Source of the DNA: Dehalococcoidia bacterium
GTDB taxonomy: Bacteria > Chloroflexota > Dehalococcoidia > Lucifugimonadales > UBA3495
NCBI GenBank assembly: GCA_022823505.1
Contig: JAJEIA010000106.1
Coordinates: 1 to 54,955 of the forward strand
DNA length: 54,955 nt
Direction: 5' to 3'
Every line of letters begins with the position of its first letter. Position 1 is the first letter of the stretch. The notes under the pieces are model-generated. The model saw only the letters and a list, made by a program, of their open reading frames with translations. It ran no database searches and was not told the origin of the DNA. Positions 1 through 54,955 of this stretch are shown in pieces. A program made the translations under genes and the position numbers.

Positions 1-181
1 CTGCCCGTTGGCGGCGGCCTTTCAGATACTGCGAATCAGTCCAATTGGATTACGAGTCGGCGAACGCGAGCCTCACCAACGTATGTTTTAACCGTTGAAG
101 GTGGCTGTAGCACAGGGTTTCATCCGATGTCACCGCGAGCCTAATTAAGACGCGATTGCCCTGGCCGGAGTAGCTTTCGTG

Positions 182-211
182 TTGACAATGGCGAGCCTGC
201 GCCGCCAAAAT
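182..211 (+). promoter_or_regulatory. Possible sigma70 promoter for the first operon
   Basis: A perfect -35 hexamer TTGACA (182-187) is followed after 18 nt by CAAAAT (206-211), a 4/6 match to the -10 consensus. It would start transcription about 55 nt before the GTG of the GatC-like gene. The rest of the first 273 nt shows no convincing gene on either strand. Confidence 0.3.
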
Positions 212-273
212 TGCCCCAATGCGCGCCCCAACCTTCGGGCCGCGTCGTTTCACCCCAGTATGTGAGGTGCCCT

Positions 274-474
274 GTGGCAGATCTCAACGACGCCGATGTC
301 CGGGCTTTGGCAAAAGCCGCGGACATCAACATCCCCGACGATCTGGTGGCAGAAGTCAAGGAATCGTTGAACGGGCTGCTCGAGGCCCTGGCAGCCATCA
401 CCGAGCCGGACGTAGCCAACATCCAACCGCTGCCCATCATCGTGTCCGAAACGGCGCGCAAGCAGGAGGGGTAA
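274..474 (+). CDS. GatC/AtzG-like small amidase partner
   Basis: A 66-residue acidic protein that starts with LNDADVRALAKAADINIPDD and continues as a predicted helix with IQPLPI near the end. This resembles the GatC/AtzG-like family, small helical proteins that wrap and stabilise amidase-signature enzymes. The GTG start is chosen because a GAGGTG ribosome-binding sequence (264-269) precedes it; the frame is open further upstream, but those residues do not look like the family. It ends 2 nt before the amidase ATG, and its last codons (AGGAGGGG) supply that gene's ribosome-binding site, so the two are almost certainly co-translated and probably form a complex. The substrate cannot be told from sequence. 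Confidence 0.72.
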   Translation: MADLNDADVRALAKAADINIPDDLVAEVKESLNGLLEALAAITEPDVANIQPLPIIVSETARKQEG

Positions 475-476
475 TA

Positions 477-1898
477 ATGCCCGACGCCAACATCTGCTAC
501 CTGTCGGCAACCGAGTTGGGCGAGCGCATCGCCAGCGGCGACGTGTCGTCGCTGGATGCCACCGAGGCTTACCTGGAGCGGATCGCCAGCCTAGACGGCA
601 ACTATGCGTCCTATATCACCGTCACCGCAGACCGCGCCAGAGAGGACGCGCGCCGGGCCGACGCTGAGATCGCCGCCGGGAACCGCCGCGGCCCACTCCA
701 CGGCGTCCCGGTAGCCGTCAAGGACCAGTTCGACACCGCCGGCATCCTTACCACCAATGGGTCGACGATCCTCGGCGAGAACATTCCCAGCGAGGATGCC
801 ACCATCATGGAGCGTCTGAAGGCGGCCGGCACGGTGCTGCTGGGCAAGCTCAACATGAGCGAGTACGCCAGCGGCGACGCTTTCCGCCACCCCTACGGTC
901 GGCCGCGCAACCCGTGGGATACCGACCGTAACCCCGGAACGTCCAGCAGCGGCTCGGGAGCGGCAACCGCCGCGTTCCTGTGCGCCACCTCGCTGGGCGA
1001 GGACACCGGCGGCAGCATCCGCGGACCCGCCGCTTTCTGCGGGCTGGTCGGCATCCGGCCCACCTTCGGGCTGGTCAGCCGGCACGGCGTGTTCGGGGCC
1101 AGTTGGTCCATGGACACGGCCGGCCCGATCTCGCGCACCGTCACCGATTGTGCCCATACGCTTGCCGCCATCGCAGGCCACGATCCCAGGGACCCGCAGA
1201 CGTGGGACGTCCCGATTCCCGACTACGCGGCCGCGCTGGACGGCAACATTGCCGGCCTCCGGGTGGGTCTCATATCCGAACGCGTCCACACCGACGCCAA
1301 CGACCCCGAGGTGCGCGATGCCGTTATCGCCGCCGCGGGCGTACTGGCGGGACTGGGCGCCGACGTGAGCGAGGTGTCCATCCCGCTGATCGTCAATTCT
1401 TCCGAGATCTCCTACGGCATCATAAGCAGTGATGCGGCCATGCTGAACTGGGACATCATCTCCACCGACCGGCTGCGTGACCTGGACCACAACAACCAGG
1501 TGCGTCTCCTCATGGGCAGCATCCTGCCGGCCAAGGCATACCAGAAATCGGCAAGGCTGCGGGACGTCCTGCGCAGCCAGATACTGGCTGTGCTGGACGA
1601 GGTGGACGTGCTGGTCATGCCGGCCTCTTCGGTTCCGGCCACGCTGATCCCCGAAACCACCGGCCTGGGCACCAAGGCGGACGTGATTGCGGGGTTCAAG
1701 GGAAGGCGGGGGTTTACCGCGCCGTTCAACCTGGCGAACCTGCCGGCGCTGTCCATCAACTGTGGTTTCACGGCGTCGGGCCTGCCCATAGGGCTGCAGA
1801 TCGCCGGCAAGGCCTTCGACGAAACCACCCTGTTCCGCGCCGCCTACGCCTACGAGCAGGCCACCAACTGGGGAGAGCGCCGGCCGCCCGGCGTATAA
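477..1898 (+). CDS. Amidase signature family hydrolase
   Basis: A 473-residue amidase-signature enzyme, related to GatA, AtzF and indoleacetamide hydrolase, that hydrolyses a C-N amide bond. The Ser-cisSer-Lys triad is visible: Lys82 in VAVKDQFD, the cis-Ser in GTSSSGSG (154-161), and the nucleophile Ser180 in EDTGGSIR. Length is normal. The ATG has an AGGAGGGG ribosome-binding site 4-5 nt upstream, formed by the end of the GatC-like gene. A true GatA is unlikely because no gatB is present and a second amidase lies 0.4 kb downstream; the pair suggests catabolic amide hydrolysis. Its TAA stop lies inside a perfect TATAAT (1894-1899) that may serve as the -10 box of the next gene. Confidence 0.9.
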   Translation: MPDANICYLSATELGERIASGDVSSLDATEAYLERIASLDGNYASYITVTADRAREDARRADAEIAAGNRRGPLHGVPVAVKDQFDTAGILTTNGSTILGENIPSEDATIMERLKAAGTVLLGKLNMSEYASGDAFRHPYGRPRNPWDTDRNPGTSSSGSGAATAAFLCATSLGEDTGGSIRGPAAFCGLVGIRPTFGLVSRHGVFGASWSMDTAGPISRTVTDCAHTLAAIAGHDPRDPQTWDVPIPDYAAALDGNIAGLRVGLISERVHTDANDPEVRDAVIAAAGVLAGLGADVSEVSIPLIVNSSEISYGIISSDAAMLNWDIISTDRLRDLDHNNQVRLLMGSILPAKAYQKSARLRDVLRSQILAVLDEVDVLVMPASSVPATLIPETTGLGTKADVIAGFKGRRGFTAPFNLANLPALSINCGFTASGLPIGLQIAGKAFDETTLFRAAYAYEQATNWGERRPPGV

Positions 1899-1916
1899 TC
1901 GATACACCCCGTCTGA

Positions 1917-2282
1917 GTGTCAACGCTGATGCTGGTCCGAGATCACACCCAAACCTCCCTGGAATTCCTGGCCGTCTCCGACCGCGAGTTCGCCGCCGGA
2001 GACACGCTGCAAGCCTCTGAGAAACTCTGGGGTGCGGCGGCGCACGCCATAATGGCGGTGGCCCGGCGGCGGGGATTGGAACACGGCACCCACCGTGCGC
2101 TGATCAATGCGGCCAGGCAAATCGCCGACGAAGCGGATGACGAACGGCTGCGCTCTGGAATTCTCGCTGCGCGGCACTTCCACTCAAACTTCTACAACGG
2201 TACCATGGAACCCGAGGACATCGAGTATGACCGCCCCTTGGTGCACCGCTTCGTCGCCCTGATGCTCGCCCTTTTAGAATAG
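1917..2282 (+). CDS. PaREP1/HEPN-like helical protein
   Basis: A 121-residue all-helical protein with the pattern of PaREP1-type HEPN proteins: an N-terminal helix with QASEKLWGAAAHAIMAVA followed by ILAARHFHSNFYNG. Members occur as lone helical proteins or as parts of nucleotidyltransferase/HEPN modules. No nucleotidyltransferase partner is adjacent. The GTG start is as assigned, but an in-frame ATG four codons later is equally possible. A consensus -10 box TATAAT (1894-1899) overlaps the preceding stop codon and would give a very short leader. It sits between two amidase genes with 12 nt to the next ATG. Whether it acts as a toxin, chaperone-like partner or regulator is unknown. Confidence 0.65.
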   Translation: MSTLMLVRDHTQTSLEFLAVSDREFAAGDTLQASEKLWGAAAHAIMAVARRRGLEHGTHRALINAARQIADEADDERLRSGILAARHFHSNFYNGTMEPEDIEYDRPLVHRFVALMLALLE

Positions 2283-2294
2283 GAGGGTCGCCAG

Positions 2295-3644
2295 ATGCCC
2301 AGCCCCAACGAACTCACAGTGGCGGAGGCGGCGCGCGCCATCTCCCGGCGCGAACTCACCGCCGTCGAACTGGCAACGGCGTGCCTGGACCGCATAGAGG
2401 CACTGGACGAACGCCTCTTGGCCTGGGTGTACGTCGACCGTGAAACGGTGCTCGCCGACGCCCGCCTGGCCGACACGGCGGTGGCAGAAGGGCGACCGCT
2501 GGGTCCGTTGCACGGCGTACCCATCGGGCTCAAGGACATCTACTATACCGCCGGCATCCCGACCAAGGCGGGCAGCGAGGTCTACAAGGACTTCGTGCCG
2601 GACTACGACGCGACGTCGCTCACCCTGCTCAGGAAGGCCGGAGCCTTGATGCTGGGCAAGGCCGTAACCACCGAGTTCGCCTGCCTGGACCCGTCGCCGA
2701 CCTACAACCCGTGGAACCCGGCCCACACGCCGGGAGGGAGCAGCAGCGGTTCGGCGGTGGCAGTCGCCGCCCGCATGTGCCCTGCGGCGCTGGGCTCCCA
2801 GACGGTGGGCTCGGTTCTGCGTCCGGCCGCCTACAACGGCGTTGTGGGTTTCAAGCCGACCTTTGGCCGCGTGAGCCGCCACGGGGTAGTGCCGGTGAGC
2901 TGGAACCTGGACACCGTCGGCTGGCTGGTGCGTTCCGTTGAGGACGCCGCGCTGCTGTTGCAGGTCATGGCCGGGCCGGACGTGGCCGATCCCGTGTCGT
3001 CTCGCGAACCGGTGGGCGACTACTTGTCGGCCATCGTGGAGCCGGGCGCGCCTCGCATTGGGCTGGCGCGTCGTTACTTTTACGAAGGCGCAGATGCCGA
3101 GAGTCGCCGGCACCTGGACGCCGTGGCCGAGCAACTGGCGGAGGCGGGAGCGGAGATCGAGGAGATCCCGCTGGAGGAGAGCATCGAGGGCGCATATGTG
3201 GACCAGCGCCTGATCATGGCGGTGGAGGCGGCGGCCTTCCACGAGCCGATGTACCGTCGGCAAGCGGAAGACTATCAGACCAAGCTGCGGGCGATGCTGG
3301 CCGAGGGTCTGGCGGTCGACGGGATCGACTATTCTCGTGCCCTGGAGCGAAGGCGGCAGTTCACCACGGACATGGAAGAGGCCGCCAGGCGATGCGACGT
3401 GCTCCTGACGCCCGGGGCGCCTTCGCCTCCCCAGGCCGACCGCACCAACACGGGAGACCCGGCCTTCCAGGGTCCGTGGACTTCATGCGGCTTTCCGGCC
3501 ATTGCCCTGCCGTCAGGCCTGGCGGAATCCGGCGTGCCGCTGGGCATCCAGATGGTCGCTTCCCCCTTTGCGGAAGCGCGGCTGCTGGCCACCGCCGCAT
3601 GGTGCGAGGACGTGCTGGGGGTATCGCTGAACCCGCCGTTGTGA
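2295..3644 (+). CDS. Amidase signature family hydrolase
   Basis: A second amidase-signature protein, 449 residues, clearly divergent from the first. Triad candidates are Lys80 (IGLKDIYY), the cis-Ser in TPGGSSSGSA (145-154) and Ser173 in QTVGSVLRPA. The usual DTGGSIR is here QTVGSVLRP, a variant that places it closer to the AtzF/allophanate-hydrolase and aryl-amidase branches than to GatA. The ATG has a strong AGGAGGG ribosome-binding site and follows the HEPN-like gene by 12 nt. Physiological substrate unknown. Having two different amidases in tandem suggests use of organic nitrogen. Confidence 0.88.
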   Translation: MPSPNELTVAEAARAISRRELTAVELATACLDRIEALDERLLAWVYVDRETVLADARLADTAVAEGRPLGPLHGVPIGLKDIYYTAGIPTKAGSEVYKDFVPDYDATSLTLLRKAGALMLGKAVTTEFACLDPSPTYNPWNPAHTPGGSSSGSAVAVAARMCPAALGSQTVGSVLRPAAYNGVVGFKPTFGRVSRHGVVPVSWNLDTVGWLVRSVEDAALLLQVMAGPDVADPVSSREPVGDYLSAIVEPGAPRIGLARRYFYEGADAESRRHLDAVAEQLAEAGAEIEEIPLEESIEGAYVDQRLIMAVEAAAFHEPMYRRQAEDYQTKLRAMLAEGLAVDGIDYSRALERRRQFTTDMEEAARRCDVLLTPGAPSPPQADRTNTGDPAFQGPWTSCGFPAIALPSGLAESGVPLGIQMVASPFAEARLLATAAWCEDVLGVSLNPPL

Positions 3645-3701
3645 TTGGGCGAAATTATGGCGAATGATGTGCGAAACGTGTGATAGGCTTGTCTTTTGCC
3701 G

Positions 3702-3730
3702 TTGACACTCCTGCGCCGCCTGCTGATAAT
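3702..3730 (+). promoter_or_regulatory. Strong sigma70 promoter for moaD-moaE
   Basis: TTGACA (3702-3707), a 17-nt spacer and GATAAT (3725-3730, 5/6). Transcription should start near 3737, only about 4 nt before the moaD ATG, so the mRNA would be leaderless or nearly so. The longer possible reading frame that begins upstream at 3696 would run through the promoter and is therefore unlikely. Confidence 0.7.
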
Positions 3731-3740
3731 CAGAACGAAT

Positions 3741-3992
3741 ATGCAATTTGACGTTCGACTATTTGCCCTGTACCGGGAGCGAGCCGGGTCCTCGGTGGTC
3801 ACCGTGGACGTGCCGGACGATGCCACGGTGGGCGTGCTCACCGATGTGGTGCGGGCCATGCATCCGCGATTGGCTCCGCCCGAGGTGCGCATCGTGGTGG
3901 CGGTGAACGCCGAATACGCGGACGACGATCAAGCCCTGAACCCTGGCGACGAGGTTTGCCTGATTCCTCCCGTCAGTGGAGGACGCGGTTAG
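3741..3992 (+). CDS. moaD: Molybdopterin synthase sulfur carrier subunit MoaD
   Basis: An 83-residue ubiquitin-fold protein that begins MQFDVRLFALYRERAG and contains the MoaD-type stretch VNAEYADDDQALNPGDEV. MoaD carries a C-terminal thiocarboxylate that donates sulfur to precursor Z in molybdenum cofactor synthesis. The tail reads PPVSGGRG: the obligatory Gly-Gly is present but followed by Arg-Gly, whereas normal MoaD ends exactly in Gly-Gly. Either the last two residues are trimmed or the protein is an atypical carrier. moaE follows 16 nt downstream. The ATG is chosen because the promoter lies directly upstream. Confidence 0.88.
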   Translation: MQFDVRLFALYRERAGSSVVTVDVPDDATVGVLTDVVRAMHPRLAPPEVRIVVAVNAEYADDDQALNPGDEVCLIPPVSGGRG

Positions 3993-4008
3993 CGGAGGTC
4001 GCTGAGCC

Positions 4009-4488
4009 ATGATTATCCTGACTGACGAACCACTGGATCCGGTGGCGGTGACCGACGCCGTGCGCAAGGACGGCAACGGCGCAGTGGTGATCTTCCTGGG
4101 TACCACGCGGGACAACTTCGGCGGCAAGACCGTTACCCGGCTGGAATACGAAGCCTACGACGTGATGGCAATCAAGAAGATGGAAGAAGTGCGGGACAGC
4201 CTTTGCGCTGACTATGGGATCGAGGACATTGCCATCGCCCACCGGACCGGGCGCGTGGACGTGGGCCACATCAGCCTCGTTGTGGCTGTGGCGTCTCCCC
4301 ACCGGGTTGCGGCGTTCGAAGCGTGCCACGAAGCCGTGAACCGGATCAAGACCATCGTACCCATCTGGAAGAAGGAATGGTTCGCCGACGGCTCCCGCTG
4401 GGTGGCGTGCGAGGACCACGAGTTCGCGGACGAGGTCGAGCACCGTCACGCCCACGCGGAGCGCCACGCGGCGGCCGTTGGGGACTGA
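4009..4488 (+). CDS. moaE: Molybdopterin synthase catalytic subunit MoaE
   Basis: A 159-residue MoaE, the large subunit that transfers sulfur from MoaD to precursor Z. It shows the family motifs GAVVIFLGTTRD, the HRTGRVDVG stretch and VPIWKKEWF. Lys114 and Lys121 match the two active-site lysines of the family, with the same 7-residue spacing as in Escherichia coli. The C-terminus is extended by a His/Glu/Ala-rich tail. GGAGG precedes the ATG. It is cotranscribed with moaD and converges on rimM, whose stop codon lies 14 nt away with no obvious terminator between. The other moa genes are not in the window. Confidence 0.95.
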   Translation: MIILTDEPLDPVAVTDAVRKDGNGAVVIFLGTTRDNFGGKTVTRLEYEAYDVMAIKKMEEVRDSLCADYGIEDIAIAHRTGRVDVGHISLVVAVASPHRVAAFEACHEAVNRIKTIVPIWKKEWFADGSRWVACEDHEFADEVEHRHAHAERHAAAVGD

Positions 4489-4501
4489 AAGCGGATGACG
4501 G

Positions 4502-5080
4502 CTAGCGCAGACCGTCGATGAGGTGGACCAGCATCCTGCCAGCGGACAGGTCCACCTGCTTTATCACCTGCGAAACGGCCGGCAGCAGGATCTCCTCACC
4601 CGCCTGGGACTTGACGACGTAGACGTCGTTGCTGCCGGTTACCAGCACTTCCTGGACGGTACCCAGGTGTTCACCCTGGTCGGTGGCCACCGCCAGGCCG
4701 ACCAGTTGGTAATGGTAGTATTCCCCGGGCGGTAGATCAGGCGCGGGGTCGGCGGGCGCAATCAGCCACTGGCCGGCCAGGGATCGAACCGCAGTTGCGC
4801 CTTCCAGCCCGTCCAGCCGGATCAGGGCGTGGCCGCCGGGCAGCGGGCGAAATTCGGTAATGGCGCGGGATGTGCCGTCCACGGTAAGGTCGCTGCCGAC
4901 CTGGAACCGTGAAGGATTGTCGGAAAGGGGCTGTACCCGCAGGGTCCCGTCGGTACCGTGGGGTCGGATGACACGTCCGACCGCGACCGCATCGTCCGGC
5001 AACTGCGGCTCTGCATCAGGCAGCGGGTTACGCGGCGATGCAGGCCTTTGAAAACGCCGGGAACGCTTTCGGCTAGACAA
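4502..5080 (-). CDS. rimM: Ribosome maturation factor RimM
   Basis: RimM assists assembly of the 30S head near ribosomal protein S19. The N-terminal barrel starts at VAVGRVIRPHGTDGTLRVQPL and the PRC-barrel follows at YYHYQLVGLAV through GSNDVYVV and EILLPAV. As drawn, the protein has 192 residues from a TTG that overlaps the end of khpA. The first 25 residues are basic and unlike the family, so an internal TTG near 5002 (giving 166 residues) is a real alternative. It follows rpsP and khpA in the usual bacterial order; trmD, the common next gene, is absent. Confidence 0.92.
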   Translation of the reverse strand: MSSRKRSRRFQRPASPRNPLPDAEPQLPDDAVAVGRVIRPHGTDGTLRVQPLSDNPSRFQVGSDLTVDGTSRAITEFRPLPGGHALIRLDGLEGATAVRSLAGQWLIAPADPAPDLPPGEYYHYQLVGLAVATDQGEHLGTVQEVLVTGSNDVYVVKSQAGEEILLPAVSQVIKQVDLSAGRMLVHLIDGLR

Positions 5081-5300
5081 TCTCCAGCACGGCCCGGGTG
5101 CCGTCCTTGACTGCGGCTACCCGGAGGAGGACGCGCATCGCTTGGGCCACTCTTCCCTGGCGCCCGATGACCTTGCCCTTATCTTCGGGGGCTACTTCGA
5201 GGCGAATCACGATCTGGTCGCCTTCGTCAGATTCCGTAACCCGGACGGCTTCGGGATTGGACGTCAGCGACTGAGCGATGAACTCAATCAGCTCTTTCAT
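5073..5300 (-). CDS. khpA: KH-domain RNA-binding protein KhpA
   Basis: A 75-residue single KH domain protein (YlqC/KhpA). The nucleic-acid-binding GxxG loop is GRQG at residues 46-49 within GKVIGRQGRVAQAMR. KhpA forms a complex with KhpB/Jag and binds many RNAs in Gram-positive bacteria; the same role is inferred here. An upstream in-frame start exists, but MKELIEFI is the normal family start. It overlaps the end of rpsP by 17 nt and rimM by 8 nt, so the three genes form one translationally coupled operon. Confidence 0.93.
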   Translation of the reverse strand: MKELIEFIAQSLTSNPEAVRVTESDEGDQIVIRLEVAPEDKGKVIGRQGRVAQAMRVLLRVAAVKDGTRAVLEIV

Positions 5301-5553
5301 CCGAGTGGACCCTGCTGAAGATGTCATTCCGTTCAAAAATCTGCCGGACCGGGTCGGAGGGCTGGGCGCCCTTGCGCAACCAGTCGATCGCTCGGCTTTC
5401 GTCCAAGGTCACTGCCGGTGGGTCCGCCATGGGATCGTAGTGGCCAATGCCGTCGATGTACGCGCCATCCCGTGGGTTGCGCTTCTCGGTAACGACGATT
5501 CGGTAGTAGGGGCGGCCTTTTTTTCCTACGCGTCGAAGGCGAATCCGTAGCAT
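5284..5553 (-). CDS. rpsP: 30S ribosomal protein bS16
   Basis: An 89-residue bS16 that begins MLRIRLRRVGKKGRPYYRIV, with the family stretch NPRDGAYIDGIGHYDP and the C-terminal WLRKGAQPSDPVRQIF. CGGAG lies 5 nt before the ATG; the frame is open upstream, but family alignment and the ribosome-binding site fix the start. It is the first gene of rpsP-khpA-rimM. Two sigma70-type promoters and a structured leader lie upstream, suggesting both constitutive and leader-mediated control. Confidence 0.96.
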   Translation of the reverse strand: MLRIRLRRVGKKGRPYYRIVVTEKRNPRDGAYIDGIGHYDPMADPPAVTLDESRAIDWLRKGAQPSDPVRQIFERNDIFSRVHSDERAD

Positions 5554-5592
5554 CTGTACTCCGTGTTGCTGACTTGGTATACGTCGGATTCC

Positions 5593-5621
5593 AATGTATG
5601 GATTTGCTTCCCGTTTGTCAA
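5593..5621 (-). promoter_or_regulatory. Proximal rpsP promoter (P2)
   Basis: On the minus strand: TTGACA (5621-5616), a 17-nt spacer, TACATT (5598-5593, 4/6). The predicted start near 5585 gives a leader of about 32 nt before the rpsP ATG. Confidence 0.6.
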
Positions 5622-5682
5622 ACGAAATCCCGCGCCGTGAACGGGCAAACCGGGCGGAAAACGAGCGGCGCTGGAATCGAAA

Positions 5683-5700
5683 CGGGGCCACGAGGCCCCG
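5683..5700. other. Hairpin in rpsP leader
   Basis: A perfect 7-bp GC stem CGGGGCC/GGCCCCG with a 4-nt loop. On the minus strand it is followed by GTTTCGATT, which is too short a U tract for a confident terminator. It lies between the two rpsP promoters and could act as an attenuator or a leader-protein binding stem. Confidence 0.4.
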
Positions 5701-5734
5701 ATAAACCGCAAAACAGGGAGGAATTAAATTGATA

Positions 5735-5818
5735 TCGGGCCCAGACTGGACCTTTGGCTTGTCGCCCGATACTTCCCCAGGACCTCTGGGGCGACGGTAG
5801 ACACTGGTCTGGGCCCGA
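5735..5818. other. Long-range stem; candidate structured leader RNA
   Basis: A perfect 12-bp inverted repeat, TCGGGCCCAGAC (5735-5746) and GTCTGGGCCCGA (5807-5818), closes an 84-nt element. Inside are two competing hairpins that share bases: GTCGCCC/GGGCGAC (5761-5767 with 5789-5795) and CCCCAG/CTGGGG (5775-5780 with 5786-5791). Read as plus-strand RNA the long stem extends with two G-U pairs and a G-C; read as minus-strand RNA it lies in the leader between rpsP promoter P1 and the gene. It does not match SRP RNA, 6S RNA or tmRNA by eye. No coding explanation was found. Confidence 0.5.
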
Positions 5819-5854
5819 CTGACGGGCTAAATTCCCTTTTGAAAAGCGATGACG

Positions 5855-5926
5855 CTAAGAGGCGTTCACCCCGTCGTGTCCAGACTGGTGCCTACCATCG
5901 CCCCAGCATGTTAAACTGTGTTCCAT
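5855..5926 (-). CDS. Possible 23-codon leader ORF upstream of rpsP
   Basis: A short frame, ATG to TAG, encoding 23 residues (begins MEHSLTCWGD). It is preceded by AAAGGAGGTGAT, an essentially full complement of the 16S rRNA 3-prime end, with about 9 nt between GGAGG and the ATG. The RNA start predicted from promoter P1 lies about 40 nt upstream. The peptide has no recognisable family. The unusually perfect ribosome-binding site is the main evidence; it could instead mark a ribosome standby or regulatory site. An overlapping ATG 7 nt upstream would give a 13-codon frame but sits too close to the ribosome-binding site. Confidence 0.4.
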   Translation of the reverse strand: MEHSLTCWGDGRHQSGHDGVNAS

Positions 5927-5972
5927 TAGCCATCACCTCCTTTCTCAAAGTTCCGCACGAGCGGTTAGCCCT

Positions 5973-6001
5973 AATCTACAATCAGGAAATTCTATTGTCA
6001 A
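5973..6001 (-). promoter_or_regulatory. Distal rpsP promoter (P1)
   Basis: On the minus strand: TTGACA (6001-5996), a 17-nt spacer, TAGATT (5978-5973, 4/6). The predicted start is near 5966. The -35 box overlaps the TTG start assigned to the divergent fmt gene. On the plus strand TACAAT (5977-5982) in the same segment could serve as the fmt -10 box, so the two directions may compete. Confidence 0.6.
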
Positions 6002-6978
6002 CCCATCCCGCGCGCGAATCTGGTTACACGTTCACGCCGGATAATCCGCTACGCGTGGTCTTCATGGGGACCCCCCAGTTCGCCGTGCCAACGCTGGACG
6101 TTCTGGCTGGTGATCCCGGCGTAGCATTGGTGGCCGCGTACACTCCACCGGACCGGCGAAGCGGCCGCGGCCGGGTGATGGAGCCGTCCCCGGTCAAGGC
6201 CAGGGCCGAGGAACTCCGTGTCCCGGTTTTCCAGCCGCGCCGGCTGCGTGGTGAGGGCGCGGTGGCCGAGTTGGCGGCGTTGGACCCGGACATCATAGTG
6301 GTGGTCGCGTATGGTCTCCTGCTTCCCGCTGACGTTTTGCAGCTTCCCCGCTACGGTTGCCTGAACCTGCACCCCTCGTTGCTGCCGCGTCACCGGGGGC
6401 CTTCCCCGGTGCCCGGAGCCATTCTCGCCGGTGATGCCACCACGGGCATCACCCTGATGCTCCTGGACGAAGGGATGGACACGGGCCCGGTGATTGCGCA
6501 ACGCTCCCGGGAACTGCGCTCGGACGACAACGCGGACACCCTCACCGATGCGTTGTTCCGTGAAGGGGCGTCGCTGCTCCACGATACGCTTCCCAAGTGG
6601 GTGTCCGGACGCATGGAAGTCCGCCCGCAGGACGAAGCATTGGCCACCTACACCTCCAAAATGGACCGAACCGACGGCGTAGCCGATTGGGGCCAGCCGG
6701 CAGAGTTCCTCTGGCGTCAGCAACGTGCCTACACGCCCTGGCCGGGCTTGCATACCGCGTGGAATGGCAAGGGCATCAAGCTCCTGGATGTGGCACCTTC
6801 GTCCGGGCCCGCCGCGGAACCCGGGGCGGTAATCCGGGTGGACGGGGACATGCTGGCCGTGGGAACGGGCGACGGGCTGCTGGTCGTGTCGCGCCTGCAG
6901 CTGGCGGGCAAACAGGCTGCCAACGCCTCCGACTTCATCCACGGTTATCCTGACTTCGTCGGCGCCCGGCTGGGCTGA
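5995..6978 (+). CDS. fmt: Methionyl-tRNA formyltransferase
   Basis: Formylates initiator Met-tRNA using 10-formyl-tetrahydrofolate. The N-terminal domain shows VVFMGTPQFAVPTL, YGLLLP and LNLHPSLLPRHRG with the following DEGMDTG aspartate; the C-terminal OB-like domain carries the WPGLHTAWNGKGIKL region. With the TTG start it has 327 residues, normal for Fmt. The TTG is chosen because AGGAA lies 7-8 nt upstream. GTG at 6055 or ATG at 6064 would remove a roughly 20-residue N-terminal extension and cannot be excluded. It is divergent from rpsP with overlapping control elements. Translation genes cluster here (rpsP, rimM, fmt). Confidence 0.94.
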   Translation: MSTHPARESGYTFTPDNPLRVVFMGTPQFAVPTLDVLAGDPGVALVAAYTPPDRRSGRGRVMEPSPVKARAEELRVPVFQPRRLRGEGAVAELAALDPDIIVVVAYGLLLPADVLQLPRYGCLNLHPSLLPRHRGPSPVPGAILAGDATTGITLMLLDEGMDTGPVIAQRSRELRSDDNADTLTDALFREGASLLHDTLPKWVSGRMEVRPQDEALATYTSKMDRTDGVADWGQPAEFLWRQQRAYTPWPGLHTAWNGKGIKLLDVAPSSGPAAEPGAVIRVDGDMLAVGTGDGLLVVSRLQLAGKQAANASDFIHGYPDFVGARLG

Positions 6979-7003
6979 CCCGAACGCACGGGGCGATGCC
7001 GGC

Positions 7004-7141
7004 TCATCGGGGCACGCCCTGGTGGAATTTCTTGACTCCGCAGCGCGTACACACGCCGATTGTGGCCGGCCGGCCGTTTCGCATGATGATATATTCGACG
7101 TTCTGTGATGGCGTATTGGCACGGCAGAGGGTGCAATACAT
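7004..7141 (-). CDS. DUF5679-like small zinc-ribbon protein
   Basis: A 45-residue protein that begins MYCTLCRANT and ends with CTRCGVKKFHQGVPR. Two CxxC pairs (residues 3-6 and 31-34) flank a short beta region with MRNGRPATIG. This is the arrangement of DUF5679-type proteins, short zinc-ribbon-like proteins with the NGRPAT segment, frequent in Chloroflexota. Function unknown; a nucleic-acid or assembly role is only a guess. It is convergent with fmt. No clear ribosome-binding site is seen before the ATG. Overlapping frames on both strands lack family features. Confidence 0.75.
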   Translation of the reverse strand: MYCTLCRANTPSQNVEYIIMRNGRPATIGVCTRCGVKKFHQGVPR

Positions 7142-7550
7142 GATTGCCGGGTTAGCGGACGCGCACACTCGTATTCTCCCAGTTTGAACGGTATTCGGTT
7201 CGCATGTGATCAGTTCTCCGGCGAGAACCCAATCGTCGATGGGACGTGATGCCGGCCATCCGGCCGAGGAAGAAGGACTTATTGGGCAAAACGCTCTCTC
7301 AAAGCGGCGGCGCCGGCTGAGAAGTCGATCTACTTATCTCCGCTACTAACGTTTACGTTTTGCCGGGTGGCGTGGTTTTCGAATCCATGGCCTGGCGAGC
7401 GTCGGAACGCACGCGCCGAATGGTTTGAACCCCGGGGCGAGACTGACCTCCGCAGCATGACGGCCCGCTGACGCCGTTACGCTTTCCGCATTGGTGTAGA
7501 ATTCCGGCAAAATCGCCGGCCAACGCCGGCGCCGCTACACGGAGGGAAAC
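7142..7550. other. Gene-poor spacer
   Basis: A spacer of about 410 nt between the divergent DUF5679-like and cyclase genes. It contains a TAGAAT (7497-7502) that could be a -10 box, without a recognisable -35, and the cyclase ribosome-binding site CGGAGGG (7540-7546). A 47-codon GTG frame (7206-7349) ending in a very basic tail was judged unconvincing. No repeat or RNA gene was recognised. Confidence 0.4.
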
Positions 7551-8501
7551 ATGGCGTTCGCAGGAGTACCCAACGAAGCCGAGGTGCTGGCGTGGTATCG
7601 AGATGAGAACAACTGGGGTCGCTGGGGCCAGCAGGACCAACTGGGCGCGCTGAACCTGATTACCACGGCGAAGCGGACCCAGGCCGCCGCCCTGGTGCAG
7701 ACCGGAGAGACCGTCAGTTGCGCGCGCCCCATCACCACCGAGATGACGCCGGACATCACCCACCAGGTGCAGCGGTTCATGGTGGACAGCGGCGAGGGGC
7801 GCGACACCGACCCGCTGGAACGCCGCAACTCCCGGCGCGGAGCGGCCGAGTTCATCGGCATGGTCTTCCACGGGCAGACCATCACCCACATCGATGCGTT
7901 GTCGCACTACTCCTACGACGGGCTGATGTATAACGGCGTGCCGGCCGGGGTGGTCACGTCACGGGAAGGGGCGCAGAGCCACGCCATCGACCTTACGGCG
8001 CAGGGCCTGGTCAGCCGGGGCGTGCTGCTGGACATTGCCAAGGTGCGCGGCGTGGACTGGCTGGCTCCCGATGCGCCGGTGATGCCCGAGGACCTGGACG
8101 CGGCCGAGCGCGACCACGGCGTCACCGTGCAGGAGGGAGACATCCTGCTGGTCCGTACCGGAAATTATCGCCGCCGGCTGGTGGATGGTCCGGTGCCAGG
8201 AACCGAGCCCAGCGTCGCCTGCCACGTGGCGTGCGCACCGTGGTTCAAGGAACGGGGCATCGCAATGCTCGGAACCGACACGTCCAATGACATCCGCCCG
8301 AACCAGTACGAGAACATCGTGTCGCCGCTGCACATTGCCTGCCTGGTGTACCTGGGGGTGTGGCTCATCGACAACGCCAACCTGGAGGACGTGGCCGAGG
8401 TGGCCGCGCGCCACGACCGGTACGAGTTCATGCTGTCCATCGGGGCGCTGCGGCTGCGCAACGTGACCGGCAGCCCGGTGAACCCCATCGCGATTTTCTA
8501 G
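7551..8501 (+). CDS. Cyclase family (kynurenine-formamidase-like) metal hydrolase
   Basis: A 316-residue member of the cyclase/kynurenine formamidase family (PF04199). The metal-binding motif appears as FHGQTITHIDALSH (family pattern HxGTHxDxxxH) and a second conserved part is ERGIAMLGTDTSNDI. It is longer than KynB (about 210 residues) and resembles the larger cyclases found with amide and aromatic catabolism genes. GGAGGG precedes the ATG. It stands alone, with a hairpin 25 nt after its stop. The substrate is unknown; a small amide, ester or lactone is likely. Confidence 0.87.
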   Translation: MAFAGVPNEAEVLAWYRDENNWGRWGQQDQLGALNLITTAKRTQAAALVQTGETVSCARPITTEMTPDITHQVQRFMVDSGEGRDTDPLERRNSRRGAAEFIGMVFHGQTITHIDALSHYSYDGLMYNGVPAGVVTSREGAQSHAIDLTAQGLVSRGVLLDIAKVRGVDWLAPDAPVMPEDLDAAERDHGVTVQEGDILLVRTGNYRRRLVDGPVPGTEPSVACHVACAPWFKERGIAMLGTDTSNDIRPNQYENIVSPLHIACLVYLGVWLIDNANLEDVAEVAARHDRYEFMLSIGALRLRNVTGSPVNPIAIF

Positions 8502-8525
8502 GACTTATAGAAGACCAACTGGTGA

Positions 8526-8551
8526 ACGGGGCGGTTTCCCAGCCGCCCCGT
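8526..8551. terminator. GC hairpin after cyclase gene
   Basis: A perfect 9-bp stem ACGGGGCGG/CCGCCCCGT with an 8-nt loop, 24 nt after the cyclase stop. No T tract follows, so termination efficiency is uncertain. Confidence 0.45.
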
Positions 8552-8575
8552 TCGCCGGCCGAGGACGCTCGCATA

Positions 8576-8806
8576 ATGGGCCTCATGATTGTCGACTGGA
8601 TCATGTACGCGGGCTTTCTGGCAATCTGGGTACTGATCTGGGCCGGGTACTATTTGTGGACCGAACTAACCGGCCGTGGGGGATTCGGGGCGTGGGTCAC
8701 GTGCTTGATACTAACCGCCGCCGCGTCACTGGCTTACTACGTTGTGACGGATTTGATATGGGGAGGCTACTATTCCGTTGGAGATATTTCTATCGGTTGG
8801 TGGTGA
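8576..8806 (+). CDS. Small two-helix membrane protein
   Basis: A 76-residue hydrophobic protein with two predicted membrane helices: VDWIMYAGFLAIWVLIWAGY near the start and CLILTAAASLAYYVV in the middle, joined by a TELTGRGGFGAW loop. No family recognised. The ATG is the first in the open part of the frame; a second ATG four codons later is possible. No clear ribosome-binding site. Codon use and base composition are slightly more AT-rich than neighbours. Downstream lies the promoter of the tetrapyrrole regulator. Confidence 0.5.
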   Translation: MGLMIVDWIMYAGFLAIWVLIWAGYYLWTELTGRGGFGAWVTCLILTAAASLAYYVVTDLIWGGYYSVGDISIGWW

Positions 8807-8849
8807 AGGTTTTTCGAACCTGTGGTCGATTGGACACGCACATTAGTTG

Positions 8850-8878
8850 TTGACCCCAATGTAACCCTATGCTAGGAT
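8850..8878 (+). promoter_or_regulatory. Promoter of the HTH-ahbAB-hem cluster
   Basis: TTGACC (8850-8855), a 17-nt spacer and TAGGAT (8873-8878, 4/6). Predicted start near 8885, giving a leader of about 48 nt before the GTG of the regulator gene. Confidence 0.55.
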
Positions 8879-8932
8879 TTCTGCGGCAAACCTACGGGCT
8901 CTGCCGATTACTGTAGGTTTCCACAGGTTTAG

Positions 8933-9559
8933 GTGGCTACGAGTACAGAAAATACGCCGCGCTGGATGTCTCTCGGAGAAGTTTGCCGGGCGTTGGAGAT
9001 CAACGAGGCAACTCTCCGTCAATGGGCGGATCGCGGTCGCTTGCCGGTTTACCGCACTCCGGGCGGGCACCGCCGGTTCCTGCGTGAGGACGTGGACGCG
9101 CTGCTCAGCCGGAATGAATCGGCCAGGAGCGACCCCGAAGACCTGGCGCTCCAGCGGATCCGGCGCAAGCTGAGCCAGGCGGACGTATCGGAACAGCCCT
9201 GGATGGAGAGTTTCCAGGCGGAGGGCCGGGACCGGATGCGCCTGTTCGGACGGCGCCTGCTCTCCCTGCTACTGCGGAACGACCTCGACGGTCGCAGCCG
9301 GCGCAGGGGCGAGACGATGTCAGAAACCCACATGCTGGGCCACGAATACGGCTCGGAAATGGCCGCGAGAGGCGTGCCGCTGAGCGACAGCGTACAGGCC
9401 TTTTTGTTTTTCCGGCAGGCCGTGGTCGAGGCAGTGCAGCCGGACCGGCTGCGGCAGGTGGTGGAAATTTCGGACGGCGTGCTGGTCGGGCTGGTCGATG
9501 CCTACAGTATCCGTCTGGCCGCGAACGAGAATCACACGAGCGACAGCCTGCGGGCATGA
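8933..9559 (+). CDS. MerR/BldC-type HTH regulator with helical sensor-like C-terminus
   Basis: A 208-residue protein. Residues about 10-60 form a BldC/excisionase-type winged HTH (MSLGEVCRALEINEATLRQW, then YRTPGGHRRFLREDVDALL). After a linker, residues about 90-200 form a helical domain (FGRRLLSLLLRNDL, FLFFRQAVVEAV, VVEISDGVLVGLVDAY) resembling RsbRD N-terminal-like sensor domains with a globin-like helical bundle. The GTG start is not certain; ATG at codon 12 is the alternative. It is the first gene of the tetrapyrrole cluster, 27 nt before ahbAB, so a role in regulating siroheme/heme synthesis, perhaps by sensing tetrapyrrole or iron, is inferred from context only. Confidence 0.78.
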   Translation: MATSTENTPRWMSLGEVCRALEINEATLRQWADRGRLPVYRTPGGHRRFLREDVDALLSRNESARSDPEDLALQRIRRKLSQADVSEQPWMESFQAEGRDRMRLFGRRLLSLLLRNDLDGRSRRRGETMSETHMLGHEYGSEMAARGVPLSDSVQAFLFFRQAVVEAVQPDRLRQVVEISDGVLVGLVDAYSIRLAANENHTSDSLRA

Positions 9560-9586
9560 TCGTCCGACATCTGGTGGTGGCGTGAT

Positions 9587-10687
9587 ATGACTACGGAATC
9601 CATGGACATTACCGACCGCAAGTTGCTCAACATGGTCCAGAGCAATTTCCCCATGGTGGAGGAGCCCTACCGGGAGATCGCCGCCGACCTGGAGATCGGC
9701 GAGGCCGAGTTGCTGGAGCGGCTCACCGAGCTGAAGCGGCAGAACGTGGTGCGGCAGATCAGCGCGATCTTCGACACGCGCCGCCTGGGGTACAAGACCA
9801 CGCTGGTGGCCTTCGCGTACGGTGACGGCGACCTGCACGACGGGGCAATCTTCATCAACCGGCACCCGGGCGTCAGCCACAACTACGCCCGGGAAGGCTC
9901 CTACTACAACCTGTGGTTCACGCTGGCCGTGCCGCCGGACGGCGACCTGCAGACCACGGTGGAATGGATGGCGGAAAAGACCAACGCCATCGAGTTCCGC
10001 ATCATGCCCACCATCCGGTTCTTCAAGATCGGCGTGAACTTCGACATGGTGAAACGGCGCAGCGACGCCTACAACTACAACCCCGACTCCGGTCGCCCCA
10101 ACGGAAATGGCAACGGCCAGAGCCGCGTGCCGGCCAGCGACTGGAACCAGGCCCAGGAGATCAACGAGTGGGACAAGCAGGTGATCCGAGAGGCGCAAGA
10201 GGACCTGCCCCTGGTTTCCCGTCCCTTCGATGCCATGGCGCAACGGCTGGGTCTGACCGTGCCGGAACTGTTCGCGCAGCTGGGCGAGTACCAGGAGCGC
10301 AAGCTGATGCGCCGGTTCAGTGCGGTGCTGTATCACCGCCGCTCCGGCTTCCGCGCCAACGCGATGATTGTATGGAAGGTTCCGCCGGAACGGTCCGAAG
10401 AGGTGGGGATGATCATGGCGGAACACTCGGCGGTGACCCACTGCTACGAGCGGCCGACCTTCCCCGACTGGGAGTACAGCCACTTCACCATGGTCCATGC
10501 CCCGACCAGGGATGAATGCGAGGACATCGGCCGGGAAATCGCCCGGGCCACCGGCATCACCGACAACCTGCTGCTATACAGCACCCGCGAGTACAAGAAG
10601 ACCCGTGTCCGCTATTTCGTCGAAGACTACGAACGGTTCTGGGACACAGCGGAAGAGGCCGAGGCCATGGCTGACGCGCTGGTCTAG
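9587..10687 (+). CDS. ahbAB: Fused siroheme decarboxylase AhbA-AhbB (NirDL-like)
   Basis: A 366-residue Lrp/AsnC-like protein made of two homologous halves. Half one (about 1-150) has an HTH and the AhbA-type motif HPGVSHNYAREGSYYNLWFT; half two (about 190-350) has a second HTH and the AhbB-type motif VTHCYERPTFPDWEYSHFTM. In known systems AhbA and AhbB are separate and together remove the acetate carboxyls at C12 and C18 of siroheme. A linker rich in Asn/Gly (PNGNGNGQ) joins the halves. Context (siroheme synthase directly downstream) supports siroheme as substrate. The alternative is the heme d1 branch (NirDL), but no nirS or nirJ is in the window. Confidence 0.9.
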   Translation: MTTESMDITDRKLLNMVQSNFPMVEEPYREIAADLEIGEAELLERLTELKRQNVVRQISAIFDTRRLGYKTTLVAFAYGDGDLHDGAIFINRHPGVSHNYAREGSYYNLWFTLAVPPDGDLQTTVEWMAEKTNAIEFRIMPTIRFFKIGVNFDMVKRRSDAYNYNPDSGRPNGNGNGQSRVPASDWNQAQEINEWDKQVIREAQEDLPLVSRPFDAMAQRLGLTVPELFAQLGEYQERKLMRRFSAVLYHRRSGFRANAMIVWKVPPERSEEVGMIMAEHSAVTHCYERPTFPDWEYSHFTMVHAPTRDECEDIGREIARATGITDNLLLYSTREYKKTRVRYFVEDYERFWDTAEEAEAMADALV

Positions 10688-10698
10688 GACGGATTTGC

Positions 10699-10795
10699 AT
10701 TCGTCAGGATCAGGACTTGCAGGATTTCGAGATTTTCCGGATTACCCATCCCAATCATGTCAATCCAGCAATCCCGACAATCTTGATACGGACAA
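10699..10795. repeat. Decayed 97-bp palindromic element
   Basis: The left arm (TTCGTCAGGATCAGGA...) and the reverse complement of the right arm (TTTGTCCGTATCAAGA...) match at about 30 of 44 aligned positions, forming an imperfect long palindrome with CAGGATT-type submotifs. A related fragment (GGGATAAACAGGATGAACGG) occurs near 44740. It fills the gap between ahbAB and the siroheme synthase gene and has no coding potential. Confidence 0.5.
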
Positions 10796-10816
10796 ACCCC
10801 TGCGAAATCAAACGCC

Positions 10817-11536
10817 ATGCCTGAGTACTACCCCGTATACCTCAACCTCGCCGGCAAGCGATGCGTCATCCTGGGCGGCGGCACCATCGCCCAGGGCAAG
10901 CTGGCGGCATTACGAGACGCCGGCGCTGACATCACGCTGATCAGCCCACAGTGCACCGACGGCATCAGGCGGGCGGCCCAGCGTGGACACATAACGTTGA
11001 TCCAGCGGGAGTACCAGCCTGGCGATCTGGACGGCGCATTCATCGCGGTTGCTGCCACAAACGTGTGGCACGTGAACCGGCAGATATACGAGGAAGCGGA
11101 AGAGCGCGGCGTACTGCTCAACGTGGTGGATGACCCGGACCAGTGCACGTTCATCGCGCCCTCGATCGTCAGACGGGACCCGATCACGCTGGCGATTTCC
11201 ACCGGCGGGGCCAGCCCGGCTCTGGCCCGCAAGATGCGGGAAACCCTGTCGGAAGACAAGGTTCTGCAATGGGCCGAACTAGCCGATGTGCTGTCGCGGG
11301 CGCGCAAGGTCATCAAGGAGCAGCGGACGGTTATCGATCCCACCCGTTGGCAATGCGTAATCACCGAAGACCTGCTGGCAATGGCCCGCAACGGCGGGGA
11401 TGACGAAGCGGTGGACGCCGTGCTGGCGCAGTTGCTGAATGATAGCCTTCCGGAGATGTGTCCCGACCTGACCGCCTGCAAGGTCGGCGGTTGTGCCAAG
11501 CGGGCCTCGCTGCGGGCTGCGGAGGCGGTGAGTTGA
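10817..11536 (+). CDS. Precorrin-2 dehydrogenase / sirohydrochlorin ferrochelatase
   Basis: A 239-residue Met8/CysG-N-type bifunctional enzyme: NAD-dependent oxidation of precorrin-2 to sirohydrochlorin, then iron insertion to siroheme. The Rossmann motif is VILGGGTIAQGKLAAL (18-33); VDDPDQCTFIAPSIVRRDP and ISTGGASPALARKMRE are typical family segments. The C-terminus carries a Cys-rich tail (CPDLTACKVGGCAKRA), not present in all homologues, that might bind metal. The last codons provide GGAGG for hemA, whose TTG start overlaps the TGA stop. It supplies siroheme to the AhbAB protein encoded upstream. Confidence 0.93.
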   Translation: MPEYYPVYLNLAGKRCVILGGGTIAQGKLAALRDAGADITLISPQCTDGIRRAAQRGHITLIQREYQPGDLDGAFIAVAATNVWHVNRQIYEEAEERGVLLNVVDDPDQCTFIAPSIVRRDPITLAISTGGASPALARKMRETLSEDKVLQWAELADVLSRARKVIKEQRTVIDPTRWQCVITEDLLAMARNGGDDEAVDAVLAQLLNDSLPEMCPDLTACKVGGCAKRASLRAAEAVS

Positions 11537-12801
11537 GCCTCCTGGTACTGGGCCTGGATCACCGGACGGCGCCGATGGATTTGCGCGAACGGCTGAGCGT
11601 CGAGCGGGATCAGCTTCCCGACGCGTTGGCGCAGCTCTCCGAGTACGTGCCGCAGTCGGTCATCGTTTCCACGTGCAACCGGACCGAGGTTTACACCTAC
11701 GACCCCGACGACATCGGGTTGGTGGGCCGCGTGGGTGACTTCCTGATCGGATATTCAGGCGTGCCGGGCAACGAACTGGAACGGCACATCTACCAGCTAT
11801 GGGAAGGGGACTGCGTTGCTCACCTGTTTCGGGTTGCCAGCGGCCTGGAATCGATGATCGTCGGCGAGCGGCAGATCCTGGGGCAGGTACGGGCGGCGTT
11901 CAGCGTGGCCAGCCAGGGCGGTTACATCAAGAGCCCCCTGACCCGGGTGTTCCACGATGCCCTGCGCGCTGGCCGGAGGGTACATCGGGAAACCAACATC
12001 GGCCAGCATTCGAGGTCGGTCAGCCGAGCGGCGGTGCAGTTGGCGCGGGGCCTGTTCGACCGCCTGGACGACCGGCGCGCGCTGGTGATCGGCGCCGGCG
12101 ACGCCGGCCGCATGGTGGCCCGGGCGTTGGCCGACGCGGGTGTGCGGCAAATTACGGTGGTCAATCGCACCCACTGGCGCGCCCAGGATCTGGCCCGTGA
12201 CCTGGGCGGCGTGGCTACCCCGTTCGAAAAACTTCCCGACGCGCTGGCGGAGGCGGACCTGGTGATCAGCAGCACCGGGTCGCCCGGGTACGTGGTGGAT
12301 GAAGCAATGGTCGCGGACGCCCTTACCCGTCGTGCTGGCGACGAACCAATCATGCTGATCGACATCGCGGTGCCGCGTGACATCGAGCCCTCAGTGGGCG
12401 ATCTCGAACGGGCGCGGCTGTACGACATCGACTCCCTGGCGCAGGTGGCCGAGGTTTCGCTGGATGGCCTGAACGATGAAGTGCAGAAGGCCGGCACACT
12501 GGTCGACGCGGAGTTGGCTCGATTCTCGGAATGGTGGCACTCATCGGACGCCATGGAACTGGTGGTGGGTATGCGACGCCGCGCGGACGAGCTCCGACGG
12601 GAAGAAGTGGCGAGAACGCTCCGCATGCTGGGAGAGGACGCGGATGGTAATCTGGCGGAACGTTTGCACGCCATGACCAACGCGCTGGTCAAAAAGCTGC
12701 TGCACCGCCCCACCGCGGAACTGCGCTCCGGGAACAACACCACGGACTACCGGCTCGCGCGTCGACTGTTCGGCGACGACGACCGGCGCAAGCGGCGTTG
12801 A
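11533..12801 (+). CDS. hemA: Glutamyl-tRNA reductase
   Basis: Reduces glutamyl-tRNA to glutamate-1-semialdehyde, first step of the C5 tetrapyrrole pathway. The 422-residue protein has the catalytic Cys48 in VSTCNRTEVY, the HLFRVASGLESMIVGERQIL block, the NADPH-binding LVIGAGDAGRMVARAL stretch and a C-terminal dimerisation helix. Start: TTG overlaps the upstream stop as TTGA, with GGAGG 7 nt upstream. A longer frame upstream only reads through the siroheme synthase gene. With hemL it makes 5-aminolevulinate; hemC follows with another TTGA overlap. Confidence 0.95.
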   Translation: MSLLVLGLDHRTAPMDLRERLSVERDQLPDALAQLSEYVPQSVIVSTCNRTEVYTYDPDDIGLVGRVGDFLIGYSGVPGNELERHIYQLWEGDCVAHLFRVASGLESMIVGERQILGQVRAAFSVASQGGYIKSPLTRVFHDALRAGRRVHRETNIGQHSRSVSRAAVQLARGLFDRLDDRRALVIGAGDAGRMVARALADAGVRQITVVNRTHWRAQDLARDLGGVATPFEKLPDALAEADLVISSTGSPGYVVDEAMVADALTRRAGDEPIMLIDIAVPRDIEPSVGDLERARLYDIDSLAQVAEVSLDGLNDEVQKAGTLVDAELARFSEWWHSSDAMELVVGMRRRADELRREEVARTLRMLGEDADGNLAERLHAMTNALVKKLLHRPTAELRSGNNTTDYRLARRLFGDDDRRKRR

Positions 12802-13733
12802 CGCACGGGACTTGGCTCGTGGCTGGCTTGACAGTACGGGTCGGCACCCGGGGCAGCCGGCTGGCGCTGATCCAGACCGAGCTGACACTGGCGTTGCTGC
12901 GCAACGCCCATCCTGACGTCCATTTTGAGGTAGTCACGGTTACCACCCAGGGCGACGCCAACCAGACCGCGCCACTGGCCGGCATGGGCCTCGGGGTGTT
13001 CGTCAAGGAGATCGAGCGGCGCCTGGAGATAGGCGAGATCGACCTGGCGGTGCACAGCCTGAAGGACATGCCCACCGTGCTGCCAGATGGGATGGCACTG
13101 GGCGCGGTGCTGGAGCGTGCCGACCCTCGGGACGCTTTGGTGACGCATTTAGGCACGACCCTTGACGATTTCCCGGCCGGCGCGAAGATCGGGACCAGCA
13201 GCCCGAGACGGCAGGCGCAGATCGCCGAGCGCCGTCCCGACCTGGAAATCGTCCCCATTCGCGGCAACGTGGACACGCGGCTCCGCAAGGCCTCAGGCGA
13301 GGAGTGCGACGGCACCGTGATCGCGGTGGCCGGACTGGACCGGATGGGGATGTCCGATGTGATAACCGAGTACCTGTCGCCCGAAGAATTTGTGCCGCCA
13401 CCCGGCCAGGGGGCGATGGCGGTGGAGGTCCGCGCCGGCGACGAGCGCATCGCGGAGGTCGTCGCGTCAGCCGACCACGCGCCAACCACGGCCGCGGTGA
13501 CGGCGGAACGGTCCTTCCTGGAGGCGCTGGGCGGCGGGTGCCAGGTTCCGGTGGGAGCCTACGCGGAGGCCGCTGGCGCCGACTCGCTGCGACTGACGGT
13601 GTTCATGGCCAGACAAGATGGATCGGCATCCTACCGCGCCACCGTCGACGGGAAAGCATCCGACCCGGTTTCGCTGGCGGCGAAAGCCTGGGGAGCGCTA
13701 CGGGAGCAGGGCGCGGCAACTCTGCTGGGGTAG
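12798..13733 (+). CDS. hemC: Hydroxymethylbilane synthase
   Basis: Polymerises four porphobilinogens to hydroxymethylbilane. Motifs: VRVGTRGSRLALIQT, LAVHSLKDMP, IGTSSPRRQAQ, PIRGNVDTRL and the dipyrromethane-cofactor cysteine Cys248 in LGGGCQVPVGAYA. As drawn it begins at a TTG that overlaps the hemA stop (TTGA) and has 311 residues. A GTG seven codons later leaves a more typical short N-terminus; neither has a strong ribosome-binding site. The partner uroporphyrinogen III synthase is the fused HemD half of the gene 0.9 kb downstream, after an intervening HEPN module. Confidence 0.95.
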   Translation: MTHGTWLVAGLTVRVGTRGSRLALIQTELTLALLRNAHPDVHFEVVTVTTQGDANQTAPLAGMGLGVFVKEIERRLEIGEIDLAVHSLKDMPTVLPDGMALGAVLERADPRDALVTHLGTTLDDFPAGAKIGTSSPRRQAQIAERRPDLEIVPIRGNVDTRLRKASGEECDGTVIAVAGLDRMGMSDVITEYLSPEEFVPPPGQGAMAVEVRAGDERIAEVVASADHAPTTAAVTAERSFLEALGGGCQVPVGAYAEAAGADSLRLTVFMARQDGSASYRATVDGKASDPVSLAAKAWGALREQGAATLLG

Positions 13734-13779
13734 GAAAAAGTGTCACGCTCCATTGCCTTATCGGCAACGAACCAGGAAC

Positions 13780-13808
13780 TTGACCGGCCCGAACCCTACC
13801 ACTAGCAT
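13780..13808 (+). promoter_or_regulatory. Promoter of the HEPN module
   Basis: TTGACC (13780-13785), a 17-nt spacer and TAGCAT (13803-13808, 4/6). The predicted start near 13815 lies about 32 nt before the first gene of the module, so the module can be expressed separately from the hem genes. Confidence 0.5.
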
Positions 13809-13846
13809 CGAATGCAAACCGACGTCAGCAACAGTGAAGGTGGACC

Positions 13847-14182
13847 ATGACTATCGCGCTGGAAACGCAGGAAAAGGCAAAGGAGATTATCCTGGCGGGT
13901 CTCCGCGCCCAATCGCATGGCTCGGTGCGGTTTTGCGACGCCGAATCTGAAGTGGCTTGGAACGCGATCGACGAAGAGTTCCTCGATGTATCCGTCATCT
14001 ACGAAGGCACTCACGAGGACCTGAACATGCACTCGCTTAATGCACTGCACGGCGAGATCGAACCGCAGTTGCTCGAAATCGGAATATCGCAGATCCCCTC
14101 GGTCTCCTGCATTCCCAAGGCCGAATATGACCGGTTGTTGTCCGAGAGGACAGCGGCGCGACCGTGGGACAGGCCGGGCTGA
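13847..14182 (+). CDS. Small acidic protein paired with HEPN protein
   Basis: A 111-residue acidic protein of unknown family, beginning MTIALETQEKAKEIILAGL, with predicted helix-strand alternation (FLDVSVIYEGTHEDLNMHSL, then EPQLLEIGI). It overlaps the following HEPN-like gene by 1 nt (TGATG), the arrangement of many two-gene toxin-antitoxin systems, in which it would be the antitoxin. It does not show the GSxxxG...D nucleotidyltransferase motif of MNT antitoxins. AAGGTGG precedes the ATG and a separate promoter lies upstream. Confidence 0.6.
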   Translation: MTIALETQEKAKEIILAGLRAQSHGSVRFCDAESEVAWNAIDEEFLDVSVIYEGTHEDLNMHSLNALHGEIEPQLLEIGISQIPSVSCIPKAEYDRLLSERTAARPWDRPG

Positions 14183-14655
14183 TGCGCTGGCAAGACCTCA
14201 TCACGGCCAGCCGATTGCTGACTGCTGCGCCGCATCCCGACACCCAGCCATTACAGGACTCATTGCGCCGGGCCGTCAGCACCGCGTATTACTCCATGTT
14301 CCACGCGCTGGCCAGCAGCAACGCTGAGTGTTTGGTGGATACACCCCATGACCCGCTGACTCAACACGCCTGGTTGCGCATCTACCGGAGCCTGAACCAC
14401 AACGCGGCCAGGCGAAACCTGCTGCAAGACCGGAGCCTGTTCTCTCTACACGTCCAACAATTCGCAGACGCATTCGCACAACTGCAAGATCAACGACACC
14501 GTGCGGACTATGATCCCAACAGAACCTTTTCTCGACCTCAGGCATTGTATTGGATCGAACGAGCTGAAGGCGCTATCGATAACTTCATGCAAATCAGCGC
14601 CGACGAGCGCAAGATCGTGGCCATCCAATCCCTTATCGGCAGACGGACAAACTGA
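14182..14655 (+). CDS. HEPN-like protein (putative toxin)
   Basis: A 157-residue helical protein beginning MRWQDLITASRLL. The segment RRAVSTAYYSMFHALAS is characteristic of HEPN proteins, and HRADYDPNRTFSR matches the second conserved helix of the family (RxxADY). Many HEPN proteins are RNases or AMPylation targets paired with an antitoxin. The ATG is chosen because it forms a TGATG overlap with the upstream gene; a GTG 18 nt upstream is possible but less economical. The pair separates hemC from cobA-hemD. Toxin function is inferred, not shown. Confidence 0.72.
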   Translation: MRWQDLITASRLLTAAPHPDTQPLQDSLRRAVSTAYYSMFHALASSNAECLVDTPHDPLTQHAWLRIYRSLNHNAARRNLLQDRSLFSLHVQQFADAFAQLQDQRHRADYDPNRTFSRPQALYWIERAEGAIDNFMQISADERKIVAIQSLIGRRTN

Positions 14656-14670
14656 TCAGGCATTCCACTG

Positions 14671-16221
14671 ATGACGGAACCGGTTGACGTTATTAAGCCC
14701 GGCAGGGTCTATCTGGTTGGCGCCGGCCCCGGCGACCCGGGGCTGCTGACCGTTAAGGGAGCGCAGGCGTTGGCTACCGCGCAGGTGGTGGTGTACGACC
14801 GGCTGCTGGATCCGTCGTTGGTGGGGTTGGCGCCGGCTTCGGCGGAGCGGGTGTTCGTAGGCAAGGAACGGGGACGCCAGGCGCTGACGCAGACGGAGAT
14901 CAATCAGTTGATCGTGGCGGAAGGGCTGGCCGGCAAGCGAGTGGTGCGGCTCAAGGGCGGCGACCCCTTCGTTTTCGGCCGGGGTGGCGAGGAAGCGCAG
15001 GCCCTGGCGGAGGCGGGTGTCCCGTTTGAGATAGTGCCGGGAGTCACGTCGGCCGTTGCCGCTGCCGCGTACGCCGGCATACCCGTCACCCATCGGGGCG
15101 TGTCCACTGCAGTCACCATCGTCACCGGCAGCGAAGATCCGAGCAAGGGCGAAACCACCACGGACTGGTCGGCGCTGGCCGGGACGGGCGGCACGCTGGT
15201 CACCCTGATGGGCTGGGCTGCTCTGCCGGGAATCGCGGCCACCCTGCAGGCCAACGGCATGGCCGGAGACACGCCGGCCGCCCTGGTGCAGTGGGGCACT
15301 TGGAGCCGGCAGCGGACGGTCACCGGAACACTGGCTGACATCGCCGAGCGAGGTAAAGTCGCCGGAATCGGCGCGCCGGTGGTCGCCATCATCGGTGAGG
15401 TGGCGCGTCTGCGGGAAGAAATCGGCTGGTTCGACCGGCGACCCCTGTGGGGCAAGCGCGTGCTGGTGACGCGTTCGCGGACGCAGGCGTCGAGGCTTAT
15501 TGAGTTGCTCCAGGAACTGGGCGCGGAACCGGTCGAATTGCCGTCCATCGAAATCGGTCCCCTGGACGATTACGACGAGCTTGACAGGGTGCTGACCAGT
15601 GCCGCGGATGTAACCGGGCGATGGATGATATTCGCCAGCGTCAACTCCGTGGAGTACGTGTGGGAACGGCTGCGAGCCCTGGGGAAAGACGCACGGTACT
15701 TCGCCGGCGCGACGGTGGGAGCCATCGGGCCAGCCACGGCGCGGGCGCTGCGTGAGCGCGGCATCGAGCCCGACTTCATACCCCAGCGCTCCGTGTCCGA
15801 GGATGTGATCGCCGAGCTTTCGAGCCGGGACTGGAACGGAAGGTTGGTGTTGCTGCCGGGTTCCGCCATCGGCCGGGACGCGCTGGCTGTCGGCCTGGGC
15901 GACCTGGGAGCCGACGTGAAGCGGGTTCCCGCGTATCGCAACGTGCGGCCGGAAGGCATCGCAGACCGGGCGCGGGCCGCATTTGAGAGGGGTATCGATA
16001 TGGTAACCTTCACTAGTTCGTCGACGGTTCGGAACCTGGTGGACATCCTGGGCGCCGACCGCCATCTGCTGGAATCCAGCGCCATCGCGTGCATCGGGCC
16101 GATCACCTCGGCCACAGCCGAGGAAACGGGGCTGACCGTCGACATCGTAGCCGCGGAGCACAACGTGGAAGGACTGGCCGACGCGCTCGTCAGCCACTTC
16201 TCCAGCCCCACCCGTGTCTAG
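14671..16221 (+). CDS. cobA-hemD: Uroporphyrinogen-III C-methyltransferase / uroporphyrinogen-III synthase fusion
   Basis: A 516-residue bifunctional enzyme. Residues about 10-255 are an SAM-dependent uroporphyrinogen III methyltransferase (VYLVGAGPGDPGLLTVKG, VVVYDRLL, RLKGGDPFVFGRGGEE, VPGVTSA, PVTHRG, TLVTLMG). Residues about 265-510 are uroporphyrinogen III synthase (GKRVLVTRSRTQASRL, FASVNSVEYVWERL, VGAIGPATARAL, FTSSSTVRNLV). The fusion channels hydroxymethylbilane to uroporphyrinogen III and on to precorrin-2, consistent with a siroheme-directed cluster. It starts 15 nt after the HEPN gene. The stop is followed at once by a REP-like hairpin. Confidence 0.95.
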   Translation: MTEPVDVIKPGRVYLVGAGPGDPGLLTVKGAQALATAQVVVYDRLLDPSLVGLAPASAERVFVGKERGRQALTQTEINQLIVAEGLAGKRVVRLKGGDPFVFGRGGEEAQALAEAGVPFEIVPGVTSAVAAAAYAGIPVTHRGVSTAVTIVTGSEDPSKGETTTDWSALAGTGGTLVTLMGWAALPGIAATLQANGMAGDTPAALVQWGTWSRQRTVTGTLADIAERGKVAGIGAPVVAIIGEVARLREEIGWFDRRPLWGKRVLVTRSRTQASRLIELLQELGAEPVELPSIEIGPLDDYDELDRVLTSAADVTGRWMIFASVNSVEYVWERLRALGKDARYFAGATVGAIGPATARALRERGIEPDFIPQRSVSEDVIAELSSRDWNGRLVLLPGSAIGRDALAVGLGDLGADVKRVPAYRNVRPEGIADRARAAFERGIDMVTFTSSSTVRNLVDILGADRHLLESSAIACIGPITSATAEETGLTVDIVAAEHNVEGLADALVSHFSSPTRV

Positions 16222-16224
16222 TCT

Positions 16225-16250
16225 GGATTCCGGCTTTCGCCGGAATGACG
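16225..16250. repeat. REP-like hairpin repeat
   Basis: Hairpin ATTCCGGC/GCCGGAAT with a TTTC loop, flanked by GG and GACGG. Two more diverged copies lie near 44902-44927 and 44978-45005. It lies just after the cobA-hemD stop and could fold in the mRNA between this gene and hemB. Confidence 0.65.
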
Positions 16251-16271
16251 GAAAATTGAAGGAGGGACGTC

Positions 16272-17255
16272 ATGCTGAAGCACCCAGATCTGCGCATGCG
16301 CCGGTTGCGGGAGAAAGCCCCCGTTCGGGAGATGGTGCGCGAGACCCGCATCAGCGCCGCCAATTTCATCTACCCGATGTTCGTGACCCACGGCGAGAAC
16401 GTCCGGGAGGAGATCGAGCCCATGCCCGGGTGCTATCACACGTCGATCGACCGCCTGGGTGAGGAGATCGACGAGGTGGTCGAGTTGGGCATCCCATCGG
16501 TGCTGCTGTTCGGGTTGCCGCCGGAAAAGGACGGTGTGGGCAGCGGCGCCTACGATCCCGAGGGGATTATCCAGGAGGCCACCCGCACCATCAAGGAGCG
16601 CGCCCCCGGCCTGATGGTCATCGGCGACGTATGCCTGTGCGAGTACACCGACCACGGCCATTGCGGAGTCATCGACGGCGAGCGCATCGACAACGACGCC
16701 ACACTGGAACTGCTGGCGCGGTCCGCCCTGACCCAGGTGCAGGCCGGCGCCGACATGGTCGCGCCATCTTCCATGATGGACGGGCAGGTGCGGGCCATCC
16801 GGGAAATACTGGACGCCCATGGGTACGACGACACTCCCATCATGGGCTACGCGGCCAAGTACGCCTCGTCGTTCTACGGTCCCTTCAGGGTCGCCGCCGA
16901 CTCCACGCCGCAGTTCGGAGACCGCCGCAGCTACCAGATGGACCCGGCCAACCGCCGCATGGCCATGCGGGAGATCGAGTCGGACATCGCCGAGGGCGCG
17001 GACATCGTGATGGTCAAGCCGGCCATGGCGTACATGGACGTGATCAAGGAGGCGCGGGAGCGGTACGACTATCCGCTGGCGGCGTACAACGTGAGCGGCG
17101 AGTACTCCATGGTGAAAGCCGCGTCGCGGGCCGGCTGGATCGACGAAAAACCGGTCACACTGGAACTGCTGACGGCGATCCGTCGAGCGGGAGCGGACAT
17201 CCTGATCTCCTATCATGCCAAGGAAGTTGCCCGTTGGCTGCAGGGCCAGGAGTAG
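16272..17255 (+). CDS. hemB: Porphobilinogen synthase (delta-aminolevulinate dehydratase)
   Basis: Condenses two 5-aminolevulinate molecules to porphobilinogen. 327 residues, normal length. The catalytic zinc cysteines are Cys121, Cys123 and Cys131 in DVCLCEYTDHGHCG, so this is the zinc-type enzyme; the Schiff-base lysines are Lys196 (YAAKYASSF) and Lys249 (VMVKPAMAYMD). The ATG has GAAGGAGGG upstream. It follows cobA-hemD by 50 nt with only a REP-like hairpin between, and is followed by a promoter for the cupin gene. Confidence 0.97.
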   Translation: MLKHPDLRMRRLREKAPVREMVRETRISAANFIYPMFVTHGENVREEIEPMPGCYHTSIDRLGEEIDEVVELGIPSVLLFGLPPEKDGVGSGAYDPEGIIQEATRTIKERAPGLMVIGDVCLCEYTDHGHCGVIDGERIDNDATLELLARSALTQVQAGADMVAPSSMMDGQVRAIREILDAHGYDDTPIMGYAAKYASSFYGPFRVAADSTPQFGDRRSYQMDPANRRMAMREIESDIAEGADIVMVKPAMAYMDVIKEARERYDYPLAAYNVSGEYSMVKAASRAGWIDEKPVTLELLTAIRRAGADILISYHAKEVARWLQGQE

Positions 17256-17292
17256 TGTCGCGGTCAACCGCCAACTGGGAAGAGACCGGACG

Positions 17293-17321
17293 TTGACACG
17301 CCCCGTCATCCGCTACACAAT
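17293..17321 (+). promoter_or_regulatory. Promoter of the cysteine-dioxygenase-like gene
   Basis: TTGACA (17293-17298), a 17-nt spacer and CACAAT (17316-17321, 4/6). The leader would be about 32 nt with a GGGAGG ribosome-binding site. Confidence 0.55.
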
Positions 17322-17359
17322 GAATCGCAGCAAGACACTGCATTCATGGGAGGTTCGAT

Positions 17360-17932
17360 ATGACGCAAACCGCTTCCTACACGGTCGACGCATTCATCGA
17401 CGACGTGCGCGAGATTTTTGACACCACGCAGGACGCCTTGGCTCAGGCATCCGGCGTCGCCAAGCACATGGAGCGCCTGCTGGCCACCCCCGGTTGGCTG
17501 GAGGAGCGGCTGGAACTCCCCGACGAGGGTGGATACGGCCGGTATGACCTGCACCTGGACGAGGACTACGGGCACCCGGGCGGCGGGTTCTGGCTGATGG
17601 CGTCGGTGCAAAAGCCGGACCAGGACAACCTGCCTCACGACCACGGTGCGGCCTGGGTGGTCTACGGCGTGTACGACGGCGCGATCAAGCAGACCAAGTG
17701 GCGCTGGTTCTATCCTGGCGAGGGCGTTGATTCGGTGCAGATCCAGGAGACTGGCGACTTCGTCCAGGAGGACGGCAAGGTAGCCTTCTTCCTGCCCGGC
17801 GAGATCCACAACACGCTGAACGTGACCGGCGATCGCGCGGTGGTGGTCCGACTGGAATCGCAGAAGCTGGACCGCGTGACCCGCTACCAGTACAACCCGG
17901 ACGAGGGCACCATGGTGGTGATGGACCGCTAG
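17360..17932 (+). CDS. Cupin protein, cysteine-dioxygenase-like
   Basis: A 190-residue protein with a cysteine dioxygenase/3-mercaptopropionate dioxygenase-like cupin fold. Metal ligands are suggested by HDHGAAWVVYGVYDG (about residue 93, family pattern HxH...) and the C-terminal GEIHNTLN histidine. These non-heme iron enzymes oxidise thiols or related small molecules. The substrate cannot be assigned. It has its own promoter and GGGAGG ribosome-binding site, and sits inside the tetrapyrrole cluster between hemB and hicAB without an obvious biochemical link. Confidence 0.75.
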   Translation: MTQTASYTVDAFIDDVREIFDTTQDALAQASGVAKHMERLLATPGWLEERLELPDEGGYGRYDLHLDEDYGHPGGGFWLMASVQKPDQDNLPHDHGAAWVVYGVYDGAIKQTKWRWFYPGEGVDSVQIQETGDFVQEDGKVAFFLPGEIHNTLNVTGDRAVVVRLESQKLDRVTRYQYNPDEGTMVVMDR

Positions 17933-17972
17933 CATCATATCGTTGCCGCTACAGGCAAACGCAATATGCGCA

Positions 17973-17998
17973 GGAACGGCTCCAATCGGGGCCGTTCC
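17973..17998. terminator. Hairpin after cupin gene
   Basis: Perfect 8-bp stem GGAACGGC/GCCGTTCC with a 10-nt loop, 40 nt after the cupin stop and just before hicA. No T tract follows, so it may slow rather than stop transcription, or affect hicA translation. Confidence 0.45.
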
Positions 17999-18003
17999 GG
18001 GCA

Positions 18004-18279
18004 TTGACGCCCTGGCGTGCTGAGTTGAGGCAGTACGATGGTCGCTACGACCAGTTGAGGCGGCGCATCCTTACCGGGCAGTCGGATGCCAACATTCGGT
18101 TTGACGACCTGCGCGGGCTGTTGATCCGAATGGGGTTTGTGGAGCGAACACGCGGAAGCCACCACATATTCCGCAAAGAGGGTGTCGTTGAACGGTTGAA
18201 CCTGCAGAGGGATGGCGGCGATGCCAAACCGTATCAAGTCAGACAGGTACGCCAGGTAATTCTCAAATACGGACTGTGA
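18004..18279 (+). CDS. hicA: HicA-type toxin
   Basis: A protein of up to 91 residues ending in the HicA double-stranded-RNA-binding-like fold: LRGLLIRMGFVERTRGSHHIFRKEG, with the catalytic His in GSHHIF, and a C-terminal VRQVRQVILKYGL helix. HicA toxins cleave mRNA and are neutralised by HicB. The N-terminus resembles the longer HicA subgroup. The frame has only TTG starts (18004 or 18025) and neither has a clear ribosome-binding site, so the start is uncertain. hicB follows after 8 nt. Confidence 0.83.
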   Translation: MTPWRAELRQYDGRYDQLRRRILTGQSDANIRFDDLRGLLIRMGFVERTRGSHHIFRKEGVVERLNLQRDGGDAKPYQVRQVRQVILKYGL

Positions 18280-18287
18280 GGGCGGCT

Positions 18288-18500
18288 GTGTACAAGTACG
18301 AGATCATCCTCTACTGGAGCGATGCTGACGGCGATTTTATTGCGGAAGTCCCGCAACTCCCGGGTTGCGCTGCGCACGGCCATACTCAAGAGGCCGCGCT
18401 CAAGAGTGTCAATGATGCGATCAGTCTATGGATTGACACCGCGCGAGAATTCAACGATCCGATACCGGAACCTAAGGGTGAACGCCTGATGCTGGCGTGA
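18288..18500 (+). CDS. hicB: HicB-type antitoxin
   Basis: A 70-residue partially degraded RNase-H-fold antitoxin: [21 protein letters not shown] followed by [17 protein letters not shown]. The GTG is chosen because GAGGG lies 5 nt upstream; a GTG four codons earlier overlaps the hicA stop. There is no C-terminal HTH or RHH extension, so DNA binding by this short HicB is doubtful. Its stop codon is about 35 nt from the hemL start and overlaps a possible upstream GTG of hemL. Confidence 0.83.
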
Positions 18501-18535
18501 ACGTAACTTATCCACGCGCCGAGGAGACATCCACA

Positions 18536-19822
18536 ATGCAGCAAGGCAGGTCCCAGCAGCTTTTCGAACAGGCGCAGCGGGTGATCCCCGGTGGGGTCAA
18601 CAGCCCGGTGCGATCCTTCCGGGCGGTGGAAGGCACGCCGCCGTTCATCGCGCGCGGCGCCGGCGCCCACGTGTGGGACGTGGACGGCAACGAGTACATC
18701 GACTACCTGGGATCCTGGGGCCCCCTGGCCTTGGGCCACGCGCATCCCGCGGTAGTGGAGGCAGTGCAGCGGGCCGCGGCGGACGGCACCTCCTTCGGGG
18801 CGCCGGTGGAGCAGGAGGTGGAGATGGCCGAGATGATCTGCGCCGCCCTGCCCTCCGTGGACCAGGTAAGGCTGGTCAACTCGGGAACCGAGGCGTGCAT
18901 GACCGCGCTTCGCCTGGCCCGGGCCTACACCGGTCGATCCAAGATCGTCAAGTTCGCCGGCAACTACCACGGCCACGCCGACGGGTTGCTCGTGGCCGCC
19001 GGCTCCGGCGCGCTCACCCACGGGGTCCCCACCAGTGCCGGCGTTCCGGAAGCCTACGCCGCCGAGACCCTGATCGCCACGTTCAACGAGATCGCTTCAG
19101 TGGAGGGCCTGTTCGACGCCTGGCCCAACGACATCGCGGCCGTAATCGTCGAACCGGTGGCGGGCAACATGGGCGTGGTTCCGCCGGCCGCAGGGTTCCT
19201 GGAGGGATTGCGCAGCGTCACCGAGGCCAACGGCGCCCTGCTCATCTTCGACGAGGTTATCACCGGTTTCCGCGTGGCCTACGGCGGCGCGCAGACGCTC
19301 TACGGTGTCACACCCGACATCACGACCATGGGCAAGATCATCGGTGGCGGGCTGCCCGTGGGGGCATACGGTGGCCGCAGCGAAGTCATGCAGCAGGTGG
19401 CGCCCCTCGGCCCGATGTACCAGGCCGGCACGCTGTCCGGCAACCCGCTGGCCGCCGCCGCCGGCGTGGCGACACTAACCGAACTGGGACGCCCGGGCGT
19501 GTACGATCAGCTGGAAGCAACGGCGGTGCGCCTGACCGACGGGGTCCGCGCGGCGTTCGCCCGCGCGGAGGTTCCGTCCACCATCAACCGCGTGGCGTCG
19601 ATGTTCACCGGCTTCTTCAACGCCGGGCCGGTATCGGCGCTGGCCGAGGTGGAACAATCGGACACCGCGGCCTACGGGCGTTACATGCACGCGCTGCTGG
19701 ACCGCGGCGTGTACATTGCGCCTTCCCAGTTCGAGGCCGGGTTCGTCTCAATCGCCCACACGAGCGAAGACATCGACCGGACGATTGAGGTCGTGGGCGA
19801 CGCGCTGGCGGCGATGGGTTAG
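18536..19822 (+). CDS. hemL: Glutamate-1-semialdehyde 2,1-aminomutase
   Basis: PLP enzyme that makes 5-aminolevulinate from the HemA product. 428 residues, matching the family. The PLP-binding Lys267 is in [33 protein letters not shown] is the N-terminal signature; [12 protein letters not shown] contains the PLP-interacting Asp. The ATG is preceded by GAGGAGA. A GTG overlapping the hicB stop would add 13 non-family residues. It completes the glutamate-to-porphobilinogen steps with hemA and hemB, though separated from them by the cupin and hicAB. Confidence 0.97.
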
Positions 19823-19848
19823 TCGGTCTCCACACTGGAGATTGCATG

Positions 19849-19885
19849 TAGGGGCGGATATTTGTTCGCCCCTATGGGTTTTTCG
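19849..19885. terminator. TAGGGGCG palindrome with T tract after hemL
   Basis: Inverted repeat TAGGGGCG (19849-19856) and CGCCCCTA (19867-19874), then TGGGTTTTT. It belongs to the palindrome family also present at 22043, 38817 and (half copy) 50513. The T run suggests it terminates hemL transcription; recQ starts only 2 nt later. Confidence 0.6.
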
Positions 19886-19886
19886 C

Positions 19887-22046
19887 ATGACCACGACAAA
19901 CATACTGGCGCTGCTCAAGCAGCATTTCGGCTACGACGAGTTCCGGCCGGGTCAGGAGGCGATCATCTCCAACGCGCTGGCCGGTCAGCACGGGTTGGTG
20001 GTGATGCCCACCGGTGGCGGCAAGTCGCTCTGCTACCAGTTGCCGGCGCTGGCGACGGGCGGCGTGACCCTGGTGATCTCTCCCCTGATCGCGCTGATGA
20101 AGGACCAGGTGGACGCCCTGCGGGCCAACGGCATATCAGCCGAATTCCTCAACAGCACCTTGGACAACCGGACCGCCGCCCAGGTGGAACGCCGGGCGCA
20201 GGCCGGAGGGGTCCGACTGCTCTACGTCGCGCCGGAACGGGTGGCCATGTCCGGTTTCCGGCGGTTCCTGGGTACGTTGGACCTGCGGATGATCGCCATC
20301 GACGAAGCGCACTGCATCAGCGAGTGGGGGCACGATTTCCGGCCCGACTACCGTGCCCTGGCGGAGCTGCGGGAACTGTTCCCCCAGGTTCCGGTGATGG
20401 CGCTGACGGCCACCGCCACGGAACGGGTGCGGCGGGACATCGTGGACCAACTGCGTCTGGATGACTGTCGCCGGTTCGTATCGGGCTTCGACCGGCCCAA
20501 CCTTACCTACCGTGTTGAGCCGGGCGCCGGCGCCTGGGAATCTCTGTTGGATCTGTTGGAGGAGCGCAAGGGTCAACCCGCTATCGTGTACTGCTTCTCC
20601 CGCCGGGATACCGAGGACCTGGCGGCCAGGCTCACGAGCCACGGGCATGAGGCGGCAGCCTACCACGCCGGGTTGAACGCTGACACCCGCCGGTCTACCC
20701 AGGAGCGATTCATCGACGGCGACGTGCCCATCGTGGCCGCCACCATCGCGTTTGGCATGGGGATCGACAAGCCGAACATCCGGTTGGTGGTCCACTACAC
20801 GTTGCCGAAATCCATTGAGAGCTACTACCAGGAAACGGGTCGGGCCGGTCGCGACGGGCTGCCCAGCGACTGCGTGCTGTTCTTCAACGAGGGCGACCGG
20901 GCGAAGCAGCAATACTTCATCCAGGAAATGACCGGCGACGCCCGCGCCACGGCGGAACGTCAGCTGCAGCAGATGGTCGAATACTGCCGGCTGAGCACCT
21001 GCCGGCGGAAGTACTTGCTCGGCTACTTCGGCGATTCCGGCGTTGGGGACCCATGCGGCAATTGCGACGTGTGCCTGGCGGAGCGGCAGTCGGTGGATGT
21101 CACGGTGGTGGCCCAGAAGCTGCTGTCGGCGGTGATACGCACCGGAGAGCGTTTTGGCGCCGCGCACGTTTGTGACGTTCTGCTCGGACGCAATCTGAAG
21201 CGCATCCGAGAGCTGGAGCACAACAAGCTCAGCGTGTTCGGCATCGTGGAAGACTACGACCGCCACGGGTTGCGTCGTATCACGGACGGATTGGTTGAGC
21301 GAGGGCTGCTGGCAAAGGCCGACGGACAGTACCCGACCGTCAGCGTTACGGAATCCGGGCGGAAGTGGCTGCGTGGAAATGACAAATTGAAGCTCGAGCT
21401 GCCAGTGCAAAAAACCACCACGCGAACGGAACGTGTCCGGGCTTCAAACGCCAGAACCGACGACGCTCCCGACGCGGACCTGTTCGATCAACTGCGGGCT
21501 GTGCGTCGCCGGTTGGCCGATGAGGAAAACGTACCCGCGTTTGTCGTATTCGGCGACGCTACCCTAAAGGGTTTGGCGGCGTCCAAGCCAGTCACGCCGG
21601 AGGCCATGTTGCGGGTTTCGGGCGTGGGGCCAGCGAAATTGGCGCGGTACGGAGAGGAGTTCCTTGCCGTCATATCAGGGTATATCGACGGTTTGCAGTC
21701 GCGTTCAGGAAAGGCGGACGGTGTGACTGACAGACCGCGGCCCGGTGGATCCCATGGTCAAACTCTCTTGCTATTGCAACAAGGAATGAGCATCGCCGCA
21801 ATTGCGGCGCAGCGCGGTTTGACCCGGGGGACCATCGTGGCCCACCTGGAGCGGATCAAAGCAGCCGGGGGCGAGTTTGACGTATCGCCATTGCTACCGC
21901 CGCCTGATAAAACAAACCGGATAAGAGCAGCGCTGACGAGTTCGGAGGACGGGCGGTTGGGCCCAGTCAAAGAAAAGTTGGGTGACGATTGTTCTTACGA
22001 AGAAATCCGCCTGGTGCGGCTCGTATGGGAAGATGGAAAACAGTAG
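19887..22046 (+). CDS. recQ: ATP-dependent DNA helicase RecQ
   Basis: A 719-residue 3-prime to 5-prime DNA helicase. Order: DEAH helicase core with PTGGGKS (41-47) and DEAH (139-142, IDEAHCISEWGHDF); second RecA domain with QETGRAGRDG; zinc-binding region with four cysteines (CRLSTCRR... CGNCDVC); winged helix (RQC); HRDC domain; then a C-terminal HTH_40 segment with LLQQGMSIAAIAAQRGL. The ATG gives the family start TTTNILALLKQHFGYDEFRPGQ. The TAG stop lies inside a perfect 28-bp palindrome. Acts in recombination repair. Confidence 0.96.
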   Translation: MTTTNILALLKQHFGYDEFRPGQEAIISNALAGQHGLVVMPTGGGKSLCYQLPALATGGVTLVISPLIALMKDQVDALRANGISAEFLNSTLDNRTAAQVERRAQAGGVRLLYVAPERVAMSGFRRFLGTLDLRMIAIDEAHCISEWGHDFRPDYRALAELRELFPQVPVMALTATATERVRRDIVDQLRLDDCRRFVSGFDRPNLTYRVEPGAGAWESLLDLLEERKGQPAIVYCFSRRDTEDLAARLTSHGHEAAAYHAGLNADTRRSTQERFIDGDVPIVAATIAFGMGIDKPNIRLVVHYTLPKSIESYYQETGRAGRDGLPSDCVLFFNEGDRAKQQYFIQEMTGDARATAERQLQQMVEYCRLSTCRRKYLLGYFGDSGVGDPCGNCDVCLAERQSVDVTVVAQKLLSAVIRTGERFGAAHVCDVLLGRNLKRIRELEHNKLSVFGIVEDYDRHGLRRITDGLVERGLLAKADGQYPTVSVTESGRKWLRGNDKLKLELPVQKTTTRTERVRASNARTDDAPDADLFDQLRAVRRRLADEENVPAFVVFGDATLKGLAASKPVTPEAMLRVSGVGPAKLARYGEEFLAVISGYIDGLQSRSGKADGVTDRPRPGGSHGQTLLLLQQGMSIAAIAAQRGLTRGTIVAHLERIKAAGGEFDVSPLLPPPDKTNRIRAALTSSEDGRLGPVKEKLGDDCSYEEIRLVRLVWEDGKQ

Positions 22047-22070
22047 GGGCGAATGATCATTCGCCCCTAC
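22043..22070. terminator. Perfect 28-bp palindrome between recQ and sodN
   Basis: The half-site GTAGGGGCGAATGA is followed directly by its exact reverse complement. It includes the recQ TAG stop and separates convergent recQ and sodN, so it could end transcripts from both sides. It is the most intact member of the local palindrome family. Confidence 0.65.
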
Positions 22071-22095
22071 ACGCAGTCGCTGTGTGGCCCGTAGC

Positions 22096-22566
22096 CTAGG
22101 TGCCGTAGCGGGCGGCGGCGTTGGGGTCGCTGTACTCGACGTTCTTGGTGGACCAGAAGGCGGTGGCGATGTCGTCGCAGGCGGCGACCAGCGCCTCGGC
22201 GTTCTCCATGCTGACGGTCTGCTTGCACTGGCCGGCCAGCTTGAGGGCGGCGTTGAACTTGCCCGCGATCTCGTTGGCGTCGGTGCCGGGCCAGGCGTAG
22301 TCGGCCCAGAGGATGCGGAGCTCTTCCTTGCACTTCTCGGCGTGCTCTTCCTTGACGGTGACGTAACGCGAGAAGGTGTTGGCGAAGGACTGGCGGTCGG
22401 CGGCCGGCGCGCCAGGCTGCGGGGCCTCCAGGTTCTGCATGCGGAGGACCATCTTCTGCACGGTCTGGGCGGCCATCTTGGCCACGATGGGGTCGTAGAT
22501 CCCGCAGGGGATATCGCAGTGGGCGTGAGCCGTGCGAGGCTTCAGGGCGGCGATGGGATTGAACAT
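22096..22566 (-). CDS. sodN: Nickel superoxide dismutase
   Basis: A 156-residue Ni-SOD precursor. The nickel hook HCDIPCGIYDP starts at residue 16; the 15-residue leader MFNPIAALKPRTAHA must be cleaved to expose His16 as the N-terminal nickel ligand. The rest is the four-helix bundle (YVTVKEEHAEKCKEELRILW, DYAWPGTDANEIAGKFN). AAGGAG precedes the ATG. Ni-SOD disproportionates superoxide and is common in marine bacteria. The maturation protease SodX, usually adjacent, is not in the window. It is convergent with recQ across a palindrome. Confidence 0.95.
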   Translation of the reverse strand: MFNPIAALKPRTAHAHCDIPCGIYDPIVAKMAAQTVQKMVLRMQNLEAPQPGAPAADRQSFANTFSRYVTVKEEHAEKCKEELRILWADYAWPGTDANEIAGKFNAALKLAGQCKQTVSMENAEALVAACDDIATAFWSTKNVEYSDPNAAARYGT

Positions 22567-22639
22567 CGTGTGCAGTCTCCTTTCGGGTGATGACAAGGTG
22601 GGACGAATAACCGTCATGGACGGCGCAATTTCGGCAAAA

Positions 22640-22668
22640 ATGCTAGCGCACTTTGGCAGTAGGCGCAA
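22640..22668 (-). promoter_or_regulatory. Possible sodN promoter
   Basis: On the minus strand: TTGCGC (22668-22663), a 17-nt spacer, TAGCAT (22645-22640). The -35 match is weak (3/6). The leader would be about 70 nt. Confidence 0.35.
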
Positions 22669-22695
22669 GGGCGGGCCAGGGCAGTATGGATCGCG

Positions 22696-23070
22696 CTACG
22701 CGCTACGCGGCAGCACGTTCACGGAGCCGCCGTCCCAGAACTGCACCGTCAGTTGACTTTCCCAAAGCAGACTGGTTCCCACCAGGATCTCCGATTGCGT
22801 TTGCAGCAGGCGAATTGGCAGGCGGTTGCCAAACCACCATACGGATGCTGCGTAAGAGTCGAAGTGTTCCCATTGTTCGGTGGCTACGCGCATTTCGACT
22901 TCGCTTACCCATGTCAGTCCCAAACTCTGCACTAAACGGAAAGGTAAGGCCAGATGGTAATCGAAGCCGGTGTCTATGATAGCTTCAATTCGCCTGAGTC
23001 GGCCCTGATAATCAAATATATCAATGGGAATAACCACCTCGTGGTGTTCGTTGACCTGCCCGATGGTCAT
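22696..23070 (-). CDS. Retropepsin-like aspartyl protease domain protein
   Basis: A 124-residue single-domain clan AA aspartic-protease-like protein. The catalytic-type motif is AIIDTGFDYHLALP, and the C-terminal strand pattern EILVGTSLLWESQLTVQFWDGG matches the family (ILxGxxLL...GG). Retropepsin-like proteins work as homodimers, so one DTG per chain is expected. The ATG overlaps the stop of the upstream small gene as ATGA, and the two form a tight pair. The substrate is unknown; a processed partner or regulatory protein is possible. Confidence 0.75.
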   Translation of the reverse strand: MTIGQVNEHHEVVIPIDIFDYQGRLRRIEAIIDTGFDYHLALPFRLVQSLGLTWVSEVEMRVATEQWEHFDSYAASVWWFGNRLPIRLLQTQSEILVGTSLLWESQLTVQFWDGGSVNVLPRSA

Positions 23071-23333
23071 GGTACTAGATCACCCCACCCCACGAACGTG
23101 CCGAACGCGGGATAGCCGATGCGCAAGGTGAAGAGGGTCTCCGGGGAATGACGCTCTAGCATCCTGAAATTCGCGGCCAGATCATCGGCGTCGATCTCGT
23201 ATTCCCCGGTTGCAACGTCCAGGGTCAGGTACTCACCATGGTGCTCGGGTTCCACTAAATGGCGGATTTCGGCGTCGTAGATGGCGCGAGCTTGCGGCCC
23301 GATGCTCTTACTTTTCTTGGGATTCAGTGCCAT
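23067..23333 (-). CDS. Small protein paired with retropepsin-like protease
   Basis: An 88-residue protein of unnamed family with IYDAEIRHLVEPEHHGEYL and a following DVATGEYEIDADDL, ending in RIGYPAFGTFVGWG. Proteins of this type are, to my knowledge, often encoded just before single-domain retropepsin-like proteins. GAGG precedes the ATG. The ATGA overlap with the protease gene indicates coupled translation. It may be substrate, inhibitor or antitoxin-like partner; nothing in the sequence decides this. Confidence 0.68.
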   Translation of the reverse strand: MALNPKKSKSIGPQARAIYDAEIRHLVEPEHHGEYLTLDVATGEYEIDADDLAANFRMLERHSPETLFTLRIGYPAFGTFVGWGDLVP

Positions 23334-23458
23334 AACTACCTCTATCTGTACGATTGGTTTGACTGCGCTCGTTTCTTATCGCAAGGAGATTGTAGCAGGC
23401 CCCCCAGGTCCGCTGTGCTATCCTTGCGCCATCAATCATGCGCCGGAGGGATGTGGTC

Positions 23459-24478
23459 ATGCGTGCTGCCGTTTACAGGGGTGAGCAGGTTCTGCAGGTC
23501 GAGGAGTTGCCCGACCCAACGCCCGGGCCCAACCAGGTTGTGATGCGAGTGAAATACTCCGCCATCTGCGGCACGGACGTACATGCCTTCATGTACGACC
23601 TAGCGCAGCCGGGCGCGGTGATGGGCCACGAGTACACCGGAACCATCGTGGACGTCGGGCCCGGCGTCAGCCGCTGGCAGGTGGGCGACCGCGTGGTCGG
23701 TGGTGGCGGACATCCTCCGCCGGGCGGCGGTTCGGCGACGCGTACCAACCCCCGCTTCAACTACCGCACCATGGGCTTCCAGCAGAACACGCGGCCCCGT
23801 GGCTACGCCGAATTCGTGCTGCTGGATGAATGGGAGCCGACGCCTGTTCCTGACGACGTGACCGACGAGCAGGCCGCCCTTTGCGAACCCTGCGCGGTCA
23901 CCGTCCACGCCGTTCGCCTGTCCAATATCAAGCTGGGCGACGCCGTTCTGGTACTGGGCGCCGGCCCAATCGGCCTGCTGTGCATGCAGACGGCGCGGGC
24001 CGCCGGCGCGACCACGGTGATCGTATCTGAACCGGCGCCCGGCCGCGCCGAAGCGGCCCGTCTGCTGGGCGCGGACGCGGTGCTCAATCCGATGGACGCC
24101 GATTTCGCCGAGCGGGTCGTTGAGCTGACCGGCGGTACGGGTCCGCAGGTGGTGTTCGAGTGCGCCGCCGCGCCGTCGACGCTGGAGCAAGGGCTGGACC
24201 TGTGCGCGAGGGGCGGGCAGGTGGTGATGATCGCCATCGCCTGGGAGCCCACGCCGGTGGTTCCGCCAAACTGGATGGCGCGGGAGGTTCGGATGCAGTC
24301 GTCGTTCGGCACGCTGCCCGAGGATTGGCAAATCGCCCTGGAACTGATGCGCACCGGACGGGTGTCGGTGGAGCACATGCTGTCGGGCACCAACTTCGTG
24401 CCGCTGGAGGGAATCCAGGTCGCGTTCGAGGCGCTGTGCCACCCCACCAGCGAGCTGCAGATGGTGGTCGAGCCGTAG
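23459..24478 (+). CDS. Medium-chain dehydrogenase/reductase (alcohol/threonine dehydrogenase-like)
   Basis: A 339-residue MDR-family NAD(P)-dependent dehydrogenase. The catalytic zinc site is indicated by ICGTDVHAF and [13 protein letters not shown]; the Rossmann motif is [16 protein letters not shown]. The structural zinc lobe with its four cysteines is missing and replaced by a Gly/Pro-rich insert ([17 protein letters not shown]), so this is a one-zinc enzyme. ATG is chosen because GGAGGG lies 8 nt upstream. Substrate unknown: a sugar alcohol, threonine-like or diol compound is typical. It stands alone before the ilvD promoter. Confidence 0.88.
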
Positions 24479-24490
24479 GTGCGTGTTCGG

Positions 24491-24519
24491 TTGCCGCTCC
24501 GATTGGGCCAATCTATAAT
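24491..24519 (+). promoter_or_regulatory. Strong promoter of ilvD
   Basis: TTGCCG (24491-24496), a 17-nt spacer and a perfect TATAAT (24514-24519). The predicted start near 24526 gives a 50-nt leader. No attenuator-like leader peptide was seen. Confidence 0.6.
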
Positions 24520-24575
24520 CGATCACCACATCCGCAACATATACGGCGGGCAAGGTGTCCGCTGAGGAGGACGTT

Positions 24576-26270
24576 TTGACTACCACCACACGGAGCTCGC
24601 GAGCCCTGCTCAAGCACCGCAGCAGCGACATCACCGACGGGCCGGAGCGGGCGCCGGCCCGCTCGTATCTGCGGGCTATGGGCCTGACGGACGACGACCT
24701 GGCGAAGCCCTTTGTGGCGGTGGCCAATCTGGCCAGTGACGTTACGCCGTGCAATGTCCATCTGGACAAATGGGCTGCGGCAGTCAAGGAAGGGATCCGC
24801 GACGGCGGTGGAACGCCTTTCCAGTTCGGCACCATCACCGTCAGCGACGGCATCAGCATGGGCACCGAAGGCATGAAGGCATCGCTGGTGAGCCGCGAGG
24901 TCATCGCTGATTCCATCGAAACCGTGGTATTCGGCCAGAGAATGGACGGCCTGGTTACCGTGGGCGGCTGTGACAAAAATATGCCGGGCTGCATGATGGC
25001 CATTGCCCGCCTGAATATCCCCAGTGTTTTTGTGTACGGCGGCAGCATTCTGCCGGGCCAGTACAACGGCAACGACGTGAACATCCAGGACGTGTTTGAA
25101 GCGGTGGGCGCCTGGGCGGCTGGCCACATCACCGGTGAGGAACTGACGGAGTTGGAATGTGCCGCCTGCCCGGGGGAGGGTTCCTGCGGCGGGTTGTTCA
25201 CCGCCAACACGATGTCCACTGCCATTGAAATCATGGGGCTGTCCCTGCCCGGCGACTCTTCGCTGACGGCGGTGGATCCCCGAAAGGGCGAAGAGGCCCG
25301 CCTCGCCGGCGAGGCGGTGATGCGGATGCTGGACGAGGGCATCCGGCCGCGGGACATCCTGACCCGGCAAGCCTTTGAGAACGCGATAACGCTGGTGGCA
25401 GCCATGGGAGGCTCCACCAACGCCGTGCTGCACCTGATGGCCATTGCTCGGGAAGCGGACGTTGACCTGACGCTGGAGGACTTCGATCGTATCAGCCGCA
25501 ACACCCCCTACATCACCGACATGAAGCCGGGCGGCCGTTACGTCATGGCCGACCTGAGCCGTTACGGTGGAGTAGCGCTCATCGGCAAACGTCTGCTGGA
25601 CGCCGGCCTGCTGCACGGGGATGCCATGTCGGTGAACGGCAAGTCTCTGGCGGAAAACCTCAGGGAAACCGCCACCGTGGACGACCAGCCCGTTGTCTAT
25701 AACCTCGACGCGCCTCGCAGCCCCACGGGCGGCCTGGCTATCCTGCGCGGTAACCTCGCCCCCGACGGGGCGGTAATCAAGGTCGCCGGCCACCAGGAAA
25801 AGGTGTACGAAGGTCCGGCGCGGGTCTTCGATCAAGAAGAGGCAGCCTTCCAGGCGATACAGCGCCGGGAAGTCAAGCCCGGCGACATCGTCGTAATCCG
25901 GTACGAAGGACCCAAGGGCGGCCCCGGTATGCGCGAAATGCTGGCGGTCACCAGCGCGCTCATCGGGCAGGGTTTGGGCGACACAGTGGCCCTGATCACC
26001 GACGGCCGGTTCTCCGGAGCGTCGCACGGCCCCATGGTAGGCCACGTAGCGCCGGAGGCCATGGACGGCGGGCCGATAGGGATGCTGCGCGAGGGTGACA
26101 TCATCACGCTTGACATACCCAACCGACGCTTGGACGCCCGCATCACCGAAGAGGAGATGTCCGATCGCCGCGCCGCGTGGCAGCCAATCGAACCCAAGTA
26201 CACCACCGGGGTGCTGGCCAAATACGCCAAGCTGGTCTCGTCCGCGTCCGAAGGGGCGGTGACGGGGTAG
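24576..26270 (+). CDS. ilvD: Dihydroxy-acid dehydratase
   Basis: Penultimate enzyme of valine, leucine and isoleucine synthesis; dehydrates dihydroxy acids with an Fe-S cluster. 564 residues. Cluster-binding cysteines lie in [17 protein letters not shown] and [12 protein letters not shown]; other family segments are [12 protein letters not shown] and [11 protein letters not shown]. The TTG start is preceded by GGAGG with 5 nt spacing; an upstream in-frame GTG would add seven residues without a ribosome-binding site. No other ilv or leu genes are in the window. Confidence 0.95.
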
Positions 26271-26279
26271 TCGCCCCGC

Positions 26280-26651
26280 ATGAACCAACCAAAGTAGTTC
26301 AACATACCGGTCAAGATTAGGGTTGCAGCCATCGTCATCCTGCTGGTAGACGCGGTGATTCTGATCGTTTTCGGTGAGCGAGATTGGAAAAGCCTATCGA
26401 CCCTTCTCACCGCAGCGGAATTGATCCCACTGTCGGCCCTGTTTTGGCCGCTGGTGGAAACAGGAGGCTACACGATGCTCTTTGGCATTGATTACGCCCG
26501 ACAAGCGATATGGCGCAAACGACAGCATGAAGTGGAACGAGCCCGCGAGCAAGGCCGCAAAGAAGGGTACAAGCAAGGCTGCGAAGCTCGGTTGGCAGAA
26601 GAAAACGGGCACAACGACGAACGAAATCGACGGCCGGAGGGATCAACATGA
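26280..26651 (+). pseudogene. Membrane/coiled-coil protein gene with in-frame TAG at codon 6
   Basis: The frame from ATG 26280 reads MNQPK, then TAG (26295-26297), then FNIPVKIRVAAIVILLVDAV and on to a charged tail without further stops. The membrane helix VAAIVILLVDAVILIVF begins upstream of the first possible downstream start (GTG 26355), so translation from that GTG would cut the helix. A TGG-to-TAG change would explain it, as would a sequencing error or readthrough. The tail RARMEQ-like coiled coil (EVERAREQGRKEGYKQG) resembles small membrane proteins with repeated EQG units. Its TGA overlaps the next ATG (ATGA). Confidence 0.5.
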
Positions 26652-27457
26652 CCACCGCTGCAAGTCGCATCGTGTTGGAGCGCAAGGGTTCTCTGGCGGT
26701 CATCCGGCTGAACCGGCCGGAGGCGCGGAACGCCCTGTCGCCGGAAATGGTGTCCGAACTGGGAAACGCCATCAAGTCGTGCCGCGGCGGAGACACCCGC
26801 GCCGTGCTGCTCACCGGCACCGACGGCGCATTCTGCTCCGGGGCGGATGTGCGCGACTTCACCCAACAGTTGGACGACGGCGGGCAGGAGGGACTGTCGG
26901 ACCACCTGCGGGACCTTGCCGACACCCTACACCGCGACGTGGTGATGGGCATCCGTCGGCTGGACAAGCCAGTGGTGGCGGCGATCAACGGCGTGGCGGC
27001 CGGAGCGGGTTTCAGCCTCGCGCTGGCCTGCGACATACGCGTCGCTTCGTCGGACGCGCGTTTCCTGCTGGCCTACGCCAACATCGGCTGCACCGCGGAT
27101 GGCGGCTCGACCTACATGCTGCCCCGCATCGTGGGTCAGGGACGCGCCATGGAAATCTACCTGGCCAGGCAGCCTATCGGCGCGCAGTACGCTCTGGAGC
27201 TTGGGCTGGTCAGCCAGGTGTTCGAGGCGGGGCACTTCGAACGGCACGCCATGGAGACTGCGGACCGGCTGGCGCAGGGACCCACCCGCGCCTACGGGCG
27301 GGTCAAGGCGCTGTTCGATGGCAGTTGGGATTCCGACCTCGCGACGCAATTGGACGCGGAAACCGACGCCATCGCCGATATTGGTCTGACCCGTGACTTC
27401 CAGGAAGGCATCAAGGCGTTTTCCCAGAAACGGCAGGCCTGGTTCCAGGGGCAGTAG
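26648..27457 (+). CDS. Enoyl-CoA hydratase/isomerase family protein
   Basis: A 269-residue crotonase-fold protein: LAVIRLNRPEARNALS at the N-terminus, the oxyanion-hole segments GAFCSGADVRDF and VAAINGVAAGAGFSLALACD, and IASSDARFLLAYANIGCTAD in the third block (first letter V in the sequence). The usual catalytic Glu pair of true hydratases is not clear: positions near GCTADGGS suggest a different reaction on an acyl-CoA. The ATG is preceded by GGAGGG and overlaps the previous frame as ATGA. Pathway unknown; fatty-acid or aromatic degradation is plausible. Confidence 0.9.
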   Translation: MTTAASRIVLERKGSLAVIRLNRPEARNALSPEMVSELGNAIKSCRGGDTRAVLLTGTDGAFCSGADVRDFTQQLDDGGQEGLSDHLRDLADTLHRDVVMGIRRLDKPVVAAINGVAAGAGFSLALACDIRVASSDARFLLAYANIGCTADGGSTYMLPRIVGQGRAMEIYLARQPIGAQYALELGLVSQVFEAGHFERHAMETADRLAQGPTRAYGRVKALFDGSWDSDLATQLDAETDAIADIGLTRDFQEGIKAFSQKRQAWFQGQ

Positions 27458-27475
27458 GGCAGCCCGGGAGGCGCG

Positions 27476-28129
27476 GTGTTCAAGAGCGACCGCAGCCGCC
27501 TCTTCGACCATCTGGCCAAAGCCATGGGTCATGGCCCAACGCTGGACGCCATGCGCGCGGTCCCGCGGGAACGGTTTGTTCCCGATCATCTCCGGTCGCA
27601 AGCCTACAAAAACAAACCGCTTGCCATTGGCAACGGGCAAACCATTTCGCAGCCGCAGATGGTGGCATGGGCGACCGACGTACTGGAACTCTCCGGTGAG
27701 GAATACGTGCTGGAAGTCGGAGCCGGTTCCGGCTACCAGGCGGCCGTGATAGCGGCCCTCCTGCCTCGCGGACGGGTGCTTGCCACCGAACGCATACCGG
27801 AGTTGGCGGCCATGGCCACGGGAAACCTGGCGAAGTGCGGCGTCTATAACGTGCGTGTGCTGCACACCGCAGCAGGTTTGGGCGCGCCCGAGCATGGACC
27901 GTTCGACGCGATCCTGGCCTCGGCTTCAGCTCCGAACGTTCCGGAGTCGCTGCTGTCGCAGTTGAAGCCCGGCGGAAGAATGGTGATCCCGGTAGGCGTT
28001 GGCCAGTACCAGAATCTGACCCGAGTACGCATGGAACCGGATGGCGCCAGGATCGAAGAGCTGGGCCCGTGTTCGTACGTGCCGCTGCTGGGTGAAGGAG
28101 CCTGGCAGACGCTGCCTTGCGGGCGCTGA
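27476..28129 (+). CDS. pcm: Protein-L-isoaspartate O-methyltransferase
   Basis: A 217-residue SAM-dependent enzyme that starts repair of isoaspartyl residues. Family motifs: AMRAVPRERFVPDH, GNGQTISQPQMVAWAT, the SAM-binding VLEVGAGSGYQAAVIAAL, and FDAILASASAPNVPESLLSQL. The third block usually reads DxIIVTAA; here it is DAILASAS. GTG start with GGGAGG 4-5 nt upstream. It lies 18 nt after the enoyl-CoA hydratase gene, likely the same transcript. Confidence 0.93.
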   Translation: MFKSDRSRLFDHLAKAMGHGPTLDAMRAVPRERFVPDHLRSQAYKNKPLAIGNGQTISQPQMVAWATDVLELSGEEYVLEVGAGSGYQAAVIAALLPRGRVLATERIPELAAMATGNLAKCGVYNVRVLHTAAGLGAPEHGPFDAILASASAPNVPESLLSQLKPGGRMVIPVGVGQYQNLTRVRMEPDGARIEELGPCSYVPLLGEGAWQTLPCGR

Positions 28130-28196
28130 GGACGCGCCGCCGCACGGCTCTTCCGGTATGGCATAATACCCGCATCAACCGACGCGGAGGGACAGC

Positions 28197-28598
28197 ATGG
28201 CCGGCAAGATCGAGATTCGGCAGATCAACCACGTAACCACCATGGTGAAGGACACCGCCCGCGCCATGACGTTCTACAACGACCTGCTGGGCATCAAGCA
28301 GATACAGAGCCAGGTCGACAATCCTGCGATCACCTGGCTGCAATTGGAAAACGGCGTGATGGTCCACCTGATCGAGACGGACGAGGCGCCGGCCAAGCCG
28401 GGCAACGTGCACCACGCGTTCCAGGTCGACGACCTCGAAGCGACCCGGGCCACGCTTGAAAGCAGTGGATACGAGGTCCTGCGCGGGGGTGTGCGCTACG
28501 ACGGGCAGGCGTACTTCTTCATCGAAGACCCGGACGGCAACAGCGTGGAGTTCTGCACCGCCTCGGGTTACGCGCCCGCTCCGCCACGACCTGCATAG
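28197..28598 (+). CDS. Glyoxalase/VOC superfamily protein
   Basis: A 133-residue single vicinal-oxygen-chelate protein with two beta-alpha-beta-beta-beta modules: INHVTTMVKDTARAMTFYND at the start, and DDLEATRATLESSGYEV with FFIEDPDGNSVEF at the end. Metal-ligand candidates are His11 (NHVTT), His in VMVHLIE, His in VHHAFQV, and Glu in SVEF. Could be a lactoylglutathione lyase-like, dioxygenase-like or epimerase-like enzyme. GGAGGG precedes the ATG. A CATAAT (28159-28164) upstream is a possible extended -10 box. Confidence 0.85.
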   Translation: MAGKIEIRQINHVTTMVKDTARAMTFYNDLLGIKQIQSQVDNPAITWLQLENGVMVHLIETDEAPAKPGNVHHAFQVDDLEATRATLESSGYEVLRGGVRYDGQAYFFIEDPDGNSVEFCTASGYAPAPPRPA

Positions 28599-28610
28599 CC
28601 GCTGTGCACA

Positions 28611-29156
28611 ATGTTCATCGAAAACATCATCCTCGTGGGGTTCATGGCGACGGGCAAGAGTCACGTCGGGCGCATCATCTCCCGTCTCACCGGGCGGCGC
28701 ATGACTGACCTGGACGAAGAGATCGTTCGGCGGGCGCGCAAGCCCATCCATCAGATCTTCACCGACGAGGGCGAGATAGTGTTCCGCGCCATGGAGCGGC
28801 ACGCCGCCCTGACGCTGTGTGAAGGCGGCAACAAGGTCATCGCGGCCGGAGGCGGCGCCTTTGCACAGGAGCTGACCCGGCAGGTGCTGCTGGAAAACGG
28901 CATCGTGTTCTGTCTCACCGCCACGGCGGAGACCATCCACTATCGCATCACCAGGGGCAGCCCCAACGCGGCGGTGCGACCCATGCTCGGCGGGGGCGAC
29001 CCGCTGGAACGAATTCGCGAACTACTTGAAGAGCGGGCGCCGGCCTACGCCCAGGCCCACTACGCCGTGGCCACCGACGACCGCACTCCGGAGGAGGTGG
29101 CGGACGCGGTGCTGCGCATCTTCGAAACGTCCATCACCGCCAGGGCCGAGACCTGA
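28611..29156 (+). CDS. aroK: Shikimate kinase
   Basis: Phosphorylates shikimate at the 3-position in the chorismate pathway. 181 residues. Walker A is GFMATGKSHVG (10-20); the shikimate-binding segment is MTDLDEEIV; IAAGGGAF is the glycine-rich substrate loop; the lid carries the arginines of NAAVRPMLGG. It starts 12 nt after the VOC gene and ends 16 nt before aroB, so aroK and aroB form an operon. Confidence 0.95.
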   Translation: MFIENIILVGFMATGKSHVGRIISRLTGRRMTDLDEEIVRRARKPIHQIFTDEGEIVFRAMERHAALTLCEGGNKVIAAGGGAFAQELTRQVLLENGIVFCLTATAETIHYRITRGSPNAAVRPMLGGGDPLERIRELLEERAPAYAQAHYAVATDDRTPEEVADAVLRIFETSITARAET

Positions 29157-29172
29157 CAACGGGAGGAAACCT

Positions 29173-30273
29173 ATGACCAGCCCAGACCTAGCCGCGACCG
29201 TTCATCACTCCGGCGGGAGTTATCCCGTCATCGCCGGCTGGGGCATCATTGACCGGCTGGGCGAGTACATCGCGGAACTCGGATTGGGCAACACAGCGTA
29301 CATTGTCACGGACGAGAACGTGATGCGGCCCTACGGGCGCAACGCGCAATGGGCCTTGCAGCGGGCCGGGATCGCGGCCCACTGTTTCGTCATTCCGGCG
29401 GGAGAGACCAGCAAGTCCTTCCAGCAGGCCCAGGAGATCTACGAGTGGCTGGTGAGCCTCCGGGCCGAGCGCGGCCAGCCGATCATAGCCATCGGCGGCG
29501 GCGTGGCCGGAGACCTGGGAGGCTTCATCGCCAGCACCTTCCTGCGGGGAGTGCCCTTCGTGCAGGTGCCGACCAGCATGGCGGCCATGGTGGATGCTTC
29601 CATCGGCGGCAAGGTGGCGGTGAACCTGCCCCAGGCCAAGAACATGGTAGGCGCTTTCTACCAGCCTCGGGCGGTCCTGGCCGACGTGCAGGCGCTGTCC
29701 ACGCTGGGCAAGCGCGAACTCTCCGAGGGGTGGGCCGAGGCGATCAAGCACGGGTTGATTCTGGACCCGTCGCTGGTGGACGTGTTCGAGGAGCACGCCG
29801 AGGCGCTGATGGACGTGGAACCGGAGATCTCCACCGAGGTCATCCGTCGGAGCATGGCCATCAAGGCCGACGTGGTGAGCCAGGACGAACGAGAGACCCT
29901 GGGCATCCGCATCCTGCTGAACTACGGCCACACCATCGGCCACGCGCTGGAAGCGTCAACCGAGTACGGTCGGTTCATGCACGGCGAGGGCGTATCCGTC
30001 GGCATGATGGGCGCCGGCCGCATCGCCCGGGAGATGGGCATGATCGGGGACGACATCCTGGAGCGGCAGCGGGTCCTGCTAGAGCGGTTCAACCTCCCGA
30101 TCACCGCTCGCGGCGTCGATCTGGACGGAGTGCGAGGCGCCATGTCGTTGGACAAGAAGACCGTCGGCGGCGCCAACCGTTGGGTACTGCTGGAGGACGT
30201 GGGCCGCGCCACCGTGCGACGGGATATACCCAGCGAAGTGGTGGAGGAAACGCTGGCCTGGCTTACCGAATAG
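29173..30273 (+). CDS. aroB: 3-dehydroquinate synthase
   Basis: Second enzyme of the shikimate pathway; NAD- and metal-dependent. 366 residues, normal. Segments: YIVTDENVMRPYG, PIIAIGGGVAGDLGGFIAS, FVQVPTSMAAMVDASIGGKVAVN, GWAEAIKHGLI and NYGHTIGHALE, which hold NAD-, substrate- and metal-binding residues (Glu in AEAIK, His in YGHTIGHALE). GGGAGG precedes the ATG. It ends convergent with the exporter gene, with a short hairpin between. Confidence 0.96.
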   Translation: MTSPDLAATVHHSGGSYPVIAGWGIIDRLGEYIAELGLGNTAYIVTDENVMRPYGRNAQWALQRAGIAAHCFVIPAGETSKSFQQAQEIYEWLVSLRAERGQPIIAIGGGVAGDLGGFIASTFLRGVPFVQVPTSMAAMVDASIGGKVAVNLPQAKNMVGAFYQPRAVLADVQALSTLGKRELSEGWAEAIKHGLILDPSLVDVFEEHAEALMDVEPEISTEVIRRSMAIKADVVSQDERETLGIRILLNYGHTIGHALEASTEYGRFMHGEGVSVGMMGAGRIAREMGMIGDDILERQRVLLERFNLPITARGVDLDGVRGAMSLDKKTVGGANRWVLLEDVGRATVRRDIPSEVVEETLAWLTE

Positions 30274-30280
30274 AAGGCTG

Positions 30281-30300
30281 AGCCGAGAAGCCCGTCGGCT
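30281..30300. terminator. Weak hairpin between aroB and TauE-like gene
   Basis: 6-bp stem AGCCGA/TCGGCT with an 8-nt loop, between convergent genes. No T tract on either side. Confidence 0.35.
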
Positions 30301-30303
30301 TGA

Positions 30304-31407
30304 TCAGGCGATGGGACGCCGAGCCGCCCGGGCCTGGCGCAATGCCGACAGCCGGCGGCCCCTTCGTGCCTGGCTCACCGCTGCGGCGGCGAGCAGGACG
30401 AGGATCGTCACCGCGACGGCCCCGGATACTCCCAGGAGGAGCACCTGGCTGACCTGCTCCAACCCACCCGATCCCAATAGCCGGGCCAACTGACCCAGTC
30501 CTACGGCGACGCCGGCGTTGAGCACGGTCACGCCGAACAGGCCGAGGATGCGGCTGGCGTTGACGAACCGCGTGGCCAGCGCTCCCAGCTGGGTGCCGAT
30601 GGACGCCGACGCGAACATGATGACCGCGATCATCGGATCGACGTTGCCGCTCAGCGAGTAGAGAAACGCCCCCAGGCTGCCGGTGATGATGATCTGGAAC
30701 AGATCGGTGCCGATGGCGACGGCCGGGGGAATGCCCAGTCCATAGACCAGGAAAGGCATCAGGAGGAACCCGCCTCCCGCGCCCAGCAAAGCGGCGACGA
30801 ACCCGATGGTAAAGCCAGCAAACACCGGCACCAGTGCCGACATCTCATCGATCCCCGCACCGGGAAACGACGGCCGCAGGTTCACGTCGCCGGAAAAGCG
30901 GGCGCCGGCCAACATGGGCAAGCGCAGCCGATCGGGGCCAACGCGCACGCTCCTGAACCAGCCGGGAAGCCCGCCGCCGACCCTGGGGCCGGGGCGATAC
31001 CGGAGTTGTCTGATCCAGTTACCCACCATGAGGGAGCCCAGGCTGAGCAGCAGCACGAAATAGACTGCACCGACCACCGGCCCAGACACGCCGGCGTGCT
31101 CCAGGGTTGCGTTGACCCGTTCGCCGGCGAACACGCCGGGGATTGTCCCGCAGACGATGAGAATGGCCAGACGCATATCGACGTTGCCCAGCCGACGGTG
31201 GCGAAGGGTGCTGGTGATCGCGGTGCCCATCACCATCAGCAGGCCGGTCCCGACGGCGTAGATGGTAGGGACGCCCAGCACGAGCAGTCCCCCGGTGATG
31301 AGGAAGCCGCCGCCCACGCCGAAGAACCCGGTCATGGTGCCGACGATCATTCCCAGCAACGCCAGCAGCAGGGGCGAAACCGTGGCGTCGGCGATGGGGA
31401 AATGCAC
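30304..31407 (-). CDS. TauE/SafE family membrane transporter
   Basis: A 367-residue integral membrane protein with two repeated halves, the plan of TauE/SafE anion exporters. The first half has MIVGTMTGFFGVGGGFLITGG and the second VAALLGAGGGFLLMPFLVYG, the repeated G-rich membrane motif of the family. A hydrophilic loop of about 70 residues separates them. Some members export sulfite or sulfoacetate; others differ, so the substrate is open. The GTG start is chosen because GGGGA lies upstream and the preceding membrane-protein gene ends 1 nt before it. Confidence 0.88.
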   Translation of the reverse strand: MHFPIADATVSPLLLALLGMIVGTMTGFFGVGGGFLITGGLLVLGVPTIYAVGTGLLMVMGTAITSTLRHRRLGNVDMRLAILIVCGTIPGVFAGERVNATLEHAGVSGPVVGAVYFVLLLSLGSLMVGNWIRQLRYRPGPRVGGGLPGWFRSVRVGPDRLRLPMLAGARFSGDVNLRPSFPGAGIDEMSALVPVFAGFTIGFVAALLGAGGGFLLMPFLVYGLGIPPAVAIGTDLFQIIITGSLGAFLYSLSGNVDPMIAVIMFASASIGTQLGALATRFVNASRILGLFGVTVLNAGVAVGLGQLARLLGSGGLEQVSQVLLLGVSGAVAVTILVLLAAAAVSQARRGRRLSALRQARAARRPIA

Positions 31408-31408
31408 G

Positions 31409-32930
<1,522 letters not shown>

Positions 32931-33305
32931 TGTCGGGATTTGGCATGCCTGGCGCGCCACCTTTGACCGCCGACAAGCGGGCACGCCGGTAACTGTTCAG
33001 ATCAGAGGTGTCAGTCGGGCGCTGATACCCGCACCGGTTTACACTCGCGGGGAAGGCGTCATTGCGACCCTGTCTCTGATCCGGGGCGGTGATCGCGCTG
33101 GCGTGGGGGAGTCCTTTAGGACGACGTTGCTGCTACGGGTCGAGATTGGGACGGTGCAAGCGTCGCGCAGTGATGACCTGCTGGATTCTGAACACTCAGG
33201 AGCGCTGAGCAAGGGTTGACAAACAATTGTGCCGGGCCTACGGTGACTCCAAGAGCCTTGTCGGGAAAACCAAAGTTATCCATACCTTTAGAGAGGCTAT
33301 AGCTC
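32931..33305. other. Intergenic spacer before proVWX
   Basis: A spacer of 375 nt between tgt and proV. Apart from the candidate promoter at 33216-33244 and a GAGAGG ribosome-binding sequence just before proV, no gene, repeat or RNA was recognised on either strand. Confidence 0.4.
33216..33244 (+). promoter_or_regulatory. Possible promoter of proV
   Basis: TTGACA (33216-33221), a 17-nt spacer and TACGGT (33239-33244, 3/6). The -35 is perfect but the -10 weak, as in promoters that need an activator. Confidence 0.4.
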
Positions 33306-34694
33306 ATGGTGGCCACGGACAACAATTCAAGCGCAGCCTTGGACACCGACGGCCAGTCGTATATCAGGGTCGATTCCGTCTGGAAGGTGTTCGGTCGGAA
33401 CCCGGAACGGGTATTGGAACCGCAGTATTCCGAGCAGGATAAATCCTTCTTCCAGAGCGAATTCGGAAACGTCATCGGCCTGCAGGACGTTTCGTTCCAG
33501 GTAAATCGGGGCGAGACCTTTGTGATCATGGGCCTGTCGGGCAGCGGCAAGTCCACCATGGTGCGTTGCCTGATCCGTCTCATTGAACCGACCGCGGGCG
33601 AGATAGTCATCGCGGGCGAGGACATCACCAAGATGTCCGACAAGGAACTGATCGAGTTTCGCCGCAGCAAGATAGCCATGGTGTTCCAGCACTACGGTCT
33701 GATGCCGCACCGCAACGTGCTGGATAACGCCGGTTGGGGGCTGGAGGTGCAGGGCGTCAAGAAACCGGAGCGGGAAGCCCGCACCCGCGAGGTCCTGGAG
33801 TTGGTCGGACTGGGCGGCTGGGAGGCTTCGTACCCGCGCCAGTTATCAGGCGGCATGCAGCAACGGGTCGGGCTGGCCCGAGCGCTGGCCGTGGACACCG
33901 ACATCCTGCTGATGGACGAGCCGTTCAGCGGGTTGGACCCGCTGATCCGCCGGCAGATGCAGGACGAGTTGCTCCGCCTGCAAACCGAGTTGCACAAGAC
34001 CATCGTGTTCATCACGCACGACCTCAACGAAGCGCTGAAGCTGGGCGACCGGATCGCAATCATGCACGACGGAAAGGTGGCGCAGATCGGTTCGCCGGAG
34101 GACATAGTGCTTCGGCCCGAGGACGAGTACGTGGGCGACTTCACCCAGGACGTGCGGCTGGAAACGATCCTCAGCGCCAGCAAGGTGATGGTGACGCCCA
34201 AGGCCACCGTGATGGGACACCAGGGACCTCGGGCCGCCCTGCACACCATCGGCGACAGCGACGGCGACGCTGCGTGGGTGGTGGACCGCGGCCAACGGTA
34301 CATTGGGATGCTGTCCATCGCCAACGCCGAACGGGCGTTGCGGGCCGGGGTCAAGCGGTTCGACGAAGCCTGGGAGTACGTCGATCGCGAATACGAGGCA
34401 GTGGCGCCGACCACATCGTTCGACGAACTGATTCCGATGGCGATGGGCAGCGATTTTCCTATTCCAGTTACCGACGCGGAGAACATGCTGGTCGGCGAGG
34501 TGCATCGCAGCGCGCTGGCCGAAGCGCTGGCGGAAACATCGGCGGCGGAAGCCGATTACGCGGCCAACGCGGCAGAGAACGCGGCGTTGGCCGCCGCCCA
34601 ACCCGTTGCGGACCAAGGCCATAGCCAGCTTGAGAGTGCAGCGGAGGCCGAAGTGGAATTGTCACGCGCGCGCATGCAGCCACCGCCCGTCTAA
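33306..34694 (+). CDS. proV: Glycine betaine/proline ABC transporter ATP-binding protein
   Basis: A 462-residue ATPase of the OpuA/ProU type. Walker A is MGLSGSGKST (about 75-84), signature LSGGMQQRVGLARAL, Walker B DILLMDEPFSGLDP. A C-terminal region (about 300-390) resembles the regulatory CBS-type segment of ProV that senses ionic strength. It ends in an Ala/Glu-rich low-complexity tail (AETSAAEADYAANAAENAAL). It forms an operon with proW; osmolyte uptake is the expected role. Confidence 0.93.
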   Translation: MVATDNNSSAALDTDGQSYIRVDSVWKVFGRNPERVLEPQYSEQDKSFFQSEFGNVIGLQDVSFQVNRGETFVIMGLSGSGKSTMVRCLIRLIEPTAGEIVIAGEDITKMSDKELIEFRRSKIAMVFQHYGLMPHRNVLDNAGWGLEVQGVKKPEREARTREVLELVGLGGWEASYPRQLSGGMQQRVGLARALAVDTDILLMDEPFSGLDPLIRRQMQDELLRLQTELHKTIVFITHDLNEALKLGDRIAIMHDGKVAQIGSPEDIVLRPEDEYVGDFTQDVRLETILSASKVMVTPKATVMGHQGPRAALHTIGDSDGDAAWVVDRGQRYIGMLSIANAERALRAGVKRFDEAWEYVDREYEAVAPTTSFDELIPMAMGSDFPIPVTDAENMLVGEVHRSALAEALAETSAAEADYAANAAENAALAAAQPVADQGHSQLESAAEAEVELSRARMQPPPV

Positions 34695-34761
34695 CCCCAA
34701 ACTTCGCCAGACCTTGTTCCACCGGCCGGTCTATCGGGCCGATGCCGTCGCGGAGGCCAAC

Positions 34762-35856
34762 ATGGCAGTCATAACCAGAGACGAGCCCGAATCGCGAGCG
34801 AACACGGGAACTCTGTCCGAAACGACGCAACTGACAGTGGCGCCGCGGTTTACATTGGCCGCCATCCCGCCGCTTTATCTGTGGGTCGCCGGGGTGGTGT
34901 CAATCATTGTAGTACTGGTGGTGTGCCTGGCCGTCTGGGGCCCGGAGATGGAGTTCCCGACCACGGTTGCCCACGTTCAATCCAGCGACGGGTCGACCAG
35001 CTTTCCAAGGTCCGTTCGCGACGTCACGGGAGACGCCATCGATGGAGGCACGAGGTGGCTGACCACCAACGGTCGCTGGCTGTTCGAGGGTATCAAGGAC
35101 GGCATCACCTACGCCCTGCTATACATCGAACGCGGGTTGAAGTGGCTGCCGTGGCCAGCGGTGATCCTGGGGCTGACGCTCGCGGCGTTCGCGGTGGGTC
35201 GCTGGGGGCTGATGATTTTCACGGGGTTGGCATTCCTGTTCATCGGATTCATGGGGCTGTGGGAGCCCACGGTGGATACGGTAGCGCTGATGGTTGTGGC
35301 GGTGGCTCTGTCCGTCGGCATTGGGCTACCACTGGGTGTGGTGGGGGCGAGAAACCAGACGGCCGACCGCATCATGCGTCCGATCCTGGACGGGATGCAG
35401 ACGATGCCGAGCTTCGTTTACCTGATCCCGGGCATCCTATTCTTCGGGCTGGGGAAGCCGGCAGGCATCTTCGCCACCATCATCTACGCGGTGCCGCCGG
35501 TGATCCGGTTGACCAACCTGGGCATCCGGCAGGTGTCGCCGGAAACGGTGGAGGCGGCGCGATCCTTTGGCGCATCTCCCCTGCAGATCCTTAGCAAGGT
35601 TCAGATACCCATGGCGCTGCCCACCATCATGGCGGGAATCAACCAGACCACGATGATGGCGCTGGCCATGGTGACGATCGCCAGCATGGTAGCGGCCGGG
35701 GGGTTGGGTGACAACGTACTGCGGGCGATCCAGAAAAACGAGGTCGGCAACGGCGTGATTGCGGGAGTGTCGATCGTGTTCATGGCCATCGTGATTGACC
35801 GCCTGACACAAGCGGTGGCACGGGGCCGGCAGGAAGCTCTGAGCGCAGGGCACTAG
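34762..35856 (+). CDS. proW: Glycine betaine/proline ABC transporter permease
   Basis: A 364-residue permease with about seven membrane spans. N-terminal anchor IPPLYLWVAGVVSIIVVLVVC, a periplasmic stretch, then the ProW-type core with ALSVGIGLPLGVVGARNQ and the ABC-interaction loop VEAARSFGASPLQILSKVQIP. YLIPGILFFGLGKP is typical of the family. The ATG is preceded by CGGAGG. It follows proV by 67 nt; a strong inverted repeat after the stop separates it from proX. Confidence 0.93.
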   Translation: MAVITRDEPESRANTGTLSETTQLTVAPRFTLAAIPPLYLWVAGVVSIIVVLVVCLAVWGPEMEFPTTVAHVQSSDGSTSFPRSVRDVTGDAIDGGTRWLTTNGRWLFEGIKDGITYALLYIERGLKWLPWPAVILGLTLAAFAVGRWGLMIFTGLAFLFIGFMGLWEPTVDTVALMVVAVALSVGIGLPLGVVGARNQTADRIMRPILDGMQTMPSFVYLIPGILFFGLGKPAGIFATIIYAVPPVIRLTNLGIRQVSPETVEAARSFGASPLQILSKVQIPMALPTIMAGINQTTMMALAMVTIASMVAAGGLGDNVLRAIQKNEVGNGVIAGVSIVFMAIVIDRLTQAVARGRQEALSAGH

Positions 35857-35883
35857 CTATTGTCGGGCACTCGGTAGATGACC

Positions 35884-35910
35884 AGCGGACGGTTGCCATG
35901 ACCGTCCGCT
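35884..35910. terminator. Inverted repeat after proW
   Basis: Perfect 10-bp stem AGCGGACGGT/ACCGTCCGCT with a 7-nt loop. A short AGATGTTTGG follows. It probably reduces read-through from proVW into proX, which has its own promoter. Confidence 0.55.
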
Positions 35911-35991
35911 AGATGTTTGGTCTACGGAATCTTCTTATAATTTGTACATGAATCGCAATTATGTAATGTATCGGTTGCAGCAATCGTAAGA

Positions 35992-36022
35992 TTGACAATG
36001 ATTATCAACACTGCAATAATCA
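35992..36022 (+). promoter_or_regulatory. proX promoter with overlapping operator-like repeat
   Basis: TTGACA (35992-35997), a 17-nt spacer and AATAAT (36015-36020, 5/6). An inverted repeat TGATTAT (35999-36005) / ATAATCA (36016-36022) with a 10-bp centre covers the spacer and -10 box, a good position for a repressor. The predicted start is near 36027, about 55 nt before the proX TTG. Confidence 0.6.
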
Positions 36023-36081
36023 TCGCCACTCTACTGCCGCTAGAAACTCCCGGCAAATCACCCCGCACGGAGGAAGGAACT

Positions 36082-37311
36082 TTGTTCACCAAGTACAGGT
36101 TACTGGGGCTTACCATGGTAATGGCCATCGTAACGGTCATCGCCATAGCGGCCTGCTCGCCGGCTGAACCGCAGGTCGTCGAGGTCACCCGCGTGGTGAC
36201 GGAACAGGTCGAGGTAGAAAAGGAGGTTGAGAAGGTCGTCACCGAGGAGGTTGAAGTCACGCGCGTGGTGACCGAAGAGGTCGTGAAGGAAGTCGAAAAG
36301 GAAGTCGAGGTCGAAAAGGTCGTTACCGAGCAGGTGGAAGTCACTCGCGTCGTCGAGGTGATGGCTCCCGAAGGGCCGAAAGAACCCATTATCTTCGGTG
36401 ACCTGAACTGGTCCAGCGCGCTGCTGCAGAACCGCATCGCGCAGTACATCGTTGAGAAGGGCTACGGCTATCCTACCGACGTGAAGTTCGGCGCGACCCT
36501 GCCTCTGTTCCAGGGTCTGAAGAACGGCGACACGCACGTCACCATGGAAATCTGGCTCCCCAACCAGGACGAAGCCTGGAACGCCGCGCGCGAAGAAGGC
36601 GCGGTTCTCTCCGTGGGCCAGAGCCTGGGCAAGGACTGGCAGTCCGCATTCGTCATCCCCGCCTATCTGCAGGAGCAGTATCCTGACCTGGACAGTGTGG
36701 ATGACCTGAAGGACCAGCAGTACAAGGACCTGTTCACCACCGCCGAGAGCGGCGACAAGGCGCGCCTCGTTTCCTGCATCATCGGTTGGGCTTGCGAGAC
36801 TGTGAACGCCGCCCAGATCTCGGGCTACGGCTTGGACGACCATGTTCACATCGTGAATCCCGGCGACGGTGCAGCCCTTAACGCAGATCTGTATGGCGCC
36901 TACGAGCGCGAGGAGCCTTGGCTTGGCTATCAGTGGGGCACCAACGACCCCGCCCTGAAGCTGGACTTGGTCCGTCTCGAAGAGCCAGCGTACAGTGACG
37001 AGTGCTGGTTCACCACGAAGGCCTGCGCCTACGAAGACGCGACGATCCTGATCGCCGTGAACCCGGACCTGCCGGGGCGGGCTCCGGACGTAGTCGAGAT
37101 GCTGCGGCACTGGGACTTCAACATCAACATCTACAAGGCGGTGGTGCGCTGGCAAGGTGACAACCCCGACGCCAACGTCAATGCCACGGCCCTGTGGTGG
37201 TTGAATAACAACGCCGACATCTGGGGCGGCTGGGTCACTGACGAGGCGGCCGAGGGCATCCAGGCCGCGCTGAGCGCCGGCGAAGAGGCTGACGGCTGGC
37301 CGACCGAATAA
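36082..37311 (+). CDS. proX: Glycine betaine/proline-type substrate-binding lipoprotein
   Basis: A 409-residue extracytoplasmic binding protein. A lipoprotein signal (MVMAIVTVIAIAAC) puts the lipid-anchored Cys near residue 27. Next comes a tether of about 65 residues built from VTRVVTEEVEVEKEVEK-like units, common in Chloroflexota binding proteins. The OpuAC-like domain follows (IIFGDLNWSSALLQNRIAQY, GDTHVTMEIWLPNQDEAW, WWLNNNADIWGGWV). The TTG start is chosen from GGAGGAAGGAAC and because an upstream in-frame TTG is part of the promoter. Likely ligand: a quaternary amine. Confidence 0.92.
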   Translation: MFTKYRLLGLTMVMAIVTVIAIAACSPAEPQVVEVTRVVTEQVEVEKEVEKVVTEEVEVTRVVTEEVVKEVEKEVEVEKVVTEQVEVTRVVEVMAPEGPKEPIIFGDLNWSSALLQNRIAQYIVEKGYGYPTDVKFGATLPLFQGLKNGDTHVTMEIWLPNQDEAWNAAREEGAVLSVGQSLGKDWQSAFVIPAYLQEQYPDLDSVDDLKDQQYKDLFTTAESGDKARLVSCIIGWACETVNAAQISGYGLDDHVHIVNPGDGAALNADLYGAYEREEPWLGYQWGTNDPALKLDLVRLEEPAYSDECWFTTKACAYEDATILIAVNPDLPGRAPDVVEMLRHWDFNINIYKAVVRWQGDNPDANVNATALWWLNNNADIWGGWVTDEAAEGIQAALSAGEEADGWPTE

Positions 37312-37338
37312 ACGGAACCCGAGCACATCGGCATCGCC

Positions 37339-37374
37339 AAGGCGGCTTCCCACGGGGGGCCGCCTTCTTTTCTG
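37339..37374 (+). terminator. Rho-independent terminator after proX
   Basis: Stem AAGGCGGC (37339-37346) and GCCGCCTT (37359-37366), then CTTTTCT. A canonical GC stem with T tract, 28 nt after the proX stop. Confidence 0.8.
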
Positions 37375-37381
37375 CTACAAT
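37373..37381 (+). promoter_or_regulatory. Extended -10 promoter of the RraA-like gene
   Basis: TGCTACAAT fits the extended -10 pattern TGnTATAAT at 8 of 9 positions counting the free base. It begins in the tail of the proX terminator. No -35 box is seen; extended -10 promoters do not need one. The leader is about 38 nt. Confidence 0.45.
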
Positions 37382-37426
37382 GCAGCCGCTTTTCAGGCAC
37401 GATTTCCCCTTCAGGACAACGCTTCG

Positions 37427-38161
37427 ATGACAATCGCGTCCGCATCAACTCACGTATCAGACGAAACCCTGGACACGCTGAAGGCCATTCCCACGCAGAC
37501 GCTGATCGACGGCCTGTGGGTGATGGGTTGGCCCATGAGCATGATCGAGGGGGCCAAGCCTCTGAAGCCGGGGCAGCACATGGCCGGGCGCGCGGTGACG
37601 CTGCGGTTCGTGCCGCACCGGCCCGACCTGGCGACGGACAAGCCCAAGGGGTCGGACTCGGCAGAGTACGTGGCCTTTGAGCTGTGCGGACCGGGCGAGG
37701 TGCTGGTGATCGACGCCATGCGCTGGCCTTACAGCAGCATCGGCGGCGACATCAAGTTTTACCGCCTCTACCAGCGCGGCGTGGGCGGCCTGGTCACCGA
37801 CGGCGCGGTGCGTGACACCAACACGCTGAAGGATTACGGGTTCCCGGTGTACTCGGCCAACGCCACGGCCAAGCAGGGGCCGGCTGAGTTCTGGCCGTGG
37901 CAGGTGAACGACTGCATCCAGTGCGGCGGAGTCCTGGTGCGGCCCGGCGATGCGATAGTGGGCGATGATGACGGCGTGGTGGTGGTGCCGGCTGCGGCGG
38001 CCGACGAGGTAATCCAGATCGCGCACCAACGGGAAGAGGTGGAGGCGGTCATCAAGGCGCAGCTTGAGATCGAGCAGTGCTCGCCGGGCAAGTATTACCC
38101 CTTCAACGACAACACCTGGAATCTGTTTGAAGAGAAAACCGGTAAGAAACCCTATCGCTAG
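37427..38161 (+). CDS. RraA family protein (aldolase-like)
   Basis: A 244-residue RraA-like protein. The conserved core is GEVLVIDAMRW, GDIKFYRLYQRGVGGLVTDGAVRDTNT (in two parts), with the metal/substrate site Arg-Asp in GAVRDT and VRPGDAIVGDDDGVVVVP. Relatives include 4-hydroxy-4-methyl-2-oxoglutarate aldolase and the RNase E regulator; the first is more likely in a catabolic setting. It is longer than minimal RraA proteins at the C-terminus. It stands before a CMD-family gene in a region of likely catabolic enzymes. Confidence 0.87.
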   Translation: MTIASASTHVSDETLDTLKAIPTQTLIDGLWVMGWPMSMIEGAKPLKPGQHMAGRAVTLRFVPHRPDLATDKPKGSDSAEYVAFELCGPGEVLVIDAMRWPYSSIGGDIKFYRLYQRGVGGLVTDGAVRDTNTLKDYGFPVYSANATAKQGPAEFWPWQVNDCIQCGGVLVRPGDAIVGDDDGVVVVPAAAADEVIQIAHQREEVEAVIKAQLEIEQCSPGKYYPFNDNTWNLFEEKTGKKPYR

Positions 38162-38167
38162 GTTGTT

Positions 38168-38207
38168 CACCCTCACACCAGCCCTCGTCCACTGAAGGAG
38201 AGGGAGC
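38168..38207. repeat. CCCTC/GAGGG hairpin repeat
   Basis: A segment with CACCCTCACACCAGCCC followed by CCCTCGTCC and GGAGAGGG arms (38182-38190 and 38197-38204, one bulge). Similar CCCTCTCC...GGAGAGGG elements are widespread intergenic repeats in bacteria. It lies between the RraA-like and CMD genes. Confidence 0.45.
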
Positions 38208-38238
38208 ATTACCCGACACCGCACAAGGAGACTTCACC

Positions 38239-38805
38239 ATGGCTCGACTACCCCTGGCATCCCGTGAGACCACGCCCGCCGGCCAGGAGGCCACCTTCGA
38301 CGAGATCACCCAGAACGGGGCGGCGGTTCCGCCCTACGGCCCCGGCTCGGTGATGACGCACGTTCCGGAGGCCAGCAAGCACGCCACCGGGCTGAACCAG
38401 TACCTGCGCAACCATTCCAGCCTGCCGTTGAAGGCGGCGGAACTGGCGATGCTGGTGGCGGCACGGGAGATGGACTGCCAGCACATCTGGAACGCCCATG
38501 CCGCTTCGGCGCGCGACGCTGGGGTCCCCGCCGCCGTGGTCGATGCCATCCGGGACAAGACCGCCCTGCCGGCGCTGGCGCCGGACGAGTCGGCGGTGAT
38601 CAACCTGGGGCGTGAGATTCTGCGCAACCACCAGGTGAGCCGGGGCGGCTACCAGAGCGCGCTGGAAATCTTCGGGCAGCAGGGCACCATCGAGTTGACG
38701 CTGGTGCTGGGCAACTACACCATGCTGGCGATGGTCATCAATACCTTTGAGACGGACCTGCCGCCGAACCGAACGGAGCCCCTGCTACAACGGGTAGCCG
38801 GTTAG
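38239..38805 (+). CDS. Carboxymuconolactone decarboxylase/AhpD-like protein
   Basis: A 188-residue helical protein of the CMD/AhpD fold: LPLKAAELAMLVAAREMDCQ followed by HIWNAHAASARDAGV. The usual CxxC redox pair is not present; a single Cys is followed by a Trp three residues on (CQHIWNAH), so AhpD-type disulfide chemistry is unlikely and a decarboxylase or other role is favoured. AGGAGA precedes the ATG. A paralogue is encoded at 49956-50516. Confidence 0.85.
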   Translation: MARLPLASRETTPAGQEATFDEITQNGAAVPPYGPGSVMTHVPEASKHATGLNQYLRNHSSLPLKAAELAMLVAAREMDCQHIWNAHAASARDAGVPAAVVDAIRDKTALPALAPDESAVINLGREILRNHQVSRGGYQSALEIFGQQGTIELTLVLGNYTMLAMVINTFETDLPPNRTEPLLQRVAG

Positions 38806-38816
38806 CGAAGACTCAT

Positions 38817-38842
38817 CAGGGGCGACCGGTTGGTCGCCCCTG
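38817..38842. terminator. CAGGGGCGACC palindrome between convergent genes
   Basis: 11-bp stem CAGGGGCGACC/GGTCGCCCCTG with a 4-nt loop, lying between the CMD gene and the convergent NHL-repeat gene. A variant of the palindrome family at 19849 and 22043. Confidence 0.55.
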
Positions 38843-38886
38843 CAACATTACGGGCGGGTAAGGTAAAGGCAGACGACGATCTACCC

Positions 38887-39912
38887 TTACAAATTTTTGC
38901 GGTAGATCTGCACCCGGTGACGGCAGGAGTCGACGACGTAGATGCGGCCCTCGGCATCCAGGTTGACCGCGCTGGGTCCCCAGAAGAACTTCTCCACGCC
39001 GGCTGAGGTCTCACGATGGTGGTCGCGCCAGGGGTTGACCGCGGGGGCCAGATTCGCTTCGCGCCTGGCCCTCTGTTCGTCGGGGTTGGCGGCCAGGTAG
39101 TCCTCGGCCCACGATGAGGTCGTCGCGTCGCCCAGCAGGATGGCGGCCACCTCGCCGTAGGGTGCGAAGATCTGCACCCGTTCGTTGCCCCAGTCGGTCA
39201 CGTAGATGTAGCCTTCGTCGTCAACGGCCACGGATGACGGGCGGTTCAGTTGGCCTTTCCCATCGCCCGCCGTGCCCCACTGGCCGACAAAACGGCCATC
39301 GGGGGTGAAAGCCTGGACGCGGTCGTTGCGCCAGTCGGCGACGAACACGTTGCCGTCGGAGTCGCAGGTCAGTCGCCAGGGGGTGTTGAACTGGCCGGAC
39401 TGGGCGCCGTAACTGCCCCAGCCGTTGAGATATTCGCCATCCACGGTGAAACGCTGGATGCGGTGGTTCATGCCGTCGCTGACCAGCAGGGTCCCGTCGG
39501 GGGCGACGGCGATGTCGGCGGGACGATTGATCTGGCCGGGCCCGTCGCCGGGTTCACCCCAGCTACGGATGAACTCACCCTCGTGGCTGAACACGTTGAT
39601 GCGCTGCAGGGCTTCATCGGTGACGTAGATCTGACCGTTATCATGCCGGGTGATGGCGCTGGGCCACCAGAACTGGCCGGCCTCGGTGCCGCCGGTTCCC
39701 CATTCGCCGATGTAGCCCTCGTCCGCCCTGCACACGCAGACGCGCTTGAGCTCCAGGCGGCCCGTCACCTCCGGCCCTCCACGGTTGAGCACGTGCATGA
39801 CGCCGCCCTCGCTCAGCGTAAGGTCGATGGGGTGGATGAAACCACGGCCGCGGTAGGCGAGAAAGCCCACCGTGTGGCTGTATGTGAAGGTGGCGGTTGT
39901 GGTGGTGGTCAT
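38887..39912 (-). CDS. NHL-repeat beta-propeller protein
   Basis: A 341-residue protein with about six NHL repeats. Each shows a GQFxxPxxIAxxxxGxIYVxDxxNxRVQxF-like pattern, for example GQINRPADIAVAPDGTLLVS and SSVAVDDEGYIYVTDWGNER. No signal peptide is seen, so it is probably cytoplasmic, or exported by another route. NHL propellers bind proteins, RNA or carbohydrates; some are lyases. The start is at MTTTTTATFTYSH with AGGAAACTCC upstream; the longer frame begins in the divergent gene's promoter region. Confidence 0.85.
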   Translation of the reverse strand: MTTTTTATFTYSHTVGFLAYRGRGFIHPIDLTLSEGGVMHVLNRGGPEVTGRLELKRVCVCRADEGYIGEWGTGGTEAGQFWWPSAITRHDNGQIYVTDEALQRINVFSHEGEFIRSWGEPGDGPGQINRPADIAVAPDGTLLVSDGMNHRIQRFTVDGEYLNGWGSYGAQSGQFNTPWRLTCDSDGNVFVADWRNDRVQAFTPDGRFVGQWGTAGDGKGQLNRPSSVAVDDEGYIYVTDWGNERVQIFAPYGEVAAILLGDATTSSWAEDYLAANPDEQRARREANLAPAVNPWRDHHRETSAGVEKFFWGPSAVNLDAEGRIYVVDSCRHRVQIYRKNL

Positions 39913-39927
39913 GGAGTTTCCTAAAGG

Positions 39928-39957
39928 TTTACAAAATTTACGAGGCGATGCTACAGT
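39928..39957 (+). promoter_or_regulatory. Promoter of the DUF6232-like gene
   Basis: TTTACA (39928-39933), an 18-nt spacer and TACAGT (39952-39957) preceded by TGC, giving an extended -10. The leader is about 25 nt with GGAGG. Confidence 0.55.
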
Positions 39958-39988
39958 GCACACTGCAAATCGTGGAGGTCATTATCAA

Positions 39989-40498
39989 ATGACTCAGAGC
40001 AATGAGCACGTATTTTTCGATGAAGCGGGCATTTATATTTCGCAGTATCGTTTTATGACGTCTGATGGCATTACATATCCAACAAGAAATCTATTACAAG
40101 TCTTCCCTTCCGAGACCCGCCCGATGGGATGCTTGGGAGAGTTAATATTTTACGGTGGGCTGCTGCTTGGCATTGTGGCGTTTTTTACATTCTTTTTCAG
40201 CGCGCTGCGTATCGCAGTTTGGCATGGAGCGGGAGAAGTGATTATAGGCAATTTTTACAACGCGGGTCCAACGTGGACAGCTGCTGTATTAAGCATGATC
40301 ACGATCGTTCTCACCGCGATAGGCTGCACGCTAGCCCTGAGGTTACGGAGACGGAGCTACGTAGCAAACTTTTTCTTTGCAGGAGGAGAAGGGATACGCC
40401 GTCTGCCCGATTACCGTGCAAGTAGTTACGATAAGCAGTGGACAGAACGCTTAATTGCGGCTGCGAATGAGGCCATGATCGCCGCGCAACAAACGTAG
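39989..40498 (+). CDS. DUF6232-like two-span membrane protein
   Basis: A 169-residue protein. The N-terminus (VFFDEAGIYISQYRFMTSDG) has the beta-strand pattern of DUF6232-type proteins, followed by two membrane helices (LIFYGGLLLGIVAFFTFFF and TAAVLSMITIVLTAIGCTLAL) and a cytoplasmic C-terminal helix. Function unknown. The ATG at MTQSNEHV is preceded by GGAGG; the longer frame includes the promoter. Base composition is clearly more AT-rich than in neighbouring genes, which may mean recent transfer. Confidence 0.65.
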   Translation: MTQSNEHVFFDEAGIYISQYRFMTSDGITYPTRNLLQVFPSETRPMGCLGELIFYGGLLLGIVAFFTFFFSALRIAVWHGAGEVIIGNFYNAGPTWTAAVLSMITIVLTAIGCTLALRLRRRSYVANFFFAGGEGIRRLPDYRASSYDKQWTERLIAAANEAMIAAQQT

Positions 40499-40621
40499 AG
40501 TGATTCCCGGCCATCACGTTATGTTGCTGCAACGAAGGTCTACAATGCCCCGAGTATTATCGTCCTTAGATGCCGTCAATGCTGGCATCCAGGAAACAGC
40601 TTTCGGACGTTGACAGGGTGG

Positions 40622-42073
40622 TCATGCCAGCTGGTACTCCCGGGACGCGACGATGAGCTGGAGCATCTCGACGACGCGCTCCTCGGCGCAGGCGATGGCA
40701 TCGGCGCGGTCGAAGCGTATCTCGCCCCACGGGGAAGCCAGGGCCACGAGGCTGTCCATGGTGCCGTCGGACACCTCGAACATGCCCATGGCGTCGAGGC
40801 AGGCTTCAGCAAGCTGACGGGGCTCCAGCCGGTCGCCTCGAGTCTTGACGCGTTCGATGATGGCGCGGACCCCGGGGCGTGCGGTGTCCCGCATCTCGGC
40901 GCCGGCGGCGTTGATGCGCTCGACGAGGTTGCCGGTGTCGATCCACTCCATGCCGGTGTGCCAGCCCTCCACGGTGGGCGGGTTCAGGATTTCCTGGCCC
41001 ATGAAGTTGACGTCCATGGCCAGGTTGACGATGGTCCATTCGGGTTGACGGTGGCTGCCGGCCAGGCGGGCGGTGCCGCCCACCAGTTCGGCGGGGCTCT
41101 TGACTCGACCCAGGCGCACGGCATTGTGAGCAAAGAAGTCCGAAAGGAACATGCAGCGCATAACGGCGCGGATGTCACCCCCGGTGCGGGTGAACTCGTC
41201 GGCCATGATGCCGATGGATTCCTCGTCGGGCCGGTCGGACACGAAGAAGTTGTAGAGCTTGCCGGCGATGTAGTGAGCCGTAGCCGGCTGGTTGACGATG
41301 ATGTCGATTACGTCCTGTCCGCTGAGGGGGCCGGTGTGGCCGAGGAAGGTCTTTTCGGTGTCGTCGTGGTCGTCCTCGCGGTAGCGGAACTGCCAGTCGA
41401 TGCGGCCGTAGGGCCAGAAGGAGTCACGGCTGGCGCGGATGCTCATGTACTCGGTGTTGTCGATGGTCCAGCCGGTGAATGCCCGGGCAGCGGCCTTGAC
41501 GTCGGCCTCGGTGTAGTTGCCGATGCCCATGGAGAACAGCTCGAGGAGTTCCCGGCCGTAGTTTTCGTTAGGCGCGTCCTTGTGGTTGTCCTTGTTGTCC
41601 AGCCAGAAGATCATGGCGGGGTCGCGGGACAGCTCGACGAGGATGTCGGCGAACTTGCCCAACCCGTGGCGTCGGAAGGTGTGGGTCTGGTTGACGACGG
41701 CCTTGGCGTGGTTGAGCTTGCCGTAAGCGGTGGCGAAGAGACCATGCCAGAACAGGGCCATCTTCTCCTCCAGCGGGCGCTGGCTGTTGATGATGCGGTA
41801 CATCCAATAGCCCTGGCTGCTCTCCAGGAGCATGAGGCTGTTGTGGTCGACGTGGTATCGACGGATCAGGTCCTCGATCTCCAGGTCGGGCCGGTCCTCG
41901 GGATGCAGCAGTTCGTCGACGGTGGCCTCGTAGCCTCGCTGGACGGCACGGTCTATTTCGACGCGCGTGGGCGTGAAGCCGGCGCGGCGGAGCAGGTGGG
42001 CGGTGCGGATGGTCTCGGGGTCGGCCAAGGCGATGCGGGCGGAACCGAGTTGGGGGTTGCCGGTCAGTGTCAT
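40622..42073 (-). CDS. DUF1800 family protein
   Basis: A 483-residue DUF1800 protein: HLLRRAGFTPTRVEIDRAV at the N-terminus, EKMALFWHGLFATAYGKLN, the NENYGRELLELFSMGIGNYT signature and AARAFTGWTIDN. The family is common in Planctomycetes, Proteobacteria and Chloroflexota and is often next to DUF1501; no DUF1501 is present here. No signal peptide is evident. The cellular role is unknown. Confidence 0.9.
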   Translation of the reverse strand: MTLTGNPQLGSARIALADPETIRTAHLLRRAGFTPTRVEIDRAVQRGYEATVDELLHPEDRPDLEIEDLIRRYHVDHNSLMLLESSQGYWMYRIINSQRPLEEKMALFWHGLFATAYGKLNHAKAVVNQTHTFRRHGLGKFADILVELSRDPAMIFWLDNKDNHKDAPNENYGRELLELFSMGIGNYTEADVKAAARAFTGWTIDNTEYMSIRASRDSFWPYGRIDWQFRYREDDHDDTEKTFLGHTGPLSGQDVIDIIVNQPATAHYIAGKLYNFFVSDRPDEESIGIMADEFTRTGGDIRAVMRCMFLSDFFAHNAVRLGRVKSPAELVGGTARLAGSHRQPEWTIVNLAMDVNFMGQEILNPPTVEGWHTGMEWIDTGNLVERINAAGAEMRDTARPGVRAIIERVKTRGDRLEPRQLAEACLDAMGMFEVSDGTMDSLVALASPWGEIRFDRADAIACAEERVVEMLQLIVASREYQLA

Positions 42074-42104
42074 TTTGCGTTCCTTTGCAACGGAGCCCTG
42101 GCAA

Positions 42105-42410
42105 TCAGACGTTGATGAATCGGGCCAGGAAACTCTGCCACGAGAATACCAGAAGGCCGGAGCCGGTCAGGCCTAGGGCGACGCCGGCGTTGCGGTAGCG
42201 ATAGGCGGATTCCAATTGAGGGTCAGAGAGGCTTTCCGAACCTTTCAGACGAGCCATTCCTTTTGCGGAGAGCCAGATGCCGGATGCGGCCATCAACACA
42301 GCCAAGATGCCGGCGGTAAGGTCCCCGTAGCCTACCGTGAGCAGCCAAATCAGCAGGGCCACTAGAAGATAGGATAGCCATAACCCCAAGAACCATTTGC
42401 CTGCATTCAT
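42105..42410 (-). CDS. Small membrane protein
   Basis: A 101-residue protein with about three membrane helices (FLGLWLSYLLVALLIWLL, ILAVLMAASGIWLS, and VALGLTGSGLLVFSW). No family recognised. GAGGG precedes the ATG, which overlaps the stop of the upstream small gene (ATGA), so the two are coupled. The DUF1800 gene follows 31 nt downstream on the same strand. Confidence 0.6.
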   Translation of the reverse strand: MNAGKWFLGLWLSYLLVALLIWLLTVGYGDLTAGILAVLMAASGIWLSAKGMARLKGSESLSDPQLESAYRYRNAGVALGLTGSGLLVFSWQSFLARFINV

Positions 42411-42601
42411 TTTGCCCTCATGTAAGCACCTAGCAGGCTTGTAAACAGTCCGCCTCCTCCCATTATCAGCAGGGAACCCAGCCGGCCGGCGACCGCCCGT
42501 TCGGCCATCCAGTCCGGCCAAATCCAGTAGATTATGGCCGCCGTGACAATCAGGAGAAGCCCGGCTCCGATCAGGGACTTACCCCATTCAGTGGCAGTCA
42601 T
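42407..42601 (-). CDS. Small two-helix membrane protein (DUF2905-like)
   Basis: A 64-residue protein: WGKSLIGAGLLLIVTAAIIY, a short WPDWMAERAVAGRLG loop, and LLIMGGGGLFTSLLGAYM. The plan of two helices around a Gly-rich loop resembles DUF2905 proteins, though the match is loose. The ATG is chosen over an upstream TTG that is part of a TTGACA. Coupled to the next gene by ATGA. Confidence 0.5.
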   Translation of the reverse strand: MTATEWGKSLIGAGLLLIVTAAIIYWIWPDWMAERAVAGRLGSLLIMGGGGLFTSLLGAYMRAK

Positions 42602-42650
42602 TGTCAAGTGTCCGAAATTTGACGGGCCCTAGCGCCGGACATTCCAGAAC

Positions 42651-43952
42651 CTACATCAGGTTCCAGCGGGGGTTGGCGTCCACCAGCTCGCGGAGGTAGT
42701 CGACCAGCCAGGGGCGGACCTCCTCGGCCATGTAGAAGGTGGGGGCGATGAGCTCGGTCTCGTCCTTGATGATGCCTTCCTCGATGCAACGGGCGGCGAC
42801 GTCGGTGCCGGGCATGACGCTGACGCCGACGCGGAGGTTGGCCAGCGAGGGCTTGAGGCCGCGCAGGAACTCCAGCTTGTTCTCGACCGACGCGCGAGTC
42901 TCGCCCGGCTCGCCGAACTGCTGGCTGATGGTGTAGTGGAGGTCGCCGGCCTCACACAGGTCGGTGGTCTCCTTGAGGGAGGCGTAGCGGGACGTATCGT
43001 TGTCGCCCTCGTGGGGGTCGCCGCCGCGGGTTCCGCCCATCATGACGAGGCCGCAACCGGCCTGCTTCATCATGCCGATGAGCTCGGCGTCGCAGGCGTA
43101 GGGGGCGAGGCAGGTGTTCCAACGGACCTTGACCTCGGATTCCATCAGGGCGTTGCAGAGTTCCTTGGCGTGCTCCAGCGGCACATTGAAGCAGTTGTCG
43201 ACGAAGAAGATCTTCTTCAGACCGTAACGGGTGGTGACCTCAGCCACTTCCTCGACGACCTCGTCGATGGGGCGAATGACGCGCCAGGCGCCCTCGGGCG
43301 TGCGCATGTCGTCGGCGGAGGTGGGGTAGTAGAACCCTCCCAGCTTGGTGAGGACGCTGACGCCAAAGCCGGCCTTGGCGTATTTGGGCATGTCCAGGTC
43401 GTCAAGGCTGGGTCGGCTGCCGAAATCGGACGAACAGCGCATGCCGTTGTACACGATTTCGCCGTTCTCACGGTAGAGGACGCCGGTCATGCCACGGTAG
43501 TCGGGCTCGCCGATCTCGACGCGGTTGGCCAGTTCGGCGAAGGTCTCGCCGGCGTCGCCGGCGATGCCGAGGTCGGGCTGTACGAAGTCGAAGACCTGCT
43601 GCGGCATGATGCTGAAAGCAGGGCCGCCACAGACGATGGTGGCGTCGGAAATTGTTCGGATGCGCTCGATGACGCTCCGGGTGATGGGCAACTGCCACTG
43701 GGGATCGACGTAGCTGTGATTGCTGAGGTTGCGGATGGAGATGCCGACCATCTCGGGCTTGAAGTCCAGGACGGTGCGCTCGACTTCGTCCAGGTAGTTT
43801 TCGTCGGCAAACATGAGGTCGACGAGTTTTACCTCGTGGCGGGAGCGGTCGAGATGACCCGCCACGTAGGCCAGGCCGATGGGGATGGGCTGCGCGCGCA
43901 TCCGGCTCATGACCCGGTTGTGACGGTTGGTGGCAATCAGCAGGATACGCAT
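42651..43952 (-). CDS. B12-binding radical-SAM-like protein lacking the CxxxCxxC motif
   Basis: A 433-residue protein with the layout of class B-type cobalamin-radical SAM proteins: an N-terminal Rossmann-like B12-binding domain (VKLVDLMFADENYLDEVE, MVGISIRNLS, IVCGGPAFSIMPQQV), then a TIM-barrel part with KKIFFVDNCFNVPLEHAKEL. Where the [4Fe-4S]-binding CxxxCxxC should follow VLTKLG, the sequence is GGFYYPTSA: the three positions 206, 210 and 213 are Gly, Pro and Ala. The frame is intact on both sides, so this is a divergent, not broken, gene. It may be a non-catalytic or repurposed homologue. Confidence 0.82.
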   Translation of the reverse strand: MRILLIATNRHNRVMSRMRAQPIPIGLAYVAGHLDRSRHEVKLVDLMFADENYLDEVERTVLDFKPEMVGISIRNLSNHSYVDPQWQLPITRSVIERIRTISDATIVCGGPAFSIMPQQVFDFVQPDLGIAGDAGETFAELANRVEIGEPDYRGMTGVLYRENGEIVYNGMRCSSDFGSRPSLDDLDMPKYAKAGFGVSVLTKLGGFYYPTSADDMRTPEGAWRVIRPIDEVVEEVAEVTTRYGLKKIFFVDNCFNVPLEHAKELCNALMESEVKVRWNTCLAPYACDAELIGMMKQAGCGLVMMGGTRGGDPHEGDNDTSRYASLKETTDLCEAGDLHYTISQQFGEPGETRASVENKLEFLRGLKPSLANLRVGVSVMPGTDVAARCIEEGIIKDETELIAPTFYMAEEVRPWLVDYLRELVDANPRWNLM

Positions 43953-44150
43953 CAGAAATCCCCCTCGCGGCGGCAGGGCAAACGGCGACGATTTCGCCGA
44001 TTGTACACCAGGCCGCAGGAAGGCGCTATCGCTCGCCGTGACGGACCGTTCGTGGCACCGTCAGGCGCCCACCTCGGGAGGCAGCGCAAGGCGGTCCGCG
44101 CCGAATAAGGTCGCATCCAGGAGGGACAGAGACTCACTCGTACTCCGTTG

Positions 44151-44243
44151 GTCGTCGCGGGGAGCGCAGCGACATGGCGATATTGTTCAGCCAGCGGCGT
44201 CCGTTGCCCCGATGGGATTGCCGCGCTTCGCTCGCTCTGACCA
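44151..44243. repeat. MITE-like element with imperfect terminal inverted repeats
   Basis: Starts GGTCGTCGCGGGGAGCGCAGCG and ends with a diverged reverse complement (GCTTCGCTCGCTCTGACC). About 93 bp, no coding potential. GAGCGnAGCG-type ends are typical of small palindromic intergenic repeats. Coordinates of the outer ends are approximate by a few bases. Confidence 0.45.
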
Positions 44244-44901
44244 TTCCAACGAAAGTGAGTACGCGTATGGGGACAGAGGCGTCAGATGGGAAATGTGGCG
44301 CCAGCGGCGGACAGGCGATGGCTGCTGCTGGCGCGGTACTTCAGACGGTACTTCAGATCAATGTGACTATGGGCTTTCTCCGAAGGGTGAGAGTGGGCAG
44401 GCGATGTGGTTGGGAGTTGACGAGGTTCCGAGCGAGTATCAGCCCTACGGCCGGAGGTGGTGCGCTGGGGTTTTTTGCTCTTATTGCCCATGCCCGAAGC
44501 ATGGCGGGCTGTGGCGGGCCCGGTGGCCGAGGCGACTGCACCGGTTAAAACGATCGGCGGCAGTCTCCATCAGAGGCCGGCAGCGACTTGGTGCTGATTG
44601 GCCGTGAACGCTCGGAACCTGGTCGATGGGATTGATTTATCGCCTGCCAAACCATGATAGAGCATACGTTCGTAACCTGGCAACGGTCTGTTGTCACTCA
44701 CGCGGACCCATTTTCAAAAAGCAGCGGGACGTTTTACCGGGATAAACAGGATGAACGGGATGGTTCCAGTTTGGGCTTGACCGGCGACGGGCTCAACCCA
44801 AGACCCGCTCATCCGAAGTTGAGCGGTTGCCGTAGGTGACGAGACTGCCGCGCTGCGCTCGCAACTACATAGGAGTTACGCAGTTCGCAGTCGTTACAAG
44901 C

Positions 44902-44927
44902 GTCATTCGCGCTTCCGCGGGAATCCG
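44902..44927. repeat. REP-like hairpin copy 2
   Basis: GTCATTCGCGCTTCCGCGGG and following AATCC: diverged, inverted copy of the hairpin at 16225-16250. Confidence 0.5.
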
Positions 44928-44977
44928 GGAACCGAACTCGTTAACAGTGTTCCGTTTTCGTTCATCATAAAGTCAAT

Positions 44978-45005
44978 GGATTCCTGCTTCCGGAGGAATG
45001 ACGGG
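44978..45005. repeat. REP-like hairpin copy 3
   Basis: GGATTCCTGCTTCCGGAGGA followed by ATGACGGG, a direct diverged copy of the 16225 repeat, inverted relative to copy 2 from which it is 50 nt away. A GTTTTTAATTT run follows. Confidence 0.5.
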
Positions 45006-45165
45006 TTTTTAATTTCAAGTGCGTAAGTCCTATGACAGTTTCAGCGAAACTGGGTACGCACGAGCCTATTGTCATCGTTTGGGATTTCGGTTGTGGGCGA
45101 TATGGGCGGGGAAGATGGCTCAAAGGGCCAGGGACGGATCATCGCTCGGCCCGGGGCGACGAATG

Positions 45166-45188
45166 CGGCGGCTTTCCGGATGCCGCCG
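45166..45188. terminator. Hairpin after permease gene
   Basis: 7-bp stem CGGCGGC/GCCGCCG with a 9-nt loop, 4 nt past the stop of the minus-strand permease gene. No U tract. Confidence 0.45.
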
Positions 45189-45191
45189 TTC

Positions 45192-46331
45192 TCAGGGTCC
45201 CGTCGGATCAGCCGGGACGGGTTCCTCCGTCAATGCCGTCGCATTTTCCGCCGCGTCCCATTCCTGCACCACGTAGCTGAGCACACGGTACCCGGCGGCG
45301 GCGAACGGCGCGGCGACCAGAACGCCCCAGAAACCGAGGAACAGCCCGAATAACGCCAACGCGAGGATGACCGCCAACGGGTGCAAACCCAGCGCTTGGC
45401 CCTGCAGGCGGGGAGCAACGAGGGTGTTCTGCAACGCCTGCAAAATCAGGTACAGGGCGATGACCAGCGGGGCCTTGGTCCAGTCGGTGACGAGAACCAC
45501 CACGGCGGCGATGACCAGCGAGACGGTGGGTCCGACGATGGGAACGAGTTCTCCGAAGAACGCGATGATCGCCAGGACCGGCGCCGCGGGCACCCCCATG
45601 ATCCACAAGCCAATGCCGGTAATCACGCCGATCATAGCGCCGAGGAGAAGCTGGACGCGCATGTAGACGCCGATGGATTCGCCGGAGAGCCGTCCGATTT
45701 CACACAGGTCGTCCCGGATGGAACGGGGCAGAAGGCGTCGCACCCCGCGACCTATCCCGTCCGGCTCCGCCAGCAAGTAAAACAGGATGATGGGCACCGT
45801 TACCAGCGAGACCACCAGACCCACGCCGGTTTGCAGGATCTGGAACAGCCGGACAAGGGCCTGGTTCAACCCTTCGATGAGCGCCTGCTTGATCTCCTCC
45901 AAGCGCGGATCGATCATCTCCCGGATGTTGGGCGGGACGCGGGTTTCGTACTCCGCGATGACCGCGTGGTAAATCTGCTGGGTTTCGGCCACCAGGTCGG
46001 GGGCGCGTTCCACCAGAGCCGCAGACTGGTCGATAATCCGCAGCACACCAAGCAGGAGCACTAACAGAATGGCCAGCATGATCAGCAGGAGCAACAGGGC
46101 TGCGGTGGCCATGCGCGTGGCCCGGGGCCATCGCCTGCCCAGCGGGGTGCGTCGTTCCGCCGCGTTGACCAACGGCAGCAGCAGGTAGGCCACCGCGCCG
46201 CTGAGCAGGAAGGGCAGCAGCACGGCCAGCAGCTGCCAGATCACGACCAATCCGACCACGGCGACGGCCAGCGCGGCCAGCAGGCGGGCCCGGCGGGCTG
46301 CGGCGGGGGCCATTTGCGGGAGTGAAAGCAT
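45192..46331 (-). CDS. AI-2E family transporter (PerM/TqsA-like permease)
   Basis: A 379-residue integral membrane protein of the AI-2E transporter family (PF01594), with about eight helices: LLAALAVAVVGLVVIWQLLA, LLLLIMLAILLVLLLGVL, a cytoplasmic-helical middle (residues about 110-170), and the C-terminal GELVPIVGPTVSLVIAAVVV and LYLILQALQNTLVAPRLQG, which are the best conserved parts. Members export AI-2 in some species, but most are of unknown function or act in Na+(Li+)/H+ exchange. ATG start as assigned. Confidence 0.88.
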   Translation of the reverse strand: MLSLPQMAPAAARRARLLAALAVAVVGLVVIWQLLAVLLPFLLSGAVAYLLLPLVNAAERRTPLGRRWPRATRMATAALLLLLIMLAILLVLLLGVLRIIDQSAALVERAPDLVAETQQIYHAVIAEYETRVPPNIREMIDPRLEEIKQALIEGLNQALVRLFQILQTGVGLVVSLVTVPIILFYLLAEPDGIGRGVRRLLPRSIRDDLCEIGRLSGESIGVYMRVQLLLGAMIGVITGIGLWIMGVPAAPVLAIIAFFGELVPIVGPTVSLVIAAVVVLVTDWTKAPLVIALYLILQALQNTLVAPRLQGQALGLHPLAVILALALFGLFLGFWGVLVAAPFAAAGYRVLSYVVQEWDAAENATALTEEPVPADPTGP

Positions 46332-46466
46332 GGGCGACCGTAGCGCGACCGAGGCCGGGCGCAGGGATGATAACCCAGTGGAGCGCGCTTAACAAGGCAC
46401 ATGGGCTATGCTAACCTCGTGCATACAGATACTTTGACCGATTTCTCCGAAAGGGGCATAAACAGG

Positions 46467-47012
46467 ATGAAAAACATCAAGATTGCAATACTGGCACTGG
46501 CGATAATGCTGATGGCCGCGGCCTGCTCCGGCAGTGCCACTGATAGCGGTGCCCAGCTGTCAGAACCCGCCGACACGATCTATGATTTCAACATCTCGCT
46601 GTACCAGGGAAGCGACGAGCTCGGAGCGGGAACGGTGGCGGTGTCCGATCTGCGGGGTGAACCCGTGGTGCTGAACTTCTGGGCGGGGTTGTGTCCGCCC
46701 TGCCGAGCGGAGATGCCGGAATTCCAGGCGTTTGCTGAGGAATATGACGGGCGCGCGACTCTGGTGGGCGTGGACCTGGGGCAATCCTTCGCGCTGGGCA
46801 GCGAGGAGGATGCCATCGCCCTGCTGCAGGAACTTGGGGTGACCTATCCGGCCGGTGCACCTGACCATGAAAATCTGGCGCGCGAACTGGGCGTGCTGGG
46901 GCTGCCCGCGACCTTCTTCGTCGCGGCCGACGGGAGCCTGCATCGCAAGTGGCAGGGTGTGCTGAACGGCGACAAACTGGCCGAAATCACCGACGAAATG
47001 CTGGCGCAGTAG
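46467..47012 (+). CDS. TlpA/ResA-like thiol-disulfide oxidoreductase lipoprotein
   Basis: A 181-residue protein with a lipoprotein signal MKNIKIAILALAIMLMAAAC (lipid-anchored Cys at 20). The thioredoxin-like domain has NFWAGLCPPCRAEMPEF, with the CPPC redox site, and the cis-Pro region LGLPATFFVAADG. Roles of the family include cytochrome c maturation and reduction of extracytoplasmic disulfides; a link to the window's heme genes is suggestive but not shown. The ATG is 22 codons inside a longer frame and matches the signal peptide. Confidence 0.88.
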   Translation: MKNIKIAILALAIMLMAAACSGSATDSGAQLSEPADTIYDFNISLYQGSDELGAGTVAVSDLRGEPVVLNFWAGLCPPCRAEMPEFQAFAEEYDGRATLVGVDLGQSFALGSEEDAIALLQELGVTYPAGAPDHENLARELGVLGLPATFFVAADGSLHRKWQGVLNGDKLAEITDEMLAQ

Positions 47013-47033
47013 TGCGTCTCCGGGAGACATGGC

Positions 47034-47987
47034 ATGGCAGACAACACAATCACCTTCGGCCTCAACCTGAGCGTGGACAACTTCTGGGACCTGCCCGATT
47101 TCGCCAGGCGGGCCGAGGACCTGGGATACGACCGCGTGGCGATAGGGGAGCACGTGATGGACGGCAACCCTCCGCGTCCCACGGTGATGGGTTTGCCGGC
47201 CATGGCGGCGGCGGCGGGAGCGACCACGCGGCGGCGGGTGCTCACCGGCATCGTGATTGCGCCGCTGTACCATCCCGTGATGCTGGCCAAACTGGTGGCC
47301 ACGGTGGACCAGATTTCGGGCGGGCGGTTGGACTTCGGCATCGGCATCAGCGGCCAGCGGGACACGGTGGCGGAGTTCGACGCGCTGGAGATTCCCGTCA
47401 ACACGCGCGGTCGACGAACCGACGAGATGCTGCGGGCGATGAAGCAGCTATGGACAGAAGACCATGTGTCGCATCACGGGCGGTTTTTCAACTACGACGA
47501 CGTGACGTTGGAGCCCAAGCCACACCAGCAACCCTATCCGCCGGTCTGGGTGGCGGGACGAAGCGACGCGGCGGTGCGCCGAGCGGCGATTGCCGGCGAC
47601 GGGTGGTATCCGTACCTGTTCACGGTGAACCGAATCCGACGATCAAATGCCAGCGTAAGGGATATGGCCGAGCAGTCGGGGCGTGATCTCAGCCGGTTCC
47701 ACTGGGGGCTGAACCAGCCCACGGCCATCGACGAGGATCCAGACAAGGCCCTGGAAACGGCCATTGCCCACGTGGGACAGCGTTATGTCACTCCGGAGCG
47801 GAGCGCCGAGGACATCGCGCGGGCGCTCTGCATCACGGGGAACGCCGAGGACTGCATCGGCGCGGTGCAGGAGCGGGTCGACGCGGGAGTGCGCGATTTC
47901 GTGTTCGGGTTCCTGGCCGGGGAGCCCGACGGTTACTTCCGCCAGATGGAGCTGTTCTCCAACCGGGTGCTGTCGCATTTCAAGTAA
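47034..47987 (+). CDS. LLM-class flavin/F420-dependent oxidoreductase
   Basis: A 317-residue luciferase-like monooxygenase-fold protein: FARRAEDLGYDRVAIGEHVM, VLTGIVIAPLYHPVMLAKLV, TVDQISGGRLDFGIG, and the C-terminal GNAEDCIGAVQERVDAGVRD. F420-type members predominate in such gene settings, but FMN use cannot be excluded. GGGAG lies 7 nt before the ATG. It follows the TlpA-like gene by 21 nt, likely the same transcript. Substrate unknown. Confidence 0.88.
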   Translation: MADNTITFGLNLSVDNFWDLPDFARRAEDLGYDRVAIGEHVMDGNPPRPTVMGLPAMAAAAGATTRRRVLTGIVIAPLYHPVMLAKLVATVDQISGGRLDFGIGISGQRDTVAEFDALEIPVNTRGRRTDEMLRAMKQLWTEDHVSHHGRFFNYDDVTLEPKPHQQPYPPVWVAGRSDAAVRRAAIAGDGWYPYLFTVNRIRRSNASVRDMAEQSGRDLSRFHWGLNQPTAIDEDPDKALETAIAHVGQRYVTPERSAEDIARALCITGNAEDCIGAVQERVDAGVRDFVFGFLAGEPDGYFRQMELFSNRVLSHFK

Positions 47988-48012
47988 CCGCCGCCGGATT
48001 GGCGGGGTTATA

Positions 48013-48522
48013 ATGCTGCCAGATTTCAGGACGTTATTGGTCGCCCTATGGGCGCCGTCGCTCGCTGGGGCGCTGGCCGCCGTAGTCACTTGGCTGGTGT
48101 GGTATTTCACAGCGATACCCTGCACTATTGAGAACGCGAATGAGGCGATGTGCCGGCCAGGTCCTGTCTCAAGTTACATCTCAACGTCTGTACTTCACCA
48201 CTGTTTCATCCACGGCAGCATCGCCGTAGCCATCGTCGGAGGGCCGGATTTTATGCTTTTCTTACGCGAACGGCACCGCAACAACCAAATGATGGAATTC
48301 ATACAGACCACCCTGGAACAGATGGCTGAAGAGCGCCGACAAGCTGCTGAAGAACGCCGCCAATCTGACGAACGGGCCGCCGAGGAACGTCGCCAGGCTG
48401 ACGAACGGGCCGCCGAGGAACGTCGCCAGGCTGCGGCGCAGGCGGCCGCTCAGCAGGAGGCATTTCTGGAGGCATTGAATCGTCTGACTGAGGCTATCGC
48501 CCAGAACGGGCGCAACCGTTAA
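48013..48522 (+). CDS. Membrane protein with Arg/Glu-rich coiled coil
   Basis: A 169-residue protein. Helices LLVALWAPSLAGALAAVVTWL and SIAVAIVGGPDFMLF are predicted to be membrane spans separated by a loop with CTIENANEAMCRPG (two cysteines). Residues about 98-150 form a highly charged coiled coil of repeated DERAAEERRQA units, two of them identical at DNA level. The ATG is part of a TATAATG; the match to a -10 box would conflict with this start. No family recognised. Confidence 0.6.
   Translation: MLPDFRTLLVALWAPSLAGALAAVVTWLVWYFTAIPCTIENANEAMCRPGPVSSYISTSVLHHCFIHGSIAVAIVGGPDFMLFLRERHRNNQMMEFIQTTLEQMAEERRQAAEERRQSDERAAEERRQADERAAEERRQAAAQAAAQQEAFLEALNRLTEAIAQNGRNR
48366..48431 (+). repeat. 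Perfect 33-bp tandem duplication in coiled coil
   Basis: Two identical 33-bp units (48366-48398 and 48399-48431), each encoding 11 residues of the coiled coil. A shorter diverged half-unit precedes them. Identity without third-position changes points to recent duplication or slippage. Confidence 0.9.
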
Positions 48523-48549
48523 TAGCTCCGACAACCACCGAGGTTGCGC

Positions 48550-49560
48550 ATGAAATTTGGGATCTACAGTTCCATAGCAGACCCGCCGGCCGGTGAGAAC
48601 CTGGCGCTGCGGGTCGACGAGGTCGTCGCCGAAGCCCGGCTCGCGGAGGCTTCCGGCTTCGATTCCTGCTTTTTTGGCGAGCACCACCAGGACCGGGACG
48701 GCTTTCTGCCCTCGCCGCTCATCGTGTCGGCGGCGGTCGCCGCCCAGACCACGACGCTGAACCTGGGGACGTCGGTGATCCTGCTGCCTCTGCATCACCC
48801 GGTGCGCCTGGCGGAGGACGTGATCACCCTGGACATCGTGTCTCGGGGGAGGTTCATCCTGGGCGTGGGCCTGGGCTACCAGCCGGTGGACTTCCGCACG
48901 TTCGACATCGCGATAGAGCAAAGGGTGAGCCGGTTCGAGGAGGAGATCGAGATCATCCGGCAATGCTGGAGCGGTGAGCGGTTTTCGTTCTCCGGCGAGC
49001 ATTTCAACCTGGACGACCTCACCATCACGCCGCGGCCATACTCGGATCCGGCGCCGCCGCTGTGGATCGGGGCGAGTCGGACGCCGGGAGCGAGGCGGGC
49101 CGGCCGGATCGCCGACGGTTTTGTGGCGGGTCCGAGCACCGACCTGGAAAACACGATCGCGCTGGCCAGCGCCTACCAGCGGGCAGCGGAGGAGGCCGGC
49201 AAGGAGCCGGTGCTGTGCCTGATGCGCGACGCCTGGGTCGCCCCGAGCCGCGCCGAGGCAGAGCGGGTGTACGGCCCGGAGGTCATGGACGCCTACAAGT
49301 ACTACTGGCGCAATGGCCTGAACGAATTCCGACAGTACACGGAGGAGTCCCAGATCAACATCGACAATCTTGGCCCCGACCGGCTGATCCTGGGCGAGCC
49401 CCAAGAGGTGGTGGACGAGTTTCACCGCTGGAAGGAGGCCACGGGCGCGGACTACTTCCTGCTGCGGCTGCGGCACGCGCATTCCGGCGGCCCACCGCAC
49501 CAACGCATCATGGAGGCCATCCAACTATTCGGCGAGGAAGTTATTCCGCACTGCCAGTGA
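48550..49560 (+). CDS. LLM-class flavin-dependent oxidoreductase
   Basis: A 336-residue luciferase-like protein from another subgroup than the one at 47034-47987: MKFGIYSSIADPPAGENLAL, DSCFFGEHHQDRDGFLPSPL, LGTSVILLPLHHPVRLAEDV, TLDIVSRGRFILGVGLGYQP and the C-terminal region with GEPQEVVDEFHRWKEATGAD. The GEHH motif and the LDIVSRGRFxLGVGxGY block are typical of the alkanal-monooxygenase-like LLM group. The ATG is preceded by GAGGT; an in-frame TTG two codons upstream is possible. Substrate unknown. Confidence 0.88.
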   Translation: MKFGIYSSIADPPAGENLALRVDEVVAEARLAEASGFDSCFFGEHHQDRDGFLPSPLIVSAAVAAQTTTLNLGTSVILLPLHHPVRLAEDVITLDIVSRGRFILGVGLGYQPVDFRTFDIAIEQRVSRFEEEIEIIRQCWSGERFSFSGEHFNLDDLTITPRPYSDPAPPLWIGASRTPGARRAGRIADGFVAGPSTDLENTIALASAYQRAAEEAGKEPVLCLMRDAWVAPSRAEAERVYGPEVMDAYKYYWRNGLNEFRQYTEESQINIDNLGPDRLILGEPQEVVDEFHRWKEATGADYFLLRLRHAHSGGPPHQRIMEAIQLFGEEVIPHCQ

Positions 49561-49604
49561 GACAAGCGGAATCGGATGCGTGAAGACCAGCAAGGAAGGT
49601 TCTA

Positions 49605-49931
49605 ATGATTGAGAACGCCGAACTGATTGCGATTGTCGGTTTGGGAATAATGCTGTTCGTCTCCGGCGCTGGAGCAGCCTACGCTCTGGGCAACCTGCCC
49701 AGGCGGAGTGAGTTCAAGGACGCCATCGAGAAGAACGAGGTCTCCCACAAGGAACTTTCCGACAAGATTGAAGAATCGAACAAGGAGCTCAAGGCCGAGT
49801 TGATAGCTGAAATTCGGCGCAGCCATCAACAGCTATTGCGCGCGTTGATAAACCACCGGCATTTGGACACCGATGGCGAACCGATCTTCACCGAACCGCC
49901 CGACACCGAATTGGTCGCTGCTGACAACTAA
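49605..49931 (+). CDS. Small membrane-anchored coiled-coil protein
   Basis: A 108-residue protein: an N-terminal membrane helix LIAIVGLGIMLFVSGAGAAY, a coiled coil (FKDAIEKNEVSHKELSDKIE and onward), then a C-terminal polar tail. Overall layout resembles membrane-bound division- or transport-associated coiled-coil proteins but no family is recognised. AAGGAAGG precedes the ATG. It sits between the LLM and CMD genes. Confidence 0.6.
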   Translation: MIENAELIAIVGLGIMLFVSGAGAAYALGNLPRRSEFKDAIEKNEVSHKELSDKIEESNKELKAELIAEIRRSHQQLLRALINHRHLDTDGEPIFTEPPDTELVAADN

Positions 49932-49955
49932 ACCCAACTTTCAGGAGGATACACC

Positions 49956-50516
49956 ATGCCTCGTTTCCCCATCGCGTCCCGGGATGCCGTGCCATCAGAA
50001 CAGGTTGACGCTTTTGACGCTATCGTATCCGCGCGCGGCGGAGAGGTGCCTGAGTTCGGGCCCATCGCCGTGCAACTCCATGTGCCTGAGATAGCCCAGC
50101 GCGGCGAGGTTTTGCGGGACTACCTCCGCGCCGGAGGATCGACCCTGGCCAACAACATCGCGGAACTCGCCATGCTCACCACCGCCCGGGAGTTGGATTG
50201 CCAGTTTATCTGGCACGCCCACGCTGCCGCCGGCCGGCGCCACGGTCTTAGCGACGCACTGGTGGACGCCCTGCGCGACAAGCAGGAATTGCCGGAGCTA
50301 TCGGCTGCGGAATCGGCAGTGATCAACTACGGCCGGGAGTTCTTTCGCACGCGGCGGGTATCGCAGGCCACCTTCGATGCGGCGCGGGCCGAGTTCGGCG
50401 ACCGTGGGCTGATCGAGCTGACCAATCTGATGGGCTACTACTCGGTGCTGGCGTTCAACATCAACGCCTTTGAGCAGCTGCCGCCGGCTTCGGACGAGCC
50501 GTTTTTGCCGGTGTAG
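49956..50516 (+). CDS. Carboxymuconolactone decarboxylase/AhpD-like protein
   Basis: A 186-residue paralogue of the CMD protein at 38239-38805: NNIAELAMLTTARELDCQFI then WHAHAAAGRRHGLSDALVDAL. As in the paralogue, one Cys and no CxxC pair (CQFIWHAH). AGGAGG lies before the ATG. The stop TAG is part of a TAGGGGCGA repeat, and the last codons contain the -35 of the next promoter. Confidence 0.85.
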   Translation: MPRFPIASRDAVPSEQVDAFDAIVSARGGEVPEFGPIAVQLHVPEIAQRGEVLRDYLRAGGSTLANNIAELAMLTTARELDCQFIWHAHAAAGRRHGLSDALVDALRDKQELPELSAAESAVINYGREFFRTRRVSQATFDAARAEFGDRGLIELTNLMGYYSVLAFNINAFEQLPPASDEPFLPV

Positions 50517-50532
50517 GGGCGAACACTATACT
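50505..50532 (+). promoter_or_regulatory. Promoter of the small ORF-HNH-tldDE operon
   Basis: TTGCCG (50505-50510), a 16-nt spacer and TATACT (50527-50532, 5/6). The predicted start near 50539 is about 13 nt before the ATG of the 52-residue ORF. The promoter overlaps the end of the CMD gene. Confidence 0.5.
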
Positions 50533-50551
50533 CCCGCATTGAACTGACCGC

Positions 50552-50710
50552 ATGCGATACGCTATCGGTCTCGACACCTGTGTTTATCAAGCGTCGGGCG
50601 AGCGGTTCGATGGATTTCATGAGGTCACTGTTGAAGCAACAACCTTAGGCCGTGCAATGGTCGTTTCTCATGGTGGACACTTCCAATGCTGCGCAAGCAG
50701 CGATGGTTGA
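50552..50710 (+). CDS. Hidden 52-residue ORF heading the HNH-tldDE operon
   Basis: A short frame from ATG to TGA encoding 52 residues (begins MRYAIGLDTCVYQASG, ends GGHFQCCASSDG). The next gene's GTG follows the TGA without any gap. The promoter ends 19 nt upstream. There is no ribosome-binding site close to the ATG, consistent with a very short leader. No family is recognised; the C-terminal Cys-Cys, Ser-rich end is reminiscent of modified-peptide precursors, which is speculation. It may also be an antitoxin-like partner of the HNH protein, or a non-functional leader. Confidence 0.45.
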   Translation: MRYAIGLDTCVYQASGERFDGFHEVTVEATTLGRAMVVSHGGHFQCCASSDG

Positions 50711-51361
50711 GTGAATGAACCAGGTATGAACCGAAGCAAGCAACTATCCCGTTTACTGCCCAGAGACGATCATCTTTGTGGAGTCCATATCGGAGGCTGC
50801 GGACAAGCAATACGGAACCGGGCTGACGCGACGGTTGACCATATTTTCACCCAGTCGTTTTTCAGGGAAAGGGAAGACTGGATAAGGCCTAAAGACTACA
50901 ACAAGGACTGGAATTGCCAGCCGATGCACCATGAGTGCAATAACAAACGCGGCGGCCAGATCTACGGGTTTCCGATGTTCACGTGCATTTGTCATTGGTT
51001 GCAGATTGAACGCACGGCGCACGGCTATCGGTTGGTATTGCACTGCAATACTGGCGGCGATGATTTACTGATGCCTGTGTCAACAGAAAGCCACCATTTT
51101 GTATTCGACGGGATTGCCGGCACGCCGGATGCGCAGATCGGCGGTGTGTGGTCGATGGGTCGGTTGAAGCCCGGAAAGCAAGGTATTACCGGCAAAGGGC
51201 AAATGGGGCACGCACTGCCCAGGATAGCTCCTCAAGAAGTTCCAGAATTCAACCGGATCGAAACAGAGCGATTGGCTGGTCGGACTTGGGAGACTATCGA
51301 GAAGTACAACCGCAGGATGGACGAGATCCGAATGCAGGTACATTGGCGAGCCTCCGAATGA
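50711..51361 (+). CDS. HNH-nuclease-like protein
   Basis: A 216-residue protein with an HNH-type zinc finger in its first half: LCGVHIGGCGQ (two Cys), ATVDHIFTQSFF (DHI of the beta-beta-alpha motif) and CQPMHHECNNKRGG (H-x2-C-N-N). HNH proteins are mostly DNA nucleases, some of them toxins or anti-phage effectors. The C-terminal half has no recognised domain. The GTG start abuts the preceding stop; ATG 50726 is an alternative. Its TGA overlaps the ATG of tldD (ATGA). Linkage with TldD/TldE is unusual. Confidence 0.68.
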   Translation: MNEPGMNRSKQLSRLLPRDDHLCGVHIGGCGQAIRNRADATVDHIFTQSFFREREDWIRPKDYNKDWNCQPMHHECNNKRGGQIYGFPMFTCICHWLQIERTAHGYRLVLHCNTGGDDLLMPVSTESHHFVFDGIAGTPDAQIGGVWSMGRLKPGKQGITGKGQMGHALPRIAPQEVPEFNRIETERLAGRTWETIEKYNRRMDEIRMQVHWRASE

Positions 51362-52857
51362 ACTCTGCACATCCTGGCAACATACCGACCAAAGGCAAAT
51401 TGGACCCCCTGATCGCCACCGCGCTTGATACTGCCCGCGCCCGGGGGGCGGAGTATGCTGACATCCGGCTGGTTTCCAACCGGGAGCAGCGGATTGTGGT
51501 GCGGAACGGCGTGGTGGAGACGATGACCGCCGATGAGTCGGTGGGGCTGGGGATACGGGCGGTTTTCCAGGGGGCCTGGGGGTTCGCGTCGACGCGGGAG
51601 CTGACCAGCGAGGCGGCGGACCAGGCGGCGGCGCAGGCGGTGCAGATCGCGCGGGCTTCGGCGAGCCAGAACGGTGCGGGCCTGACGGTCTCCGATCTGC
51701 TGGGCGAGCCGGTGACCAGCCGGGGCAGATATGCCACGCCCATCGGGGTTGACCCGTTCACGGTACCCCTGGAGGACAAGCTGACCCTGCTCCTGGAAGC
51801 GGACCGGGAGATGTCGGCCGTGCCGCAAGTTACCGCCAGGATGGCCAACGTGGTCTTCATACGCGAAGAGCGCACCTTCGCCAATACCGAGGGGGCGCTG
51901 GTGACGCAAACCATCCACGAGGCCGGCGGGGGCGTGCAGGCGACCGCAGTTGGCAATGGCGAGACCCAGCGGCGCTCGTATCCGCAGTCCCACGGGCGGC
52001 AACAGGGGTGCGCCGGCTGGGAGTATGTCGTGGCGATGGACCTGCCGGGCAACGCGCGTCGAACCGCCGAGGAGGCGGCGGAGCTGCTCACCGCCGAGCC
52101 GTGTCCGTCGAACATCAACACCGACCTGATAATCGACAGCAGCCAGTTGGCGTTACAGATCCACGAGTCTTGCGGCCACGCGGTGGAGCTGGACCGGGCG
52201 CTGGGCGACGAGGCTGCCTTTGCGGGAACATCGTTCCTGACGCCCGACCTGCTGGGTAATTTCCGGTACGGGTCCGAGCAGGTGAACATCACCGCCGACA
52301 GCACCAGCGCCACCGGGCTGGGCACCTTCGGGTGGGACGACGAGGGGTTGCCGGCGCAGGCGACGGACATCATCCGCAACGGGCAGTTCGTCGGATACCT
52401 GATGAGCCGGGAGTCGGCGACGCGGCTGGATATGCCGTCCAACGGGTGCATGCGGGCGTCGTCGTGGAACCGCATCCCGCTCATTCGCATGACCAACGTG
52501 AGCCTGGAACCGGGCGGGTGGACATTGGAGGACCTGATCGCCGACACCGACGACGGGATTTACCTTGAAACGAACCGGTCGTGGTCCATTGACGACCGCC
52601 GGTACAACTTCCAGTTCGGGACGGAGGTTGGACGGGAGATCAAGAATGGCAAGCTGGGCAGCTTGCTGCGCAACTGCACCTACACCGGGATCACGCCGGA
52701 GTTCTGGCGAAGTTGCGACGCGGTCTGCGGGCCGGAGCACTGGCAGCTCTGGGGGACGCCGCGCTGCGGCAAGGGTCAGCCCGGCCAGATCGCCCACACC
52801 AGCCACGGCGCCAGTCCATCGCGCTTCCGAAACGTGCGCGTCGGCGTGATGCGCTGA
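51358..52857 (+). CDS. tldD: Zinc metalloprotease TldD
   Basis: Catalytic subunit of the TldD-TldE protease, 499 residues. The zinc motif HESCGHAVELD (HExxxH with a following Glu) lies near residue 264; YADIRLVSNREQRIVVRNG is the N-terminal family block, and the C-terminal region has RNCTYTGITPEFW. TldD/E heterodimers digest unfolded small peptides, for example processing microcin B17 or degrading CcdA. The ATG overlaps the HNH stop (ATGA), so expression is coupled to the HNH gene. Confidence 0.95.
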   Translation: MNSAHPGNIPTKGKLDPLIATALDTARARGAEYADIRLVSNREQRIVVRNGVVETMTADESVGLGIRAVFQGAWGFASTRELTSEAADQAAAQAVQIARASASQNGAGLTVSDLLGEPVTSRGRYATPIGVDPFTVPLEDKLTLLLEADREMSAVPQVTARMANVVFIREERTFANTEGALVTQTIHEAGGGVQATAVGNGETQRRSYPQSHGRQQGCAGWEYVVAMDLPGNARRTAEEAAELLTAEPCPSNINTDLIIDSSQLALQIHESCGHAVELDRALGDEAAFAGTSFLTPDLLGNFRYGSEQVNITADSTSATGLGTFGWDDEGLPAQATDIIRNGQFVGYLMSRESATRLDMPSNGCMRASSWNRIPLIRMTNVSLEPGGWTLEDLIADTDDGIYLETNRSWSIDDRRYNFQFGTEVGREIKNGKLGSLLRNCTYTGITPEFWRSCDAVCGPEHWQLWGTPRCGKGQPGQIAHTSHGASPSRFRNVRVGVMR

Positions 52858-52874
52858 CGCCGGAGCGAGCCGTG

Positions 52875-54209
52875 ATGCTGGGACAGGAAAGGATACGGTC
52901 CCTGCTGCGCGAGGCGCTGCGCCACTGTCCGGCGGGCGCGGACGGCGACATCTACCTGACGGCCACGGAGCAGGCGCTGACGCGGTTCGCGAACAACCGC
53001 ATCCACCAGAACGTGGCGCATCAGGACGCCGTCGCCCACGTGCGGGTGGCGGTGGGCAAACGCCAGGGCCGGGCGGTGACCAACAACCTGTCGGAGGAGG
53101 GTCTGGCCGATGCCGTGCGTCAGGCAGCCGAGTACGCCCGGCTGATGCCCGAGGATCCGGATTTTCCCGGACTGCCCGAGCCGTCACCGGCCCAATCGGT
53201 GACCACCTACGACGAGTCCACGGCCGCCTGCGACGCCGACCAGCGCGCCGGGATCGTCGGCATGGTGTGTCACAAGGCGGCCGACCTTTCGCTGGACGCG
53301 GCCGGCTTCTGCCGCACCGGCGCGACGGAGTTGGCGGTGGTCAGCACGCGGGGCGCCGACGCCTACCACGTCGGCTCGTTCTCCGGGGTGCTCATCACCG
53401 CGCGCAGTGACGACTCGGCAGGTTGGTCCAAGGGCGGCGGCTGGCGGATGGACACGATCGATGGCGAAGCACTGGCGGACGAGGCCATCGGCAAGGCGGT
53501 GCGGGGCCGCAATCCGCGAGACCTGGAGCCCGGGGAATACCCGGTGGTGCTGGAGAACTACGCGGTGGACGACATGCTGGAGGCGCTGAGCTTCTACGGC
53601 ATGGGCGCGCAGATGGTGCAGGACGGGCGAAGCTGGATGAGCGACCTGCAGGGACAACCTGCGATGAGCCCGCTGGTGTCAATTTATGACGATGGCCTGG
53701 ACCCGGCCGGCTGGCCGGTTCCCTTTGATGCGGAGGGAGTGGCCCGGCAGCGGGTGGAGATCGTAACGGACGGCGTCGTACGAGGGCCGGTGCACAACAC
53801 GTACACCGCCGCCAGGGCCGGCGTGGGTTCCACCGGGCACCAGCGGGGCGCCACGGGCGGGCCGACGGCGACGAACCTGTTCATGCGGCCGGGGGACCGC
53901 GGCACGGAAGAGCTGATCGCGTCGGTGGACCTCGGGCTGTACATCACGCGGTTCTACTACACGCGGCTGTCCCACAACCGCGGGTGCGTGATGACCGGCA
54001 TGACGCGGGACGGCACGTTCCTGATCGAAAACGGCGAACTGGCCGCGCCGGTGAAGAACCTGCGCTTCACGCAAAGCTACGTGGAGGCACTGGCCGGATG
54101 CCAGGCTTTGTCCGATACGGCGCAGTTGAACCTGAACGAAGCGGGCGTGGCGATGCACGTGCCGGCGGCGCTGCTGGGCAGTTGGCGCTTCACGGGGCAG
54201 ACGGTGTAA
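52875..54209 (+). CDS. tldE: TldE/PmbA metalloprotease partner
   Basis: The non-catalytic partner (TldE/PmbA type) of TldD, 444 residues. It lacks HExxxH. Family segments: TRFANNRIHQNVAHQDA, VKGG-like GVLITARSDDSAGWSKGG, and the C-terminal VTDGVVRGPVHNTYTAARAG and ATNLFMRPGD. It contributes the closed barrel that forms the proteolytic chamber with TldD. ATG (or GTG one codon earlier) as start with GGAG upstream; tldD ends 17 nt before it. Confidence 0.92.
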   Translation: MLGQERIRSLLREALRHCPAGADGDIYLTATEQALTRFANNRIHQNVAHQDAVAHVRVAVGKRQGRAVTNNLSEEGLADAVRQAAEYARLMPEDPDFPGLPEPSPAQSVTTYDESTAACDADQRAGIVGMVCHKAADLSLDAAGFCRTGATELAVVSTRGADAYHVGSFSGVLITARSDDSAGWSKGGGWRMDTIDGEALADEAIGKAVRGRNPRDLEPGEYPVVLENYAVDDMLEALSFYGMGAQMVQDGRSWMSDLQGQPAMSPLVSIYDDGLDPAGWPVPFDAEGVARQRVEIVTDGVVRGPVHNTYTAARAGVGSTGHQRGATGGPTATNLFMRPGDRGTEELIASVDLGLYITRFYYTRLSHNRGCVMTGMTRDGTFLIENGELAAPVKNLRFTQSYVEALAGCQALSDTAQLNLNEAGVAMHVPAALLGSWRFTGQTV

Positions 54210-54239
54210 TCTGGAGGTAATCACCAAGGGGTTGGTACC

Positions 54240-54503
54240 ATGCAGATCATATTGAATCTCGACGAAGCCATCGCGGAACGGCTGCAGGCGGAGGCGAAGC
54301 GGAGGGGTACCACGGCCTCGGCGCTGGCGGAGGCCGGCATTCGCAGAGTTCTGGGTGAGGCTCCGGCCGAATCCAAGGTACAAAAGATACACGACAAGCT
54401 GCCTGAACTTCCCAAATTGCCGCCAGGTCCCATCCTGGTCGACATTTCGAACCGAGAGGAACTATACAGCGTAATGGATGAGGATGATGGTTTTCGATAC
54501 TAA
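54240..54503 (+). CDS. vapB: VapB-type antitoxin
   Basis: An 87-residue protein with an N-terminal ribbon-helix-helix-like segment: MQIILNLDEAIAERLQAEAK then RRGTTASALAEAGIRRVL. The C-terminal tail is acidic and Pro-rich (LPELPKLPPGPILVDI), the expected toxin-binding part. It overlaps vapC by 26 nt. GGAGG lies about 25 nt upstream, further than usual. Confidence 0.82.
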   Translation: MQIILNLDEAIAERLQAEAKRRGTTASALAEAGIRRVLGEAPAESKVQKIHDKLPELPKLPPGPILVDISNREELYSVMDEDDGFRY

Positions 54504-54918
54504 CGTCCTTGTGTACTCGGTCCACCAACAATCGGAATTTCACGGAGCTTGCCTGCGGAAGATAGAACATGCACGCACAGCGGAAACGCCTTCGTACTTG
54601 ACGTGGAACATCTGCTACGAGTTCCTTAGGGTGACCACTCACCAACGTATCCTGCCGAATCATTGGACTCCAGCCGAAGGGTTGGAATTTCTTGGCCGGC
54701 TCCTTGCGTCGCCTGGATTTTCCTTGTTACTGCCTACCGAAAAGCATTTGGCTACGTTAACCGAAGTAGCTGCCGAAATCCCCAGCGTTCGCGGCAATGT
54801 GGTTCACGATATGCACACGGCCGTGCTGATGCGGGAGCACGGCATCAGCCAGATCTGCACCATGGACAGCGATTTTCGGCGGTTCCCATTTCTTGAAGTA
54901 ATAGACCCGACACAGTGA
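54478..54918 (+). CDS. vapC: VapC-type PIN-domain toxin
   Basis: A 146-residue PIN-domain RNase. Acidic active-site residues: Asp in MVFDTNVLVY (first), Glu in NICYEFLRV, and Asp in NVVHDMHTAVLM and CTMDSDFRRF. VapC toxins cleave tRNA or rRNA and are blocked by VapB. The first ATG lies inside vapB; ATGs 2 and 3 codons later are alternatives. The gene pair lies directly after tldE. Confidence 0.87.
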   Translation: MRMMVFDTNVLVYSVHQQSEFHGACLRKIEHARTAETPSYLTWNICYEFLRVTTHQRILPNHWTPAEGLEFLGRLLASPGFSLLLPTEKHLATLTEVAAEIPSVRGNVVHDMHTAVLMREHGISQICTMDSDFRRFPFLEVIDPTQ

Positions 54919-54931
54919 TGGCGGTGACGGT

Positions 54932-54955
54932 ATGAGCGATTTGAACAACGATGAA
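54932..54955 (+). CDS. Start of a further gene (truncated by window end)
   Basis: ATG followed by seven more in-frame codons (MSDLNNDE) to the window edge. GGTGACGGT upstream is a weak ribosome-binding sequence. The identity cannot be told. Confidence 0.4.

Follow-up and report, generated by a model that had tools for sequence, protein, structure and literature searches.

A conserved RNA with a ribosome-binding site and two predicted mutually exclusive helices upstream of rpsP in Dehalococcoidia: an apparent gene for a small RNA

In the genome of a marine Dehalococcoidia bacterium, the gene rpsP, which encodes ribosomal protein bS16 (5284..5553, minus strand; PF00886, E 2.4e-22), is preceded by a stretch of DNA that contains promoter-like sites, a short open reading frame and a long-range stem. 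The question raised by this locus is whether the stretch is a regulatory leader of rpsP or encodes an RNA with a role of its own. It was noticed in a window of 54,955 nucleotides of contig JAJEIA010000106.1 (the window denotes this whole stretch, to which all coordinates refer), and the features described here lie on its minus strand. The initial annotation regarded the stretch as an rpsP leader, possibly acting by translation-coupled attenuation or by autoregulation through bS16 or KhpA. In this study, the locus was compared among related genomes and analyzed by folding. Lying between two housekeeping genes, the region resembles a small-RNA gene of a kind that has not been recorded, and the best reading, given with moderate confidence, is that of a lineage-specific, ribosome-gated two-state small RNA with a separate gene.

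Upstream of the RNA lies the promoter-like site P1 (TTGACA-17-TAGATT, 5973..6001), and a second promoter-like site, P2 (TTGACA-17-TACATT, 5593..5621), stands before rpsP; both were located by motif scan and comparison. These sigma-70-like sites are the two promoters of the initial annotation, and their coordinates were confirmed on rechecking; across 5450-6150, they are the only promoter-like sites on either strand, compared with a mean of 0.4 in shuffled sequences. The leader ORF with an ideal ribosome-binding site was likewise confirmed: the site AAAGGAGGTGAT (5932..5943) precedes an ORF that sequence comparison places from the ATG at 5926 to the TAG at 5855 (5855..5926), with 23 codons and the stop. 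The ORF contains one side of the long-range stem, the 5' arm (5888..5905); the 3' arm was placed at 5787..5804 by alignment. This stem had been described as 12 bp closing 84 nt; the long-range stem is real, but it is longer, with 18 pairs (5905-5888 with 5804-5787) closing 83 nt. Within it lie segment A (GTCTGG...CGAC, 5873..5885; alignment), which forms the inner helix of a first state, and segment B (GTCGGGCCCAGAC, 5807..5819; alignment and folding), which can pair either with A in state 1 or with a segment C in state 2. After segment C (GTCTGGGCCCGAT, 5734..5746; alignment and folding) comes a T-rich stretch, which is only weakly developed in the window's genome. A GC hairpin with a T-rich tail, a second terminator-like site in the terminator scan, is present at 5683..5700, where it had been reported. 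The 306-nt leader has a minimum free energy (MFE) of -134.5 kcal/mol against a shuffle mean of -106.1 (sd 5.1, n=100; z -5.6).

The distribution of the RNA was determined by several searches. A nucleotide search found DNA matches in 49 of 99 genomes, the window's own included. The covariance-model search that had been suggested for this locus covered 250 genomes of the order and recovered the RNA in 53, again including the window's own, with one locus per positive genome; the same 53 were returned by model R1, built on the hairpin, and by the broader model R2, to which the ribosome site was added. The R1 matches comprise 46 of 50 genomes of the window's own family (f1) and four, one and two genomes of three other families of the same order (f15, f4 and f10, respectively), the last three figures being numbers of matches and not fractions of the family genomes searched. 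On the opposite strand of the window, R1 also gives a match, which is weaker (60.6 versus 114.3 bits), as expected of a near-palindrome. In samples of 393 genomes of the class and 400 of the phylum, searched with stricter filters than the order, the window's own genome was the single match in each case. An exact-pattern scan of 84,980 species genomes yielded 49 stretches, many of which repeat genomes already counted, with titles that all read Dehalococcoidia, SAR202, Chloroflexi or Chloroflexota; this pattern is blind to the f4 form. In these searches, the RNA was found in some families of one order of Dehalococcoidia/SAR202. Sequence comparisons were made with 52 of the 53 loci, of which 44 form the main f1 set; L045 (genome G014) was left out because its 5' arm reads N.

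A known Rfam RNA was rejected as an identity for the region: Rfam release 15 gave no gathering match across the whole window, and a search of the region only returned three matches at chance level (E 5 to 6.6). A phage origin was also rejected, since there was no blastn match in the phage collection and the exact pattern was absent from viral contigs. No RNA of such a form was found in the literature by a search on titles and the openings of abstracts.

In state 1, each of the 16 core pairs of the outer, long-range stem is a standard pair in every one of the 52 sequences (832 of 832 cells), and two-sided changes occur at three positions. Compensatory changes in the stem, which had been named as a test of the proposal, are therefore present. 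Among the 44 f1 sequences, 99.8% of stem cells are paired, versus 30-42% when the partners are slid by 1-3 columns, and the stem covariation score is 0.112 versus 0.068 in shuffles, a value reached by none of 500; much of this score comes from the outermost pair, and kinship alone can lift related sequences above shuffles. Within f1, the counts of pairs with two-sided changes and of pair types were not above those of shuffles. The alignment continues the stem through an inner helix of GTCTGG/CCAGRC and CGAC/GTCG. When RNAalifold is run on the 44 f1 sequences, stem 1 is predicted, with a local helix in place of the inner CGAC/GTCG.

The site that precedes the ORF is a strong ribosome-binding site. 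The sequence AAAGGAGGTGAT (5943-5932) is complementary at 12 of 12 positions to the 3' end of the genome's own 16S rRNA (...GGATCACCTCCTTT), and an exact match to the 16S complement of at least 8 nt occurs in 50 of the 52 sequences; the two remaining sequences match over 7 and 6 nt. The conservation of the ORF and its ribosome site, another test named in the initial annotation, was borne out: ribosome site and ATG are present in 52 of 52 sequences, and the spacing from the ATG to the stem is 21-24 nt in all of them. One explanation that draws on this complementarity is that the RNA is a ribosome decoy, which would sequester free 30S subunits through its strong anti-16S site and in which the stem would serve only to stabilize the molecule. 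It is also in keeping with a decoy that, elsewhere in the window's genome (87% complete), the 12-mer occurs only opposite the 16S gene and in the six copies of one repeat. However, a decoy leaves the fixed stop, the alternatives of A, B and C, and codon 5 unexplained, and is regarded as very improbable. The repeat that carries the 12-mer is at least 90 nt long, and its copies lie at or near the ends of contigs C66, C78, C97, C128, C136 and C157 of the window's assembly (G000).

The ORF itself is of constant length within f1, with 69 nt and a stop in 44 of 44 sequences (TAG in 31 and TAA in 13), and the stretch from the stop to segment B takes 12 different lengths in the same family. A gene that encodes a small protein and has structure in its 3' part would account for the fixed 23 codons. 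Against this stand the differences between families: the ORF has 23, 19-20, 20, 11 or 10 codons depending on the family, and the reading frame through the stem also differs. Furthermore, the entropies outside the stem are flat over codon positions 1, 2 and 3 (0.77, 0.76 and 0.67) and give no sign of selection on the peptide. Among the explanations considered, a small-protein gene is the one that we find hardest to credit, and a functional leader peptide was rejected on the same grounds, the flat entropies and the differences in frame between families; the conservation of the peptide, which had been suggested as a check, is not apparent. Because frame and length differ among families and the entropies are flat, passage of the ribosome into the stem, rather than the peptide, seems from these comparisons to be the conserved trait.

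Codon 5 of the ORF (5914-5912) is a rare TTA, which 51 of the 52 sequences share; in a set of 32 long ORFs picked mechanically from the window, TTA accounts for 10 of 1235 leucine codons. The ORF has this single conserved TTA and no repeated codons for a regulating amino acid. With the usual footprint sizes, a ribosome at codon 5 would end approximately where the stem begins. The TTA may also be kept as an RNA motif. A second stretch resembling a ribosome site, GRGGTGA, lies within the ORF (5872-5866, minus strand) and is kept in the 44 f1 sequences and not in f15.

The second state depends on a helix between segments B and C. In those sequences that do not belong to the main f1 set, C starts 29-53 nt past the stem. 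As segment B is common to both, the two states are mutually exclusive. In free MFE folds, stem 1 forms in 52 of 52 sequences and B:C in none, and stem 1 is also retained in 52 of 52 when the start site alone is blocked. When the ORF is blocked as by a translating ribosome, at least six B:C pairs form in 50 of 52 folds, which represent equilibrium minima and do not model folding during transcription; the two folds without B:C are those of L081 and L085. A B helix of at least eight pairs occurs in 46 of 52 real folds, compared with 36 of 1040 in which the 3' part was shuffled. In addition, the best-of-window B:C pairing is mostly 9-10 of 10 in real sequences and mostly 7-8 of 10 with shuffled 3' parts, a control that discriminates poorly. 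The translation-coupled action suggested in the initial annotation gains support, in the form of an RNA switch, from comparison and folding.

Covariation contributes less to this helix. Within f1 (n=44), no two-sided B:C change and nothing above shuffles was found, because the core of B and C hardly varies; one pair is open in 17 of 44 sequences and another in 29 of 44, and RNAalifold on these sequences does not predict B:C. In f15, B and C change in step at two positions, in three and four sequences, and three of the four f15 sequences pair TCGGGTTCG or TCGGGTCCG with CGGACCCGA or CGGGCCCGA in 10 of 10 pairs. These two-sided changes, all in f15, may represent one or a few events. Weaker pairing, with 7-8 of 10 pairs, is seen in L084 (7 of 10), L085 and L088, and f10 has additional B:C pairs outside the core. 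The predicted exclusive helices are supported by folding and, weakly, by covariation.

At the 5' side of the RNA, TTGACA is found 40-115 nt upstream of the ATG in 51 of 52 sequences, and a complete -35/-10 pattern in 45 of 52. At the 3' side, the region contains two terminator-like sites (5700-5683 and 5645-5629), which is not above chance when compared with shuffles (0.8, sd 1.0). Of the 44 f1 sequences, 42 have a T-rich tract with at least 4 T of 8 after C, as does L088, and none of the seven sequences of f15, f4 and f10 has one; this criterion is lax and is passed by 1559 of 4400 shuffles. A tract with at least 5 T of 8 in the 14 nt that follow C is present in 39 of the 44. In 13 of the 44, a local terminator hairpin lies no more than 80 nt past C. 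Among the seven f15, f4 and f10 loci, five have a terminator hairpin after C; none was found after C in the two f10 loci (L086 and L087) or in L088.

A mechanism can be proposed from these elements. A structured RNA of approximately 230-280 nt would be transcribed from its own promoter-like site P1 and would end, in most relatives, at a terminator-like sequence. Its very strong ribosome-binding site and short ORF lie near the 5' end, and translation of the ORF would carry the ribosome into the 5' arm of the 17-18-bp hairpin. With no ribosome moving through the ORF, state 1 would stand and B would be held; a ribosome that passes the rare TTA codon 5 would enter the stem, strip the 5' arm and release B, and the freed B could then pair with C to give state 2. 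In f1, where state 2 is mostly followed by the T-rich tract, the B:C helix would act as a terminator, so that translation would give a short RNA and lack of translation would give read-through. In f15 and f4, where C precedes a separate terminator hairpin, the switch would instead alter the shape or activity of the finished RNA. On such a mechanism, the RNA would read out the capacity for translation and would act on something other than its own neighbor.

The near-invariant stem sequence and the RNA's own promoter-like site would also be explained if the RNA had a structural role or bound a protein, as a 6S-like RNA or one of another kind, and its ribosome site and ORF took no part in regulation. 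6S RNA is a separate gene of approximately 200 nt with a long hairpin, and in its separate gene and long hairpin the present RNA resembles it; to our knowledge, however, 6S RNA has no conserved ribosome site or ORF, whereas both are conserved here. With the Rfam 6S model (RF00013), no 6S RNA was detected anywhere in the seven genomes searched (G003, G007, G011, G025, G052, G122 and that of the window; six of these are assembled into a single contig), so a diverged 6S RNA could hide at this locus. The model gives no match in the region either, and 6S RNA was rejected on this basis, though the model detects 6S in only five of 14 control genomes. Further points against a purely structural role are the presence of ribosome site and ATG in every sequence, the fixed ORF length in f1 and the existence of a second, exclusive helix, and this explanation is considered improbable. 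tmRNA (RF00023), which engages ribosomes and has a short ORF, as is proposed for the present RNA, was rejected: it has no match in the region and lies elsewhere, at C92:44012-44367, and tmRNA was found above the cut-off elsewhere in seven of seven genomes searched.

The remaining alternative is a cis-acting attenuation leader of rpsP-khpA-rimM, which would sense translation or bS16 and would have been relocated in a few relatives. The gene order in f1 accords with it. The RNA lies 5' of rpsP in 45 of 46 genomes, and the remaining locus ends before rpsP; a divergent fmt stands beside the RNA in 45 of 46, and khpA and rimM usually follow rpsP. Moreover, in the four f1 genomes without the RNA, rpsP is likewise missing from the assemblies. 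However, rpsP has a promoter-like site of its own past the RNA, between C and rpsP, in 41 of 44 f1 loci, versus 51 of 2200 shuffles. The exceptions are L011, L018 and L030, which have no promoter-like site between C and rpsP; because none was seen there, the RNA may also act as an rpsP leader in these three.

The other families also provide evidence against a leader. In six of the seven genomes of f15, f4 and f10, rpsP is certainly elsewhere, although the RNA keeps its full stem and ribosome site. In G122 and G063 (f15) and G052 (f4), the RNA and rpsP are approximately 1 to 2 Mb apart on the same chromosome; in G120 (f15) and in G058 and G095 (f10), rpsP is on a different contig, and the sequence downstream of the RNA, which does not contain it, extends for 3.0, 1.38 and 3.0 kb, respectively. 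In G124 (f15), the RNA lies 293 nt from the end of one of the contigs C45 and C20 and rpsP lies 268 nt from the end of the other, so the two may be neighbors; with G124 counted as possible, there are only seven genomes with the RNA away from rpsP. The claim of an rpsP leader thus holds for the position of the RNA in f1 and fails in six of the seven genomes of the other families, and autoregulation by bS16 or KhpA is not supported, given the occurrence of the same RNA apart from rpsP in those six. A leader of rpsP is considered rather unlikely as a general explanation.

The neighboring genes of the RNA are not constant among the f15, f4 and f10 loci. Downstream, the first large ORF to be met points toward the RNA in L083, L084, L085 and L087, four of the seven, and is co-directional in L081, where it lies behind a terminator hairpin, and in L086. 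In f4, the RNA is flanked by a divergent gene for a JAB protein and a convergent luciferase-like gene, and in f10 it is followed by a convergent gene for a BNR-repeat protein in one locus and by a co-directional glyoxalase-like gene in the other. Because rpsP is elsewhere, the neighbors differ and a terminator hairpin follows C in most of these loci, the RNA appears, as judged from sequence, to be a gene of its own at least in the f15, f4 and f10 loci apart from rpsP. As a separate observation, the f15 loci L081, L083 and L084 each have an opposite-strand CoA-transferase-like ORF downstream of the RNA. In L083 and L084 it is the ORF that faces the RNA, which we take to be CoA-transferase-like from its sequence; these two loci also have an ORF, presumably amidase-like, at a few kilobases or less from the RNA. 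An alpha/beta hydrolase gene on the same strand separates the RNA from the CoA-transferase-like ORF in L081.

Several known systems share parts of this arrangement. Like a trp-type attenuator, the RNA has a short 5' ORF and two predicted exclusive helices, the later of which is terminator-like in f1. Unlike it, the RNA contains no run of regulatory codons but one rare Leu codon, and shows no sign of peptide conservation; in terms of gene order, most f15, f4 and f10 loci have no co-directional gene directly downstream, and rpsP in f1 mostly has its own promoter-like site. In Sinorhizobium meliloti, rnTrpL is a trans-acting small RNA derived from an attenuator (PMC7298713); the terminated product of an attenuator can have a role as an independent RNA, as is proposed for the present one. 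A leader for S16 has been proposed in Flavobacteria, upstream of rpsP with rimM in the operon (PMC7247131), and this precedent could be cited for an rpsP leader in f1, where the position is the same, as could the possible adjacency in G124. The Flavobacteria leader nevertheless differs in belonging to another phylum and in its tie to rpsP, whereas the RNA described here has a ribosome site and an ORF, is mostly separated from rpsP by a promoter-like site, and also occurs apart from rpsP.

Because no ribosomal-protein gene lies near the RNA in some relatives, the RNA probably acts as an independent sensor of translation and not simply as the leader of a gene. A more specific version of this proposal, which is put forward only tentatively, is that the sensor is gated by one UUA: a ribosome waiting at codon 5 would keep state 1 and decoding would melt the stem to give state 2, which would make this an RNA class with ribosome movement as its input and tied to no neighboring gene. 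If the favored reading of a ribosome-gated small RNA is correct, the parts of an attenuator, namely a strong ribosome site, a short ORF and two exclusive helices, would here form a separate gene that does not regulate its neighbor, and a direct RNA read-out of translation would exist in uncultured marine and sponge-associated bacteria. The RNA would also provide a test case for attenuators turning into trans-acting RNAs, as one family has it beside rpsP and others do not.

A further observation concerns a single f1 locus. In L006 (genome G001), an insertion of approximately 170 nt that resembles a miniature inverted-repeat transposable element (MITE), with the inverted ends GTAACTGTTCAGA and TCTGAACAGTTAC, lies between the RNA and P2 of rpsP; it was not seen in the other leaders compared.
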